NCBI GenBank assembly: GCA_011524535.1
Contig: WTKD01000012.1
Coordinates: forward strand, 1 to 60,871
DNA length: 60,871 nt
Direction of reading: 5' to 3'
Origin: Spirochaetaceae bacterium
Lineage (GTDB): Bacteria; Spirochaetota; Spirochaetia; WTKD01
Positions 1 to 60,871 of this stretch are shown piece after piece. The notes under the pieces were generated by a model. The model ran no database searches and was not told the origin of the DNA. It worked only from the letters and a program-made list of their open reading frames with translations. Position 1 is the first letter of the stretch, and the number at the start of each line of letters is the position of its first letter. The translations under genes and the position numbers were made by a program.

Positions 1-1511
1 TCGAAGAGGACAGTATTATTGTAGGCGTGTGGAATATAAAAAACAACGCAGCAGCACTCAGATTCCTTGAAGAAAGAGGACTCCCGAATGATGCTGATAG
101 AGTAATTATCAGAAGAATTCTTAAATCAAATGGTAAATCTTCTGCATTTATTCAGTCACAGCAAGTTACATTACGGGACCTTGAGTTGTTTGCAGGGTTC
201 ATGGTAGATCAACATTCACAACACGAACATCAGTCACTCTTTTCGTCGCAAACACAACGTTCATTGCTTGATGCGTATGCGAGGTGTACTAGCGATGTAG
301 AGAGAGCAGGAGAGACATTTAGAGAATGTCGAACTTTGGAGCAGCAATTGATGACTTTTCGAGACCAAGTTGCTACCTTGGAGGAAGAGAAAGATTATCT
401 GAGTCATGCAATTACTGAAATCACTGCTGCTAAACTAGAAGAGAACGAAGAAGAATTACTAGAACAAGAATTGAGCGCTCTTACACACAGTGAAGAAATA
501 CAAGAATTATCTGCTAAGTTGCTTGAATTATTTGATCGTGAGAATGGCATTGAGAGTGGTATAAAGCAGGCTCTTCGTATTTTGCAACTGTTTGCAGGTA
601 AAACTCATGCGTTCGATCAGTCAAACGAGCGATTGACGGCCTTGCATATAGAATTGCGTGATATACATTCTGATATTACCGGTCAAACTTCTAGCCTCGT
701 ATTTGATCCATCTCGTCTAAATGAGGTCGAAAAAAGGTTGAGGGTTATAGATCTTCTTAAGTCTAAGTATGGGAAATCAACGAAAGAAATACAGACGTTT
801 TTGGTTAATGCTGAAAAGAAGCTTGCACGATTGCACAACAGCGAAACAAAGAATAATGAGTTAGAGCAACGGCTAAAAGAACACGAACAAGCCTTGATAA
901 CATTGTCAAAAAATATCTCACTAAGACGGACCGAGGTTTCAGAAAAACTAACCAAGGAAATAACCAAGCGCTTGTGGGATCTTGGAATGCCACATGCAAG
1001 TCTTATAGTTCAAACGAAAATCAAAAAGAATGCTCAAGGAGCGGTGCAATGTGGGCCATACGGCATAGACGACATTTCGTTTCAATTCTCTGCGAATGCA
1101 GGTGCGAAAAGCGTTGCCTTAAAACAAGCAGCATCGGGAGGAGAACTCTCTCGAATCATGTTGGCGATTAAGTCGGTGTTTGCGCACGAGGATTCTATTG
1201 CTACATTAGTGTTTGATGAAGTTGATGCGGGTATAGGTGGGGAAGTTGCCTTGCAGGTAGCGAAGCATATTAAGGAATTGGCTAGTGCGAGGCAGGTCTT
1301 ATGTATTACGCATCTGGCTTCCTTGGCTACATACGCCGAAAGGCATTACAAAATAGCAAAGATCGTTGACGATAAGAGAACCATGATAACTGCACAGATT
1401 GTCGAACAGGAAGAACGAGTGACAGAAGTAGCTCGAATGTTGTCTGGAGACAGCGAAGAGAATGTGTCACGAGATCATGCAAGAGCATTATTGGAAAAGG
1501 TAAGACAATGA
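1..1511 (+). CDS. recN: DNA repair protein RecN, 3' part (5' end outside window)
   Basis: SMC-like ATPase of recombinational double-strand-break repair. The reading frame is open from base 3, and the apparent GTG at 27 lies inside a conserved stretch (SIIVGVWN), so the true start is upstream of the window. Visible features are the QHEHQSL motif after the N-terminal ATPase half, a long coiled coil, the ABC signature ASGGELSR (bases about 1129-1152) and the Walker B LVFDEVDAGIGG (about 1207-1242). It then shows the typical LCITHLASLA histidine motif. The Walker A loop is outside the window. The stop overlaps the next start (ATGA), suggesting translational coupling. No lesion is seen in the visible part. 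Confidence 0.95.
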   Translation, partial: EEDSIIVGVWNIKNNAAALRFLEERGLPNDADRVIIRRILKSNGKSSAFIQSQQVTLRDLELFAGFMVDQHSQHEHQSLFSSQTQRSLLDAYARCTSDVERAGETFRECRTLEQQLMTFRDQVATLEEEKDYLSHAITEITAAKLEENEEELLEQELSALTHSEEIQELSAKLLELFDRENGIESGIKQALRILQLFAGKTHAFDQSNERLTALHIELRDIHSDITGQTSSLVFDPSRLNEVEKRLRVIDLLKSKYGKSTKEIQTFLVNAEKKLARLHNSETKNNELEQRLKEHEQALITLSKNISLRRTEVSEKLTKEITKRLWDLGMPHASLIVQTKIKKNAQGAVQCGPYGIDDISFQFSANAGAKSVALKQAASGGELSRIMLAIKSVFAHEDSIATLVFDEVDAGIGGEVALQVAKHIKELASARQVLCITHLASLATYAERHYKIAKIVDDKRTMITAQIVEQEERVTEVARMLSGDSEENVSRDHARALLEKVRQ

Positions 1512-2287
1512 GTAAAAATATTCTTGAAACTTCAATGTATATTGAACACATGAAAAAGTTTCGTTCTTTGGCTTTGTTTTATGAACGGAGAGCGGAACAG
1601 CATTTACTGGATGAATCCAAAGCAGAGGAATTGAGAAAACTACGATATGGTGAAGACACGCTAAATGCTATTTCTTACAAAATTGCAGAGTCTGAAACTG
1701 CATTGTCAGAATACAAGGTGCGGAATTTGCAGATACTAAATGAGTGTAGGAAATCCTTGTACGAAGTGTGTATGCGATTTGAATCGGTTGTAAGTAACTA
1801 CGTAGATGTACCTATTAGTGAAATAATGACCTATCAAAAACGTTTTAATGATCTAGATGATGTTCTTCGATATCATTTGACGAGAAAACTCTGCTTTTCC
1901 GTAGATCACACAAGACTTGCTTTTGGGGAAAATACAAAATGGAAATGGGCTTTCACCGATTTGCAAGGCCGAGCAACTATTATCGGGAAAAATTTATTGA
2001 ATTATCGACGCGTGAGCGCCGGTATGCAGCCCGAGAAGTTACACTATAGAGAATGTTATAATCATCTAAAGCTCGTATTAGATAGATTAGAGCACATGTC
2101 TGACACTTTGTTGTCAAAATTCGAGCTTTTAGGTAGACAGTTGAATGATATCCAAAGTGCGATTCAGTATCTTAATGCAACACTACAACTGACGCATTTA
2201 ACAGGAGATAAAGAACTTTCTGATACACTGAGACGCAAACTTGCTAATTGGAAACAAAGGCTGAGAGACGTCAGCTATGACAGGTAG
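1508..2287 (+). CDS. Conserved-looking hypothetical protein, soluble, helical
   Basis: I do not recognise this 259-residue protein. It has no signal peptide or membrane segment and is rich in charged residues and leucine in long helix-like stretches (residues about 20-95 and 190-255). It could form coiled coils. The start overlaps the recN stop by 4 bases (ATGA), and the 3' end overlaps the next gene by 11 bases. It is therefore a real, translationally coupled member of the same transcription unit rather than a chance frame. No catalytic motif is visible and function is unknown. Confidence 0.8.
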   Translation: MSKNILETSMYIEHMKKFRSLALFYERRAEQHLLDESKAEELRKLRYGEDTLNAISYKIAESETALSEYKVRNLQILNECRKSLYEVCMRFESVVSNYVDVPISEIMTYQKRFNDLDDVLRYHLTRKLCFSVDHTRLAFGENTKWKWAFTDLQGRATIIGKNLLNYRRVSAGMQPEKLHYRECYNHLKLVLDRLEHMSDTLLSKFELLGRQLNDIQSAIQYLNATLQLTHLTGDKELSDTLRRKLANWKQRLRDVSYDR

Positions 2288-3308
2288 TTTTTTTATTTCT
2301 AGATTTTTGAAATATGTACTGATGTTTGTTTGTCTGTCTTTGGTGTTGCTATTATTTCCGATACCGCAAGAAGGAGAATATGCTATTTCACTGCGATGGA
2401 TTTCTGACATAGAAGATCTTTTGCAAACCAATCCTCACAACGTTGGGGGAGAAAGGCGGTCCTTCCACACTGGGGAAATATTTGGATATATCGATTTGCT
2501 TACAGGAAAAGGATATGCCTTCCAAGAAAATACCGTTGTTGGGATTTCCGATGATCTTTATGTGCGGCGTGAAATGAGTGAGGGGATTCCCTTATTGTTT
2601 TCTTCTTCCTCAGAGTTTATACAGGCTATACCTGTACGAGGGCAGGTTTTTGTACATGATGATGAAGTATTCGTTCTCGAGGAAAACCAGCAGGAATTAT
2701 TCCGTATAAGGCAAGGAACTATAGACCAATTCGACGTTTCTGATTCTGTTATTTTGAGATTATTCCCAGCGACAGAAGAAGTATTGATCTCTTTGTTAGC
2801 ATTTGGGTTGGCTGATCTTAACACCAAAGAGGTCTTTTTTGAACATACATCACCCATCGTTGATTACAAAGAAGAGGGATCCTTGATCGCAATGCTTTCT
2901 GTTGATGAAAAGAATTTTCTAAATACTGTATTGGAGATATATGACACCGACACCCAAAATACACCGGTGTTGCTGATATCGGAGCAATTGGGTCAAGGGC
3001 CAGCGTATATTGAAATGAACTCGACATATACACTGCTTGCATATGATGGATTTCTAAAATTTTATGCCCTTGGAAGAATGGAGCGGGAAGTTGATATTCA
3101 AGGTGAGGTGCAAAGGGTCTTTGCTACAGATATGTTTTTTGGAGTTGTGGCACGCGATGTGAACGCTTCTAAGCGGTTAATGCTATACGACAAGCGGGCA
3201 AATTATATTGGAACCATATTGCTATCAGAAGATGCCAGAGTGTTATCTGTTGCGGATGGCATGGTATTGTTCGGGACGCAAGAAAGCATTTTTTTGCTTA
3301 GTTTGTAG
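2277..3308 (+). CDS. Membrane-anchored hypothetical protein, possible beta-propeller
   Basis: A 343-residue protein with one hydrophobic N-terminal segment (about residues 4-27, FISRFLKYVLMFVCLSLVLL). This is either an uncleaved anchor or a signal sequence. The rest is hydrophilic and beta-rich, with recurring short patterns of hydrophobic doublets followed by D/E-G or N-G turns (for example SVADGMVLFGTQESIFLLSL at the C-terminus). Such patterns are common in WD40/PQQ-type propellers, though I see no clear repeat signature. It overlaps the upstream gene by 11 bases and is followed after 3 bases by the M23-like gene. The two may be envelope partners, but this is inference from position. Confidence 0.75.
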   Translation: MTGSFFISRFLKYVLMFVCLSLVLLLFPIPQEGEYAISLRWISDIEDLLQTNPHNVGGERRSFHTGEIFGYIDLLTGKGYAFQENTVVGISDDLYVRREMSEGIPLLFSSSSEFIQAIPVRGQVFVHDDEVFVLEENQQELFRIRQGTIDQFDVSDSVILRLFPATEEVLISLLAFGLADLNTKEVFFEHTSPIVDYKEEGSLIAMLSVDEKNFLNTVLEIYDTDTQNTPVLLISEQLGQGPAYIEMNSTYTLLAYDGFLKFYALGRMEREVDIQGEVQRVFATDMFFGVVARDVNASKRLMLYDKRANYIGTILLSEDARVLSVADGMVLFGTQESIFLLSL

Positions 3309-3311
3309 TAT

Positions 3312-4094
3312 ATGGTGATGCGTTTTTTTTCTTTCTTACTATTGTTCCTTTGTGCATTGTCTTTTTCTGAATGGCGGATTCCAGTTGAAGATGGAGAATT
3401 TCTGACTCCATTTTCACGGAATACTCATTTTGTCAGTATCGGTTATTCGGAAGAAAACACCAAAATATATCCAATCGCCTCTGGCAGAGTATTGAAAAAT
3501 TTTGAAATGAATTTGAATACTAGCACAGTTACGAATGTTGCCAGTACGGCAAGGTATCAAACTATATGGATTGCACACGATAACGGGTTTGCTTCGGTGT
3601 ATTCTGGCAATATGTACTCACGACAATATGATGGTTTGGTGAACACCAGCGACGTTATAGCAGAGGCACAGGAAGGAGAAAGTATTTTTTTCGGAGTGTA
3701 CGACCTTTTGCGTAAAAGTTGGATTAATCCATACTATATATTTCCTGACGTACGTACTGATAATGCTGACACATATGACATCGTTCTCCGGAGTACCAAT
3801 GAATCCATGCGTGATCGTGATGTGTTTCGCGGTGGTTCGTTATTCATAGTTCGTCGCTCACTGTATCCTTTGATCAATGTACCCATAGTAGAACAATTAC
3901 TTGTGGATGATACTTTGCAAGCGATTCGTTTTAATACCTATATACCTACACGTTTCGAAGAAAATCCGCTGGAGAATTTGCTGCTTTTTAGTGCGCCACA
4001 TGGAGAAAATTCTCGAGTGACCATTCTCATTCGTTCTTTCTACTCGGAAAAAACTGAAACTTCTCAACAGTTTTTTTACAGAGTCTCAAAATAA
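3312..4094 (+). CDS. Exported M23/LytM-like protein, apparently catalytically degenerate
   Basis: A 260-residue protein with a cleavable signal peptide (residues about 1-20, FFSFLLLFLCALSFSEW). The region of residues 50-105 resembles the LytM/M23 peptidase core. It has a YPIASGRVL segment like the 'V-x-A-x-x-G-x-V' strand, then TIWIAHDNGFASVYSGNM, like 'I-x-H-x-x-G-x-x-S-x-Y-x-H-L'. The second-half HxH zinc ligand is replaced (YSGN instead of YAHL), and no clear HxxxD first motif is seen. It is therefore probably an inactive LytM-type regulator, comparable in principle to EnvC/NlpD activators, and not a hydrolase. Its place directly before the division cluster fits a wall or septum role, which is inference. 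Confidence 0.7.
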   Translation: MVMRFFSFLLLFLCALSFSEWRIPVEDGEFLTPFSRNTHFVSIGYSEENTKIYPIASGRVLKNFEMNLNTSTVTNVASTARYQTIWIAHDNGFASVYSGNMYSRQYDGLVNTSDVIAEAQEGESIFFGVYDLLRKSWINPYYIFPDVRTDNADTYDIVLRSTNESMRDRDVFRGGSLFIVRRSLYPLINVPIVEQLLVDDTLQAIRFNTYIPTRFEENPLENLLLFSAPHGENSRVTILIRSFYSEKTETSQQFFYRVSK

Positions 4095-4107
4095 GCTGTT
4101 AGATTTC

Positions 4108-4136
4108 TTGCAAAAACCGACCAACGAAACTATACT
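4108..4136 (+). promoter_or_regulatory. Candidate sigma-70 promoter of the mraZ division cluster
   Basis: TTGCAA (4108-4113) and TATACT (4131-4136) are separated by exactly 17 bases. They lie in the 87-base gap before mraZ, which is the largest gap in the first 47 kb. The predicted start of transcription, near 4143, abuts the MraZ-type repeats. Each hexamer matches consensus at five of six positions (TTGACA/TATAAT). Confidence 0.65.
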
Positions 4137-4144
4137 TAGTGTTG

Positions 4145-4179
4145 TGGGAAAGAGTGGGGAAAAGTAGAGGATTGTGGAT
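4145..4179 (+). promoter_or_regulatory. MraZ operator repeats (TGGGN boxes, 10-base period)
   Basis: TGGGA at 4145 and TGGGG at 4155 are separated by 5 bases, the arrangement known for MraZ binding sites. Degenerate units TAGAG (4165) and TGGAT (4175) continue the same 10-base period. The repeats lie between the candidate promoter and the mraZ start at 4182, which fits autorepression by MraZ. The identity is inferred from the motif. Confidence 0.7.
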
Positions 4180-4181
4180 AT

Positions 4182-4619
4182 ATGCTGACGGGTCAATACA
4201 AAACAACAATTGATGAAAAAGGACGAATACTCATTCCAACCCGATTAAAGCAAGATATCCCGGGAAATCATATGATTATCACCGCTGGTATTGATTCTTG
4301 TTTGTGGCTTTTTTTGCCCTCTACTTGGCAGGTGTTGTCAGACAAAATTATGGAAACATCGCTATTTTCTCACGGTGCACGATTGCTACAAAGAAGAATC
4401 ATTGCACCTGCGATGGAAATTGCTTTAGATAAATTGGGGCGTTTACTTATTCCCCAGAACCTAAAGGATACGGCTTTGATAAAAAAGAACTGTGTTTTAC
4501 ATGGTTTGAAAAAATTTATTGAGATATGGGATGCGGAGAAGTATGAGTCTTATCTCAAGGACAATGAGAATGACTTTCAAAAAGCAGCTGAAGAGTTGGG
4601 AGGGACCGTCATCATATGA
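4182..4619 (+). CDS. mraZ: Transcriptional regulator MraZ
   Basis: A 145-residue AbrB-like (SpoVT/AbrB superfamily) DNA-binding protein. It has two tandem copies of the MraZ half-domain, near residues 5-50 (YKTTIDEKGRILIPTRLKQD) and 80-125 (ALDKLGRLLIPQNLKD). MraZ proteins are ring-forming regulators of the division and cell wall cluster that bind TGGGN repeats in front of their own gene; such repeats are present here. The 3' end overlaps rsmH by 4 bases. Confidence 0.95.
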   Translation: MLTGQYKTTIDEKGRILIPTRLKQDIPGNHMIITAGIDSCLWLFLPSTWQVLSDKIMETSLFSHGARLLQRRIIAPAMEIALDKLGRLLIPQNLKDTALIKKNCVLHGLKKFIEIWDAEKYESYLKDNENDFQKAAEELGGTVII

Positions 4620-5548
4620 GGAACACATACCATTCATCGGTAATGGCAGGGGAAATAGAATCATACATGCGAAGTATGGAACGTCCCAGTGTTTTTATAG
4701 ATGCTACTCTTGGTGAAGGCGGTCATTCACTGCACATTTTGAATGCTTTTCCGCATATTTTTTGCATCGGTATCGATGCCGATGAACACATATTAGAGCG
4801 AGCAAAGCAGCGTTTAGAAGGATTTGCGAATCGCATTGAATTCCACAATATGTGGTTTGATGATTTTTTTTGTGATCAAAAATCGATTAAAAACGTTTCG
4901 GGGATTCTGTTTGATCTAGGGATTTCTACATTTCACTATGGGGCTAGGGAACGTGGGTTTAGTTTTGATTCCGATGATGCTATTGATATGCGTATTTCGC
5001 AAAAGCAAGAGCGCAGTGCTGAAGACATTTTATATGAAACTTCAGAACAGGAATTGGCCGATATTTTTTATTATTTCGGAGAAGAATCACGAGCAAGAAA
5101 AATAGCCCGATCTATTTATAAGGAATTGATTGAACCTGGTGTAACCCCAATCACCTGCGAACGGTTGGCTTATACTGTGAAAGGATGTTTTCCAAAGGAA
5201 AGAAGATATAAATTCCCTCATCCAGCAACCAGGGTGTTTCAAGCTCTTCGAATAGCAGTGAATAGTGAATTGGACCGTTTAAAACGTGTGCTTCATTCTG
5301 CTTTGCTATCACTTGAACATTTGGGTTTGTTGATGGTTATATCATTTCATTCCCTTGAAGACAGAATAGTTAAAAATTTTTTTAAATCATACGATGTTCA
5401 GAAAAGTATAGGTACGGATTCTGAAGAAAAACCTTTGTTGCGTATTGTGACAAAAAAAGTCCAACGTGCAACTCTGGAAGAGGTAGAAAAAAACCCTTCT
5501 TCTCGGAGTGCGAAATTGAGAGTTGCCCAGAGAATAGTGCATGCATAG
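4616..5548 (+). CDS. rsmH: 16S rRNA (cytosine1402-N4)-methyltransferase RsmH
   Basis: A 310-residue SAM-dependent methyltransferase that N4-methylates C1402 of 16S rRNA in the ribosomal P site. Visible are the SAM-binding loop DATLGEGGHS (residues about 27-36), the family motif FDLGIS plus RERGFSFDSD (about 99-120), and HPATRVFQALRI and ISFHSLEDRIVK in the C-terminal half. Length is normal for the family. It overlaps mraZ by 4 bases and ftsL by 8 bases, so the three are coupled, as in most bacteria with a dcw cluster. Confidence 0.97.
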   Translation: MRNTYHSSVMAGEIESYMRSMERPSVFIDATLGEGGHSLHILNAFPHIFCIGIDADEHILERAKQRLEGFANRIEFHNMWFDDFFCDQKSIKNVSGILFDLGISTFHYGARERGFSFDSDDAIDMRISQKQERSAEDILYETSEQELADIFYYFGEESRARKIARSIYKELIEPGVTPITCERLAYTVKGCFPKERRYKFPHPATRVFQALRIAVNSELDRLKRVLHSALLSLEHLGLLMVISFHSLEDRIVKNFFKSYDVQKSIGTDSEEKPLLRIVTKKVQRATLEEVEKNPSSRSAKLRVAQRIVHA

Positions 5549-5825
5549 AAAAATTATGATTATTTGGAGCTTATTGACGTTTGTCGGTGTCGTGCTATTC
5601 GGGTGGCATGTTTTTTTGGCTTGGGAATATCAAATGCTTCTCGAAGAACTCGAAGCTTTGCACACTACACTAGATCGTGAATATCTTGCATATAACAAAA
5701 TAATTTCAGATAGAGCTGAACAGATGTATCGTGTAAGAGAAACGGCAAATGAATTGGTGCTCACCAACGTTTGGTCTTCTACGTCTAATGAAAATAGCGT
5801 AGAAAACCCGGGGGGTCGTAGATGA
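5541..5825 (+). CDS. ftsL: Cell division protein FtsL-like, small bitopic protein
   Basis: A 94-residue protein with a short cytoplasmic N-terminus, one transmembrane segment (about residues 5-27) and an extracytoplasmic helix with heptad spacing (about 30-75). This is the FtsL/DivIC topology. Sequence similarity in this family is always low, so the call rests on topology, size and position between rsmH and murF. FtsL would pair with FtsB/FtsQ in the divisome. The stop overlaps the murF start by 4 bases. No ftsI gene follows, unlike in proteobacteria. Confidence 0.7.
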   Translation: MHRKIMIIWSLLTFVGVVLFGWHVFLAWEYQMLLEELEALHTTLDREYLAYNKIISDRAEQMYRVRETANELVLTNVWSSTSNENSVENPGGRR

Positions 5826-7402
5826 TTAGTTACAAGTTAATGCACACTTATATGCTTGATGCAGGGTGTAATCCTGTAATCATTGGAAATTTTTCCAAGA
5901 GTGTATTGAATCAGCAATTTGAATTGAAATGGGACTCGCGTGAATGTGGAGAAACAACTATGTTTGCTGCCCTAGAGGGGCAGGTAACGGATGGGCATAG
6001 GTTTGTGAGAGATGCTCTACATAGTGGGTGTAGTGGGTTTTTATTGGGGAGAAAAAGTATTGAACGGTATTCGATCGATATAGAGGAACTAGCTAGGAAT
6101 GGCATCTGCTTGGTAGTTGATGATGTGATGATGGCAATCGAATATGCAGCAAAAAAATATAGAAATGAGCATTCTGCTTTTCGAATCGGCATTACTGGAA
6201 GCGTTGGAAAAACGAGTACAAAAGAGTGGCTATACACTCTGCTCAAGAGATGTTATTCAGTTATCGCTACCAAAAAGAGCTTAAATACGAAAATAGCTAT
6301 TTTGGCATCTATCTTTTCTATTAGTAAGGAAACAGAGATATTTATCTGTGAGATGGGCATTGATCGGGTAGGAGAGATGGATGAATTGGTTGATTTAGTG
6401 CTGCCACATATGACGATTATCACTCGAATAGGCAGTGCGCATATTGGTAATTTTGGATCCCAGCTTGTATTAGCAGAAGAGAAAGCAAAAATTCTTTCAA
6501 GATTATCCGAAAGTTCCAATGAAAAAACCGCAGTTCCATACCATGAGAACAGACCTACTGCTTGGTTTTCAGACCAACCTGCTTTTTTTGAAGTATTCGA
6601 GCAACACGCAAATGGCGTATTATTTGAGAAATTTTGGGGAACGACAATCTGGAAGCGCAACAACGCGGTTGAGAACACGGGAAAGAAGGAATATACCACT
6701 ACTATTATTGGAGATCCCATAACCGCCAAAGTTGATACCAGCGGACATCTGCATTCATTGACTATGGCCCTACAGATTGCGCATTCGTTGGGGTGTTCTG
6801 CTGTAGAATTGCAAGAAGGTGTTTCTGAGGGGGTGTCATTGGTAGGTAGAGGAAAAATAATTCCATTATCCAATGGTATATTGATCGATGATGCATACAA
6901 CGCGTCCTATGACTCTGTTGTAGCTGCGCTGTTGGATCTTTCTGAACGTGGGCGTAGTGATTACACGGTTGCGATTCTTGGATCGATGGATGAACTGGGT
7001 TCGTATTCTACAGGATATCACAAGATGATCATTGAATTTATTGTTTCAAGCGCCATAAGAAGTGTGATATTTGTCGGAGACGTGTGGAAAAGATTTTCCT
7101 TGGACTTTCCTCATTTTGAATATTTGAATTCATTATCTGAAGCGTTTTCCGCCTATAGTCTAATGACGAGAAAGCGAAAACATGTTGTCTTAGTGAAGGG
7201 CAGTAGGTCACACGGATTGGATCGATTAATAGATGATATTCTCGATCGGCAGGATAACCTACTAAAAATGTCGATATCTCGAAGCGCAGTAAAAACATAT
7301 CGCTTGGAAAATGCTTTTTCTTCAAGAGAATTAGATACCTCGGCTATATGTACGATGAATACAACCATTTGGGGAAGTGAAACAGGCGGTGCAAAATGGT
7401 AA
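5822..7402 (+). CDS. murF: UDP-MurNAc-tripeptide--D-Ala-D-Ala ligase MurF
   Basis: A cytoplasmic Mur ligase that adds D-Ala-D-Ala to UDP-MurNAc-tripeptide, completing the precursor used by MraY next door. The N-terminal substrate domain has GETTMFAALEGQVTDGHRFV (about residues 41-60). The ATP loop ITGSVGKTSTKEW is near 124-136, the central motif SAHIGNFGS near 205-213, and the C-terminal DAYNASYDS (family DAYNANP) near 357-365. At 526 residues it is longer than the usual 450 or so. The extra length is an insert around residues 235-300 and a C-terminal tail of about 45 residues. Confidence 0.93.
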   Translation: MISYKLMHTYMLDAGCNPVIIGNFSKSVLNQQFELKWDSRECGETTMFAALEGQVTDGHRFVRDALHSGCSGFLLGRKSIERYSIDIEELARNGICLVVDDVMMAIEYAAKKYRNEHSAFRIGITGSVGKTSTKEWLYTLLKRCYSVIATKKSLNTKIAILASIFSISKETEIFICEMGIDRVGEMDELVDLVLPHMTIITRIGSAHIGNFGSQLVLAEEKAKILSRLSESSNEKTAVPYHENRPTAWFSDQPAFFEVFEQHANGVLFEKFWGTTIWKRNNAVENTGKKEYTTTIIGDPITAKVDTSGHLHSLTMALQIAHSLGCSAVELQEGVSEGVSLVGRGKIIPLSNGILIDDAYNASYDSVVAALLDLSERGRSDYTVAILGSMDELGSYSTGYHKMIIEFIVSSAIRSVIFVGDVWKRFSLDFPHFEYLNSLSEAFSAYSLMTRKRKHVVLVKGSRSHGLDRLIDDILDRQDNLLKMSISRSAVKTYRLENAFSSRELDTSAICTMNTTIWGSETGGAKW

Positions 7403-7444
7403 CCTCCTCTCCAACTATCTTTGTAACCCAGACGAGGGGTAGAT

Positions 7445-8524
7445 ATGCTACGTGAGATATTGTTGCCATTGGTTTCCTATTTTTCTGGATTTAATATATT
7501 TCGGTATATCACGTTTAGATCTCTTATGGCTGCATTAACTGCCTTTTTGGTTAGTCTTCTCTTAGGCCCATTCCTTATTCGTTGGTTAACTTCTTACAAA
7601 TTGTCTCAACAAATCCGCGATGATGGACCTAAATCGCACAAAAAAAAGGTGGGGACCCCAACAATGGGGGGCTTACTTATTGTGTTTTCGGTGTTGTTGG
7701 CTTCAACTCTTTGGATGAATGTTACTAATATGGCCAGTTGGATCGTGATAGGGGTTATGCTTGCATTCGGAGGTGTTGGATTTGTCGACGATATGTTGAA
7801 ACAACGTCAGCAAGGATCCAAGGGTCTAGAAATGCGTTTCAAATTGTATAGTCAGATCGTGATCAGTCTTATTGCCAGCGTGGTTATTTATTATCTGGGA
7901 GATAGTTCAACGACAGAGCTTTATATTCCTTTTTTTAAGGATGTATCTATTAACCTTTCCTATATGTATATTCCTTTTGCAAGTTTGCTGTTGGTTTCTA
8001 CATGCAATGCTGTAAATTTCACGGATGGACTAGACGGTTTGGTTTCTGGGCTTGTCGTTATGGTTGCTATTGCTTTCGCCCTGTTTGCGTATATCAGTGG
8101 CCATATAGAAATTGCTGACTACCTACAGATACCTTTTCTCGCTACTAGTGGCGAGTTAGCGGTAATCTCCTTGGCCTTGGTTGGTGCAACGGTGGGATTT
8201 CTTTGGTTTAATGCACATCCTGCACAGGTGATGATGGGTGATACGGGTAGTATGGCTCTTGGGGGCATGCTTGGGGCGCTCGCTATTTTGACAAAAAAAG
8301 AGATTTTGCTCATTGTTTGTGGAGGTATATTTGTAATAGAAACATTATCTATCATTATTCAAATCATTTCTTATAAATTTTTCAAAAAACGTGTGTTCCG
8401 TATGGCTCCCTTGCATCATCATTTTGAGTTGTCAGGATGGTCAGAACCACAGATCGTACAACGTTTTTGGATTTTGGGTGGTATTTGTACAATACTCAGT
8501 TTGTTAACGTTGAAAATCCGATGA
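7445..8524 (+). CDS. mraY: Phospho-MurNAc-pentapeptide transferase MraY
   Basis: An integral membrane enzyme with about ten transmembrane helices, 359 residues. It transfers phospho-MurNAc-pentapeptide from UDP to undecaprenyl phosphate to give lipid I. Signature motifs are present: DDGPKSHKKKVGTPTMGG near residues 59-76, FVDDMLK near 116, NAVNFTDGLDGL near 188-199, MGDTGSMALG near 264, and the PLHHHFE loop near the C-terminus. It follows murF after 42 bases, and its stop overlaps the ftsW ATG (ATGA). murG, which would make lipid II, is not in this window. Confidence 0.97.
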   Translation: MLREILLPLVSYFSGFNIFRYITFRSLMAALTAFLVSLLLGPFLIRWLTSYKLSQQIRDDGPKSHKKKVGTPTMGGLLIVFSVLLASTLWMNVTNMASWIVIGVMLAFGGVGFVDDMLKQRQQGSKGLEMRFKLYSQIVISLIASVVIYYLGDSSTTELYIPFFKDVSINLSYMYIPFASLLLVSTCNAVNFTDGLDGLVSGLVVMVAIAFALFAYISGHIEIADYLQIPFLATSGELAVISLALVGATVGFLWFNAHPAQVMMGDTGSMALGGMLGALAILTKKEILLIVCGGIFVIETLSIIIQIISYKFFKKRVFRMAPLHHHFELSGWSEPQIVQRFWILGGICTILSLLTLKIR

Positions 8525-9642
8525 CCACTACACTACAAAGTAAACAGTTTCAGTTATTTGGTTCCCTATTTCTGCTTATTGCTGTGGGTTTAATCGTCCT
8601 GTTTTCGGCTTCTTACCCGCGTGCAAACGTATTATTTGGAGATTCTTTTTACTTTGTGCGAAGGCAGCTCATATGGATTTCGATCGGAGTATTGGCTGGG
8701 ATAGGTCTTCAGTTGATTCCGTTATCCGTTTTGAGACGTATATCACCCTTTTTGATGGGGCTTAGCATTCTGGCATTGTGTTTGCCCTTGATTCCTGGTA
8801 TCGGAGTTTCCGTTCTCGGTGCTCGTCGATGGATATCTATTTTTTCATACACGTTGCAACCATCTGAATTTGTTCGATTGCCCTTAATTTTTTATTTGGC
8901 TCATATGCTTTCAAAAAAGAAAGAGCAAATGGATGATTTTTACAATACGGTGCTTCCATTGCTTTGCGTGATATTTGCTGTAAGTGCTATCATCTATTTG
9001 CAGAATGATTTTTCTTCGGCAGTCTTTATTATGTTTGTATCTTTTTCAATCCTGTTTGTGGGTGGATTACGATTAAGATATATTCTAGCCTGCATGGTTT
9101 CTAGTATTCCCCTCATTGTCGTTTTTCTTTTCACCCATGAATATAGAGTGCGTCGGCTTTTGGCATATTTCTTTCCAGAAATGGATGTCTCTGGAACGGG
9201 ATTCCAGGCTTATATTGCAAAAGATGCGATAGCCCGTGGAGGCCTATTCGGTTTGGGAATTGGACAAAGTGTTTCGAAACAAGGAGTCTTGCCAGAGGCA
9301 CATTCTGACTTTTTGGCGGCCATATTATTTGAAGAAATGGGGCTTTTTGGGCTTCTAGGTCTTATTACACTGTTTGCTCTCTTTGCCTATCTCGGGTATA
9401 CCATCTCGATGGGGGCCAGAACTGATTTTATTGCATTATCAGCTTTTGGAATAACAACTTTTATCGTTTTGCAAACCCTGGTCAATCTTGCTGTTGTTTG
9501 CAACTTACTTCCAACAACTGGGTTGCCATTGCCGTTTTTTTCGGCGGGTGGATCCTCTATCGTAAATTCGATCATGCTTGGTGCGATGTTGATAAAACTA
9601 TCACTTGCGTCGAATGGGGAGGGGATAGAAAATCATGCCTAG
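8521..9642 (+). CDS. ftsW: Septal peptidoglycan polymerase FtsW
   Basis: A SEDS-family glycosyltransferase, 373 residues from the ATG at 8521. That start overlaps the mraY stop; an upstream in-frame ATG at 8437 lies within mraY and is not preferred. About ten transmembrane helices are visible. Motifs are GARRWISI and the LQPSEFVRLPLIFYLAH block, LQNDFSSAV, and the C-terminal TTGLPLPFFSAGGSS (near residues 338-352). FtsW is named rather than RodA because of its position between mraY and ftsQ/A/Z. It needs a partner class B PBP (FtsI), which is not encoded here. The 3' end overlaps ftsQ by 8 bases. Confidence 0.92.
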   Translation: MTTTLQSKQFQLFGSLFLLIAVGLIVLFSASYPRANVLFGDSFYFVRRQLIWISIGVLAGIGLQLIPLSVLRRISPFLMGLSILALCLPLIPGIGVSVLGARRWISIFSYTLQPSEFVRLPLIFYLAHMLSKKKEQMDDFYNTVLPLLCVIFAVSAIIYLQNDFSSAVFIMFVSFSILFVGGLRLRYILACMVSSIPLIVVFLFTHEYRVRRLLAYFFPEMDVSGTGFQAYIAKDAIARGGLFGLGIGQSVSKQGVLPEAHSDFLAAILFEEMGLFGLLGLITLFALFAYLGYTISMGARTDFIALSAFGITTFIVLQTLVNLAVVCNLLPTTGLPLPFFSAGGSSIVNSIMLGAMLIKLSLASNGEGIENHA

Positions 9643-10369
9643 TAAATTGAGCAAAAGCGGCGGAATCGCACTGTTCGTCTTGAGTGCGGTGCTTATGATC
9701 CTTGTTTTCGGGAATATTGTTTTTACAGTTCTTATTGTTCCAGCAACAAAAATCAATAGAATTGTATTGCAAACCGAGATGTCTTTGGGGAAAGAAGAAT
9801 TGCTGGGAATGATGCAGGTAGAAGAACCTTTGCTATACTTTAAAATTGATAGTGAGCGCGTAGAAACCGTTCTGGGCAACCATCCTGAAGTCGAAAATGC
9901 AATCGTTACAAAATCTTTCCCAGAAACATTAGAGATAACCTTGAGCGCCCGAGTGCCAGTAGCCCAGGTTCGTTACGAAGATGATATAGTAATGATTGAC
10001 AAAAAAGGGATGGCATACACGCCGATAGTACATAATACACAACGAAATGTACCTGTGGTCACCTCTACAAATGAAGGTCTCCTTGTTGAAGAAATCGAAA
10101 AGGTAGCATCATTGTTGTATGATCTCAAAATTGGATATCCTGATTCTTATCAATTAATCTCGGAGCTGGTACTTCTTTCAGATCGAGAGATGCACATTTA
10201 TCTCATGGAAAAGTTTCTTCCTATACGCTCATTCCTCGCGGCGAAAGCTGAGAATGTTCATGACGTTATTTTTCAAACACGCCAACTATATGGAGTAATT
10301 AATCCTACCGAATACATTGAAATAGATGCACGAAGTAGACATGCAATTGCACGGGGAACCAGACTATGA
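9635..10369 (+). CDS. ftsQ: Cell division protein FtsQ/DivIB
   Basis: A 244-residue bitopic membrane protein with a single transmembrane helix at about residues 9-30. A POTRA domain follows (about residues 38-108), ending in the typical HPEVENAIVTKSFPETLEITL segment (split across residues 87-107). A beta domain follows (to about 230). FtsQ/DivIB bridges FtsL/FtsB to the early divisome. Position between ftsW and ftsA supports the call. The stop overlaps the ftsA ATG by 4 bases. Confidence 0.9.
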   Translation: MPSKLSKSGGIALFVLSAVLMILVFGNIVFTVLIVPATKINRIVLQTEMSLGKEELLGMMQVEEPLLYFKIDSERVETVLGNHPEVENAIVTKSFPETLEITLSARVPVAQVRYEDDIVMIDKKGMAYTPIVHNTQRNVPVVTSTNEGLLVEEIEKVASLLYDLKIGYPDSYQLISELVLLSDREMHIYLMEKFLPIRSFLAAKAENVHDVIFQTRQLYGVINPTEYIEIDARSRHAIARGTRL

Positions 10370-11565
10370 TTATTGCAGGGTTGGACATCGGCAGTAAATC
10401 GGTTCGCCTGGTGGTTGGAGAGCTAGCGGAGGAAGGCATCACATTGATTGATCTCATACAAGTGCCTTCGGAAGGGGTGAAAAAAGGTGTTGTGGTCAAT
10501 TTAGAGACTATCACCCAATGTATACGTAATGCTGTTCTACAAGTTGTTGAAAAGCATGATATTCAAATTCAAGAAGTGATACTTGGCTTGAGTGGAGTAC
10601 AGATAATTGGGCAAAACAGCAAGGGTGTGGTAGCAATAGAGTCGCGTCAGAAAGGAGTAACCGCTTCAGATATCGAGCGAGTTCTAGAGGCAGCCAGTGC
10701 GGTCCCGATGACGTTAGACCATGAGATCATTCATCGCATACCAAATGAATATACCATAGACGGCAAACAACATGCATCTAATCCAATCAATATGCTAGGG
10801 GTTCGCCTCGAGCTGAATGTGCATATAATTGCGGTGTCATCCACGGGCGCACAGGGTCTTGTGATGGCTGCAAATCGAGCCGGTTTGGTAGTGTCTCATT
10901 TGATGTATTGTGGGTATGCGTCTTCAAAGGTTGTTCTTACTGCAGATGAATATTCCCTTGGTGCTATTCATATTGTTATCGGCCACGATACGACAACTGT
11001 GCTTTGCGTGAAGGATGGCGGGGTTTGCAGCAGTTTTGTTATTCCAATTGGAGGTAAGCATATTACCAATGATCTTGCCATAGTGCTACAAACATCGGTT
11101 GAGGAAGCGGAGCGGATAAAATTACAGCATGGAGTGTGTTGTGCGGGAGTTATTGATAGCAACGAAGAAGTGCTCATACAAGGAATCGGAATTCACCGAC
11201 CGCGTCTAAGCACTCAGCTAGATATTACCAGGATTATTGAGGCTCGTATGAGAGAAATTCTATGTGTGATATTGAATTTTGTTCAGCGATCGGGGCTGAA
11301 AATAGAAGAATTTCATACAGTTGTACTGGGTGGCGGTGGCTCGCTACATATTGGTATTACGGAGTTGGTTCAGCAGGAATTGAATATTGCTGCACGTGTC
11401 GGTATTCCGAAAAGGATGTCGGGTTTGGATGCAAACACCAGGACGCCATTTTGGAGCACCGCCTTGGGTTTATTGATCGATGCGCGTGAAGCGTTATCGG
11501 TTCAGGTAAAAAAACAAAAAAAGTCACATGGCGTTGTGTCTTGGATAAGAAACTTTTTTGAGTAA
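10366..11565 (+). CDS. ftsA: Cell division protein FtsA with altered phosphate-2 loop
   Basis: An actin-like protein that tethers FtsZ to the membrane, 399 residues. Phosphate-1 loop [15 protein letters not shown] (residues 5-19), the 1C subdomain and the adenosine loop [11 protein letters not shown] are recognisable. The C-terminal [11 protein letters not shown] fits the amphipathic membrane-targeting helix. The phosphate-2 loop is odd: the usual DIGGGTT reads VIGHDTT at residues 204-210, losing the Asp and two Gly. Nucleotide binding or hydrolysis may therefore differ. The frame is intact and neighbours are normal, so it is not a pseudogene. Confidence 0.93.
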
Positions 11566-11590
11566 TCAGATAACTACTGTGGGAGGTGAC

Positions 11591-12763
11591 ATGAAGATTT
11601 CGATAGTTCAAAACGAAGATTCGGTGATATCAAAGAAAACGAGTATTAAGGTTGTTGGTATCGGTGGTGGAGGCAGCAATGCGGTAAATAGAATGCTAAG
11701 TAGCGGTATAGATACGATGGAATTTATCGTTATGAACACCGATTTGCAGGCCTTAACGAGTTCGACAGCAAAAACAAAGCTTCCTCTTGGAGAGAAGATA
11801 ACAAACGGGCTTGGGGCTGGTGGAGATCCGGTTATCGGGGAAAGGTCAGCAGTAGAAGATTGCGAAACTATTGGAAATCACCTGAAAGGAACCGATATGG
11901 TGTTCATCACCGCTGGGATGGGAGGTGGCACGGGAACCGGAGCAGCTCCAGTAGTTGCGAATGTTGCAAAGGAGATGGGAATTCTCTGCGTTGCGGTTGT
12001 GACCAAACCATTTGACTTTGAAGGCAAAAAGAAACAAAGAATAGCAGAAGAAGGAATCAAAAAACTACGAAAATCCGTAGATACTTTAATCACAATTTCA
12101 AATCAGCGATTACTTCGCATCGTGGATAAATCCACGCCTATACAAGAAGCCTTCCTGATTGCAGATGATGTATTGAGACAGGGGGTTCAGGGGATTTCTG
12201 ACCTCATTACAAAAGAGGGTGTGATAAATATAGATTTCGCCGATGTGAATACGATAATGAAATTACAAGGCGATGCTCTTATGGGTGTAGGCATTGGTCG
12301 GGGGACCACTCGAGCGGTCGATGCTGCAATGGAGGCTATAAACAATCCAATGATTGAGGATATAGATATAGCTGGAGCGACGGGCCTGCTTGTGAATGTA
12401 ACCGGAAGCGAAGATTTATCATTGAGTGAGTACAACGAAATAGTCAGTGTTATTACTGCAAACGCGGATGAAGATGCATTGGTGATCTCCGGATGGAGAA
12501 CCGATGAAACGTTGAGAGAAACCGTTGCGGTTACGGTTATTGCAACCGGATTCAAGAAACTAGCGAATGCGCCATCTGCTGAACAAGAACAAACACATTC
12601 GGAGTTGTTTTCGCTATCAGAATGGACAGAAATTACCAAGGGCTCTGGGCGCATAGCTGAGCACCCACTTGAAACAAGCGAAGAACTTGAACACGCAAAG
12701 CCTGCCTTATACAGAATGCGAAAAAATGAGACCGAAGTTAAGGGATATGACAAATACCATTGA
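11591..12763 (+). CDS. ftsZ: Cell division GTPase FtsZ
   Basis: A tubulin-like GTPase forming the Z-ring, 390 residues from the ATG at 11591. That start is preceded by GGGAGGTGAC, a strong ribosome binding site; the in-frame ATG at 11558 would place this site inside the gene. Motifs: [13 protein letters not shown] near the N-terminus, [14 protein letters not shown] (T4 tubulin signature) and NIDFADV (T7 synergy loop). The conserved C-terminal peptide is probably [12 protein letters not shown], followed by a further 10 residues or so. The last codons overlap xerD by 17 bases. Confidence 0.97.
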
Positions 12764-13643
12764 TAGATACTGTGAGCATCTTTATTATAACCTTGGTCTA
12801 TCACAACAGACGGTAGAGGTATATATTTCCGAGGTGCAAAGATTTTCTTTATTTTTTGTGCAGGAAAATCTGCAGAGCATTACCAGTGATCATGTATATT
12901 CGTATCTTGCTCATCGAAATTCTGATAATTCGTTGGAGAACAAGACAGTTCAGCGGATTATTTCAAGTTTGAATAATTATTTCCGTTTTCTGTGTGAGGA
13001 GAATATTATTGAATCCAACCCGATTGATTTTATTCAGCGGCCTCGGACGACTGATTCTTTTCCTTTGGTGCTCACCGAAGAGGATGTGGAAACGTTGTTA
13101 GATTCATTAAAAACGGATAATATACTCGATCAACGGGATAGATGTTTGTTTGAACTCATTTATTCTTGTGGATTGCGGGTTTCAGAAGTTATAAGGCTGA
13201 AGTTGGTGGATGTTTTTCTTGAAGATCGTGTGGTAAAAGTAACAGGAAAGCGCGAGAAGGAAAGATTAATTCCCTTGGTAGATGCGACAAAACTTTGTCT
13301 TGAAAACTACATGCTGCATGTAAGACCAAAGTTTCTTCGAATATCTTCGGATATGTTGTTTCTGGGTAGACGCGGATATGGTCTTTCTCGGAAGGGAGTA
13401 TGGAAACGATTTCATCAATTATGTGAAAAGGCGGGGGTTAAGGCGCATGTACATACACTTCGTCATTCATATGCAACACATTTGGTGCAAAATGGGGCTG
13501 ATCTTAGAGCTGTTCAGGCATTATTGGGGCATTCCAGTATAATTACCACCGAGATATATACGCATACCGCAAAAAAAAATCTACAAAAAGTCTATGAAAC
13601 CTATCACCCAAGCGAGATTGAAGGCAATGAACGAATATTTTAA
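12747..13643 (+). CDS. xerD: Tyrosine recombinase XerD
   Basis: A site-specific recombinase for chromosome-dimer resolution at dif, about 298 residues. The core-binding domain begins [20 protein letters not shown]. Catalytic residues are visible: Arg in SCGLRVSE, Lys in [27 protein letters not shown] and the Tyr in TTEIYTH. The start at 12747 is chosen because family members begin just before this helix. In-frame ATGs at 12726 and 12669 are possible but lie deeper in ftsZ. XerD rather than XerC is inferred from the TTEIYTH context and the presence of a second recombinase at 15897. Confidence 0.88.
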
Positions 13644-14373
13644 CGATATTAAACAACAGTACGTAGAACAAACGGGGGTTTCATGGCCAAAAAAGCCAAG
13701 TCTTCACAGAATCAATGAAGAAAACATTGCTCGCTACATCGATCACACAAATTTGAAATTGGATGTGGATAACGGAAAGATTCAGACATTATGCGAGGAG
13801 GCGATGACACATGAGTTTTTTTCTGTGTGTATACCACTTATATTTGTTCCTCATACACATACACTTCTAGAAAATACCCCCGTCAAAATATGCACGGTTA
13901 TCGGGTTTCCATTTGGATATCTTCCTACTAGTAGCAAGGTAGAAGAAACCAGATACGCCTTATCGGAAGGAGCAGAAGAGGTGGATATGGTTGTATGCGT
14001 AGGGGACGTGAAACAGGGATTATACATGCGGGTTTTTGATGACATTGCTACTGTAAAAGAAATTTGTGGCGATCGTTGTGTGAAGGTCATCCTCGAATGC
14101 AGCGAATTGACCGATGAAGAAAAAATACGGGTTGCTACGATAGCGATGCTTGCGGGGGCTGATTTTGTAAAAACTTCAACAGGATTCGCCAGTGGGGGGG
14201 CTACGTTGGATGATATATCTTTGCTTCGATCGGTCGTGGGTGAAATCGGGGCGGTTAAAGCATCGGGGGGAATCAGGGATATTTCTTTTGCATTGGCATG
14301 CAAAGAAGCGGGAGCGGATCGAATTGGCTCTTCTTCTGGTCTACGGATTATCGAGCAGCAAAAGGATTTGTAA
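13627..14373 (+). CDS. deoC: Deoxyribose-phosphate aldolase DeoC
   Basis: A class I aldolase cleaving 2-deoxyribose-5-phosphate to acetaldehyde and glyceraldehyde-3-phosphate, in nucleoside salvage. Visible are the N-terminal IARYIDHTNLK, VIGFPFGY, GAEEVDMVVCVGDVK, VILECSEL, the Schiff-base lysine in ADFVKTSTGF, and KASGGIRD. From 13627 it has 248 residues. An earlier ATG at 13594 adds 11 residues but has no ribosome binding site, whereas GAAGG precedes 13627. It overlaps xerD by 17 bases. A nucleoside catabolic enzyme is metabolically out of place here. Confidence 0.93.
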   Translation: MNEYFNDIKQQYVEQTGVSWPKKPSLHRINEENIARYIDHTNLKLDVDNGKIQTLCEEAMTHEFFSVCIPLIFVPHTHTLLENTPVKICTVIGFPFGYLPTSSKVEETRYALSEGAEEVDMVVCVGDVKQGLYMRVFDDIATVKEICGDRCVKVILECSELTDEEKIRVATIAMLAGADFVKTSTGFASGGATLDDISLLRSVVGEIGAVKASGGIRDISFALACKEAGADRIGSSSGLRIIEQQKDL

Positions 14374-14378
14374 GTAGA

Positions 14379-15065
14379 ATGCGTACTACGGTTCTCATCG
14401 GTCTATCCTTAATGATGTTTTGTGGTTGTGAGGTGATCGAAGATACTTGGAATCGGCTACTTGCATATGGAACTCGAAAATTACCCGAGAACGTAGAAGA
14501 AAAAAATCTTGAAGAAGAATTTTTACAATTATCACAAAAAGTAAGGGACGCATTAATAGCGATCAATGATGTTCGTGATGTGCGGATGGAATTGGTTGAT
14601 GAGCTTATAGCCCAGGAAATGTACGGAATGGCAATCCCACATCTTGAAGAACTACTGTTTCAAACTCCTGAAAACGCAAGAATCCATTATTTGTATGCGG
14701 TTTCGATGGCAAAAATTACAAAGAATATTGATGCTACAGCATTTCCAAGCGAAAAGATTACATTTCATTACGATCAAGCTCATACACTCGCCCCTATGAA
14801 CTATCTTTATGGGTATGGGTATGCTGTGTATCTGATTTATGAAGAGCAGGAGTATGAAAAAGTCCTAGCTATTTGTGAAAGACTTATATCGATCAATTCG
14901 GGGGATCCCAGAGGATACTTCCTGTTGGGGGCTACTCACTATTCACTAGGTGATTTTTCTGCGGCTATTGATGCATATGAGAGAATTCTTAGTTTACGTA
15001 ATGCAAGTGATGAACAAAAAGAACAGGCGCAAGAAAATATAAACAACATTAGGATTCGACAATGA
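14379..15065 (+). CDS. TPR-containing lipoprotein
   Basis: A 228-residue predicted lipoprotein. It has a short signal sequence ending in a lipobox-like MMFCGC, with Cys17 the likely lipidated residue. TPR-like helical pairs follow in the second half (YAVYLIYEEQEYEKVLAI..., YFLLGATHYSLGDFSAAIDA). The ATG at 14379 is preferred because it gives the complete signal peptide; the longer frame from 14298 runs through deoC. It sits between ftsZ/xerD/deoC and dprA, the position of an uncharacterised TPR protein in Borrelia (recalled gene order). TPR lipoproteins usually act as envelope scaffolds, but the partner is unknown. The stop overlaps dprA by 4 bases. Confidence 0.85.
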   Translation: MRTTVLIGLSLMMFCGCEVIEDTWNRLLAYGTRKLPENVEEKNLEEEFLQLSQKVRDALIAINDVRDVRMELVDELIAQEMYGMAIPHLEELLFQTPENARIHYLYAVSMAKITKNIDATAFPSEKITFHYDQAHTLAPMNYLYGYGYAVYLIYEEQEYEKVLAICERLISINSGDPRGYFLLGATHYSLGDFSAAIDAYERILSLRNASDEQKEQAQENINNIRIRQ

Positions 15066-15913
15066 CCAAAGAACAACGATTATATTGCATATTACTAATG
15101 AGTTATCTACGTTCTCGAGAAAAATTTTTGTTGTCGCAATACATTACTTCGGCTGATCAATTCTTTTCACTCACGAAAAAAGATGTTGAAGCATGCATAT
15201 CACGAAAACTTAGTACATATTTGTCACCAAGAGAATTATTAAAAACATGTGAGTTTGATTTTTCTATGATGGAGCGGTATCGCGTTCAGTGTATTCCGTA
15301 TGATGATGACAGATATCCTCCCTTATTACGTGAAATATATGACCCTCCAGTATTATTGTTATGCCGCGGTAATGTGAATGGTTTGTTAGATTATGTATCG
15401 ATTGTGGGTACGCGGCACGCAAGCAAAGAAGGGTTAGATGCGGCAAGTAATTTTGCTGAATCTGCGGTGGAGGATGGGTTTGGTGTAGTATCGGGATTGG
15501 CAAAAGGGATAGATGCGGCGGCGCACAGAGGGGCACTCGAAAGCAAAGGTGTTACTGTGGCGGTTTTGGGCTGTGGAGTAGATGTTGTCTATCCAAAAAA
15601 CAACAAACAGTTATTTCAAAACATTATTGAGCATGCAGGCGGTGTGGTGAGTGAATACCCGCTAGGTACACCACCCCTGAAATTTCACTTCCCAGAACGA
15701 AATAGAATTGTGAGTGGAATGAGTAAGATCACCGTCCTGGTCGAGGCCCCAAAACAGTCGGGTGCTATGATTACGGCCAGGCTTGCGCTTGAGCAGGGAC
15801 GCGATGTTTTAGTGCATCGGGCGGGAGTGGATAGCGAAGGCATCCAAATATTAGTAGATCAAGGTGCACAGGTGGTGAATTCTATGCGGGAGGTTTATGA
15901 AAAACACGGATAA
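15062..15913 (+). CDS. dprA: DNA processing protein DprA (Smf)
   Basis: A Rossmann-fold protein that in competent bacteria protects incoming single-stranded DNA and loads RecA. It has 283 residues. Visible are VSIVGTRHAS (residues about 111-120), VVSGLAKGIDAAAHRGAL (near 142-160), VLGCGVDVVYPKNN and FPERNRIVSGMS. It ends after the Rossmann domain and lacks the C-terminal winged-helix (DML1) domain of longer DprAs. No other competence genes are visible, so the role in this organism is uncertain. It overlaps xerC by 17 bases. Confidence 0.95.
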   Translation: MTKEQRLYCILLMSYLRSREKFLLSQYITSADQFFSLTKKDVEACISRKLSTYLSPRELLKTCEFDFSMMERYRVQCIPYDDDRYPPLLREIYDPPVLLLCRGNVNGLLDYVSIVGTRHASKEGLDAASNFAESAVEDGFGVVSGLAKGIDAAAHRGALESKGVTVAVLGCGVDVVYPKNNKQLFQNIIEHAGGVVSEYPLGTPPLKFHFPERNRIVSGMSKITVLVEAPKQSGAMITARLALEQGRDVLVHRAGVDSEGIQILVDQGAQVVNSMREVYEKHG

Positions 15914-16946
15914 CATAATAGCCGCAACAAAGACAACAATGATCCGTACTATGCAGGAACGGGTTGAATCATACTTGCATCACCTTGCTCACCATGTTCG
16001 TTTGAGTGATTCAACTCTGCGAGCCTATGAGCTTGAATTAAACAGATATATAGGATGGTTGGAAGCCAAGGAACGTGCAAAAGGTAATCCTTCTGAATCG
16101 CAGAGTAGAAAAGAAAGTTCTTCTGCGAACATGACGAGCAAAGAGAAAGAAACAGATATTCCGTCTGAAAAAAGAGATGTTCAGGAGGTCCGTTCATTTT
16201 TATTGTATTTATCTCGAAGGGGATTATCCTCGCGTACAATAAATCGCAGTATATCGGTACTCAGAGGTCTGTATCGGTTTATGTATGAAAAAGAAATAGA
16301 TGGTGTAAATACGGTAGCTACATTGAAACTTAGGAAGAAGACTGAGCGCATACCCGATCTATTATTCCATTCGGAAATGAAGCAATTGCAATCTGGTAAT
16401 CAAACGGATGCATCCTTCTTTGAAATAAGAAATACTATCTTGATTGAGTTTGTCTACGCGACAGGAGTACGCGTTGGCGAATTGACATCTAGGACTATGG
16501 AGGAGTTAGAGTCTGTACCAAAATCCCTTCTTATTCGAGGCAAAGGATCAAAATACAGATATATATTTTTGTCTGAAAAACTACGTTCGTTGATTCCTTC
16601 CTATATCAAACGAAGAAAACAGTTTATAATTGCAAACAGCTTGGTTGAATGCGAAGCCTTTTTTATAAACAACAGAGGTAATCCCTTGAGTGTTCGAGGG
16701 GTGCAGAAAATATTTAGGTCTGAATCTCAACGAAGAGGATTGATGAAATCTGTGCATCCGCATATGATTCGCCATAGTTTCGCTACGCATATGCTAGAAT
16801 CTGGGGCAGACATACGGAGCATCCAAGAGTTTCTTGGTCATTCCAGTTTGGCGACCACTCAGCGCTACGCTCATGTAAACCTTCGGTATTTGCAGGCGGT
16901 TTGTGATAAAGCTCATCCACATGGGAGGGAAAAGAGTAAAGAATGA
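15897..16946 (+). CDS. xerC: Tyrosine recombinase XerC
   Basis: The second Xer recombinase, 349 residues, presumed to act with XerD at dif. The catalytic set is complete: Arg in [12 protein letters not shown], Lys in [28 protein letters not shown], and nucleophile Tyr in TTQRYAHV. It is about 50 residues longer than usual. Much of that is a hydrophilic Ser/Lys/Glu insert around residues 61-97 inside the N-terminal core-binding domain. The start may be at 15897 or at a later Met (15939 or 15954), since the first helix begins near [13 protein letters not shown]. The last 4 bases overlap hslV. Confidence 0.9.
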
Positions 16947-17473
16947 GAATTGACGGAACAACTGTATTGGCGGTAAATAAAAACGGTCATACAGCCATTG
17001 CAGCCGATGGTCAGGTAACCTTTGGTGCGAATATACTAAAACAAGGTGCAAACAAGTTACGCAGATTACACGATGGACGTGTGCTTGCGGGTTTCGCTGG
17101 CTCTACTGCAGATGCCCTAACTCTGTTTGAATTATTTGAAACAAAATTGAAAGAATATTCTGGCGAGCTCAAACGTGCGGCTGTAGAAATGGCAAAGCAA
17201 TGGAGAACCGACCGTGTATTACGTAGATTAGAGGCATTTATGGTGGTAGCCGACACTGAGAGAATTCTTTTGCTCTCGGGAATGGGTGATGTGTTAGAGC
17301 CCGATTACAGCATATGTGCCATAGGTTCTGGTGGAAATTATGCATATGCGGCAGCCAAGGCCTATTATGAACAAAAAGAACTCAGCGCAAAAGAGATAGC
17401 GACAAAATCTCTGCAAATCGCTTCGGAGATATGCATATATACGAATAATAATATTAAGGTGGAAGAACTATAG
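16943..17473 (+). CDS. hslV: HslV, proteolytic subunit of the HslUV protease
   Basis: A 176-residue N-terminal nucleophile threonine peptidase that forms the double ring capped by HslU. The N-terminus reads [11 protein letters not shown], so five residues must be removed to expose the catalytic Thr6, a short propeptide as in other spirochaete and Bacillus HslV/ClpQ proteins. AADGQVTFG and the Gly-rich [14 protein letters not shown] segment near residues 133-146 are conserved. It overlaps xerC by 4 bases and hslU by 1 base. Confidence 0.96.
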
Positions 17474-18822
17474 TGAATGGTAAAGAGCTCACGCCAAAAG
17501 AAATGGTGAACTTGCTGGATAAGTACATCATAGGCCAGTCGGATGCGAAACGGGCAGTTGCTGTTGCACTTCGTAATCGATATAGAAGAAAACGCCTTTC
17601 CCAAGAATTACAAGACGAGGTTGCTCCTAAAAATATCATCATGATAGGACCTACAGGAGTAGGAAAGACAGAGGTTGCTAGGCGACTATCAAAAATAACT
17701 CGGGCCCCCTTTGTTAAAGTAGAAGCGACGAAATTCACCGAGGTTGGATATGTTGGTCGCGATGTTGAGTCAATGATACGAGACTTGATGACTGTGGCGG
17801 TCAATATGGTAACGGATGAGCTTCGTGGCCGAGTACAAAAGGATGCAGAAATCAGGACAGAAGAAGTACTTATAGATCTTTTGGTGCCTTCACAAAATAC
17901 TTCCTTTCCTCAACAAAACAAGGACGCATCTGAGATTGTGGTTCCCATCGATGCGAGAGAGTTTATAAGAAAACAACTCAGAGAAGATAAATTAGATAAA
18001 AAGCAAATCGAAATTGAGGTGAGAGGAAAATCACCATCGATAGAAGTTTTTTCAGGTACCAACATAGAAGAGATTGATTTTAAATTTGGTGGATTGGGTA
18101 ATATCTTTGGAGGCACAAGCAAGAAAAAAAAGACTACTGTCAAGCAAGCCAGAGATATTCTTTTTCAACAAGAAGTAGAAAAATTGATTGATCAAGATCA
18201 AGTCTCTGAACTGGCTCGAGAGAAAGTTGAAAACAATGGGATAGTGTTCATAGATGAGATAGATAAAATTGCGTATAGAGATGGAGGCGGGCATGGCCCC
18301 GATGTGAGTCGTGGCGGGGTACAAAGGGATATTCTTCCCATCGTTGAAGGGTCTCAGGTAAATACAAAATATGGGACGGTAGATACCTCACATATCTTGT
18401 TTATCGCTGCGGGTGCTTTTACTCATACCAAGCCAAGTGATCTTATGCCCGAACTGCAGGGACGTTTTCCGATTCGTGTTGAACTCAACGCTCTTACCAA
18501 GGAAGACTTTAAACGTATATTGATAACTCCTCAGAATGCTCTGATTACTCAATACAAGGCATTGTTATCTGTTGAGGGAGTTACGATTGATTTTACAGAA
18601 GAATCTATTGATTATCTTTCTGAGATAGCTGTACAAGTTAACACAAAAACAGAGAACATAGGGGCCCGGAGATTACATTCCATTTTGGAATATCTTCTTG
18701 AAGAACTATCATTTGAGGCAGATGCTCTCAGTGGGCAGACCATACAAATAACAAAGAACTATGTAAGTGAGAGACTAGATAGCATTGCTGAGGACACAGA
18801 TTTATCTTGTTATATTCTCTGA
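17473..18822 (+). CDS. hslU: HslU, ATPase subunit of the HslUV protease
   Basis: A 449-residue AAA+ unfoldase. Walker A GPTGVGKTEVARRL is near residues 59-72, Walker B IVFIDEIDKIAYRDGG near 257-271, and sensor/Arg-finger region ELQGRFPIRVEL near 330. The I-domain lies between them (about 110-240). The C-terminus ends DTDLSCYIL, like the family's short hydrophobic tail that inserts into HslV. The start is GTG and overlaps the hslV stop by one base. It is the last gene before the flagellar block. Confidence 0.96.
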   Translation: MNGKELTPKEMVNLLDKYIIGQSDAKRAVAVALRNRYRRKRLSQELQDEVAPKNIIMIGPTGVGKTEVARRLSKITRAPFVKVEATKFTEVGYVGRDVESMIRDLMTVAVNMVTDELRGRVQKDAEIRTEEVLIDLLVPSQNTSFPQQNKDASEIVVPIDAREFIRKQLREDKLDKKQIEIEVRGKSPSIEVFSGTNIEEIDFKFGGLGNIFGGTSKKKKTTVKQARDILFQQEVEKLIDQDQVSELAREKVENNGIVFIDEIDKIAYRDGGGHGPDVSRGGVQRDILPIVEGSQVNTKYGTVDTSHILFIAAGAFTHTKPSDLMPELQGRFPIRVELNALTKEDFKRILITPQNALITQYKALLSVEGVTIDFTEESIDYLSEIAVQVNTKTENIGARRLHSILEYLLEELSFEADALSGQTIQITKNYVSERLDSIAEDTDLSCYIL

Positions 18823-18833
18823 GTACAAAAAAG

Positions 18834-18863
18834 AACTTTAAAAAGGTTTTTGATTGCCGAGGT
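18834..18863 (+). promoter_or_regulatory. Weak candidate flagellar promoter before flgB
   Basis: The 56-base gap between hslU and flgB contains AACTTTAA (18834-18841) and, 14 bases on, GCCGAGGT (18856-18863). The second element matches the first five bases of the sigma-28 -10 box GCCGATAA. The -35 match (TAAAGTTT) is poor and the spacing is not exact. Proposed because this is the largest gap at the division/flagellar junction and a sigma-28 gene lies at the far end of the cluster. Confidence 0.25.
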
Positions 18864-18878
18864 TAGTAAGAGGCTTTT

Positions 18879-19298
18879 ATGTTTGAAACGACTAATTTTG
18901 GAAAGTTTACTGATATTGTTCACAGGTCAATGGATACGAATGCATATAGAAGGTCAGTTATTGCCGATAACATCGCCAATGCTGATACCCCAGAGTTTAA
19001 ACGAAGCGTAGTCAATTTTGAAACCATGCTCGGATATGCATTATCGACGGAAAAACAACCTCGTTTTCGAACGGCGGTGACTAATGAACGTCATATAGCA
19101 TTTTCTCGTAGTATGGACTATAAAGAAGTACGACCACGAAGAATTCTTGATTTCACAAATTCCACCAAGAATAACGGCAACAACGTGGACATAGAACAAG
19201 AAAGCGTTTTGGCGATGCAAAATCAACTGAGCTATGAACTCATGATACAATCAATGAATAATTCTTTTGACAGAATTAATATGGTAATAGGCGGGTGA
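18879..19298 (+). CDS. flgB: Flagellar proximal rod protein FlgB
   Basis: A 139-residue rod protein with the N-terminal rod/hook motif AYRRSVIADNIANADTPEFKR split over residues about 22-42, and a C-terminal helix (LAMQNQLSYELMIQSMN). It forms the cell-proximal part of the periplasmic flagellar rod with FlgC and FliE, exported by the flagellar type III system. It is the first gene of the flagellar cluster, followed by flgC after 7 bases. Confidence 0.95.
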   Translation: MFETTNFGKFTDIVHRSMDTNAYRRSVIADNIANADTPEFKRSVVNFETMLGYALSTEKQPRFRTAVTNERHIAFSRSMDYKEVRPRRILDFTNSTKNNGNNVDIEQESVLAMQNQLSYELMIQSMNNSFDRINMVIGG

Positions 19299-19305
19299 AT
19301 TAATA

Positions 19306-19764
19306 ATGGGCTTGTTTAGTACAATAAATACAGCTGCTTCGGGGCTCACAGCACAGCGTCTTAGACAGGACGTGATAGCGAACAATATTGCGAACGCAAC
19401 TACGACGCGTACTACCGAAGGGGGTCCATTTCGAAGAAGTAGAGTTCTTCTTAGACCACGGGTTGATCAGCCGTATTGGCAAAGCCCTTTTTTGCCCCGA
19501 CCATTGGATCATGGTGTAGGCAAGGGTGTGCGTGTAGTTGAAGTACAAAAAGATTATGATGCACAAGTGAGGTTGGTGTACGATCCAACTCATCCAGATG
19601 CTATTGTTTCGGGTCCACGGGCGGGATATGTTGAAATGCCCAATGTAGATGTCGTTACAGAGATGGTTGATTTGATCTCAGCTGCACGATCCTATGAGGC
19701 AAATATTGCGGTTATAGACGGATCAAAAACGATGTATCAGCAGGCTCTACAAATAGGATCATAA
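19306..19764 (+). CDS. flgC: Flagellar proximal rod protein FlgC
   Basis: A 152-residue rod protein. The N-terminal motif GLFSTINTAASGLTAQRLRQ leads into DVIANNIANATTTRT. The FlgC-specific GYVEMPNVDVVTEMVDLI and the C-terminal SAARSYEANIAVI helix are present. It stacks on FlgB in the rod. Spacing to fliE is 15 bases. Confidence 0.96.
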   Translation: MGLFSTINTAASGLTAQRLRQDVIANNIANATTTRTTEGGPFRRSRVLLRPRVDQPYWQSPFLPRPLDHGVGKGVRVVEVQKDYDAQVRLVYDPTHPDAIVSGPRAGYVEMPNVDVVTEMVDLISAARSYEANIAVIDGSKTMYQQALQIGS

Positions 19765-19779
19765 TAATGAGGAGGATAT

Positions 19780-20178
19780 ATGATATTTCTTGATCAAAAT
19801 CAGGCACAGGGTGATATTTTTGTGTTGAATAGGACGCATGAGGCGCATTTTGCGGGCAGGCGAGATTTGGATGCTTTGGTAAGTGGGGCGGAACCTCAGA
19901 GGAGTGCGGTGGTGAGCGAATTTAATTCGTTACTTCAAGATGCTATTGAAACTCAAGATACTTCACTTATAGAAGCGAGCATGCAGGGAGTGGAAGAAGT
20001 GAACAGACTCCAATTGGAGAGCGATGCACTAGCCTTACAGGCCATCATTGACCCCGATTCGGTTGATGCACATGATGTTTCTATTGCTGCTGCAAAAGCA
20101 CAAATGAGTTTGCAAACCACTAAAACGATTGTGGATCAGGTGTTACAGGCGTATAGATCTATTATTAGTATACGATAA
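19780..20178 (+). CDS. fliE: Flagellar hook-basal body protein FliE
   Basis: A 132-residue protein linking the MS ring to the rod. The C-terminal half has the family pattern SIAAAKAQMSLQTTKTIVDQ followed by VLQAYRSIISIR. It is slightly longer than the usual 100 residues or so because of an N-terminal extension (residues 1-45). A good ribosome binding site (GAGGA) precedes the ATG. Confidence 0.92.
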   Translation: MIFLDQNQAQGDIFVLNRTHEAHFAGRRDLDALVSGAEPQRSAVVSEFNSLLQDAIETQDTSLIEASMQGVEEVNRLQLESDALALQAIIDPDSVDAHDVSIAAAKAQMSLQTTKTIVDQVLQAYRSIISIR

Positions 20179-20214
20179 TTTGGCTTAGGCCAACGTTCAG
20201 TGGGAGGTGAACGT

Positions 20215-21891
20215 ATGGAATGGTTACGAAATCTTTATTCGCAAATTAGCGAAGCATGGTCCAAATGGAGGACCTCACAGAAAATAATTCTGTTTAGTAT
20301 AGTTGGTGTGGTGGTCATTGGCTTCGTACTTGTTGCGTTGTTCAGTTCAAATCCGTCAACGTATCCCTTGTTTACACGTGGTATTCAAGATGAGAATACA
20401 CTTGCTCAAATTACACTTAGACTTGATCAAGAGAACGTGGAATACTCGGTTACACCAGATAACATTGTCCAATTAACGAGTCGTTCAGACGCTCTTCGTA
20501 TGCGAGCATTGTTAACAAGAGAAGATCTCGTGCCGCTTGAGGTAGATCCCTGGGAACTATTCGATATTCAACGTTGGACGCAGACCGATTTCGAACGTAA
20601 TGTGAATCTCAGAAGAAGTATCATTCGTGAACTCGAACAGCATATAGCAGCTCTGAGTGATGTTGATTCGGTAAACGTTACCGTAGTATTACCCGAGGAA
20701 CAACTTTTCCAAGAACAGCAAAATCCTGTTACTGCATCTATCATTATTACCCCAAAACCGAGTTCAGACATACGAGAAAACAGGGCGAAAATTGAGGGAG
20801 TTGAAAAACTCATTCTTCTTGCGGTCGAAGGTCTTACCGCAGAAAATCTTTCGATTACCGATCAATATGGTATAACGCTGAATGATTTCGAAAATCTTGC
20901 AGAATTTGACAGACTGGAATTAACTAAGAGAGAGCGCGATTTAATACAAGACGAAGAAAGGAAACTCAAAGATTCCATTGTTACTGCTTTGTCGAGTATT
21001 TTCAGCGAGGATAGAGTCGAATTAATCAACATAACGGTTGACATGGATATGAGTCGTAAATCGCAGGAGACTCAAGAAATATTTCCCATCGAAACGGTCC
21101 CAGACAATCCTCTTACTCCCTATTCAGAAAGAGAGTTTGTCTTGACAGTACCCCGATCAACCGAAGAGATGGAAGAGCGATACGAAGGAACTGGGTTTAA
21201 CCCTGAAGGTCCGCCTGGACTTGAGGGGCAAACCCCGCCAGCTTACAAAGATTTAGAAGGTATCATTGGACGATGGTCGAATGATGAAAATCGTATAAAC
21301 AACGAGATGAATATGAAGGTCATAACGGAAGAAAAAAGTCCAACTATTTCACGGATTACGGCTTCTGTTGCGATTGATGGTGTTTGGAGATGGGTGTATG
21401 ACGAAGAAGGAAATGTTGTTGAAAATCTAAATCGAAGTATAGAACGAGAATACATACCGGTGAGTGACGAAGCGCTGACAAAAGCCTTGGAGTTAGTGAA
21501 AAATGCGATTGGCTACGACGTAAATCGAGGTGATCAGGTTAGCGTTGAAAATATTAGTTTCGATAGACGAGCGGAATTCATGGAAGAAGATGACGCGTAT
21601 TTTCGTGCTAAACAGACACGATTATTGAGCATATATCTAGGGATAGGAGTTGGTTCTATGTTGGTATCTTTTCTCATTGTTCGTTTGATTACCAAGGAAA
21701 TTGAACGAAGGCGAAGGCTCCGTGAGGAACGTCTGGCACGACAATACCAGGCAATGCGTGAGGCAGCCCTAAAAAGAGATCAAGCCGAAGATGAGGGGCC
21801 AACCCTGGAAGATGAAATTATTGCATTGGTACGCGAAAGACCAGCTGATTCTGCTCAAATGCTTCGCACGTGGATAATGGAGGAAGAATAA
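20215..21891 (+). CDS. fliF: Flagellar MS-ring protein FliF
   Basis: Builds the MS ring and part of the C ring interface in the inner membrane. From the ATG at 20215 it has 558 residues, with GGGAGGTG at the right distance; an in-frame GTG at 20200 would include this site. Two transmembrane helices are seen (about residues 25-45 and 469-491). Ring-building motifs between them begin with STYPLFTRGIQDENTLAQI. A Pro-rich linker lies near residues 325-345. The C-terminus, which binds FliG, ends DSAQMLRTWIMEEE. The stop overlaps the fliG start (TAATG). Confidence 0.96.
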   Translation: MEWLRNLYSQISEAWSKWRTSQKIILFSIVGVVVIGFVLVALFSSNPSTYPLFTRGIQDENTLAQITLRLDQENVEYSVTPDNIVQLTSRSDALRMRALLTREDLVPLEVDPWELFDIQRWTQTDFERNVNLRRSIIRELEQHIAALSDVDSVNVTVVLPEEQLFQEQQNPVTASIIITPKPSSDIRENRAKIEGVEKLILLAVEGLTAENLSITDQYGITLNDFENLAEFDRLELTKRERDLIQDEERKLKDSIVTALSSIFSEDRVELINITVDMDMSRKSQETQEIFPIETVPDNPLTPYSEREFVLTVPRSTEEMEERYEGTGFNPEGPPGLEGQTPPAYKDLEGIIGRWSNDENRINNEMNMKVITEEKSPTISRITASVAIDGVWRWVYDEEGNVVENLNRSIEREYIPVSDEALTKALELVKNAIGYDVNRGDQVSVENISFDRRAEFMEEDDAYFRAKQTRLLSIYLGIGVGSMLVSFLIVRLITKEIERRRRLREERLARQYQAMREAALKRDQAEDEGPTLEDEIIALVRERPADSAQMLRTWIMEEE

Positions 21892-22955
21892 TGGCAGATT
21901 CGTTTAAAACTCCTTCATCGGGGGGAAATGTAACTGTTGGTGGACGCAAAGGAGAAAAAGTTCTTACTGGGCGACAAAAATGTGCAATTTTTCTCATTAC
22001 GATTGGTGCGGAGATATCGGCAGAGATATTTAAACATCTGCGAGAAAACGAAATAGAATCCCTGACATTTGAAATATCACAAATAGAACGTATCGAGTCC
22101 GCTCAAAAAGAAGCTGTACTAAAAGAATTTCAAGAGTTGATGGCTGCGAAGGACTTTATTACGTTGGGGGGCATAGATTACGCACGTGAGCTTTTGGAAA
22201 AGGCGGTTGGTTCTCAGAAAGCTGGAGATATCATAGGCAAACTGACATCCAATATGCAAGTCAGGCCCTTCGATTTTATTCGTAGGACGGATCCTTCACA
22301 TTTATTCAACTTCATACAACAAGAACATCCTCAGACAATAGCGCTTATATTGGCTTATCTCGAGCCTGAAAAAGCATCACAAATACTGGGAAGCTTGTCT
22401 CCAGATATTCAATCGGATGTAGCAAAACGAATTGCAACGATGGATCGAACATCTCCTGAAGTGTTGCGTGAAATTGAATTGGTATTGGAAAAGAAGCTTG
22501 CAATACTTTCCTCCGAGGATTACACCTTGGCGGGTGGTATCGATAACATCGTTGATATATTAAACCTGGTAGATCGAGCAACAGAAAAATTGATTATTGA
22601 ATCGCTAGAAGAAGAAGATCCCGAACTAGCGGAAGAAATCAAGAAGCGTATGTTTGTATTTGAGGATATTGTATTACTCGATGATCGATCGCTTCAGAAA
22701 GTGTTGCGTGAGGTTGATAATTCAGAACTTGTTAAAGCTTTGAAAGCCGTTGACACAGGTGTTCAGGAGAAAATATTTAGAAATCTCTCGAAACGTGCTG
22801 CAGGTCTTTTGAAGGATGATATGGAGTTTATGGGACCGATTCGCATAAAAGAAGTAGAGGAATGTCAGCAGCATATTGTATCGCTCATTAGACGTCTGGA
22901 GGAACAAGGAGAGATCGTTGTTGCTCGACCGGGAGAGGATGAATTGGTGATCTAA
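21891..22955 (+). CDS. fliG: Flagellar motor switch protein FliG
   Basis: A 354-residue C-ring protein that interacts with the MotA stator to generate torque. The start at 21891 overlaps the fliF stop; the upstream in-frame ATG at 21870 is inside fliF. Visible are the armadillo segment HPQTIALILAYLEPEKASQI, the central MFVFEDIVLLDDRSLQKVLR (with the EHPQ region), and the charged torque helix near VQEKIFRNLSKRAAGLLKDD. Position corresponds to the motor FliG (FliG2) of Borrelia and Treponema. Confidence 0.97.
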   Translation: MADSFKTPSSGGNVTVGGRKGEKVLTGRQKCAIFLITIGAEISAEIFKHLRENEIESLTFEISQIERIESAQKEAVLKEFQELMAAKDFITLGGIDYARELLEKAVGSQKAGDIIGKLTSNMQVRPFDFIRRTDPSHLFNFIQQEHPQTIALILAYLEPEKASQILGSLSPDIQSDVAKRIATMDRTSPEVLREIELVLEKKLAILSSEDYTLAGGIDNIVDILNLVDRATEKLIIESLEEEDPELAEEIKKRMFVFEDIVLLDDRSLQKVLREVDNSELVKALKAVDTGVQEKIFRNLSKRAAGLLKDDMEFMGPIRIKEVEECQQHIVSLIRRLEEQGEIVVARPGEDELVI

Positions 22956-23857
22956 TGCCGAGGAATGTAATACGAACACAGAATGTGGTGAAACTGGCTG
23001 GAGCAAAAATTATTCCAAATCAGTTGTCTTCTGAGATAGACAATCAGGATGCCGAGGTCACATTACGATCATATAACGATCGTGTAAGAGAGCTTCGAGA
23101 AGAAACTCAAAACATTGAACGTAAAAATAAAATTCTTCTTGAAACATTGGTTGCGAAAGCAAAGGATGATGCTGCAAAACTTATCGAAGAAGCGAGCAGA
23201 CGTGGGGAATCTTTGCTTGAAGGGAAAATAGCTGAAACCGATATGGTTCGCGACGAATTGGATAGTAAAGCAGAGAGAATTATTGCGGACGCAGAAGAAA
23301 AAGCAAAAAAAACCTTAGAATTGACCCAACAGAAAGCAGAGAAAATGGTTTCGGAAGCGCATCAGAAAGGGTACGACGAAGGTCTAGCGCAGGGGCTCGC
23401 GAAGGGTGAATCTGACAGTGTTCAGATTGTTGAGCAGCTGCATGTTATGCTCAATAAAGTGATTGAACGTCGTAACGATATGGTAGAGGAGCTCGAAGAG
23501 CAAATAGTGGACATTATTTTGCTCATGGTGCGCAAAGTTGTAAAGGTAATGAGCGAACGCCAGCAGTCTGTAGTGATTGCAAACATCAAGCATGCCTTGG
23601 CGAGGCTCAAAAGACAAGTAGATGTTATTCTTCGTGTAAATATTAAGGATTTGAATATTGCAAATGAACACAAGGAAAAGATATTAAAATTCAATTCACA
23701 GATTAAACGATTAACCATAGTCGAAGATACCACCGTTGATCCTGGTGGTTGTATCGTTGAAACTGATTATGGCAAAGTAGATGCACGAGTTCGCACGCAA
23801 TTGGAGGAAATTGAAAAACAGGTTCATGCGCTGAATCCGGTGAATACAAGTAAATAG
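22955..23857 (+). CDS. fliH: Flagellar export stator protein FliH
   Basis: A 300-residue peripheral-stalk protein of the flagellar type III export ATPase. It has a long charged coiled coil (residues about 45-150) with GYDEGLAQGLAKGESD near 141-156, and a C-terminal FliH/V-ATPase-E-like domain (IILLMVRKVVKVM to the end). It overlaps fliG by one base and abuts fliI with no gap. In spirochaetes FliH forms spokes linking the ATPase to the C ring (family knowledge). Confidence 0.92.
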   Translation: MPRNVIRTQNVVKLAGAKIIPNQLSSEIDNQDAEVTLRSYNDRVRELREETQNIERKNKILLETLVAKAKDDAAKLIEEASRRGESLLEGKIAETDMVRDELDSKAERIIADAEEKAKKTLELTQQKAEKMVSEAHQKGYDEGLAQGLAKGESDSVQIVEQLHVMLNKVIERRNDMVEELEEQIVDIILLMVRKVVKVMSERQQSVVIANIKHALARLKRQVDVILRVNIKDLNIANEHKEKILKFNSQIKRLTIVEDTTVDPGGCIVETDYGKVDARVRTQLEEIEKQVHALNPVNTSK

Positions 23858-25153
23858 ATGTCTCTCATCGACAAATATGTACAGGCAATTGATAATCTCG
23901 AAACCTTCCGTAGTTTTGGTCAAATTACGAATATTGGTGAGATCATTATGGAAAGTAAGGGCCCCGATGTTGTTTTGGGAGAATTATGCGAAATAGAACA
24001 ACACGATGGAAGTACGGTATTTGCTGAAGTTGTGGGGCTGCGAGAAGATCGTGTGCAGCTTATGGTGTTTTCAGAAGCTAGAAACCTGCAATTAGGGGCC
24101 CATGTCTACGCTACCGGTGATAGTTTGCGCGTTCCGGTGGGTGAATCTGTCCTTGGGACAATCATTACTCCGCGCGATAGCGTTCAACACAGCATAGGGA
24201 AAAAAACCGTTTCTATTCACAATACTGCTCCGGCAGTAGATCAGCGCGCACCCATTGATCAACAATTTTATACGGGCATTCGTGCGATAGATGGTCTCAT
24301 TCCTATTGGGAAGGGACAGCGGATGGGCGTTTTTTCGGGTAGTGGTGTAGGTAAATCGACGCTTCTTGGTTCTGTGGTGAAAAATTCTACTGAAGGAATA
24401 AATGTTATTGCACTTATCGGTGAGCGTGGGAGGGAAGTTCAGGAATTCATAAAGAATATCCTTGGTCCCCAGGGAATGGAAAGATCCGTGTTGGTGGTGT
24501 CCGGGTCGGATGATCATCCAATTTCACGCGTACGTGCAGCCTCGATGGCCATGCGAATAGCCGAATATTTTCGCGATGCTTCACACGATGTATTGTTTGT
24601 CTTCGATTCGGTAACACGTTTCGCACGAGCGCTTAGAGAGGTTGCTCTTGCAAGAGGAGAAGTGCCTGCATTTCGTGGTTTTCCACCATCGGTAGATTCG
24701 ATGATTCCAAAATTACTCGAGCGTTGCGGAAAGACCGATAAAGGTACAATCACGGGGTTATTCAGTGTTTTGGTTGAAGGAGATGATCTAGACGAGCCCG
24801 TTTCTGATATGCTCCGGGGAACTTTGGATGGTCACATAATTCTATCAAGGAAATTAGCTCGTAGGGAGCATTATCCGGCTATAGATGTGCTTGGTTCTGT
24901 TTCTCGATTGGCATCGGTTATTTGTAATGAAGAACACAAAGCCTGCATGAGGCAAATCAGACAGCAGATGGCCATATACGATGAATCGGAAGATCTTATT
25001 CAAGCTGGAGTTTATCAGGCTGGGAGTAGTGAACGTTTAGATTATGCAATACATATTCGAGAGAAATTGTTACAATTCTTGCAACAATCCACCGATCAAA
25101 ATGCCTTCAAAGGGACTGTGCTGCCTAGTATGCAGCAAATAATAACGCCATGA
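23858..25153 (+). CDS. fliI: Flagellum-specific export ATPase FliI
   Basis: A 431-residue F1-beta-like ATPase. Walker A SGSGVGKSTLL is near residues 159-169 and Walker B HDVLFVFDSVTRFA near 244-257. GERGREVQEF and the SDMLRGTLDGHIILSRKLA region are present. It energises unfolding and delivery of export substrates. It starts directly after the fliH stop and overlaps fliJ by 4 bases. Confidence 0.97.
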   Translation: MSLIDKYVQAIDNLETFRSFGQITNIGEIIMESKGPDVVLGELCEIEQHDGSTVFAEVVGLREDRVQLMVFSEARNLQLGAHVYATGDSLRVPVGESVLGTIITPRDSVQHSIGKKTVSIHNTAPAVDQRAPIDQQFYTGIRAIDGLIPIGKGQRMGVFSGSGVGKSTLLGSVVKNSTEGINVIALIGERGREVQEFIKNILGPQGMERSVLVVSGSDDHPISRVRAASMAMRIAEYFRDASHDVLFVFDSVTRFARALREVALARGEVPAFRGFPPSVDSMIPKLLERCGKTDKGTITGLFSVLVEGDDLDEPVSDMLRGTLDGHIILSRKLARREHYPAIDVLGSVSRLASVICNEEHKACMRQIRQQMAIYDESEDLIQAGVYQAGSSERLDYAIHIREKLLQFLQQSTDQNAFKGTVLPSMQQIITP

Positions 25154-25563
25154 GATCGGTTCGTGCACTAACACTTATTAAATCCATACGCGAACACGAA
25201 AAAAAAGAGGCGGAGAGGCTTCTGGCGCGGAGTGTACAGTTAGTGGAGAAATACAGAAGATCACAGAATCAATATTCTACACTTTTTAACTCAATAGTCT
25301 CGACAAAGAAGATTTCAGCTCAATCCCTGTCTATGATGCATCACATGGAAGAAGCACAATTCGCCATGAATGAAATGATAACACAAGAGAAAGAAATAAT
25401 AGATAAGAAAAAAGAGGATTATATCCAGAAAAAAAACAAGGAAAAAGTTATTTCCAATTTATTAGAGATAAAGGAACGAGAACAAAAAATGGAACGTAAC
25501 AAACTTGAACAATCATATCTAGATGAAATCGCACAGATAAGTAAGAGAGGAGGAAATCGATGA
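25150..25563 (+). CDS. fliJ: Flagellar export chaperone FliJ
   Basis: A 137-residue, almost entirely helical, highly charged protein predicted to be an antiparallel coiled coil. This matches FliJ, the stalk-like partner of FliI. Sequence is poorly conserved across bacteria, so the call depends on size, composition and the fliI-fliJ overlap. The stop overlaps the flbB start by 4 bases. Confidence 0.85.
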   Translation: MRSVRALTLIKSIREHEKKEAERLLARSVQLVEKYRRSQNQYSTLFNSIVSTKKISAQSLSMMHHMEEAQFAMNEMITQEKEIIDKKKEDYIQKKNKEKVISNLLEIKEREQKMERNKLEQSYLDEIAQISKRGGNR

Positions 25564-26183
25564 GGAGAATTCTTGAAGGCTTTTTGTATATTTTTCTTAT
25601 TGCGATTGTAGTATTGGGATTTACTGTGTGGTTTGATTATCTCGAGGTAATACAGGCTCCTCGTTTTCTTGACTCGTTTTTGCAACTGATAGGATTGCAG
25701 GAGGAAAGCACCGAAGAGACTCCAAATCTCTTGGGCATGGAATCGCCCTGGGTTATCGAGAGAATTCGATTGGAGAAAGAACGGGAAGAGTTACAATCTA
25801 GAGTGGAATCCTTGGAACAACAGCAGTTGGAAATTTCAAATAGGCAGAAAGAACTTGATGCTCTCCAAACTTCCCTGCTCCAGGAAGAAACCTCGCTCGA
25901 AGAACAAAAAAAATTGCTTAATCAGATTTTGAATAACTACGAAGATAAAGATGCAGTGATACAGCAAAATACAGAAGCTTTGCTCAATATGCCTCCGGTT
26001 GATGCCGTTGAAATCCTCGTAGAATATGAGGACCAACAACTCATAAATGTACTCCGTATGGCTGATAGACTCGCAGAAGAAGCTCGAAATGCATCTTTTG
26101 TGCCGCTTTGGCTGTCGCTGCTTCCACCAGACAGAGCAGCGCAGGTACAGCGCAAAATGACGGTTAAGCCGCAGAGTGAATAA
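25560..26183 (+). CDS. flbB: FlbB-type periplasmic flagellar collar protein
   Basis: A 207-residue protein with an N-terminal transmembrane helix (about residues 5-26), a Glu/Gln-rich coiled coil (about 60-130) and a C-terminal MgtE-N/MotE-like helical domain (about 137-200, MPPVDAVEILVEYEDQQLINVL). The topology and position between fliJ and fliK match FlbB, which in Borrelia forms the base of the spirochaete-specific periplasmic collar and helps stator recruitment. It is not known outside spirochaete-like motors in this form. It overlaps the next gene by 8 bases. Confidence 0.87.
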   Translation: MRRILEGFLYIFLIAIVVLGFTVWFDYLEVIQAPRFLDSFLQLIGLQEESTEETPNLLGMESPWVIERIRLEKEREELQSRVESLEQQQLEISNRQKELDALQTSLLQEETSLEEQKKLLNQILNNYEDKDAVIQQNTEALLNMPPVDAVEILVEYEDQQLINVLRMADRLAEEARNASFVPLWLSLLPPDRAAQVQRKMTVKPQSE

Positions 26184-27591
26184 TATAACCGATACCTTTT
26201 TCTACTCACAAACATTACATATTTCGGATATATCCCAGTTTCAAACGAGTTCAGTTGTGCAAGAAAACAACTTTCTATCCGATCAGGATGGAGAAAGTCT
26301 TTTTGAGCGTTTACTCCGTATCGATAATGCAGAAAAAGAGAAAAGTGAAGAAGCAGCAAACAAATCGATCGAATACGATCAAGAAAAAGTAGAAAAAGCG
26401 AATACTACAGACAAACAGGTGGATGCATATCTCAGACAAAAAGACAATTCATCTCATTTGGAGGTCGTGGAAGAAGAAATTTCTTCTATTAGAACAGCAG
26501 TAGATGGTGATGAAATAGATGACAACGAAACCCTTGCAGAATCTAATGACGATAATGCAGAATTTATTTCCTCCCAGCATACATCTACAGAGGTACAAGA
26601 AAATGAATCGGAGCCAAACACAGTAAGCACAGAAACCATGGTGGCAAGATATGATATACCTACCGAAGAGCAAGCAATAGCAAACCAGGAACGTGCGAGA
26701 AAAGTACTCTTTGTTGACAAGAATGTCGAGAACAAAACCATTGAATCGCAGGAAATCGATGCTTCTGTGATCAAGTCATCGATGGCGGCATTAGAGAACA
26801 GAAAAGCCAGTAATCGTTTAGAAAAGGAATCCAATGCGAAGGATGTAGCTGGTGATCGATTGGTTCAACAATTCGATCCCGAAGCAGAGACCTCTGAAAA
26901 ACAGATTCATAGGAAAGATAAAGAAACACTCCCGAAACATTTGAGAGAGTTGCGACAAGAAGAAATGAAAATTGCTCCGTCGAATAAAGAGTCTTCTTCC
27001 AGGCAATCCATGTCTAATTATTCCCTTGGAGGAGACCGGAACATTACGCAAATCAGAGACGGCGATATAGGGCATCATCCCCTAGAAATAAATGTGCATC
27101 TTCCTCGTCAGCAGGCATCTTCTTTGGGAATGTCCGCAAGTAGCACAGGTTCTTCTTTGACAGCGCTTACGCAATTACGAGATTTATTATTGGGTGATTT
27201 GGGAGCCACTATTGCAAAAAATATGAGCATTCAGCTTTCAGAAATGCAAAAAGGAAACATAAATCTTGTTCTACATCCACGAGAATTTGGTGAAGTCCAC
27301 ATTGCATTGGTAATGAAAGAAAAGAGTGTAGTAGGGCGCGTATGGGTCGATAACTCAGATGTGCAACAAGTTATACGAGATAATATTGAAAGTTTAGAGC
27401 AATCATTCTTACAAAAGGGCATTGATTTACAATCTCTAGATGTTTTTCTACGCGATGAACAATCTGAGCAAAATTTCAAGGAACTGTTTCATCCTTCATC
27501 TCAGGGAGCGGGGTACGAGGCAGAACAAACCCATGGATTTGTGCAAGAAATTGATGTTGTAAATAGCTCGTTAGTGAATGTACTCATATAA
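26176..27591 (+). CDS. fliK: Flagellar hook-length control protein FliK
   Basis: A 471-residue export substrate that measures hook length. The first 300 residues or so are hydrophilic, low in complexity and rich in Glu, Ser and Asn, typical of the secreted ruler. The C-terminal domain has the family pattern INLVLHPREFGEVHIALVMK (about residues 364-383), then DNIESLEQSFLQKGIDLQSL. The start is taken as GTG 26176, overlapping flbB. No good ribosome binding site is seen, so the exact N-terminus is uncertain. Confidence 0.87.
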   Translation: MNNITDTFFYSQTLHISDISQFQTSSVVQENNFLSDQDGESLFERLLRIDNAEKEKSEEAANKSIEYDQEKVEKANTTDKQVDAYLRQKDNSSHLEVVEEEISSIRTAVDGDEIDDNETLAESNDDNAEFISSQHTSTEVQENESEPNTVSTETMVARYDIPTEEQAIANQERARKVLFVDKNVENKTIESQEIDASVIKSSMAALENRKASNRLEKESNAKDVAGDRLVQQFDPEAETSEKQIHRKDKETLPKHLRELRQEEMKIAPSNKESSSRQSMSNYSLGGDRNITQIRDGDIGHHPLEINVHLPRQQASSLGMSASSTGSSLTALTQLRDLLLGDLGATIAKNMSIQLSEMQKGNINLVLHPREFGEVHIALVMKEKSVVGRVWVDNSDVQQVIRDNIESLEQSFLQKGIDLQSLDVFLRDEQSEQNFKELFHPSSQGAGYEAEQTHGFVQEIDVVNSSLVNVLI

Positions 27592-27605
27592 CAAGGAGAG
27601 AACCG

Positions 27606-28019
27606 ATGGATGAGATAAATGTAATGCAAACGCCATTAACCAATAGTTTGATGGGAGCACGCACCCCCCAAACAAGCCTAGGGAGGGATGATTTTTTGAA
27701 GATTTTGATAACGCAATTGCAAAATCAGGATCCAACCGCTCCTATGGAAGATAAAGAATTCATAGCACAGATGGCGCAATTTAGCGCTCTTGAGCAAATG
27801 ACTCAAATGAGTAGTGATTTTCAACAACTAACACAGAATATGCAATCACAAAATGCTTTGGATTTGCTCGGGCGTAGCGTAACGGTAGCGGCTGGTGATC
27901 AATATATCACGGGTGTAGTGTCTGCGGTAACCACGGGCGGAGCTCCACAAGTACAAGTACAAAATCAGTTATACGGATTGGATAGCATAGCAATGGTTCA
28001 TGAGGGGGGTACACAATAA
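27606..28019 (+). CDS. flgD: Flagellar hook assembly scaffold FlgD (short form)
   Basis: A 137-residue hook-cap protein. The conserved N-terminal FlgD block is clear: LGRDDFLKILITQLQNQDP then APMEDKEFIAQMAQFSALEQ. After residue 80 only a short domain follows (LDLLGRSVTVAAGDQYITGV...). The Ig/FnIII-like C-terminal cap domain of enteric FlgD (about 230 residues in total) is missing, as in some other spirochaetes. AAGGAGA lies before the ATG, and it overlaps flgE by one base. Confidence 0.93.
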   Translation: MDEINVMQTPLTNSLMGARTPQTSLGRDDFLKILITQLQNQDPTAPMEDKEFIAQMAQFSALEQMTQMSSDFQQLTQNMQSQNALDLLGRSVTVAAGDQYITGVVSAVTTGGAPQVQVQNQLYGLDSIAMVHEGGTQ

Positions 28020-29428
28020 TGATGAGATCGTTGTATTCGGGCGTTTCTGGGTTACAAAATCATCAGATACGAATGGATGTCATAGGAAATAACATCTCAA
28101 ATGTTAATACTACTGGATTCAAGAAAGGTAGAGTGAATTTTCACGATCTTCTTTCGCAGACAATTCAAGGAGCTGCCAGACCTACAGAAGAGGTTGGCGG
28201 AGTAAACCCTAAGCAAGTCGGTCTTGGAGTAGCAGTTGCCAGCATAGATACGATTCATACCCAGGGATCATTACAGACTACAGGGGTGAAGAGTGATCTC
28301 GCCGTACAAGGAGAAGGATTCTTTGTGTTGCGAGATGGTGATCAGGAATTTTACACACGAGACGGCGTATTTAGTGTGGACAGAGATGGTTTTTTGGTTA
28401 ATCCGGCAAATGGTTTTTATGTACAGGGATGGCAAGCAGAAGATGTAGCTGGTCAATCAATTATAAATACATCCTCAAGACAAGAGGATCTTCTTATTCC
28501 CGTTGGAACCAAGGACCCTGCATCTGAAACAACCGAAGTATACTTAGCATCAAACCTTAGCAAGGTAACGCCGGTGATTCCCCCTGGAGCGACCGATGCA
28601 GAATTGCTGAATGGAACATGGACCGTTGAATACGATATATATGATTCTTTTGGAAGTACCCATGCCCTTCGCATTGATTTTACTAGGGTAGCGGGGGTTG
28701 CCAATCAATGGCTCGGTACGGTAAGTGTCAATCAGGATTCAGAAATTCCTGTAGATCAGACTGTTGCTATTAATGGTATTCAGAGCATCGACAACCAGAC
28801 ATTTTTGCTCGAATTCGATAATAACGGAACTCTGCTTTCTGCAAGCAATCCAGAAGGCGGGCTTGTAAACACGGGTGATGTGTCTGTCCAGATTGGATTC
28901 GTTGTACCCGAATCATCAATACCAATTGATCCAGCAACAGGATTGCCGGGTGGACCAGAAATCCAAAACCTTAACTTGAACTTAGGAACCATCGGTTCTG
29001 TACTAGACAGTATGACTCAGTTCGATAGCTCATCATCTACAAAGGTGTATGAACAAAATGGCTACGGGATGGGGTATATGAACGATTATCGTATTGATCG
29101 TAGTGGCATTATTACGGGGATATTTTCAAATGGAAACACTCGGGAACTTGGACAGATAGCCCTTGGTAGTTTTGTTAATCCCGGAGGTCTAGAAAAAGAA
29201 GGAGAAAATAACTATCGGCAGACGATCAATAGCGGTTTGGCAAATATTGGTTATGCAGGAAGTGCTGGCAAGGGATCGATTATTGCTGGAACTCTTGAAA
29301 TGAGCAATGTAGATCTTGCAGAGCAGTTCACGGACATGATAGTTACTCAGCGCGGATTTCAGGCAAATAGTAGAACAATACAAACATCAGATCAGATGTT
29401 ACAAGAGATTCTAACGTTGAAGCGATAG
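28019..29428 (+). CDS. flgE: Flagellar hook protein FlgE lacking the cross-linking cysteine
   Basis: A 469-residue hook protein of the periplasmic flagellum. N-terminal rod/hook motif RMDVIGNNISNVNTTGFKKG and C-terminal MIVTQRGFQANSRTIQTSDQ are typical. In T. denticola FlgE, Lys165 and Cys178 form an inter-subunit lysinoalanine bond. Here, counting from the ATG at 28019, Lys165 (codon 28511-28513) is present but residue 178 is Ser (TCA, 28550-28552), in VGTKDPASETTEVYLASNL. The protein has no Cys at all. The gene is otherwise intact. A second start at 28022 is possible. Confidence 0.97.
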   Translation: MMRSLYSGVSGLQNHQIRMDVIGNNISNVNTTGFKKGRVNFHDLLSQTIQGAARPTEEVGGVNPKQVGLGVAVASIDTIHTQGSLQTTGVKSDLAVQGEGFFVLRDGDQEFYTRDGVFSVDRDGFLVNPANGFYVQGWQAEDVAGQSIINTSSRQEDLLIPVGTKDPASETTEVYLASNLSKVTPVIPPGATDAELLNGTWTVEYDIYDSFGSTHALRIDFTRVAGVANQWLGTVSVNQDSEIPVDQTVAINGIQSIDNQTFLLEFDNNGTLLSASNPEGGLVNTGDVSVQIGFVVPESSIPIDPATGLPGGPEIQNLNLNLGTIGSVLDSMTQFDSSSSTKVYEQNGYGMGYMNDYRIDRSGIITGIFSNGNTRELGQIALGSFVNPGGLEKEGENNYRQTINSGLANIGYAGSAGKGSIIAGTLEMSNVDLAEQFTDMIVTQRGFQANSRTIQTSDQMLQEILTLKR

Positions 29429-29432
29429 ATTT

Positions 29433-29630
29433 ATGATTGAACTTACCAAGTTAGACGGAACACAATGTTATATTAACCCCCACCAAATTGAGCGTATCGA
29501 CATGAATCCAGATACGACGATCATCATGATGAATGGTAGGACATTGATTGTTTCAGATCGCTTGGATGCCGTGTTGCTTCGTATTCAAGAATATCGATAT
29601 TCGATATATAACGAAATGCGGACGAAATAA
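29433..29630 (+). CDS. flbD: Flagellar protein FlbD
   Basis: A 65-residue protein of the FlbD family (MIELTKLDGTQCYINPHQIE then IIMMNGRTLIVSDRLDAVLL). FlbD is found between flgE and motA in spirochaetes and clostridia. Its biochemical role is not settled. Gaps are 4 bases after flgE and 11 bases before motA. Confidence 0.92.
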   Translation: MIELTKLDGTQCYINPHQIERIDMNPDTTIIMMNGRTLIVSDRLDAVLLRIQEYRYSIYNEMRTK

Positions 29631-29641
29631 AGGAATATACG

Positions 29642-30442
29642 ATGGATACTTCAACAGTAATAGGAACAATAGCTGGTACAATCGTTATTGCATTCGGAAT
29701 ATTTTTTGCTGGGATAGGTATCATACCCTATTTGAGTATTTCATCGGTATTTATTACGATCGGTGGATCATTTGCAGCAGTAATGATTTCTAACCCCATG
29801 GCGCGTGTACGTTCACTGCCAAGGTTTTTCCGTATTGTGTATACAACTAGGGACTTACAGATTTCACAGACAATAGTTTCCTTGGTCAGCCTCGCTGACC
29901 GAGCGAGAAAAGAAGGAATATTGGCTCTTGAAGACAGCATAGAAGGGCTCCAATTGACTTTCATGAAACAAGGAATACAACTTGTCGTGGATGGTACAGA
30001 TCCAGAAATTATCCGTACGATCATGTATGCTGACATGCAAAAAATGAATGATCGTCACGCACAAGTTCATAAACTATTTGACGATTGGGGTAAATATGCC
30101 CCGGCTTTTGGTCTTATTGGCACGGTCATTGGACTGATTGCCATGTTAGGGAGTATTGGTGGCGATATAGCCGTTATCGGTCGTGGTTTGCAGACTGCGC
30201 TGGTTACTACGCTATATGGAGCGATTATGGCGAACTTCATCTTGATTCCTATTCGCTCGAAACTCGAAGACCAGGATCAAGAAGAGTCTTTGCTTCACGA
30301 ACTTGTAGTTGAAGGTGTTCTTGCTCTCCAATCGGGAGATAACCCTCGTATTTTGTTAGAAAAACTTCTTGCCTACCTTCCGGATGTTACCCGTGCTGAG
30401 GTTAGAACGGTGATAGATAGAGAATTTTCTTATGGCAATTAG
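29642..30442 (+). CDS. motA: Flagellar motor stator protein MotA
   Basis: A 266-residue proton-channel stator subunit with four transmembrane helices (two near residues 7-55, two near 150-200). PAFGLIGTVIGLIAMLG (about residues 153-169) is the conserved third-helix motif. The cytoplasmic loop between residues 60 and 140 carries the charged residues that contact FliG. It overlaps motB by 11 bases. Confidence 0.96.
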   Translation: MDTSTVIGTIAGTIVIAFGIFFAGIGIIPYLSISSVFITIGGSFAAVMISNPMARVRSLPRFFRIVYTTRDLQISQTIVSLVSLADRARKEGILALEDSIEGLQLTFMKQGIQLVVDGTDPEIIRTIMYADMQKMNDRHAQVHKLFDDWGKYAPAFGLIGTVIGLIAMLGSIGGDIAVIGRGLQTALVTTLYGAIMANFILIPIRSKLEDQDQEESLLHELVVEGVLALQSGDNPRILLEKLLAYLPDVTRAEVRTVIDREFSYGN

Positions 30443-31175
30443 TAATTTTGGCAGACCTTCAAGGAAGCGAAAGAAATCAGAAGGTGCACCCGATTACATG
30501 GTTACCTATGGGGATGTGGTTACTCTACTGCTTACCTTTTTTGTTATTCTCCTTTCTTCAACCGAGGTGAATGTGGAAGAACTGAGGCTTATTCTTGCGG
30601 CATTTCCTGGATTGGGGCAATTGTATGGAGGGAATACCTTGGAACAAGGACGACTGGCAGAATTAGGGAATACAATAGAAGCACTTCCTTCGCAAGAACA
30701 GGGAAGGGCTCTGGATGAGGCGGTAAGAACAGCTCGATCCATTTTTCAACCAGAAGTTTCATCTGATAAAGTGCGTATCTCTTATGACGAACGAGGCTTG
30801 GTAATCAGTTTGGCGGGAGATGTTTTTTTTGAATCGGCCAGTGCAAATCTTAATATAGAAACTTCGCGCAATATACTGCAGAAACTTGCAAGATTTTTGA
30901 GGTTACCGGAATTGATCGATCAATCGTTTCGTATAGAAGGGCATACGGATAGTGTTTCGATCGATCCCGATGGAGAATGGTCAAGTAATTGGCATCTGGC
31001 ATCAGCCCGGGCATTGTCCGTGCAAGAATATCTAATCGAATTGAGTGTTCCTGAGAAGGATATGCAGGTGATGGGGCTTGCAGACACAAGACCCTTTTAT
31101 AACAATGACACTCCCGAAGGTCGTGCATACAATAGACGTGTAGACGTTGTTATCCTTTCGGATGGGCATCTATGA
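30432..31175 (+). CDS. motB: Flagellar motor stator protein MotB
   Basis: A 247-residue stator subunit. It has a short basic N-terminus and one transmembrane helix (about residues 23-43, YGDVVTLLLTFFVILLSS) containing the proton-binding Asp (YGD). A linker/plug follows, then a C-terminal OmpA-like peptidoglycan-binding domain (FRIEGHTDS near 164-172, SARALSVQEYL, AYNRRVDVVIL). It pairs with MotA. Confidence 0.95.
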   Translation: MAISNFGRPSRKRKKSEGAPDYMVTYGDVVTLLLTFFVILLSSTEVNVEELRLILAAFPGLGQLYGGNTLEQGRLAELGNTIEALPSQEQGRALDEAVRTARSIFQPEVSSDKVRISYDERGLVISLAGDVFFESASANLNIETSRNILQKLARFLRLPELIDQSFRIEGHTDSVSIDPDGEWSSNWHLASARALSVQEYLIELSVPEKDMQVMGLADTRPFYNNDTPEGRAYNRRVDVVILSDGHL

Positions 31176-31184
31176 GGACCGAAC

Positions 31185-31733
31185 ATGGCAGAAAATGATT
31201 ATATAGAAGAAGATATAGACGAGTCTGCTCTTCCGCAATCGACGCAGAGAGGACGCAGGGCTGGCATACTCATAAGTCTTTTGAAATGGGGTGCTATTTT
31301 GATTGCAGCGACCGCATTCATTATTGGAGTGGTTGTGGTGACATTGTACGTGTTAGATGTTGGGCAAATTGTGGACAGAAGCAATCCTGTGATCTCAGAG
31401 ATAGATGAAAGTATTCCAGATATTCTAGACTGGTATGAATTGCTGGATGAGATACGGGGATCAACGAATGACGTTCCACGTAAGACCTATATCGTCGAAC
31501 CCTTTATTGGATACGAACAAGGTTCTGAAATAGTACTTCAAGAACTCATCAGCAGAGCTCCACAAATAAAGGAACGGATACGTCTTTACTTTACCTCTAG
31601 GAGTGCTACCGAACTCGAAGGTGAATCAAATCAACTACGCATAAAAAACGAACTACGAGAACACATCAACCGGATCATGCGAAACAAAATCCGTGAGGTG
31701 GCATTCAATCAATATCAGATTTTTGATTTTTGA
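31185..31733 (+). CDS. fliL: Flagellar basal body-associated protein FliL
   Basis: A 182-residue single-pass membrane protein with a transmembrane segment at about residues 30-53 and a periplasmic FliL domain (about 95-182) ending RNKIREVAFNQYQIFDF, close to the family's 'V-x-x-V-x-F-x-x-F' end. In Borrelia FliL surrounds and stabilises stators. It starts 9 bases after motB. A 74-base gap follows before fliM. Confidence 0.9.
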   Translation: MAENDYIEEDIDESALPQSTQRGRRAGILISLLKWGAILIAATAFIIGVVVVTLYVLDVGQIVDRSNPVISEIDESIPDILDWYELLDEIRGSTNDVPRKTYIVEPFIGYEQGSEIVLQELISRAPQIKERIRLYFTSRSATELEGESNQLRIKNELREHINRIMRNKIREVAFNQYQIFDF

Positions 31734-31757
31734 ACTTGGTTAGGTTTTGTCTTTCAT

Positions 31758-31785
31758 TGCTTGAAATTCTTCAAAAAGTATGCTA
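31758..31785 (+). promoter_or_regulatory. Candidate internal promoter before fliM
   Basis: The 74-base gap between fliL and fliM holds TTGCTT and, 16 bases later, TATGCT, a plausible though imperfect sigma-70 pair. Small inverted repeats TTGAA-attc-TTCAA and TGCT-a-AGCA overlap it. This is one of only three gaps over 50 bases in the first 47 kb, so a secondary promoter for the fliM-to-fliA genes is reasonable but unproven. Confidence 0.3.
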
Positions 31786-31807
31786 AGCATATATATAGTG
31801 GAGTTCT

Positions 31808-32857
31808 ATGACTGAAATCCTTGCTCAAGACGAGATTAACCAGCTCCTTTCGGCTATTTCTTCAGGTAGCGCCGATATGGAAGGGAGTAGTGCGCAAGTT
31901 CAAGAAACGAGACGCATAAAGATATACGACTTTAAACGTCCCGATAAATTCTCAAAAGAACAAATTAGGACATTTTCGATGCTTCACGAAGTGTTGGCAC
32001 GTCTAACTACAACCGCACTTAGTGGGCAGTTGCGCAGTCTTGTACAGGTACATGTTGCTTCGGTAGATCAGCTCACCTACGAAGAGTTTATTCGATCTAT
32101 GCCAAATCCAACGACCCTGGCAGTTATAAACATGAATCCATTGAAAGGATCTATAATTTTTGGGATAGACTCGGCAGTAACTTTTTCTATTATCGATAGG
32201 CTGTTTGGTGGGCAAGGCAATGCCACGAAGGTCCTACGGGAACTGACAGAAATTGAGAAGACGGTCATGGAAGGGATAGTAGTCCGTATGTTGGGGAATA
32301 TACGCGAATCATGGGGACAGGTCATCGACCTTCGTCCTAGATTGAGCCAAATAGAGACAAATCCACAGTTTGCTCAGATAGTTCCACCAACAGAAATGTC
32401 TGTCGTGGTTACACTGGAAGCCCGCGTAAAAGACATTGAAGGAATGATGATTGTGTGTATTCCCTACCTTACCATCGAACCAATAGCTTCCCGGCTTTCT
32501 GCGCAGCATTGGTATGCATCTTCGCGCAAGGGTGCGGGATCAGAATACACTAATTCACTGCGGGATCGCTTGCATTCCATTGAAATTCCTATTATTGCAG
32601 AGATTGGCCGTTTACAGGTAAGCATGTCCGATGTTCTAAGTATGCAAGTTGGAGATGTGTTTCGTATGTTTGATACAAAGATAAACGATGCGATTATGCT
32701 CCAAGTTGGAGATCGAATGAAATATTCATGTCGACCTGGATGCGTTGGTAATAAGGTTGGTGTTCAGATTGTTGAGCAACTAAAGAATGATTCAGGTGAT
32801 ACACTTGAACAACAATTTATTGAAGATATTGAGGAGGATGAGATAACCAGTGAGTGA
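31808..32857 (+). CDS. fliM: Flagellar motor switch protein FliM
   Basis: A 349-residue C-ring protein. It has an N-terminal CheY-P binding segment ([17 protein letters not shown]), a CheC-like middle domain with [20 protein letters not shown], and a C-terminal SpoA domain ([20 protein letters not shown]). It controls rotation direction. It overlaps fliY by 8 bases. Confidence 0.96.
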
Positions 32858-33887
32858 AGGTACCCTATCACAGGATGAAATAGATGCGTTATTAGGAGGG
32901 AGTGAGTCTACTATTCCAGGTGAGACCGCTCTAAGTTCCGAGGGATTTGGACTAGAAACTGGATCTCTGGGAGGTGGCTCAGAAAGTAGTCAAGAAAGTG
33001 CTCTGCGATCTTTTGTAGAACAACATATTCAAGAAATGCAACAACATTTTGTTTCGACCGTGTCTGATTCATTTAGATTGACTTTGGATTCTATTTCGCG
33101 ACAAGGATCATTAAATACAGAAAAAAGTGTTGTTGTTGTTGCTGCAGATATGCGTGGACCGCTTTCTGGTATGCATTCTTATATTATTCCAGAATTAGAT
33201 ACTATTAGATTAATATCTCCTTTGTTGGGGGCGAACCTCACGGAGATTACGGATGCTTCTCTTGAGGCCCTACAAGAAAACTTTGAGCAATTAGCCAAAG
33301 TTCTTGGAGCAGCGTTGAGTTTTCAATTTGGGCGTGTTACGACCAATAGAGTGCAAGTAACCAAAATGGATGCAAATTCTGCACTGCCCTCAGGGGATTA
33401 TTATCACGTAACCTACCTATTCGAATTTAATGGTGGCTCTGGTATCATGTATGAGGTTTTTGACGACTCGATTGTTAATGCAATGGGTCAGGGGGGAGAG
33501 ACACAGAGCAGAGGTTCATCGATGGCTGGGGCTGGTATGGGATTAGGGGGTGGAACGTCACAAGCTCAAAGTGGAACTCCGATTCAATCGGTTCAACTTC
33601 CGCAATTACAACAAATTGCAGGTGGGGGGGACGCTGGAAATCTTGGTTTGCTGATGGACGTCAGCATGGAGATGACAGTGGAACTTGGAAGAACCAGGAA
33701 GCTTATTCGTGAAATATTGAGTATTGGTGAAGGAACAATCATCGAGCTTGATAAACTTGCAGGTGAACCAGTAGATATACTTGTGAACCAAAAACTCATT
33801 GCAAAAGGTGAGGTTGTTGTTATTGATGAGAATTTTGGAGTGCGTGTTACCGAAATCGTAACTCCAATTGAACAGTTTCAAAAATAA
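32850..33887 (+). CDS. fliY: Flagellar motor switch protein FliN/FliY, long form
   Basis: A 345-residue switch protein starting at GTG. It has an N-terminal CheY-binding-like segment ([12 protein letters not shown]), a middle region of about residues 45-210 that resembles a CheC/FliY domain, a Gly/Ser/Gln-rich linker (about 210-250), and a C-terminal SpoA/FliN domain ([20 protein letters not shown]...). The CheC phosphatase motif ExxN is not well preserved ([16 protein letters not shown]), so CheY-P phosphatase activity is doubtful. Plain FliN proteins are about 100-140 residues. Confidence 0.92.
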
Positions 33888-33929
33888 TCACAACTAAACA
33901 TCCAGTGTTCTAAATGGGAGGAGAGCACC

Positions 33930-34541
33930 TTGGGAAGTAGTACTACACTTAGCGGAACGTCTTATATCATTCTGTGCATATCGATATTATTGTGTGGAAT
34001 GCCTTTGTTTTCTCAGACAGAGGAGATAGGTGACGTGTCGCCTGAACCGACAGAAGAGTCTTCTGCGCTCTTTACACCAGATGAGTCAACTCTTACTTTT
34101 TCGGACTCTTCTGCTAGTGGCGAGGATGCTTCTCCAACATCGATCGGTAGTTTGATACAAGCAATTATTTCCTTGGGGGTAGTTCTTCTCCTCATCCTTG
34201 GCGTTTTGTACGGTATTCGTCGCCTCGGCAGGAATAAGGCCGCTAGTTCGGTTATCTCTGTAATAACGACCCAAAGTATCCAAAATAACAAGAATCTTTT
34301 TGTTGTGAGCATCGCAGACATGATGTATTTCATGGCGTCCTCCGAAGCCGGAATCCAACTTATTTCTGAAATTCAAGACGAAGATACAAAAAATTATATA
34401 CGGACAAACGCACAAACCGACCCGGGGAAAACATTTGGCTCTCTACTGTCGCGCTATTTCCCAGGTAAAGGCAATAAGCCCGATATACATGCACAAATGC
34501 AGGTATTACGTAATCATACGGAAAGGTTGAAAAAACAATGA
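33930..34541 (+). CDS. fliO: Flagellar biosynthetic protein FliO/FliZ
   Basis: A 203-residue export-gate assembly protein. The start is a rare TTG, supported by GGAGGAG seven bases upstream and by the signal sequence it opens (YIILCISILLCGMPLFSQ). A transmembrane helix at about residues 72-93 is followed by a cytoplasmic basic domain, the FliO plan. It overlaps fliP by 4 bases. The TTG makes this a gene that automatic calling could truncate. Confidence 0.88.
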   Translation: MGSSTTLSGTSYIILCISILLCGMPLFSQTEEIGDVSPEPTEESSALFTPDESTLTFSDSSASGEDASPTSIGSLIQAIISLGVVLLLILGVLYGIRRLGRNKAASSVISVITTQSIQNNKNLFVVSIADMMYFMASSEAGIQLISEIQDEDTKNYIRTNAQTDPGKTFGSLLSRYFPGKGNKPDIHAQMQVLRNHTERLKKQ

Positions 34542-35341
34542 ATAAAGAGCGTATTGTTTTATCGATTATCGTAATACTATTTTTTGGTGGTCTATTCACA
34601 TTTGGTCAGTCTCCCCTTGATCCACTCAATCCGGTAACAGGGGAAGAATCTTTATCGATTCCATTTATTGACATTCAAGTTCGTGAACCGACGGGTGGGG
34701 AAGAGGTAGCTCTTTCTTTGCAGCTATTATTGCTTCTTGCGGTATTAACATTGGCTCCATCGTTTTTTATATTGCTTACTTCATTTGTACGAATAGCCAT
34801 TGTTCTTGATTTCGTGAAGAGGGCTATGTCACTGCAACAGGTGCCACCAACGCAGGTGCTTTTGGGAATCGCATTGTTTCTTACATTGTTTATTATGTGG
34901 CCAGTATTTATGGACGTTTATGAAAATGCCTTTATCCCCATGTCAGAGGGAGAGATTGGTATTACTGAGGCGTTTACACGCTTTGAAAGACCGGTGCGGG
35001 TATTTATGTACAATCAGATGCGTACAGATTATTCATCTATTGAATTATTCATGCGCATGGGAAATCTTCCTCAGCCAAACAATCTCTCTGAGGTGCCAAC
35101 CTATGTCCTAATACCTGCTTTCATTCTTCATGAATTATCGGTTGCATTCAAAATAGGGATACTATTGTTCATACCATTTATTATCATAGATATGACAATT
35201 GCATCTACCCTGATGTCAATGGGAATGATCATGGTTCCCCCAATTATCATTTCTTTGCCATTCAAATTGGTGCTATTTATCATGGTTGATGGATGGAACT
35301 TACTGGTGGAGCAGCTTGTTGCGAGCTTTGGAGGAGTGTAG
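34538..35341 (+). CDS. fliP: Flagellar type III export gate protein FliP
   Basis: A 267-residue core export-gate protein with a signal peptide (residues 1-23) and four transmembrane helices. Conserved segments are LLTSFVRIAIVLDFVKRA, VPPTQVLLGIALFLTLFIMW and VPTYVLIPAFILHELSVAFK. FliP5Q4R1 forms the export channel at the base of the rod. fliQ follows after 3 bases. Confidence 0.97.
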   Translation: MNKERIVLSIIVILFFGGLFTFGQSPLDPLNPVTGEESLSIPFIDIQVREPTGGEEVALSLQLLLLLAVLTLAPSFFILLTSFVRIAIVLDFVKRAMSLQQVPPTQVLLGIALFLTLFIMWPVFMDVYENAFIPMSEGEIGITEAFTRFERPVRVFMYNQMRTDYSSIELFMRMGNLPQPNNLSEVPTYVLIPAFILHELSVAFKIGILLFIPFIIIDMTIASTLMSMGMIMVPPIIISLPFKLVLFIMVDGWNLLVEQLVASFGGV

Positions 35342-35344
35342 GAG

Positions 35345-35614
35345 ATGGATCTTGGTTTTGCAATAAGTGTTGCGCAAAGTACAATCGTTCAATTGATGAT
35401 ATTAACAGTACCAATTTTGGGAGCGAGTATTGTTGTTGGATTGGTTGTATCTATTTTTCAAGCAACAACTTCGATCCAAGAGCAAACACTTACGTTTGTG
35501 CCAAAAATTGCTGCGATTATTGCAGTTCTCTATTTTCTTGGACCGTGGATGGCCACATCAATTATTGAGTTTACACGCACCATTTTTAATTTTATTCCTG
35601 AGGCGGTTCGATAG
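35345..35614 (+). CDS. fliQ: Flagellar export gate protein FliQ
   Basis: An 89-residue protein with two transmembrane helices and the family pattern VGLVVSIFQATTSIQEQTLT followed by FVPKIAAI. It wraps the FliP/FliR channel. The stop overlaps the fliR GTG start by one base. Confidence 0.96.
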   Translation: MDLGFAISVAQSTIVQLMILTVPILGASIVVGLVVSIFQATTSIQEQTLTFVPKIAAIIAVLYFLGPWMATSIIEFTRTIFNFIPEAVR

Positions 35615-36396
35615 TGTTTCTTGCTCGATTGGTAGAAAATGCTCCATTGTATTTTCTCATTACCGCACGTATATTTGCATTTCTTGCTGTAATACCAGTA
35701 TTTTCATCAACGGCGATACCGACATTGGTCCGAATCGGCATTGCTGGCTGCACTGCCGTTGTTATTTTCCCTACATTACTCTCATATCCTCTCCCCAGTG
35801 ATGGAGTCGGCTTTTTTTTGGTGTTGGTCGGTGAGGTGCTCATCGGTTTAATCGGTGGATTTTTTGTTTACATCATATTTTCTGCGTTTCTACTCGCAGG
35901 GGGATTTCTGTCACTTCCTATGGGGTTTAGCGCATCTCAAGTATTTGATCCATTGGGTGAACTAGAGGTTCCACTTGTTGGACAATTTTTTAACACCATG
36001 GCGGTATATGTGTTTGTTGTTTCCGACGGGCTACGCAGAGCATTTTTTGTTAGTACGATAAATTCATTTAACTCATTTCGGGCAGCAGATCTCGCAATCG
36101 TGCGAGATGATGTGTTTCAATTCTTACTTCGCGGATTTTATGATGTTTTTGTATATTCGCTAACTCTTGCATTACCATTTTTGGCGGTATTGTTTTTAAC
36201 CAGTATTTCGATGGGACTGTTAGCAAAAGCTGCCCCCCAGATGAATCTGCTTATTTTAGGATTTCCCATATCAATTGGTATCAGCTATTTATTGCTCTTT
36301 TTATTTGCGGGCACGCTACTTTCGGTGTTTTCAAACATATTTACGGTTATGATCGATCAATTAGGGGGGCTCTATCAACTGCGAGAAACAGGATAA
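35614..36396 (+). CDS. fliR: Flagellar export gate protein FliR
   Basis: A 260-residue membrane protein with about six helices, starting at GTG. Segments ARIFAFLAVIPVFSSTAIPT, MGFSASQVFDPLGE and the C-terminal GLLAKAAPQMNLLILGFPIS are family hallmarks. It completes the FliPQR complex. The next ATG is 2 bases after its stop. Confidence 0.95.
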   Translation: MFLARLVENAPLYFLITARIFAFLAVIPVFSSTAIPTLVRIGIAGCTAVVIFPTLLSYPLPSDGVGFFLVLVGEVLIGLIGGFFVYIIFSAFLLAGGFLSLPMGFSASQVFDPLGELEVPLVGQFFNTMAVYVFVVSDGLRRAFFVSTINSFNSFRAADLAIVRDDVFQFLLRGFYDVFVYSLTLALPFLAVLFLTSISMGLLAKAAPQMNLLILGFPISIGISYLLLFLFAGTLLSVFSNIFTVMIDQLGGLYQLRETG

Positions 36397-36397
36397 T

Positions 36398-37717
36398 ATG
36401 ATAGGCATAGGTCTAGCTCCTCCAATTGCCAGTTATTTCCAGCTCTTACTATGCAAGGCTGTTCATGTATCGAACTTTTTTTGTTCGACTCTAAACGTTT
36501 TGCTTACTATTAGCCTTCAGAAGAAGATGCGTTCAAGTATTGCTGATGAGCATGCGCTGGAATTTCTCACCGAAGGCATTAGAGATTCAAAGATGGAAAC
36601 ACAGTCGACATCCATCGCTGGCTTGCAAAATATGCACTTGCAGTGGTTTGCGGCGGAAGACGAGGGGAGAACCGAAGCTCCAACAGAGCGTAAGATCAGA
36701 AAAGCCCGCGAGGAAGGAAAAGTTGCTCGATCGGCAGATCTTCCAGCTGCGGTTGTTTTTGTTTTTGTTCTGGTGCTGCTTGGTGCATTGGGTGGACAAA
36801 TATTGGAAGTATTTATCGATATGTTTAGATATTTCTATGGAAGAGCTTCAGAACTCGATATCACCAATACATCTCAGATTTTGGAACGTTCATTGAGTTA
36901 TTTTCTCCGCATTACGATTCCTTTGGGGAGTATTGCCGTTGTAGCTGCGTTGTTTGGAAATATTATTCAAGTTGGATTTCTTTTTAGTGTGAAAGCTATT
37001 ACTCCAAGCTTAAAGAAGATTGTGCCAAAATTTGGCGAGTATTTTAAGAAAATCCTTTTTTCTCGAGAAGGCGTATATAACCAATTCAGGTTGTCTGGAA
37101 AGATACTTATTATAGGAGCGATATGTTACATCAATATACAATCGAACCTTGAATTGTTTGAACAGTTTATGTTTCAGCCCTTTCAAAATGTATTTTTTCG
37201 TACCGCGACGCTTACTTTCATAACCCTTCTTGAGGCTGCAATAGCCCTACTTGTTCTTTCAATTGTTGATTATGCCTTTCAGCGGTATCAACATGCAGAA
37301 CAATTGCGTATGACTCGAGAAGAGGTAAAAGAAGAAAGAAAAAGTGAGGAGGGAGATCCTCTCGTCCGATCGCGACTGCGCCAAAGAATGCGAGAGTTAC
37401 TGAATCGAAGTTCGCTTGAACGTGTTCCCAAAGCGGATGTTGTGGTGACCAACCCAACCCATTATTCGGTAGCACTTGAATATGACAATTCTCGTATGAC
37501 TGCCCCTGCGGTATGTGCAAAGGGTGTAGATATGCTTGCCCTTAGGATACGTCAGATCGCCGGGGATAACGATGTGCCAATCATCGAAAATAAGCCCTTG
37601 GCCCGCGGATTGTACCATGATGTAGACATAGGGGACACTATTCCTGAACAATATTATGAGGCGATGGTGATAGTACTAAGAGAAGTATATCAAATGAGAG
37701 GGCAAAATAATGGCTGA
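36398..37717 (+). CDS. flhB: Flagellar export switch protein FlhB, possible N-terminal extension
   Basis: A substrate-specificity switch of the export gate. The conserved protein begins at EDEGRTEAPTERKIRKAREEG (split about residues 87-107). It has four transmembrane helices and the autocleavage motif NPTH (in VVVTNPTHYSVALEY). The longest frame has 439 residues, against roughly 370-375 in relatives. ATG 36398 has an AGGA site and lies 2 bases after fliR. ATG 36593 would give a normal 374-residue protein but no clear ribosome site and a 196-base gap. The first 65 residues are weakly hydrophobic with three Cys and resemble no known domain. Confidence 0.93.
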   Translation: MIGIGLAPPIASYFQLLLCKAVHVSNFFCSTLNVLLTISLQKKMRSSIADEHALEFLTEGIRDSKMETQSTSIAGLQNMHLQWFAAEDEGRTEAPTERKIRKAREEGKVARSADLPAAVVFVFVLVLLGALGGQILEVFIDMFRYFYGRASELDITNTSQILERSLSYFLRITIPLGSIAVVAALFGNIIQVGFLFSVKAITPSLKKIVPKFGEYFKKILFSREGVYNQFRLSGKILIIGAICYINIQSNLELFEQFMFQPFQNVFFRTATLTFITLLEAAIALLVLSIVDYAFQRYQHAEQLRMTREEVKEERKSEEGDPLVRSRLRQRMRELLNRSSLERVPKADVVVTNPTHYSVALEYDNSRMTAPAVCAKGVDMLALRIRQIAGDNDVPIIENKPLARGLYHDVDIGDTIPEQYYEAMVIVLREVYQMRGQNNG

Positions 37718-39791
37718 AGGTTCAATGCCAGCGGCAATCATAGGCAATAGGAGTGACTTTTTTGTGGCTCTTAGCGTGGTATTTGTCGTTGTCATGCTCA
37801 TTGTACCCTTGCCAACGATATTGCTCGATTTTCTTATGATTATCAATGTGACGCTGAGCCTGGTCATTATACTGGTTGTTTTGTACACCAAGAAAGCCTT
37901 GGAATTCACCATATTCCCCACAATGCTTTTGGTTAGCACCGTCTTTGGTTTGGCTTTGAATGTTTCTTCGACACGACTCATTCTCTCACAAGGAAGCAGT
38001 TTCAATGGAAGAATTATCCAGGCTTTTGGACGATTTGTTGTTGGTTCGAGCGGGGTTGATGGATTAGTCATTGGTATTATTATTTTCATAATACTTGTAG
38101 CTGTTCAGTTTTTTGTTATTACCAAGGGGTCAACACGTGTTGCTGAAGTCGCCGCTCGTTTTACACTTGATTCATTGCCTGGTAAACAAATGGCGATCGA
38201 GGCTGAATATAATTCTGGAACCTTGACTGAAGAAGAAATGACAAAAAAGAAACGCGAACTCGAACGAGAAGTTGATTTCTACGGGGCCATGGACGGAGCC
38301 TCAAAATTTGTTTCAGGAAATGTTCGGGTAGGAATACTGATTACTCTTGTAAATATTATAGGTGGACTTGTTATCGGTATTACTTTGCGCGGAGAGAGCT
38401 TGGAGATTGCGGCAAATACGTACATCGCACTTACAATTGGTGATGGACTGGTAACACAAATACCGACGCTGCTCATTTCAACTGCCACAGGTCTTATTGT
38501 TACACGTGCTGTTTCTGATGGTAGCTTTGGGTCCGATGTGAGTGTGCAATTTTCGCGTCAAAGTCGTGTGTATGCCATTACGGGTATTTTTCTCGTCGCT
38601 TTGTCTGTTTTGCCCGGATTTCCATGGTATATTTTGCTGCCCTTGGCGGGCTTATTTATTTCATTGTCCGTCGTACTGAGTAGGCGAAAAACAAAGGCTG
38701 GTACTGTCGCTGAGGTTATCAAGGAAAAAGAAGAAGACGCGGAAATTCCGATTGTTGCTCCACTCGATCCGATGTCACTTGAAATAGGATACGCATTGGT
38801 ACCCTTAGTCGACAAGAGCAAGGGAGCGGAATTGCTTGATCGAATCACAGGAATACGCAGAGAGATCGCCATTGAATTAGGGCTGGTGTTACCGCGCATA
38901 CGTATAGTTGATAATATGCGACTGCAGCCATCTGAATACTCGATAAAAATTCGAGGAGTTGAGATATGTAAAGCGACACTTCGCATAGGAAAATATCTCG
39001 CAATAGACCCAGGAAATGTTGAATCGAAGATAGACGGAGAAAAAACAAAAGAGCCTACATTTGGACTCGATGCTTTGTGGATACAAGAATCAGAACGTCA
39101 TAGAGCCGAACGCAGCGGATACACGGTTGTCGATGCTCCATCGATCATAACAACCCATTTAACCGAAATAATTAGAAGGCATGCGAGTGAAATACTTGGC
39201 AGACAAGATGTCAAACAGATGATCACAACATTGAATGATACGTATTCAGCGGTTGTAGAAGATGTAAACAAGCAACTTTCGACGGGTGAAATTCACAAAG
39301 TTCTACAAAAACTACTTTCAGAGCGGGTGTCGATACGAAATTTGGTATCTATTCTCGAAGCTTTATCCGATTTTGCACCGGTTAGCAAAGATACGGAGTT
39401 TTTGGTCGAAAAGGCTAGGCAAAGTCTAGGAAGGCAATTATGTGCACAGTATGCCGATGAAAACAATCAGATACATGTATCTACCTTGGATCAATCGCTT
39501 GAAAAATTGATTATTGATTCACGAGTGGAGAGTAGTTCGGGCGTAGTACCGGTCCTCCAACCTTCACAATACCAAGCATTGATTAGGGATGTTGAACTTG
39601 CAATACAACAGATGACCAAGCAAGGGCTCTATCCAATTTTGCTCTGTTCAGAATCAACGCGACCTCTTTTGAGAAAACTTCTGCAGATAGACGTAAATCA
39701 GCTGAGTATTTTATCAACACGAGAGATTGTCTCGGGATATACGATACTCACTGTACATCGGATCCGAATTGGGGCTGAGGTTTCTTCATGA
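37710..39791 (+). CDS. flhA: Flagellar export gate protein FlhA
   Basis: A 693-residue protein with about eight transmembrane helices in the first 330 residues and a cytoplasmic ring domain that docks chaperone-substrate complexes. The FHIPEP signature is present as RVAEVAARFTLDSLPGKQMA. Conserved MDGASKFVSGN and the C-terminal VLSTREI-like SILSTREIVSGY are seen. It overlaps flhB by 8 bases and flhF by 4 bases. Confidence 0.97.
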   Translation: MAEGSMPAAIIGNRSDFFVALSVVFVVVMLIVPLPTILLDFLMIINVTLSLVIILVVLYTKKALEFTIFPTMLLVSTVFGLALNVSSTRLILSQGSSFNGRIIQAFGRFVVGSSGVDGLVIGIIIFIILVAVQFFVITKGSTRVAEVAARFTLDSLPGKQMAIEAEYNSGTLTEEEMTKKKRELEREVDFYGAMDGASKFVSGNVRVGILITLVNIIGGLVIGITLRGESLEIAANTYIALTIGDGLVTQIPTLLISTATGLIVTRAVSDGSFGSDVSVQFSRQSRVYAITGIFLVALSVLPGFPWYILLPLAGLFISLSVVLSRRKTKAGTVAEVIKEKEEDAEIPIVAPLDPMSLEIGYALVPLVDKSKGAELLDRITGIRREIAIELGLVLPRIRIVDNMRLQPSEYSIKIRGVEICKATLRIGKYLAIDPGNVESKIDGEKTKEPTFGLDALWIQESERHRAERSGYTVVDAPSIITTHLTEIIRRHASEILGRQDVKQMITTLNDTYSAVVEDVNKQLSTGEIHKVLQKLLSERVSIRNLVSILEALSDFAPVSKDTEFLVEKARQSLGRQLCAQYADENNQIHVSTLDQSLEKLIIDSRVESSSGVVPVLQPSQYQALIRDVELAIQQMTKQGLYPILLCSESTRPLLRKLLQIDVNQLSILSTREIVSGYTILTVHRIRIGAEVSS

Positions 39792-40978
39792 ACGCCTTTA
39801 TAGAACGTGGTCGGAGTGAAAAAGAAGTTAGAGCTCTTATCCGCAGGAAATATGGAAATCTTGCGAAAATCATGTCCCGACGTGAATATAGAGAAGGTGG
39901 TTTCCTTGGATTATTTTCAAGGAAAATGGTTGAACTATCTGGATACACACAGCAAACAGTCTTTACAAAAAGAGAGGCTCAAAAAGGCGATCGTTTTCAA
40001 GCTAACAAAGAGGAATTGTTGCAGTCCTTGAATCAGGAAAAAAGTCAGCCACATTACAAGAAAATTTTAGAGGAATTCCGGGAACTACGTTCAGAACTCA
40101 ACGAAAAACTAGAAGCATCTCGGACGGTGACTGAAAAACACCCCGCAGTAGATCGTGTTTCAAGTATTTTGAGAGATAATGAGTTTACTGAAGAAATTTC
40201 ATCTGAAATCGAAGAGATGCTGGTGAAAAAATTTACGCTTGAAGAATTAGAAAACCATCGCGTTGTTGATCTATGTGTATTTCGTTGGCTATCCGAACAC
40301 ATCAATGAATGTACATATTCAAACGATCAGAAAACACCAGTCACCATCCTTATTGGTCCAACCGGAGTAGGTAAGACTACAACAATAGCAAAACTTGCTG
40401 CGCTGTATGGCATGAAATACAAGGAAATAGAAAATATTCGATTGATAACAATAGATAATTATCGCATAGGGGCAGTAGAGCAAATAAAAACGTATGGCAA
40501 AATTATGAACATACCTGTATTTACCGCAGATAGTGCCGAGGCGCTCAAAAAGATTGTTACCATGTTCGATGACAACGAGTTATTATTCATCGATACGATA
40601 GGAAAGAGCCCCAACGATTTTCAACATCTCGGTAGTATGCGGGCTGTGCTTGGTGTCTGTATCCCAAAAGCACATGTGGCTCTGTGCATTTCTGCAACCA
40701 CTAAACTTAGTGATGCCAGAGAGATAATACGTCAATACGATATTTTTACTGTGGGGTCTGTTATTGTAACCAAATTAGACGAAACTGCTCATGTAGGAGA
40801 GGTGCTCTCACTCCTGATCGAATCTCAGAAACCCTTAAGTTATATCACGGTTGGTCAGAAAGTTCCGTCCGACATTTTCGAGGGAGGAAAAGTTCGATTA
40901 TTAGAGCGAATACACGGTTTTTCACTCCAGCGAGATGAAATACAGTCGATAATTGAACGGGCAGACATAGAGGTATAA
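39788..40978 (+). CDS. flhF: Flagellar SRP-type GTPase FlhF
   Basis: A 396-residue SRP-family GTPase that sets flagellum position and number. It has a basic N-domain (residues 1-110), G1 IGPTGVGKTTTIAKL (189-203), the DNYRIGAVEQIKTY segment and G4 TKLDE. The G3 motif, usually DTAGRS, reads DTIGKS (269-274), a conservative but unusual change. It overlaps flhA by 4 bases. Its regulator FlhG is the next gene. Confidence 0.94.
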   Translation: MNAFIERGRSEKEVRALIRRKYGNLAKIMSRREYREGGFLGLFSRKMVELSGYTQQTVFTKREAQKGDRFQANKEELLQSLNQEKSQPHYKKILEEFRELRSELNEKLEASRTVTEKHPAVDRVSSILRDNEFTEEISSEIEEMLVKKFTLEELENHRVVDLCVFRWLSEHINECTYSNDQKTPVTILIGPTGVGKTTTIAKLAALYGMKYKEIENIRLITIDNYRIGAVEQIKTYGKIMNIPVFTADSAEALKKIVTMFDDNELLFIDTIGKSPNDFQHLGSMRAVLGVCIPKAHVALCISATTKLSDAREIIRQYDIFTVGSVIVTKLDETAHVGEVLSLLIESQKPLSYITVGQKVPSDIFEGGKVRLLERIHGFSLQRDEIQSIIERADIEV

Positions 40979-40984
40979 CTAAAC

Positions 40985-41899
40985 ATGAGCGATCAAGCAG
41001 AAGTATTACGAGAATTGATGAGAACAACAACAGGTCAACCCGTAGAAAGCAAACAATCGATTACTGAGAACAACCAAGAACACAAAACAAGGGTTATCAC
41101 GATCGCTAGCGGCAAGGGGGGGGTTGGAAAAACAAATTTTGCGACCAATTTGGGGATTGCATTAGCTAGTTTTGACAAAAAGGTAGTCCTAATGGATGCA
41201 GATCTTGGGATGGCGAACATAAATGTCTTACTTGGATTTATTCCGAAATATAATTTGTATCATCTTATACGGAAACAAAAAACACTAAATGAGATCATAG
41301 TAAATACAAAATATGGCGTAAAAGTTATTGGCGGTGCTTCGGGGTTTTCACGAATAGCAAATCTTTCGGATGCAGAACGTTATACGGTTGTGAGTGGTTT
41401 ATTGGCTCTTTCAGAAGCGGATTATCTCATCATTGATGCTGGTGCTGGAGTTTCGAATAATGTATTAGCATTTGTAAATGCAGCCGATGAGTCAATTATA
41501 GTGACCACCCCTGAGCCAACCTCGATCACCGATGCCTATGGCATTATAAAAATAATAGCGACCGAGTCCGACAATTGGTCTCCAAAAATCCATTTGGTTG
41601 TTAATCGTGTGCAAAGTGCTTCGCAGGGGAAAAAGGTGGCCGAGCGAATGTCTTCCATTGTGGCCACATTTCTTAATACGAAGATAGAATATCTTGGGTA
41701 TGTTTATGAAGATTCAAAAATTTACGAAGCCGTTCGGAAACAAAAACCCTTCTTTGTATACGCTCCTCGTTCCAAGGCTTCACAATGTATCTTACAAACC
41801 GCAAAAATAGTGGGTAACATTACGGAATTAGACAATAAAGGGATAAAGAGTTTTCTTCGGCGTCTGGCAAAACATACAGCCGTTGACATGAAGAGATAG
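40985..41899 (+). CDS. flhG: MinD-like ATPase FlhG (FleN/YlxH)
   Basis: A 304-residue MinD/ParA-type ATPase that controls flagellum number. The N-terminus MSDQAEVLRELM contains the DQAxxLR motif known to activate the FlhF GTPase. The deviant Walker A is SGKGGVGKTNFATNLG, followed by MDADLGMANINVLLG and the IDAGAG switch II. The C-terminal amphipathic helix presumably binds membrane. It lies 6 bases after flhF, which fits the FlhF/FlhG pair. Confidence 0.95.
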   Translation: MSDQAEVLRELMRTTTGQPVESKQSITENNQEHKTRVITIASGKGGVGKTNFATNLGIALASFDKKVVLMDADLGMANINVLLGFIPKYNLYHLIRKQKTLNEIIVNTKYGVKVIGGASGFSRIANLSDAERYTVVSGLLALSEADYLIIDAGAGVSNNVLAFVNAADESIIVTTPEPTSITDAYGIIKIIATESDNWSPKIHLVVNRVQSASQGKKVAERMSSIVATFLNTKIEYLGYVYEDSKIYEAVRKQKPFFVYAPRSKASQCILQTAKIVGNITELDNKGIKSFLRRLAKHTAVDMKR

Positions 41900-41909
41900 C
41901 TTTTATACC

Positions 41910-42368
41910 GTGTCGATACGATGGTTTGATATGCGATCAGCACTTGGATTATTTTTTGCAGGAATAAGCATGATTCTCTCACTTGCCGGAGGACTTCTCG
42001 GTGGAGTGTCTTTCGGTAGAATTATACTAAGAGCGCTCCTCAGTGGTGCAATTTTTTTCGTTCTAGGGATTGGAGTGATGGCCTTGATTGACATACTAAC
42101 AAGAAAAGTTTTGACCCAGGATGGGTCTGTGGATGAGAATCATCTGGGCAAGAACATAGATATCGTTCATGATAGGGATACAGGGCTTGATTCAGATGAA
42201 GAGCAGACAAACAGTGGTATGACTTCTATGGCAAGTTCTTTCTTTAACGCATCAGAAAAATATGATTCTGAGGAAGTCAGTGACATGATGCTCATGGAGC
42301 TTCAGAAAGAAGGTCCAAAGAATATGGCAAAGAGCATACAAACGATTCTAGAGTCTGAGCAAGGGTAA
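41910..42368 (+). CDS. Small membrane protein of the flhG-fliA interval, unknown function
   Basis: A 152-residue protein with two adjacent hydrophobic helices (about residues 8-32 and 40-62) and an acidic, Ser/Met-rich cytoplasmic or periplasmic tail ending DMMLMELQKEGPKNMAKSIQ. I do not recognise a family. The start may be GTG 41910 or ATG 41931, and neither has a clear ribosome binding site. A small membrane gene between flhG and the sigma-28 gene is found in other spirochaetes (recalled), so it may be a flagellar accessory protein. Confidence 0.75.
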   Translation: MSIRWFDMRSALGLFFAGISMILSLAGGLLGGVSFGRIILRALLSGAIFFVLGIGVMALIDILTRKVLTQDGSVDENHLGKNIDIVHDRDTGLDSDEEQTNSGMTSMASSFFNASEKYDSEEVSDMMLMELQKEGPKNMAKSIQTILESEQG

Positions 42369-42369
42369 C

Positions 42370-43170
42370 ATGCAAAAAAAACAGGCACAACAAGTAATTG
42401 ATACGGATAGAGAGTATGAACTCTGGTTAGAGTACAAGCGTACGCTTAACCAAGAGATACGTGAAAAGATAATAAAGCAATACGCTCCGTTGGTAAAGTA
42501 CGTTGCTGGAAAAATCATCGCGGGGATGCCTGGGAATATTGAATTCGACGATCTTGTTGGGTATGGAGTGTTTGGTCTGTTGGATGCAATTGAGAAGTTC
42601 GATCCTGAAAAACATGTAAAATTCAAGACCTATGCGGTTACGCGGATCCGTGGAGCCATCTTTGATGAACTTAGAACGCTAGATTGGATTCCTAGGTCGG
42701 TGCGTCAGAAGGCACGGGAGATGGAGGACACTATCGCTCGACTTGAAGCCCAGAAGGGAGGTTCTTCCTCTGATGTAGAAATTGCAAAAAGCATGGGGCT
42801 AGACGTTAAGGATTTTCAGAAATTGGTATTGAAATTGAGCGGAACAACTGTCTTATCGCTCAACGAAATGTGGCAGGGTCAGGAGTCCGGTGAAAAAATT
42901 GCAATTATTGACAACATCGAAGCTCCTAAAAATCTTAATCCTGAATTTATAATAGAAAAAGAAGAAATAAAACACGTTATTGTGACCTCAATAAAGGAGC
43001 TTCCAGACAAAGAAAGGAAAGTTCTTATATTGTATTATTACGAAGATTTAACTCTCAAAGAGATAGGGGCGGTACTAGGAGTAACCGAATCACGTGTATC
43101 GCAGCTACACACCAAGGCTGTTATGCGACTACGAGGTAAACTGGGGAACTTAAAAAAAGGCATCCTGTGA
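42370..43170 (+). CDS. fliA: RNA polymerase sigma-28 factor FliA (WhiG)
   Basis: A 266-residue sigma factor with region 2 (YAPLVKYVAGKIIAGMPGNI then FDDLVGYGVFGLLDAIEKFD), region 3 (SVRQKAREMEDTIARLEAQK) and region 4 with a helix-turn-helix (LTLKEIGAVLGVTESRVSQL). It is expected to transcribe late flagellar and chemotaxis genes with GCCGATAA-type promoters. Its stop overlaps the next GTG start. No anti-sigma factor FlgM gene is visible in the window. Confidence 0.96.
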   Translation: MQKKQAQQVIDTDREYELWLEYKRTLNQEIREKIIKQYAPLVKYVAGKIIAGMPGNIEFDDLVGYGVFGLLDAIEKFDPEKHVKFKTYAVTRIRGAIFDELRTLDWIPRSVRQKAREMEDTIARLEAQKGGSSSDVEIAKSMGLDVKDFQKLVLKLSGTTVLSLNEMWQGQESGEKIAIIDNIEAPKNLNPEFIIEKEEIKHVIVTSIKELPDKERKVLILYYYEDLTLKEIGAVLGVTESRVSQLHTKAVMRLRGKLGNLKKGIL

Positions 43171-45098
43171 AACGGTATACACTTCAAAATCTCAGAGAAG
43201 CCATGAGGGATATTGCTCTCGTGGAGTCTAGCACTGAACGTATTGAAGCAACCGGCAACACCTTAGATGAAGCGATTCTTGAAGCCGCAAAAAAAGCTGG
43301 GACTTCCCCAGAGACGTTGGAATATGAAATAGTAGACCGCGGGGCCAAGGGCGTCGCCGGAATTGGAACCTTCCAATATAGAATTCTTGCAAAAATAAAC
43401 AACGAACTACAAAATTCTCATAGTGAGTATAAAGAAAAAGAAGAAATTCTTGATGGATCGTATCGAATACGAATGACCGCAGGGAAGGTGTATCTTAAGA
43501 TTATACCACCAAAAAAGGGAGGTAGATCAGTATCTGTATATGAGATAATTGAAGTATTACGAGGCAGAACCAAGGCAAAATTTGATAGGAAAAAGGTTGA
43601 CTCCATAGTAAATAAAGAAGGCAATAAATTTGAATTCTTGGCCTATTTTGAGAATGACCCAACACAAGATGCCTCAGCAAAATGTAGTATTTCACCAGAC
43701 GAAATGTCTGCATCAATTATTCTGTTTCCTCCTGGTATGGATGGTATTGACATTACTTCACGAATGATCCAATCCCATTTGAACAACGAAGGACTATATG
43801 ACAATATCGCTGAAGAGAAAATAAAGGATTTGGTTGATAATCCGGTGTATTATGAACCAACCGTTGTTATTTCTGGTAAACCTCCACGGAATGGTGAAAC
43901 AGCACGAATTAAATGCCATTTCGAGATATCTCCTCCTGAGTATGTGTTGCGAGCAGACAAAGACGTTTTTGATACCCGTGAGTTCGCAAATATACAAAAT
44001 GTGAAAAAGGGCGATGTTATAGCTGAAAAAGTACCACTTACTTTGGGGACTCCCGGGATAACGGTTACGGGAAAATCTGTTCAGGCTACTGACGGAGCAG
44101 ACAAAACCCTATTGGTAGGTGCGAATGTCACGTTGTCCGATGATGAAACAAAGGCAATTGCAGCTATCGATGGGCTTGCAAGAATGAGTGGTGATCGAGT
44201 AGTTGTTGATCCGGTCTATACCGTCAACGGGGACGCAGGGCTCAAAACGGGCAGCATTAAATTCGTTGGATCGGTTGTGGTAAAAGGGAATGTAGAAGAT
44301 TATGGTGAAATATACGCAGATGGTGATATAAATATTCTGGGGACGGTGGGGAATGCAAAACTGAAGGCATTGGGTAATATATACGTTCGACGTGGAATTT
44401 CTGGTGGAGTCGATTGCCAAGTGACTTCTGGGGAAAGCATTGTTTCTCGATTCGTTGAAAACTGCCAAGTGATGGTAGAAAAATTTCTCATCGTAAGTGA
44501 TGGTATTGTGAATTCTGAGGTCGTTTCTCTTGAGAGCATTGTTTGCCGCGGAAAACGTGCTTCTATTGTAGGGGGAAGCCTTTCGGCAGCAAATGCATTA
44601 GATACCAAAACCCTTGGTTCTGTTTCGGGTTCTCGAACCATGGTTGAAGTTGGAATCGATCCTCGCCTTCGCCTGGAAGAAAAGCGCCTTTCTCAATTGG
44701 TGCAGGATGCAAGCAAAAAAATTCAGTCGCTGAAAGACATGGTTCGCCTTTTGGAACGTAGGGTACACCAGGAACGTAGTATGAATAAAAAGCCCGAAGA
44801 ATTAAAAGACGTTTTGTTAGAATTGAAAATTGCAATTGAACAACTAAATGAACACATGGCAGAGCGTAGGGAAAATGAATACAAACTTGAGGCGATTCGT
44901 ACAGAACTAGAAAGCCAGGAAAGAAAGGGTAGCGTAAATGTATATCGATGGGTATATCCTGGAGTGACGATATCGGTCTGTGGAGAATCATTTAAACTAC
45001 AGCAAGAGATGATGTTCAAAACATTTGTATATAGAGATGGTATTGTTAGCGTACAACCATATGAAGATCCAAAAATAGAAGGGGCAAAAAATAAATAA
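43167..45098 (+). CDS. Jag-N/FapA (DUF342) protein
   Basis: A 643-residue protein starting at GTG and overlapping fliA by 4 bases. Residues about 20-76 match the Jag N-terminal domain (GNTLDEAILEAAKKAGTSPE, then VDRGAKGVAGIGTFQYRI). The middle (about 150-500) is the DUF342/FapA beta-helix region with ADGDINILGTVGNAKLKALG and similar turns. A coiled coil is at about 500-590. FapA-like proteins occur beside flagellar genes in many Gram-negatives and spirochaetes, and polymer-surface or RNA-linked roles have been suggested but not settled. The linkage to fliA here is tight. Confidence 0.88.
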   Translation: MKRYTLQNLREAMRDIALVESSTERIEATGNTLDEAILEAAKKAGTSPETLEYEIVDRGAKGVAGIGTFQYRILAKINNELQNSHSEYKEKEEILDGSYRIRMTAGKVYLKIIPPKKGGRSVSVYEIIEVLRGRTKAKFDRKKVDSIVNKEGNKFEFLAYFENDPTQDASAKCSISPDEMSASIILFPPGMDGIDITSRMIQSHLNNEGLYDNIAEEKIKDLVDNPVYYEPTVVISGKPPRNGETARIKCHFEISPPEYVLRADKDVFDTREFANIQNVKKGDVIAEKVPLTLGTPGITVTGKSVQATDGADKTLLVGANVTLSDDETKAIAAIDGLARMSGDRVVVDPVYTVNGDAGLKTGSIKFVGSVVVKGNVEDYGEIYADGDINILGTVGNAKLKALGNIYVRRGISGGVDCQVTSGESIVSRFVENCQVMVEKFLIVSDGIVNSEVVSLESIVCRGKRASIVGGSLSAANALDTKTLGSVSGSRTMVEVGIDPRLRLEEKRLSQLVQDASKKIQSLKDMVRLLERRVHQERSMNKKPEELKDVLLELKIAIEQLNEHMAERRENEYKLEAIRTELESQERKGSVNVYRWVYPGVTISVCGESFKLQQEMMFKTFVYRDGIVSVQPYEDPKIEGAKNK

Positions 45099-45403
45099 TG
45101 TCTTTTCGTCCAATAGATGTGCAAACGTTGTTGCTACATATTCAGAAACTGGCTCATGAGGCCGTTGCACAAGAAAAAACAATAAAACTGAAGAACGAAA
45201 GACAAGGCGAAAAGCTAATTAATAAAAGCAAACAAACCAAGGAACATGTAAGTACAATTTCAGAAATAGAGGATAGCGCCATCCAAGATGAACGAGAGCA
45301 TGACCCTGTTATACGTTCTTCTCATGCAAATAAGCACACCACCAAAGAATACAAAACGATAGTAGACAAAACTCTTGGGAAACGTGTTGATATAAGTAGA
45401 TGA
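45098..45403 (+). CDS. Small hydrophilic hypothetical protein
   Basis: A 101-residue, very Lys/Glu/His-rich protein beginning MSFRPIDVQTLLLHIQKLAH, with the rest probably unstructured. No signal, membrane segment or motif. The ATG overlaps the DUF342 stop by one base and its end overlaps the next gene by 4 bases, so it is translated as part of the operon. The RPID-Q start recalls small spirochaete proteins near fliA, but I cannot assign a function. Confidence 0.7.
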   Translation: MSFRPIDVQTLLLHIQKLAHEAVAQEKTIKLKNERQGEKLINKSKQTKEHVSTISEIEDSAIQDEREHDPVIRSSHANKHTTKEYKTIVDKTLGKRVDISR

Positions 45404-45957
45404 CGTTTTTAGCGTTTTTGGTGACTATTTCTTGTTCGGTACTTTCCGGAATTATTGTATACGCTGTTATGCAAAGAAAATTGCGTTCATCTGGACATAT
45501 AAAGCAGATGTTGAAGGTAGTGCAAGATGAAATCGCCGAATTGGTTGGAGAAGTTAATTCTGTTACAGACAGAAATATTACCATGGTTGATGACCGAATG
45601 AAACAGTTGCGTTTATTATTGCGACGTTCGGAAGATATTGCGAGAGAACATAAGGAACAACAGGATGCACTCACTTCTGTGTTGAGACATGCGCAAGAGC
45701 TGTCTCTAGAACATACTGAAATACAAGAAGAAAAACCAGATAATAGGATTAAGGTACCAGAACACATTCAATCAAATATAGAACTCGAAGATGAGATTTC
45801 AGATCAGCCTTTGGATAATCTCATTGTCAGTTTATATTATTCACAGGGCCTGTCTGCTCGTGAGATAGCTAGTGAACTCTCGATTTCTGAAACAGAAGTC
45901 GAAACAGCTTTGCTATTCTACGAGTACAAACACAAAATAAAGAAAGAAGGAACCTGA
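45400..45957 (+). CDS. Membrane-anchored protein with coiled coil and C-terminal HTH
   Basis: A 185-residue protein with an N-terminal transmembrane helix (about residues 3-24), a coiled coil (about 35-110) and a C-terminal helix-turn-helix-like segment, LYYSQGLSAREIASELSISE (about residues 147-166), in the style of DUF6115 proteins. A membrane-tethered HTH protein could link envelope state to DNA, or the HTH may serve protein contacts. It lies between the DUF342 gene set and rmuC. Confidence 0.75.
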   Translation: MTFLAFLVTISCSVLSGIIVYAVMQRKLRSSGHIKQMLKVVQDEIAELVGEVNSVTDRNITMVDDRMKQLRLLLRRSEDIAREHKEQQDALTSVLRHAQELSLEHTEIQEEKPDNRIKVPEHIQSNIELEDEISDQPLDNLIVSLYYSQGLSAREIASELSISETEVETALLFYEYKHKIKKEGT

Positions 45958-47213
45958 TGATGGCTGAATTTCAAGTAATATTGGGGGGAATTGTAGGGGT
46001 ATTAGCGGGGTGGCTAGTGGGATACTATGTTATGCGCGGAACATTCCTCAGGCGTGAAACAGAATTACGAGAAACAATTGCTCATCTCAAAGCAAGTAAA
46101 ACCAATGTTCAAGCACAGTACGAACGACAACAAGAATTGTTTAACCATGTCCAAGAGAGTTTAGGAAAGCAGTTCAAATTGTTATCCATGGAATTGTATG
46201 AAAAGAAAAGCAAACAAATGGAAACCCAGAGCAAGCAGACATTGGGGCAAGTTCTTGAGCCATTTCAACTGCAATTGAAACAATTTCAAGATGTTGTCAG
46301 GCAAAATAGCCGAGCCGAAGCAAACGAACGGGGGCAGTTGAAACAGGCATTGAGCCAACTCCTTGATTTAAACCAACAACTCAGCAGGAGGGCAGAAAAT
46401 CTTACGAATGCCCTGACCAGCTCTTCAAAAGTACAAGGAACCTGGGGGGAAATTCAGTTAGAGCGCATACTTGAGACTTCTGGTCTAACGAAAGATCGAG
46501 AATACCGAACACAAGTTACTTTGAAAACAGGTGAAGGCAGGGTGCAAAGACCCGATGTTGTTGTATATCTTCCGAATAAACGTGAGATCATCATTGATGC
46601 AAAGGTTTCCCTAACAGCGTATGAACAGTATATGTCCACGGAAGAGTTAGAAAAGAAAAAAATGCATATAGATATGCACGTAAAATCGGTTAAAAACCAC
46701 ATACAAGAGCTTACGAAGAAGGAATACCATACTTTACTGAGATCTACAGTGGAAATAGTATTTATGTTTGTTCCGATAGATGGAGCTATGATTCTTGCTA
46801 GCAGTCATGATCCAGATTTATATCAATATGCTCTAGAAAGAAATATAGTATTGCTTAGCCCGTCCACTTTGATTCCGGCACTTCGTATCGTGGAGCAAAT
46901 ATGGCGACATGAAAAGCAATCTGAGAACGCCAGACTTATAGTAAAGAGCGCCAGTAAGATGCTCGATAAGTTTTCTTTATTTGTCGATGATCTCACCCAA
47001 GTAGGTAAGCGATTAGAATCTGCTCAGTCATATCATTCCACAGCGATGAAGAAATTGGCTAGTGGGAGAGGAAATCTCATTCAGTCAGCAAAAAAACTCA
47101 AAGAAATGGGCGTGTCTACTAGAAAATCATTGTCGATGGAAGAAACTTCCTATGAGGAGGCATCTATTGGCGTGTTAGACGATTCTGAAGACGAGGAAAA
47201 GTCGTTGTTTTAA
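45957..47213 (+). CDS. rmuC: DNA recombination protein RmuC homologue
   Basis: A 418-residue protein with an N-terminal membrane anchor (about residues 6-26), a coiled coil (30-150) and the RmuC nuclease-like domain: GTWGEIQLERILETSGL (about 162-178), RPDVVVYLPNKREIIIDAKV (about 198-217) and VFMFVPIDGA. The E...PD...DAK residues fit a PD-(D/E)XK fold. RmuC limits inversions at short inverted repeats in E. coli. Its stop overlaps, tail to tail, the convergent ABC transporter gene by 4 bases. A start at 45960 is equally possible. Confidence 0.93.
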   Translation: MMAEFQVILGGIVGVLAGWLVGYYVMRGTFLRRETELRETIAHLKASKTNVQAQYERQQELFNHVQESLGKQFKLLSMELYEKKSKQMETQSKQTLGQVLEPFQLQLKQFQDVVRQNSRAEANERGQLKQALSQLLDLNQQLSRRAENLTNALTSSSKVQGTWGEIQLERILETSGLTKDREYRTQVTLKTGEGRVQRPDVVVYLPNKREIIIDAKVSLTAYEQYMSTEELEKKKMHIDMHVKSVKNHIQELTKKEYHTLLRSTVEIVFMFVPIDGAMILASSHDPDLYQYALERNIVLLSPSTLIPALRIVEQIWRHEKQSENARLIVKSASKMLDKFSLFVDDLTQVGKRLESAQSYHSTAMKKLASGRGNLIQSAKKLKEMGVSTRKSLSMEETSYEEASIGVLDDSEDEEKSLF

Positions 47214-48826
47214 GATTCTTGGGGGTGCTCTGAGGACCAGTGAATACTTGGGATCATGTCGATCAATTGTTTCCCATATATTGAGCTTGGTTTCTGGAAA
47301 AATGTTCGGGAATTGGCTGATTCGACAAGTTTTCCTTTATTCAGTACCACGATGGTCTCGCACATCGATTGGACGACCGGAAGGTCATGACTTATAAAAA
47401 CAAGTGTAAAACCGATTTGTTTTTGTAGTTTCTTTATAAGATCGAGTATAACTTGTTGTACAGACACATCTAGAGCCGAGGTAGGTTCGTCGCAGATCAG
47501 TATTGTTGGATCTACCGAGAGTGCCCGTGCGATGACAATACGCTGTTTTTGCCCGCCTGAGAATTCTCTGGGCAACCTCCTCATAGATTGCTCTGGCATC
47601 TCAACCAATCTCAATAGCTCAGTCGATTTTTCAAACAATTGTTTATGGGTAAGAGAGGTGTTGCCCTTGTGTAAAGCTTCAAACAGGTGCTGTTGAATTG
47701 TCATTCTTTGGTTTAGTGAGGAATGAGGATCTTGAAATACCATTTGAACCTTGGTTCTAAGATTCTTTGGAAAATTTGCTTTACTTTTAACCTGGGTGCC
47801 TGCAATGGTGAGGTTTCCTGACTGAATGCGCTGAATTCCTGTGAGTAATTTCGCTATTGTCGTTTTTCCTGAACCCGACTCACCAACAATGCCCACCGAT
47901 TCACCCTCATGAACCGTCAAATTAATATCGAATAATGCCATTTTTTGAGATCGTTTGAATAAAGAAGAATCTTTGTATGCATGGAAAAGATTCCTGATCT
48001 CAATAATGGGTTTTTCAAAATTGCTTGTTATACCGCTGCTGCTGTCAATTTTAGGAACAGCCTGGATTAGTTTTTTTGAATAGTCTTCTTTTGGGTGAGA
48101 TAAAACATGGGATGTCTTTCCTCGTTCAACAATATTACCATCTTTCATAACTAGCAACTTGTCGGTGATTTGTGACACTACCCCCATGTTGTGGGTAATG
48201 AGTAAAATTGCTAGTTTTTCCGACCTACTAAGGTTATGCAGCAATTTTATGATTTGGTATTGAGTCGACACATCTAGGGCTGTTACTGGTTCATCAGCTA
48301 TCAGTAATGCTGGATTTGCTGATAATGCGAGGGCAATTACAACTCGTTGCCGTTGTCCTCCAGATAATTGATGAGGATAGGAATCCCGAATACGCGCAAG
48401 GTCTGTAAGTTCTACTCGAGACAGGAGATTGCTTATTCGCTCTTGCAATTGGGGTTTAGTCAGTTGTGATTCGTTCACACGAAGCGTTTCTAGCATATGT
48501 TCTTCGATTGTTAACAAGGGGTTGAGCGAAGTAGTGTGTTCTTGAAAGATTATGCTCATTCGCTTTCCGCGTACAGTATGCCATTGTGTTTCATTGAGTG
48601 AGTGCAGGGGAATATCTTCAAGATATATATTCCCTTTCATTTCGGTGCGTGTAGGAAGCAATCCTGCTACGGCGAGACCGATGCTTGATTTTCCTGCTCC
48701 TGATTCACCTACAACGCCAAGAATTTCTCCTGAATTCATTGTAAGATCAATGTCTTTGACGGCTTTCGTTTGGGATGCCCCGCTAACATAGGATATTTCA
48801 AGAGATTCAATCGAGAGTAATGACAT
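47210..48826 (-). CDS. Peptide-type ABC importer, fused double ATPase
   Basis: A 538-residue protein with two ABC ATPase domains in one chain (GsiA/YejF plan). Domain 1: Walker A GESGAGKSSIG, signature LSGGQRQRVVIALAL, Walker B LLIADEPVTALDVS. Domain 2: GESGSGKTTIAKLL, FSGGQKQRIVIARAL, ILICDEPTSALDVS. It energises the two permeases upstream. The ATG at 48826 overlaps the permease stop (TAATG); the frame can be extended to 48937, but only into the permease gene. It is last in its operon, on the opposite strand to rmuC. Confidence 0.95.
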   Translation of the reverse strand: MSLLSIESLEISYVSGASQTKAVKDIDLTMNSGEILGVVGESGAGKSSIGLAVAGLLPTRTEMKGNIYLEDIPLHSLNETQWHTVRGKRMSIIFQEHTTSLNPLLTIEEHMLETLRVNESQLTKPQLQERISNLLSRVELTDLARIRDSYPHQLSGGQRQRVVIALALSANPALLIADEPVTALDVSTQYQIIKLLHNLSRSEKLAILLITHNMGVVSQITDKLLVMKDGNIVERGKTSHVLSHPKEDYSKKLIQAVPKIDSSSGITSNFEKPIIEIRNLFHAYKDSSLFKRSQKMALFDINLTVHEGESVGIVGESGSGKTTIAKLLTGIQRIQSGNLTIAGTQVKSKANFPKNLRTKVQMVFQDPHSSLNQRMTIQQHLFEALHKGNTSLTHKQLFEKSTELLRLVEMPEQSMRRLPREFSGGQKQRIVIARALSVDPTILICDEPTSALDVSVQQVILDLIKKLQKQIGFTLVFISHDLPVVQSMCETIVVLNKGKLVESANSRTFFQKPSSIYGKQLIDMIPSIHWSSEHPQES

Positions 48827-49725
48827 TATCGCAGAAGATCTCCGGTATTTAATTGATGAGCAAGCCAATCGGCCAATATGTTCAAACTGAGGATGAACAA
48901 GGCAAGAACCAGGGTGGGAAAGACGATTAGCCACCATTGTCCCGAGTATATAAAACGGACCCCCTCGCGAACCATACTGCCAAGTGAGGGAACATGTGGG
49001 GGAAGGCCTACACCGAGAAAAGAAAGGGTTGACTCAAGAAGTATGGCTGTAGCACTTTCAACGGTTGAGATTACAATAATTGGGTTGATTACATTGGGTA
49101 GTATATGCCGAAGAACGATGCGTGTATGAGATAATCCTAGGAGTTTTGCAGCGTGTACGTATTCTTTTTGTGTTTCTATCATCGTCGTGACACGAACTGT
49201 CCTGGCGTATAAAACCCATGATGCGAAAGCGATTGAAAATACTAGCACTGGAAAGGCAATATTCTCATGACGCTCTGGAGGAACGAGAGCTCGAGCAATG
49301 CCGTCTGCCATGAGGGCCATAAGAATTGCTGGTAATGCAAGTTTGATGTCTACAATACGCATCAACAACGTATCCAGGATACTTCCCACATATCCAGCAA
49401 AGAATCCAATAATGCATCCTGCGATGAGAGCGGTGGATACACTCAAGAAGGCAACGAGGGCCGAAAGCTGAACACCGTAGATCAACATCGACAATATGTC
49501 ACGCCCAAGATTATCTGTACCAAGAATAAACCGGCTATCTGAATTTTCGAGCCAGAGGGGCGGAAGATTTGCATCGGAGAGATCGTAACTTGTTTGTGAC
49601 GTTACGTCGTGGGGAGCGATCCAGGGGGCAAATACAGATACGATAATAAATAAGCATTGCAGCACAATTGTTATCAATACCAATACAGGAATTTTTCTTA
49701 TTTTTGATATGAAATTTGCTACCAT
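48826..49725 (-). CDS. Peptide-type ABC importer permease, DppC-like
   Basis: A 299-residue inner-membrane permease with about six helices. The N-terminal region has the usual FAPWIAPHDVT and RFILGTDNLGRDILSMLIYG segments of the DppC/OppC class. The EAA loop reads YVHAAKLLGLSHTRIVLRHI followed by LPN. The ATG at 49725 overlaps the dppB-like stop (TGATG). Substrate could be dipeptides, oligopeptides, glutathione or nickel, and the sequence alone does not decide. Confidence 0.94.
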   Translation of the reverse strand: MVANFISKIRKIPVLVLITIVLQCLFIIVSVFAPWIAPHDVTSQTSYDLSDANLPPLWLENSDSRFILGTDNLGRDILSMLIYGVQLSALVAFLSVSTALIAGCIIGFFAGYVGSILDTLLMRIVDIKLALPAILMALMADGIARALVPPERHENIAFPVLVFSIAFASWVLYARTVRVTTMIETQKEYVHAAKLLGLSHTRIVLRHILPNVINPIIVISTVESATAILLESTLSFLGVGLPPHVPSLGSMVREGVRFIYSGQWWLIVFPTLVLALFILSLNILADWLAHQLNTGDLLR

Positions 49726-50711
49726 CACGAGCCTTGCAAGGCCTTTGCTGAAAGCCTAGGGTCTAGAAAATAGCTAATAATATCCACACATAAAGTGACC
49801 CCAGTGAAAAAGAAGGCAACCAACATTAAATACGTGGACATAATTGGGATATCTACATTTTGAACAGCCTCAATAAACAATAATCCTAGACCGGGCCATT
49901 GGAATACACTTTCTGTCACGACCGAGAATGCTATAAGAGATCCAAACTGAACACCTAGTATATTTAGCAGGGGGACAAGTGTATTTTTTATAACATATTT
50001 CTTTCTGATTTGAGGCCAAGGAATACCACGGGCTCGCGCAAATTGAATATATTCTTTTTGCAGGATACTCAACGTTTCACTACGAGTAAGGCGTATAATT
50101 ATTCCTGCCTGAAAGCAGCCCAATGTCAGGGAAGGTAGAATAATGGAACGCAAACCAGAAAGACTGAGCAAACCAGTCTTCCAGATCCCCAAATCGACTA
50201 CCATCCCGCGCCCAAATGCAGGAAATATCGGAATAATCACAGCGAACAGAAGAATTAGACATGCTCCAGTAACGAATGTAGGGGTCGACATCCCGACTAG
50301 AGAGAACAATATAAGAGCAGATGAACGCTTTGATTGGTTTTTAATAGATGTATATACACCTATGGGGATACCAATGACAAGAGAAACCAGCATAGCGACA
50401 ATCGCTAATTCGAGTGTGGCTGGAAGCCTGTTAAGAATAAGTTCAGAAACTTCTGTTTTGTAGAAAAATGAAACGCCCCAGCGACCATTGATGACGCTAA
50501 AAAGAAAACGTAAGTATTGAACTATGGGAGAGTCTGTTAGTCCAAGACTCTCCCGTAATTGCTCTCGCTGTTCAACGGTCATTTCAACCGAAGTAAGCAC
50601 CGAGAGAGGATCACCAACGTACTGAAACAGCGTAAAAGAAAGGAGTCCAACAGCAAGTACCACAAAAAAAGACTGTAGGATTCTCTTTCCAATATACGCT
50701 GAGAAGTTCAT
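49725..50711 (-). CDS. Peptide-type ABC importer permease, DppB-like
   Basis: A 328-residue permease with six helices, N-terminal helix YIGKRILQSFFVVLAVGLLS, and the EAA-type loop YIQFARARGIPWPQIRKKYV (about residues 220-239). The DppB-class end with SYFLDPRL is present. It starts 4 bases after the binding-protein stop and overlaps the DppC-like gene. Confidence 0.94.
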   Translation of the reverse strand: MNFSAYIGKRILQSFFVVLAVGLLSFTLFQYVGDPLSVLTSVEMTVEQREQLRESLGLTDSPIVQYLRFLFSVINGRWGVSFFYKTEVSELILNRLPATLELAIVAMLVSLVIGIPIGVYTSIKNQSKRSSALILFSLVGMSTPTFVTGACLILLFAVIIPIFPAFGRGMVVDLGIWKTGLLSLSGLRSIILPSLTLGCFQAGIIIRLTRSETLSILQKEYIQFARARGIPWPQIRKKYVIKNTLVPLLNILGVQFGSLIAFSVVTESVFQWPGLGLLFIEAVQNVDIPIMSTYLMLVAFFFTGVTLCVDIISYFLDPRLSAKALQGS

Positions 50712-50715
50712 AATG

Positions 50716-52329
50716 TTAGTTTACTGTAACGTAGCGCAAGTCCAGAGTATCGTCAGCCCTCAATATGGCATCTATATTCTTACTTACTCCCCATAATAAG
50801 GGTTGTGTATACAAAGGAATATAAGAAAAGTCTTCCTTGGCGATTGATAGCGCCTCTCTAATTAGAGAGTTCCTTAATTCAGAATCAAGCTCTGAGCCAA
50901 CTTGCTGCGTAATCTCGTTGATTCTTGGGTTTTCATAAGCTCCAATATTGTATACTCCAAGACCATCGCCTATCGTACGCGAAGAAATCAAATCGGATAA
51001 CACGCTATAGCCGTCAAGCGCAGCTGGACCCCAGCCGAGCATGTAGAAGCTAGTATTATAATCGCCTTGCCGGAAAATCCTCGAAAAATGCTGTGTTCGA
51101 GTTCGAGCTGAAACGGTTACGTCGATACCAATCTGTCCGAGGTAGTTTGCTACGGCCTGACCAACATCTTCATCTTTCACATACCTATCATTGGGTACGT
51201 CGAGGGTGACCGAAAATCCATCGGGATATCCAGCTTCAGCGAGTAGGCTTTTTGCTTTTTCGGGATTGTACTCATATGGTTGGTTTAATTCCTCGTCATA
51301 TCCTGTGGTGCCCGGGGGTAACAAAGTTCCTGCTGGTTTGACGGAGTTGTAGAATATTTTTTCGTTGATTGTATCTCGATCAATTGCTAGATTGACAGCT
51401 TCACGAACGCGTATATCTTTGAAAGGATTGCTACCTTGACCCTCCCCACCAATCAATTCTTCACGTAATTGGTCGAGTCCAAGAAAAATGGTACGGGCTT
51501 CAAGGCCTGTTAGCACATCGATACTGTCATTATCTTGAAAATTAACCCAGTCGCTTACAGGAAAAGGAATGATGAGATCAACATCGCCGGAGAGTATAGA
51601 AGCCACTCTGGTGCTATCTTCCCCAATGGCTACATAGGAAGCGCGGTCGATATTGGTTACAAGGTCCTCAGCACCCCAATAGCCTTCAAAACGTTCAAGA
51701 TGGATGGTTCCTGAAGGATCAAACTCTGCTAGGGAAAAAGGACCTGTACCGTTTACGTTTCTTGTTATATAAGATGTTTCGGTATCGGTTGCAGATGCTG
51801 GTTCTTCGACGCCAACTTCCTTTGCCCAGTCTTCATCAATAATAAGCAAGCTCGCAATCGTTGCAGGAAGAATTGGGTCTGGAGTTCCCGTGTCTACGAT
51901 TACCGTATAATCATCTTGTGCCGTAACATTTTTTATACGTGCGACAACAGATGCTGGATCATCGGCTTTTTTTGCACGTTCCCAACTAAAGACAACATCG
52001 CTGGCGGTAAAGGAATGTCCTTCGTGGAATGAAACGCCCTGACGAAGGGTGAATTCCCATTCAGAATCTGAGATCGTTCTCCATGATGTTGCCAAGGCAG
52101 GTACAATTTCGAAGGATTCTGAATCACGAATGGTGAGTCCTTCATAGACATTTTGTAGGAAGCCAAGAACAAAGGTTGACGCAATATTATGGGGTTCAAA
52201 ACTTGAAAATGCTCCCCTAGTGGCCCATGTAAATTCTTTTTCTGCAGCTATCTCTTGCGATCCTGCAGAAACAAAGATGAAAGTTGTAGCAATCACCAAT
52301 ACCAATAAGATACTATCTTTCTTTATCAT
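50716..52329 (-). CDS. Peptide-type ABC importer substrate-binding protein (SBP_bac_5)
   Basis: A 537-residue periplasmic binding protein of solute-binding family 5. It has a signal peptide (residues about 1-22, SILLVLVIATTFIFVSA). Family segments are FLQNVYEGLTIRD, FTLRQGVSFHEGHSFTASDV, VREAVNLAIDRDTIN and AEAGYPDGF. No Cys follows the signal peptide, so it should be soluble periplasmic rather than a lipoprotein. It is first gene of the minus-strand operon, with AGAGGAAAAT before the ATG. Confidence 0.95.
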   Translation of the reverse strand: MIKKDSILLVLVIATTFIFVSAGSQEIAAEKEFTWATRGAFSSFEPHNIASTFVLGFLQNVYEGLTIRDSESFEIVPALATSWRTISDSEWEFTLRQGVSFHEGHSFTASDVVFSWERAKKADDPASVVARIKNVTAQDDYTVIVDTGTPDPILPATIASLLIIDEDWAKEVGVEEPASATDTETSYITRNVNGTGPFSLAEFDPSGTIHLERFEGYWGAEDLVTNIDRASYVAIGEDSTRVASILSGDVDLIIPFPVSDWVNFQDNDSIDVLTGLEARTIFLGLDQLREELIGGEGQGSNPFKDIRVREAVNLAIDRDTINEKIFYNSVKPAGTLLPPGTTGYDEELNQPYEYNPEKAKSLLAEAGYPDGFSVTLDVPNDRYVKDEDVGQAVANYLGQIGIDVTVSARTRTQHFSRIFRQGDYNTSFYMLGWGPAALDGYSVLSDLISSRTIGDGLGVYNIGAYENPRINEITQQVGSELDSELRNSLIREALSIAKEDFSYIPLYTQPLLWGVSKNIDAILRADDTLDLRYVTVN

Positions 52330-52434
52330 ATTTTCCTCTATAAATAATATATAAATTTGATGGTACTTTTTAAAATTTCTATTTCGTATTTTTTATCATT
52401 GATGACAGGTTTTCTGCCTTGTTTATATACATTG

Positions 52435-52452
52435 TGTCCCAACAAAGGGACA
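52435..52452. repeat. Inverted repeat TGTCCC/GGGACA in divergent region
   Basis: A perfect 6-base inverted repeat with a 6-base AACAAA loop. It lies 106 bases before the binding-protein start on the minus strand and 167 bases before the plus-strand start. It could be a regulator site for either operon. No U-run follows, so a terminator is unlikely. Confidence 0.55.
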
Positions 52453-52575
52453 TTCAAAAAAATGGAGAACATTTTTGTATACATTAGATGAGACCATATC
52501 GATATATTCCAATATACGCTGATAATAAACCTAATTGGTTCTTTTTGTCAATTGTGTGTGTACCCAAATACCTAT

Positions 52576-52592
52576 CTAAGGGATATACTTAG
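52576..52592. repeat. Inverted repeat CTAAG/CTTAG before TrpX-like gene
   Basis: CTAAG and CTTAG flank GGATATA, 26 bases before the ATG at 52619, at or just after the likely transcription start. The position suits a repressor operator or a small 5' UTR hairpin. The regulator is unknown. Confidence 0.45.
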
Positions 52593-52618
52593 GATAACAA
52601 ATAAAATTTGGGGGATTT

Positions 52619-53602
52619 ATGAAATATTCTTTTTTGTTGATAATCTGTGTATGTATTGCACCTAGTTTATTGTTTGCAAATGGAGCAAGCGAGACAGAGG
52701 AGCCGGAACAATACACTATTGGGTTTTCAAAAATTGTCGCACATCCTGCATTGGATGCGTTGGAAAAAGGTGTACAGGACGAGCTCTCCGAACAGGGAGT
52801 ATCGGCTCAATACGATTCACAAAATGCTAATGGAGATATAAATGCGGCTATTAGCATAGCGCAGAAATTTAGTTCTGACTCGGTTGATCTTGCTGTAGGG
52901 ATAGCAACACCAACTGCTCAGGCATTGGTTCAAGTACTTGAAGACACTCCGGTTGTATATACAGGAGTTACAGATCCGGTCGCTGCAGGCATTGTGAGTA
53001 GCTATGACAGAGGAGAAACAAATGTTACTGGAGTATCAGACAAAACGCCAGTAGAGGCCCAGTTGCAACTGTTAAAAGAGCTATTGCCCAATATGTCGAT
53101 TCTCGGTCATGTATATACAGGTAGTGAAGAAAATGCTGTACTGCTCGCCAAAGAGGCAGAGGCGGTTTCAGAAAAAATGGGACTTGAGTTTGTCAGCACA
53201 ACGGTTACGAATTCTTCTGAGGTCCGTTCGGCTGCTGAGTCAATTATTTCGCGAGTCGATGCTATTTATGTCAGCACAGATAATACGGTAGTTTCGGCAT
53301 TGCCATCCATCATAGAAGTGGCAGAAAACAACGATGTACCAATTCTATCGGCAGATCCTAGTTCAGCAAAGGATGGGGGTGTGCTTGTTGCCTGGGGCTT
53401 TGACTACTATAAGATGGGTCGAGCAACGGGTAGAATAGTTATAGATATCCTGGTGAATGGAGTGTCACCCGCAGAAATCCCAACCCAATACATGGTTAAG
53501 CCAAGCGATATTGAATTATTGATAAACACAAAGGTTGCAGAAACCTTGGGTATAACCATACCTACCCCGTTGCTAAATGAAGCTGAGATTATTGAAAAAT
53601 AG
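52619..53602 (+). CDS. ABC importer substrate-binding protein, TrpX/ABC_sub_bind type
   Basis: A 327-residue periplasmic binding protein with signal peptide ending LLFANGASE (cleavage near residue 21, no lipobox Cys). Family features of ABC_sub_bind (PF04392): GFSKIVAHPALDALEKGVQD, AIAQK-like AAISIAQKFSSDSVDLAVGI and VYTGVTDPVAAGIV. Relatives include TrpX for tryptophan and others of unknown ligand, so tryptophan is only a hypothesis. GGGGGA precedes the ATG. The permease follows after 3 bases. Confidence 0.92.
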   Translation: MKYSFLLIICVCIAPSLLFANGASETEEPEQYTIGFSKIVAHPALDALEKGVQDELSEQGVSAQYDSQNANGDINAAISIAQKFSSDSVDLAVGIATPTAQALVQVLEDTPVVYTGVTDPVAAGIVSSYDRGETNVTGVSDKTPVEAQLQLLKELLPNMSILGHVYTGSEENAVLLAKEAEAVSEKMGLEFVSTTVTNSSEVRSAAESIISRVDAIYVSTDNTVVSALPSIIEVAENNDVPILSADPSSAKDGGVLVAWGFDYYKMGRATGRIVIDILVNGVSPAEIPTQYMVKPSDIELLINTKVAETLGITIPTPLLNEAEIIEK

Positions 53603-53605
53603 TCG

Positions 53606-54505
53606 ATGATTTTTTCTATATTAACCGAGGGGCTCCTCTATGGAGGATTAAGCCTCTCGGTGTACCTATCGTTTAGATTGTTAAATTTTCCCGATCTTAC
53701 GATTGATGGGAGTTTTCCCCTCGGTGCTGTTATTGCGGCGAGCATGTTTGCTTCAGGATATTCAGCCATTGCCATATATCCGTTTGTTTTTTTTGCTGGT
53801 GTACTGGCTGGTATGATCACGGCAGCTATTCACAACAAATTTTCGGTTCCGCCCCTATTGGCTGGAATCATAACTATGACCATGTTGTATTCTGTAAATA
53901 TCAGGATACTTGGTAATAGATCAAATTTTCCACTTCTCAGAATAGATACCGCAATTTCTCGTTTCACCAACTTTGTTGAATCTTCTTTGCCAGAATTGTT
54001 TCAGGTTCTATCAAAAAATGGAATTCGTCTTTCTTATGTTCTTTTTGTGATAATTCTAATGATCGCCGTCGTCATATATCTGTTGTACACTCGTTTGGGG
54101 TTGGTGCTCAGAGCCATGGGGGACAATGAAAAGGTTGTTATTTCTTATGGATATAGTGTACGAAGGTTGAAGCTAGTGGGGATTGGGCTAGCAAATGGTA
54201 TCGCTGGTCTTATCGGTGCTCTGGTTGCTCAGAATCAAGGTTTTGCCGATGTAGGTATGGGGCGGGGAGTTATTATAGGGGCTTTGGTGTCGGTACTCAT
54301 AGGCGAGTTCATATTTAAAACAGACAAAATTTATTTTCAGGTATTACGCGTATTTATAGGAACAATTTTGTTTCAATCTATACTGTTCCTGGGCCGTTAT
54401 TATGGATATACCGTGCAATTGATACCCACCGATCTCCAACTACTTGTAGGGTTAACAATAATTTTTCTCCTTGCAATACAACAACTGCGAAAGAGGAACG
54501 CCTGA
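53606..54505 (+). CDS. ABC importer permease, TrpY-like
   Basis: A 299-residue membrane protein with about eight hydrophobic segments, in the branched-chain-amino-acid-type permease superfamily. Segments FRLLNFPDLTIDGSFPLGAV and MTMLYSVNIRILGNRSNFPL are typical of permeases that pair with ABC_sub_bind proteins. The stop overlaps the ATPase start (TGATG). Confidence 0.92.
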   Translation: MIFSILTEGLLYGGLSLSVYLSFRLLNFPDLTIDGSFPLGAVIAASMFASGYSAIAIYPFVFFAGVLAGMITAAIHNKFSVPPLLAGIITMTMLYSVNIRILGNRSNFPLLRIDTAISRFTNFVESSLPELFQVLSKNGIRLSYVLFVIILMIAVVIYLLYTRLGLVLRAMGDNEKVVISYGYSVRRLKLVGIGLANGIAGLIGALVAQNQGFADVGMGRGVIIGALVSVLIGEFIFKTDKIYFQVLRVFIGTILFQSILFLGRYYGYTVQLIPTDLQLLVGLTIIFLLAIQQLRKRNA

Positions 54506-55293
54506 TGCTCCGAATAGAAAAAGTAAGCAAAATATTCAATGAGCATAGCAATTTTCAGAGACTTGCTCTCACAGATATAACTCTTTCGATTAATCCAGAA
54601 GACGTAATTACTATTATCGGGAGCAATGGGGCAGGTAAGAGTACCTTGTTTGCGATTATCTCTGGAGCGCTAAAGCCTAGCACTGGAGTTGTTTATTTTG
54701 GCGAAGAGGATATTACAGCCAAAGAAGAATATCAACGTGCGGGTTTCATTGGGAAAATGTTTCAGAATCCACTTCATGGAACAGCTCCACAGCTAAGTAT
54801 CATTGAAAATCTTACGATTGCTATCAATAAAACATCTTATGGACTTCGTCGGGCAATTTCGAAGCAAATACGTGCAGAAATACAAGAAAGATTATCAATA
54901 CTGGGAATGGGGCTTGAAGACAGATTGAATGCGAAGGTTGCGACCCTTTCTGGAGGAGAACGACAAGCATTGACATTGCTGATGGTCATCCTAAAAAAGC
55001 CAAAACTTTTACTGCTGGATGAACATACGGCGGCATTAGACCCTCAGTATTCTGAAAAGGTGTTGCAGCTTACTCAACATTTCATATCAGAAGAAAAACT
55101 AAATGCGCTTATCATAACTCATAACATGAATCATGCTCTGTCGGTGGGAAATCGATTGTACATGATGCACCGAGGTCGGATAGTTCGGCAATTCGCTGGT
55201 CAAGAGAAAGCAAATCTGAAAGTCCCGCAATTGGTGGACATGTTTACAGAAATACACGATGGTATGGCGCATGACGAAATACTGTTGCAATAA
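54505..55293 (+). CDS. ABC importer ATPase, TrpZ-like
   Basis: A 262-residue single-domain ABC ATPase. Walker A IGSNGAGKSTLF is near residues 38-49, Q-loop GKMFQNPLHGTAP, signature LSGGERQALTLLMV, Walker B LLLLDEHTAALDP, and H-loop ITHNMNHAL. It completes a three-gene importer with the two genes before it. No terminator was recognised after it. Confidence 0.94.
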   Translation: MLRIEKVSKIFNEHSNFQRLALTDITLSINPEDVITIIGSNGAGKSTLFAIISGALKPSTGVVYFGEEDITAKEEYQRAGFIGKMFQNPLHGTAPQLSIIENLTIAINKTSYGLRRAISKQIRAEIQERLSILGMGLEDRLNAKVATLSGGERQALTLLMVILKKPKLLLLDEHTAALDPQYSEKVLQLTQHFISEEKLNALIITHNMNHALSVGNRLYMMHRGRIVRQFAGQEKANLKVPQLVDMFTEIHDGMAHDEILLQ

Positions 55294-55641
55294 TTTTTCT
55301 GATACAGGTAGCGATCCGAAGCCCAATAGCCCTCATGAGTTCAAGGATGTGGTTTTCAGCAAGATGTTTCTTGAAGAATTTCGATATTCACGAACCCTCT
55401 GCATCATTTTCTAAAAAATAGTTCACCCTTTAGAAGTTTACCTGCAATCAGTAAATGCCCATAAATCTTCACATGTGACTTTTTTAAGTTCATTTTTCTA
55501 ATGAAACATCAAGTTATAGAACTTCTAAACATCATTTCGATTTTTGTGCAATAAGGTGTTGGAATGTTCAAAAAGGTGCTGGAATGTTCAAATATGGACA
55601 AGAATATATCTAAAAAGTAGTATAAGTAATATATCTCTATT
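55294..55641. other. 348-base intergenic region before large lipoprotein gene
   Basis: No intact gene is seen. One frame is open for about 40 codons with no start codon (ends with TAA near 55412). Further on are a perfectly phased 20-base tandem repeat (55553-55592) and an AT-rich stretch (GTATAAGTAATATA, 55619 onward) that may hold the promoter. There is no evident ribosome binding site before the ATG at 55642. Confidence 0.6.
55553..55592. repeat. Tandem 20-base direct repeat, two copies
   Basis: Two back-to-back copies of AAGGTGYTGGAATGTTCAAA (Y = T in copy 1, C in copy 2) differ at one base. They lie 50 bases before the large lipoprotein start. They could be tandem binding sites or a slippage-prone repeat altering promoter spacing. 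The role is unknown. Confidence 0.85.
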
Positions 55642-58600
55642 ATGAAAAATTCAATATTTACACTTACAGATGATGATAGAATATTCCATATTTTAATGAC
55701 TCTCACGGCATTTTTTGTTCTTGGATCTTGTGGAGATATGACCCTTACTACTGACATTTCACTAGAATTACAAGAAGAACAGCCGGTTACCGTTCGGTCG
55801 CTTAGTATAGATGAATTTCTAACCATGGAGGCAGACGGAGATAATAGGTATATTGCAACCACAACGGATTCGCCTAGTATTTTCGTACATGATCATGATT
55901 CAATTTCAATTCGGGAGGATGTTATATTGACAGCGGATATTATAGAGGATGAAGAAGCTATAGTTTCCGTTGCTGATATTGCGTACGATGATTTGCAAAA
56001 TACATATGTTGTTGAGTTTAAGGTAGGTGCTTCGGGGTACAAGAATCAAAGGATCACCGCATATGTTATCCGTGAAATGTTTTGGGTAGATGAGATACGC
56101 ATTGGAAATGATCTAATTACTCGAGAAGGAACTTTTCCCTATAGATTTCAATATTTTACAGATGCTGCATATTTCTCCCAGGGGAACAATGGAGACCCAA
56201 TATTTGATCGCAGTGTAAATGTTAGCGCCACGGTTCTACCGGAAGGGCTCGAAACCATAGCCGAAATAGATACATCTAGTCTTTCCTATGATGAAGCCTC
56301 TGGTCGATATTCATTCATTGTAGAAGTTTCTTCCAGGAACTATGAAACGTTACGAATAGAGGTAGAAGCCAGCAAATCCTCTATCCACGTTCTTGGTGTA
56401 AGTAGCGCAGACAAAAATGTTGTTTACAAAAACAATGGAATCAATTTTATTCATATTGCAGATGACATATCGGATTACGTAGCCACCCAAGGCTCGCAGT
56501 ATTATTGGGTTGCTGGTCGGTTTTCAATCATGAGCGATCCACCAGACGCCACCCATACCGTAGGAGCTGTGGAATATAATGAAGAAACAGATATGTACTC
56601 GGTTTTGGTCTCATTACGTTCTGGTTCAAAGGAGAGCACAATCGTGGTCCAGGTTACAGAAAAGAAGAACATGATTGTTAGTTCGCTATCCGTAGGAGGT
56701 GTTCCTTTTTTTGCTCATTCAGAGATTAATTCCGATAATTCCCTTTACGACTCCTACGAATACAAGGAAGAAGATTTGAGCTCGGTGATCTCCAGTACGA
56801 GGTCACCGAGACTCTTGTACCCCGTTGTAGTAACGGCAATAGATGAAGAAAGCACCACGATTATCGATGACCTAATTGTAAATTTCTCACCGGCGGTAAA
56901 TAATCTAGGGATATTTACTTTTACCATATCCATACGATCGAAGAATATTCGATATGCTCCAAAAATAATCAATGCAGAAATTATTAAAACACAAAGGATA
57001 GCTTATAAATACGATTCTCATCTTAGGCGGTATGATGATGTTTTTTCTATTGGCGATTTAGATAATGAGCGTTTGCTTATCGCGGATTCTGATCACCTTC
57101 AGGGCCTAACTCTCAAATACAGCATGTCTATTATGCTTGAAAATCAGGTGGTGTACTCTGTCATAAACGAAGAGAAAGACAGTCAAGAAGATGGGAGTTT
57201 CCACATAGGTCTTCCAGCTCTTTCTGATGAAGGATTCGCTCTTTCTCCGTCCAGCCCTTCCTTTGAATACGATGAATATCGAGCAGGTTCTCCGCTTACG
57301 ATAAGCATCAGCGATATAACCAACAGCAAGGGAGAAACGGTAATAGAGGGAAACGTTTTTGATCTTATTACCGGAGGAGATGGCTTTATATACACTTGGA
57401 GGGATTTGCAGAATATGCGTTTTGATCTCTCTGGAAATTATATATTACAGCACGATATTACCTTTCCTGAATACAACGAAGAAGGTTTTCCTGCCTATGG
57501 ATTTAGGCCAATTGGCGACTACATCGTTCTGTCTGGGCAAACAGGTTCGGATTATCAGTTGGAAAGAGCTTTTAGAGGATCTCTTGATGGAGCAAACAAG
57601 CGCATTATTGGATTCAAAATTTTATCCTCAAATGCAAGTCAAAGGAATTATCTTGGATTATTTGGGTTTGTTGATTTTAGTAATGCGACGCATTCAACGT
57701 TTCTTAGAAATATCACCTTTGTTGATCCTTACGTACAATTAACGGCTTCTGATCCAGAACCGAGACCCTCTTTTGTATCAGAGAATTCTTTTATTACAGT
57801 TCCCATGGTAAATAGTTATGTTGGGATCCTTGCTGGTGGAGTCATTGGAACACGAAGCATACATCATGGAAAAGAAGACAACGATATCGAAATAAGCAAT
57901 GTATACGTAACTACAAATAACAAAGATCGTAATATACAGACCCCCTTCGTGGAAATTATTCAGGATACATCGAGGACACATTCTGTTTCCTACGTAGGTG
58001 GATTGATTGGAGCGAGTGTAGGGGGAGTGAGTATACGCTTTGGGAGAGAGGATGTATTTCATACAAGAATAGCGATACAAGATGGAGATAGGGTTACTTC
58101 AGGCGGGGCTGTGGGAGGTGTTGTAGGATTTGCTGGGAGCACGAGAATTATTGCCGAAAAACCAACCGATGTAGAGGGTTATGTAGATCTCGTGGGGGGA
58201 TATGTAGATCCACAATCGAGCAGTTCTTTATCGGGGATAGGAGGCATAGTTGGGGAATTACATGCAGGAATGGGAGCTTCTTTCGTTGGGGCCAATGATA
58301 GTTCTACATTGATAGGTTCGGTATCTGTTTTTGGTGAGAGCGGAACAGGAGGGATGATTGGCACAGTGCATGCTGGTAATGGTCCAATCGAAGAGATAGA
58401 CCAAACAATGACCACTTCCATCCGCAATGTGGAACTAAGAGGCTCTACACATTCTAATTCTAGATTGAAAATAATCGGAGGGAAGTCTGTGGGTGGAATT
58501 CTTGGCGAAATCCATACAGTCCCTTGGCTAGCAATGGACAATTGGAAAATTAGTGGGCATGTGAGTATCGAAGGGAACGGTAATGTGGGAGGCTATATAG

Positions 58601-59565
58601 GTACATATACGTCTGTAGGTGGAAAAATAAATAGTATTCTTCATCGGAACACAGACACCATCGTTAGATCATTGTCCGCAGGAAATGTTGGAGGAGTGAT
58701 AGGTTATCTTTTGCATGATTCTGAAAATAGGACTCTGCTAGAGTCTTTACATTTTTCTGGACAGGTGTACTGTCAAACCGTTGATAGTCGTATTGGATCG
58801 GTTGGAGGTCTTATTGGAGGAAGTGATGTTTCAAAGAACGTTGATCATCCAGTTGACGATTTCTTGCTTACGCTACGTAATGTCTCGGTACACCATGAAA
58901 ATGCTGATGGTCCATTAAGCGATTCACAGAGAGGAGAAGCGTACATAGGCGGAGTGTATATGAATGCAGAAAACATTGAATCACAGCTCCACAAGGCGGG
59001 AGGATTTATTGGTGAGATTACTCACCCTGTTTTGATTGAAAATGCATTCATGCACGGGTATGTACATGGTTTATTCGCAGGAGGATTGGTTGGAAATCTT
59101 ATATCCTACGATGACGATAATAGGGAACCAAATACCAAATTTCGAAATATACGTGTTGCCGGGCAAATTATTGGCGGTAGCGTGGCGGGTGGGCTAATCG
59201 GTTTGAGTTCTGTACCAAATAACGCAGAAGTGACCATAGAGACCGAGAATATCGTTCTTGATTTGGGCAGGCATGGATTATTTCTGTTTGATGCAGGGAG
59301 AATAGGTCGGGCATCGTATGCGGGTGGAGGTGAATTTGTCTATAAGCACAATGGATTTTATATCAACCAAGAAATTTCAGGGTTTGACGTGGGTACAGAA
59401 AAAACAATAACACTAGCTCCAGAGAACAGACTCTCTGGTTCAAAGGCACTTAAAACAAGCAAGATTCCGATTTCTGATACTTTGTTCGATGGACCATGGA
59501 TAGAAACCGATAGATTTCCAGTTCTTAAGGCAAATTCGGGAGTACCGCACCCAGAACTTCAATAA
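55642..59565 (+). CDS. Large GLUG-repeat surface lipoprotein with Ig-like modules
   Basis: A 1307-residue predicted lipoprotein. The signal sequence ends LTAFFVLGSC, with Cys near residue 30. Residues about 50-540 hold roughly four modules of about 100 residues. Each has a Y-D/N-E-x-x-x-x-Y-S strand, a V-x-V strand and a closing I-x-V-x-x pair. From about residue 574, TWRDLQNMRFDLSGNYILQH opens a GLUG-type beta-helix-like region. It has twelve copies of x-G-G-h-h-G (such as VGGLIG, IGGIVG, AGGLVG) between about residues 725 and 1185. GLUG proteins are usually cell-surface or adhesive, which is inference here. The start is uncertain because no ribosome binding site is visible; ATG 55696 is an alternative. 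Confidence 0.85.
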   Translation: MKNSIFTLTDDDRIFHILMTLTAFFVLGSCGDMTLTTDISLELQEEQPVTVRSLSIDEFLTMEADGDNRYIATTTDSPSIFVHDHDSISIREDVILTADIIEDEEAIVSVADIAYDDLQNTYVVEFKVGASGYKNQRITAYVIREMFWVDEIRIGNDLITREGTFPYRFQYFTDAAYFSQGNNGDPIFDRSVNVSATVLPEGLETIAEIDTSSLSYDEASGRYSFIVEVSSRNYETLRIEVEASKSSIHVLGVSSADKNVVYKNNGINFIHIADDISDYVATQGSQYYWVAGRFSIMSDPPDATHTVGAVEYNEETDMYSVLVSLRSGSKESTIVVQVTEKKNMIVSSLSVGGVPFFAHSEINSDNSLYDSYEYKEEDLSSVISSTRSPRLLYPVVVTAIDEESTTIIDDLIVNFSPAVNNLGIFTFTISIRSKNIRYAPKIINAEIIKTQRIAYKYDSHLRRYDDVFSIGDLDNERLLIADSDHLQGLTLKYSMSIMLENQVVYSVINEEKDSQEDGSFHIGLPALSDEGFALSPSSPSFEYDEYRAGSPLTISISDITNSKGETVIEGNVFDLITGGDGFIYTWRDLQNMRFDLSGNYILQHDITFPEYNEEGFPAYGFRPIGDYIVLSGQTGSDYQLERAFRGSLDGANKRIIGFKILSSNASQRNYLGLFGFVDFSNATHSTFLRNITFVDPYVQLTASDPEPRPSFVSENSFITVPMVNSYVGILAGGVIGTRSIHHGKEDNDIEISNVYVTTNNKDRNIQTPFVEIIQDTSRTHSVSYVGGLIGASVGGVSIRFGREDVFHTRIAIQDGDRVTSGGAVGGVVGFAGSTRIIAEKPTDVEGYVDLVGGYVDPQSSSSLSGIGGIVGELHAGMGASFVGANDSSTLIGSVSVFGESGTGGMIGTVHAGNGPIEEIDQTMTTSIRNVELRGSTHSNSRLKIIGGKSVGGILGEIHTVPWLAMDNWKISGHVSIEGNGNVGGYIGTYTSVGGKINSILHRNTDTIVRSLSAGNVGGVIGYLLHDSENRTLLESLHFSGQVYCQTVDSRIGSVGGLIGGSDVSKNVDHPVDDFLLTLRNVSVHHENADGPLSDSQRGEAYIGGVYMNAENIESQLHKAGGFIGEITHPVLIENAFMHGYVHGLFAGGLVGNLISYDDDNREPNTKFRNIRVAGQIIGGSVAGGLIGLSSVPNNAEVTIETENIVLDLGRHGLFLFDAGRIGRASYAGGGEFVYKHNGFYINQEISGFDVGTEKTITLAPENRLSGSKALKTSKIPISDTLFDGPWIETDRFPVLKANSGVPHPELQ

Positions 59566-59619
59566 ACATCTACTTAATGAAGAAAATATCTAATAAGCAT
59601 AATAAAATATATAATTAAA

Positions 59620-59648
59620 TTGACATATATATTGCATAAATATACAAT
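59620..59648 (+). promoter_or_regulatory. Candidate promoter 1 of small lipoprotein gene
   Basis: TTGACA (59620-59625) and TACAAT (59643-59648) are separated by exactly 17 bases in AT-rich DNA. The -35 is perfect and the -10 differs at one base, making this one of the best sigma-70 matches in the window. Confidence 0.65.
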
Positions 59649-59652
59649 AATA

Positions 59653-59682
59653 TTGACATATTTGTGGTTTAGCCACTATGCA
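59653..59682 (+). promoter_or_regulatory. Candidate promoter 2 of small lipoprotein gene
   Basis: A second TTGACA (59653-59658) with TATGCA (59677-59682) at 18-base spacing. The near-palindrome GTGGT-tta-GCCAC (59665-59677) lies in its spacer and could be an operator. It would start transcription about 20 bases before the GTG start. Confidence 0.45.
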
Positions 59683-59708
59683 AATCTAATTTCAGTTAGG
59701 AGGTTGCT

Positions 59709-60251
59709 GTGAATACAATTACAAGAATAGGTGATCCAGCAAAATTTTTATTCGTGATATTATGTACAGTTTTTTTCTTTTCATGTGGAGCTACTAGTGC
59801 TGGCTCTGGGATCAGCGATGATTCATTGAACTCCGAAGAGCAAAATGATGAGCAACTGTTAAATGATGTGGAGCCTAATGACAATCAATCATTCTCTGTA
59901 AAATCCATGACTTTTGATTTGTCGTCAAATGATGACTTCGGTCCAGTAGAAGGAGAAATAGACGCAAACGATCCAAACAAGATCACGTTTACTCTTCCCT
60001 ATAACATCCTCACTTCGACAGGAAACTATTATGTCGACACAGATATTAGAAATATATTGTTCTCTTCGGCTTTTGTTGTTAATGATCCGGCTAACGCATC
60101 TCTGAAGGAACTTGTTCCAATTAACGGCAAAGAACTGTATACAACAACCGCGGCAATCGACGTGTTAGAGGTGATTGTAAGAATTAAACAAGGCACGAAT
60201 TATGTAGATATGCATGTTTATATAACTGAAGGGGAAAACACGCAAGATTAA
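59709..60251 (+). CDS. Small lipoprotein with one Ig-like (DUF5018-like) module
   Basis: A 180-residue predicted lipoprotein starting at GTG. TAGGAGG (59697-59703) lies five bases before it. The signal sequence ends TVFFFSCG, with Cys near residue 22, followed by an acidic Ser/Asn/Glu linker. Residues about 57-175 look like one Ig-like module: VKSMTFDLSSNDDFGPVEGE, then ITFTLPYNIL, LVPINGKELYTT and VRIKQGTNYVDMHVYI. The pattern (F-x-F, G-x-I, P, closing V-x-V) resembles DUF5018-type beta-sandwiches. It is similar to the next gene and to modules of the large protein before it. Function is unknown. Confidence 0.82.
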   Translation: MNTITRIGDPAKFLFVILCTVFFFSCGATSAGSGISDDSLNSEEQNDEQLLNDVEPNDNQSFSVKSMTFDLSSNDDFGPVEGEIDANDPNKITFTLPYNILTSTGNYYVDTDIRNILFSSAFVVNDPANASLKELVPINGKELYTTTAAIDVLEVIVRIKQGTNYVDMHVYITEGENTQD

Positions 60252-60284
60252 TTGCGGTCAGAAATAGGTGGAATAGATATAGAA

Positions 60285-60301
60285 ATATATGAGACATATA
60301 T
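60285..60301. repeat. AT-rich inverted repeat ATATATG/CATATAT
   Basis: A perfect 7-base inverted repeat with a 3-base AGA loop, 34 bases after the preceding stop codon. It is followed by GTTTTT 15 bases later. This is too AT-rich and too far from a U-run for a confident terminator. It may also be part of the promoter region of the next gene (TATAAT at 60323-60328). Confidence 0.35.
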
Positions 60302-60390
60302 CTGATATATATTAAGTTTTTCTATAATATAATATGTTACGTGCAAATTATATTAATAACAAATAAATTGATTTTTTAAAGGAGTACATA

Positions 60391-60871
60391 ATGAGAAATA
60401 TTATTACAGAAAAATATTCCATAGGTTATATAAACCTGTTGGTTTTACTAGCTATATCCATGGTTATTTTTGTTTCATGTGGTGGCATAAGTTTTGGCAC
60501 TAATAGCGTGGCTTCACCGAGCACCGATGAGCCAAGTGATACTAATGACACAAGTGATGTTGATAACACAAGTGATGTTGATAACACGAATGATGGGGGT
60601 TTGGTTCCTGGAACGCTTACGGTCTCATTCATAGGCTTTGATGTTAGAACTGACGACGAGATAGGACAGGTGTCGGGCACCCCTGTAGCTAATCAAAGCG
60701 TGCAAACCTACAGGTTTGACGGAAATATACCACCAATAAAAGATGATTTTGGTAACAATTATGTAGATGCACCTATAGAGACGATATTAGAAGGCTCTAA
60801 AGTAGAGGTTATTAGACCAGAAGGTATTACATTTGTAAAATACCTACCGGTCACTGGTAAAGAGAGATATA
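60391..60871 (+). CDS. Lipoprotein paralogue, 3' end outside window
   Basis: The frame is open from ATG 60391 to the window edge (160 residues). AAAGGAG lies six bases before the start. The signal sequence ends SMVIFVSCGG, with Cys near residue 30. A linker with TSDVDN repeats (residues about 54-65) follows, then VSFIGFDVRTDDEIGQVSG, FDGNIPP, NNYVDAPIETIL and YLPVTGKERY. These align in order with the protein at 59709 (MTFDLSSNDDFGPVEGE, NYYVDTDIRNIL, LVPINGKELY), so the two are paralogues. This gene is easy to miss because it runs off the end. Confidence 0.85.
   Translation, partial: MRNIITEKYSIGYINLLVLLAISMVIFVSCGGISFGTNSVASPSTDEPSDTNDTSDVDNTSDVDNTNDGGLVPGTLTVSFIGFDVRTDDEIGQVSGTPVANQSVQTYRFDGNIPPIKDDFGNNYVDAPIETILEGSKVEVIRPEGITFVKYLPVTGKERY
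60550..60585 (+). repeat. In-frame 18-base tandem repeat encoding TSDVDN
   Basis: Two identical copies of ACAAGTGATGTTGATAAC, followed by a degenerate third unit (ACGAATGAT), inside the linker after the lipidated Cys. Because 18 is a multiple of 3, copy-number change would lengthen or shorten the tether without a frameshift. Confidence 0.9.

Follow-up and report, generated by a model that had tools for sequence, protein, structure and literature searches.

In lipoprotein biogenesis, Sec-dependent export is followed by lipidation at the cysteine of the lipobox and by membrane anchoring. Lipoproteins of spirochaetes can be periplasmic, and the lipoprotein immunogens of Treponema pallidum are so described (PMC7521688). 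The gut archaeon Methanimicrococcus blatticola has acquired 15 membrane-bound GLUG proteins, for which a role in adhesion has been suggested (PMC9723798). Gene conversion of an expressed gene from promoterless 5'-truncated cassettes is the mode of antigenic variation known for VlsE and TprK (PMC2632889, PMC10063172).

The window analyzed here is an entire contig (C12, 60,871 nucleotides) of the 1.42 Mb draft genome of a Spirochaetaceae bacterium assembled in 14 contigs. Its last genes code for an orphan pair of small lipoproteins, of which a truncated third copy is found on another contig; the neighboring gene codes for a divergent lipoprotein of a repeat type already known, and the end of the contig is a modest, mostly ordinary expansion of surface genes. 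In the reading that we prefer, to which we assign a probability of about two in three, tandem small lipoproteins, orphan and probably lineage-specific, lie downstream of a divergent GLUG lipoprotein, all would be outward-facing proteins of binding or adhesion, and they would have arisen by duplication, truncation and segmental recombination.

Gene order and DNA features of the contig end

Three open reading frames, all on the forward strand and separated by intergenic gaps of 143 and 139 bp, close the contig (Table 1). A hydrophobic stretch precedes a lipobox in each predicted product (GSC in P0003, FSC in P0001 and VSC in P0002), a hydrophobic signal peptide followed by an N-terminal lipobox cysteine being the pattern expected of putative lipoproteins of the SPase II type. 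Three consecutive lipoprotein genes, and a window ending inside their cluster, had been described in a sequence-only reading, and both are found here, with the contig stopping within the second small gene. The same reading had given the genes individual promoters. One good match stands ahead of P0001, but promoter-like sites in the region total 19 against 18.9 expected by chance. The repeats that it mentioned are present as short tandem repeats upstream of the large gene and within P0002.

The relatives of the neighboring substrate-binding protein gene reach 59% identity at most, and none of their loci has the small genes; one locus from this neighborhood comparison (L105) matches the start domain of the GLUG proteins. 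The neighboring transporter protein has its best relatives in Spirochaetia metagenome-assembled genomes and in bacteria of the Geobacter type, none of them above 59% identity. None of the compared genomes is reported to be nearer to this genome than the same class.

Table 1. Positions of the features discussed, in the window unless another contig is named.
Feature	Position	Strand	Remarks
20-bp tandem repeat, upstream of large gene	55545-55592	+	2.4 copies
Large gene, P0003	55642-59565	+	1307 aa; signal peptide, lipobox Cys30
Four N-terminal modules of P0003, residues 47-455	55780-57006	+	motif [VIL]xY[DN][DE]xxxxY ahead of beta-hairpin in modules 1-3
GLUG-type domain of P0003 (approximate)	57364-59515	+	residues ~575-1290; start 'YTWRDLQNMRFDLSGNYILQHDITFP...GFRPIG'
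Promoter-like site before P0001	59620-59648	+	TTGACA-17-TACAAT; 11/12 match, best of region
Small gene, P0001	59709-60251	+	180 aa; GTG start, AGGAGG upstream; lipobox Cys26
Small gene, P0002, 5' part	60391-60870/60871	+	160 aa, open at contig end; lipobox Cys30
18-bp tandem repeat	60533-60595	+	codes for Asn/Thr/Ser/Asp linker of P0002
55 bp identical to the start of C5 (its first 55 bp, reverse-complemented)	60817-60871	+	de Bruijn overlap, repeat start
Tandem GLUG lipoprotein genes	C10:1-10741 and C5:148837-185544		loci L071, L069, L070

The large protein and the GLUG family of the genome

The C-terminal half of P0003 is a divergent member of the GLUG lipoprotein family of this genome. The GLUG domain claimed for it in the sequence-only reading is not recovered by Pfam alone, as a scan of P0003 gives no Glug match above the gathering score and the weak match at 58678-58767 scores 14.3 bits where the cut-off is 20.5, but the claim stands with a profile built from ten GLUG lipoproteins of the same genome, which matches 57388-58026 with an E value of 1.7e-13. 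A Pfam match to Botulinum_HA-17 (E 0.041, below the cut-off) was taken as chance. The nearest relative of P0003 is C3_178921, a lipoprotein of 565 aa that stands alone on C3; the two are 37% identical over residues 583-700 and are sisters in a tree, with support of 99/97. Identities to paralogues on C5 are 35% and 31%, and that to a paralogue on C10 is 26% (E 1e-6 to 1e-7).

Residues ~31-575 of P0003 form an orphan, beta-rich region in which modules of ~100 aa are weakly repeated. The in-register similarity between neighboring modules is marginal (15, 27 and 13 of 500 shuffles), and fold prediction of the modules gave a pLDDT of 34.6. No relative worth the name was found for this region among 394 other genomes of the same class, where one match covers 59 residues with an E value of 1e-3 in a frame with stops.

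Searching with the GLUG profile of this genome gives 45 stretches, in 22 frames that are 300 aa or longer, many of these with a lipobox, plus about ten fragments, several with stops. When Pfam Glug matches (E <= 0.01) are counted in 118 genomes of the same class, this genome has the most, 23, followed by 11 in the next, its small size notwithstanding. The tandem array on C10 is mosaic in that blocks of 100% identity, either 5' or 3' plus intergenic, stand beside blocks of 41-57% identity in the same gene pairs, a pattern by which segmental recombination among the surface-type genes of this genome is well supported as the probable process. Fragments of GLUG genes and stop-containing pieces lie between intact copies at C5:150152-157206, C5:181303-181680, C9:83648-84300 and C9:86627-86968.

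The small lipoproteins and their third copy

P0001 and P0002 are true paralogues, and their similarity extends beyond the signal peptide and the linker. The whole proteins match each other with a BLASTP E value of 8e-11 and with an E value of 1e-7 in a HMMER search of the genome, while the mature parts give an hhalign E value of 7e-7 and a Smith-Waterman z score of 12.9, with 0 of 500 shuffles scoring as high; the alignment of the two that had been noticed from the letters is thus one of homologous proteins. In P0001 an Asp/Asn/Ser-rich linker (~27-60) is followed by a beta-rich domain (61-176), and in P0002 the linker contains the 18-nt tandem repeats and the beta-domain is cut by the contig end. 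The residues behind the cysteine of the small proteins, rich in Asp, Asn, Ser and Thr, resemble a flexible tether. AlphaFold, run on an alignment of two sequences only, models P0001 as an all-beta domain after a signal helix with a pLDDT of 58.5, and a PDB fold search with this model returned nothing at E <= 0.001.

Neither small protein belongs to a Pfam or NCBIfam family at its cut-off. A two-row profile of the pair found no relative in 394 other genomes of the same class, none turned up when viral contigs and a genome collection were scanned, and in the genome itself the only members found are the pair and one fragment on C5. The proposal of an undescribed family agrees with this absence from the libraries and genomes searched, and the family is an orphan seen in one bacterium and probably lineage-specific. 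Several candidates were set aside. A PDB profile match to 4a42 (E 0.0026) is driven largely by the low-complexity linker. A match in the same genome at C2:233104 (E 3.5e-4) covers the signal peptide and linker region of a GLUG lipoprotein, with no match to the domain. DUF5018 (PF16410), a family of Ig-like lipoproteins of Bacteroides, has a strand pattern (S-F/M-x-F ... G-x-I ... Y-x-V-x-I) that is alike by eye only, and a search of the genome with the Pfam model gave no match at E <= 10. A 259-aa lipoprotein encoded just upstream of the truncated C5 copy (L003:539-1318, minus strand), with the opening FTVKSLTF compared with FSVKSMTF, has no significant similarity to P0001 (E 0.19) and was not counted as a member.

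The contig stops at 60871 because the final 55 bases are shared with one end of C5, where they lie in another copy of the small gene. An exact overlap of 55 bases is expected from a k=55 assembly graph at the start of a repeat, and convergence over exactly 55 bases occurs in four other pairs of contig ends of the assembly. No further contig of the assembly was found to carry this 55-mer, and a continuation past 60871 was not found there, so that the assembly does not show the additional copies suggested to follow. An insertion sequence is not favored as the repeat shared by the two ends, the shared 55 bp being coding sequence of the family. Shared repeats are also seen at C13, the end of C10 and the start of C2; the end of C10 codes for BspA-like leucine-rich repeats, and C13 for a lipoprotein containing an acidic segment rich in Pro and Gly. 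A serine-recombinase-like gene at C14:1-814, probably of an IS607-type element, lies close to sequence common to three contig ends (C14, C9 and C1), which is probably a repeated mobile element.

The homology of the C5 copy starts where it reads LETILADSPVEIVQPEGITFVKYLPVTGKERY and the window reads IETILEGSKVEVIRPEGITFVKYLPVTGKERY. There is a stop upstream of this start, and farther upstream no homology above that of shuffles was found in any frame, including frameshifted extension. Nucleotide identity to P0002 is 25/45 (~56%) and then 54/54, and the diverged 45 nt code for a homologous peptide, LETILADSPVEIVQ on C5 and IETILEGSKVEVIR in the window. The sequence fits a 5'-truncated third copy of the small gene, whose 3' part may have been recently exchanged or copied, and segmental recombination within the small family, based on this one junction, would fit as well.

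Since the copy lies at the end of a draft contig, a chimeric join or a strain mixture is possible, in which case the small family would be a two-gene tandem duplication and the fragment an artefact. The copy is indeed visible over only ~100 bp (99 bases), the last of its contig, and the draft assembly is one with k=55 overlaps. However, the 45 nt that precede the shared block code for a diverged homologous peptide, which a random join would not produce, and an artefact is unlikely. With the preferred reading of a truncated third copy, the expanding surface-antigen locus of the sequence-only reading holds as an expansion of surface-type lipoprotein genes throughout the genome, in the GLUG family, the C10 array and the C5 copy, whereas the surface location is presumed.

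Relation of the small and large proteins and comparison with known systems

The C-terminal strands of the small proteins had been likened to residues 50-540 of P0003, as if one module occurred once in each small protein and several times in a row in P0003. Neither the similarity nor the common module was borne out: the small proteins match this region of P0003 with BLASTP E values of 0.94 and 3.4, the hhalign probability against its modules is at most 1%, and z scores range from -1.2 to 1.3, like those of shuffles. A profile of the three best hairpins of P0003 recovers those three at more than 60 bits, and P0001 is not among its 25 best matches. The strand VRIKQGTNYVDMHVYI is found in P0001 only, because P0002 is cut off before the corresponding point. 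The likeness amounts to no more than a generic beta-hairpin. To class P0003 as a GLUG lipoprotein whose N-terminal region is orphan and beta-rich is preferable to grouping it with the small proteins.

A single Ig-like module that has diverged past the reach of sequence methods would be compatible with the beta-rich nature of all three lipoproteins, with the marginal similarity of neighboring P0003 modules and with the low-confidence models, in which a tight turn near the end of P0001 connects a pair of strands, each roughly ten residues long (152-161 and 164-174), and two P0003 modules have like strand pairs (192-201/204-213 and 288-297/300-309 in model numbering). Yet the similarity of the small proteins to any P0003 module does not rise above shuffles, models of such pLDDT are too poor for comparison and beta-hairpins are generic, so that a shared module is rather improbable, although the small domain and the P0003 modules may have a fold in common. 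Antigenic variation, in which an expressed small gene is converted from silent promoterless cassettes, is quite improbable, because, although the 5' part is missing from the C5 copy, the identity of this copy changes abruptly and the GLUG array of the same genome is mosaic, the only donor-like sequence found in the genome is this one truncated copy, the 3' end in common is one identical block rather than a variable segment, and the evidence sits at draft contig ends.

In the preferred reading of an orphan pair beside a GLUG lipoprotein, P0003 and the small proteins would share location and anchoring without a detectable common module. All three are predicted to be Sec-exported lipoproteins that carry their lipid on the cysteine of the lipobox and are anchored in a membrane. 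The small proteins would each present one beta-rich domain of ~110 aa on a flexible acidic linker, and in P0003 the beta-rich modules would form a stalk that bears the GLUG repeat domain, for which a beta-helix-like rod is expected. An outward-facing role in binding or adhesion is the most likely one for all three and is favored because of the lipoprotein anchoring, the tether-like linker, the rod expected of the GLUG domain and the adhesion suggested for the archaeal proteins; the periplasmic immunogens of T. pallidum count against assuming surface exposure. Both families, that of the small proteins and that of the GLUG proteins, would change by duplication, truncation and segmental recombination, with recombination as the presumed cause of the mosaics.

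It is doubtful, if conceivable, that an isolated lineage with a small genome, probably spirochaetal, diversifies its many GLUG lipoproteins and the unrelated small orphan lipoproteins by segmental recombination, with tandem genes and truncated copies as partners, as a new system of antigenic or adhesive variation. If so, a distant lineage would join the few in which the diversification of surface lipoproteins by recombination can be studied, and the basis of this diversification would be GLUG proteins, about whose function little is known. At present, the locus provides an orphan lipoprotein family of two genes and a fragment, and a concrete, sequenceable reason for the contig end.

The small family resembles VlsE and TprK (PMC2632889, PMC10063172) in having a full-length gene and a 5'-truncated partial copy with an abrupt change of identity, but no array of silent cassettes was found for it in the genome, and the likeness is one of layout only. 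Like GLUG motif proteins (PF07581), P0003 has spaced GGLIG-type repeats in its C-terminal half, which opens with a W-x-D-L...DI-x-F-P...PIG pattern common to other GLUG lipoproteins of the genome; unlike them, it has ~540 extra N-terminal residues and a single Pfam match below the cut-off. Many GLUG membrane proteins in one organism are also the condition of M. blatticola (PMC9723798), whereas here the organism is a bacterium, with ~22 long frames, many of them with a lipobox, and a tandem mosaic array.
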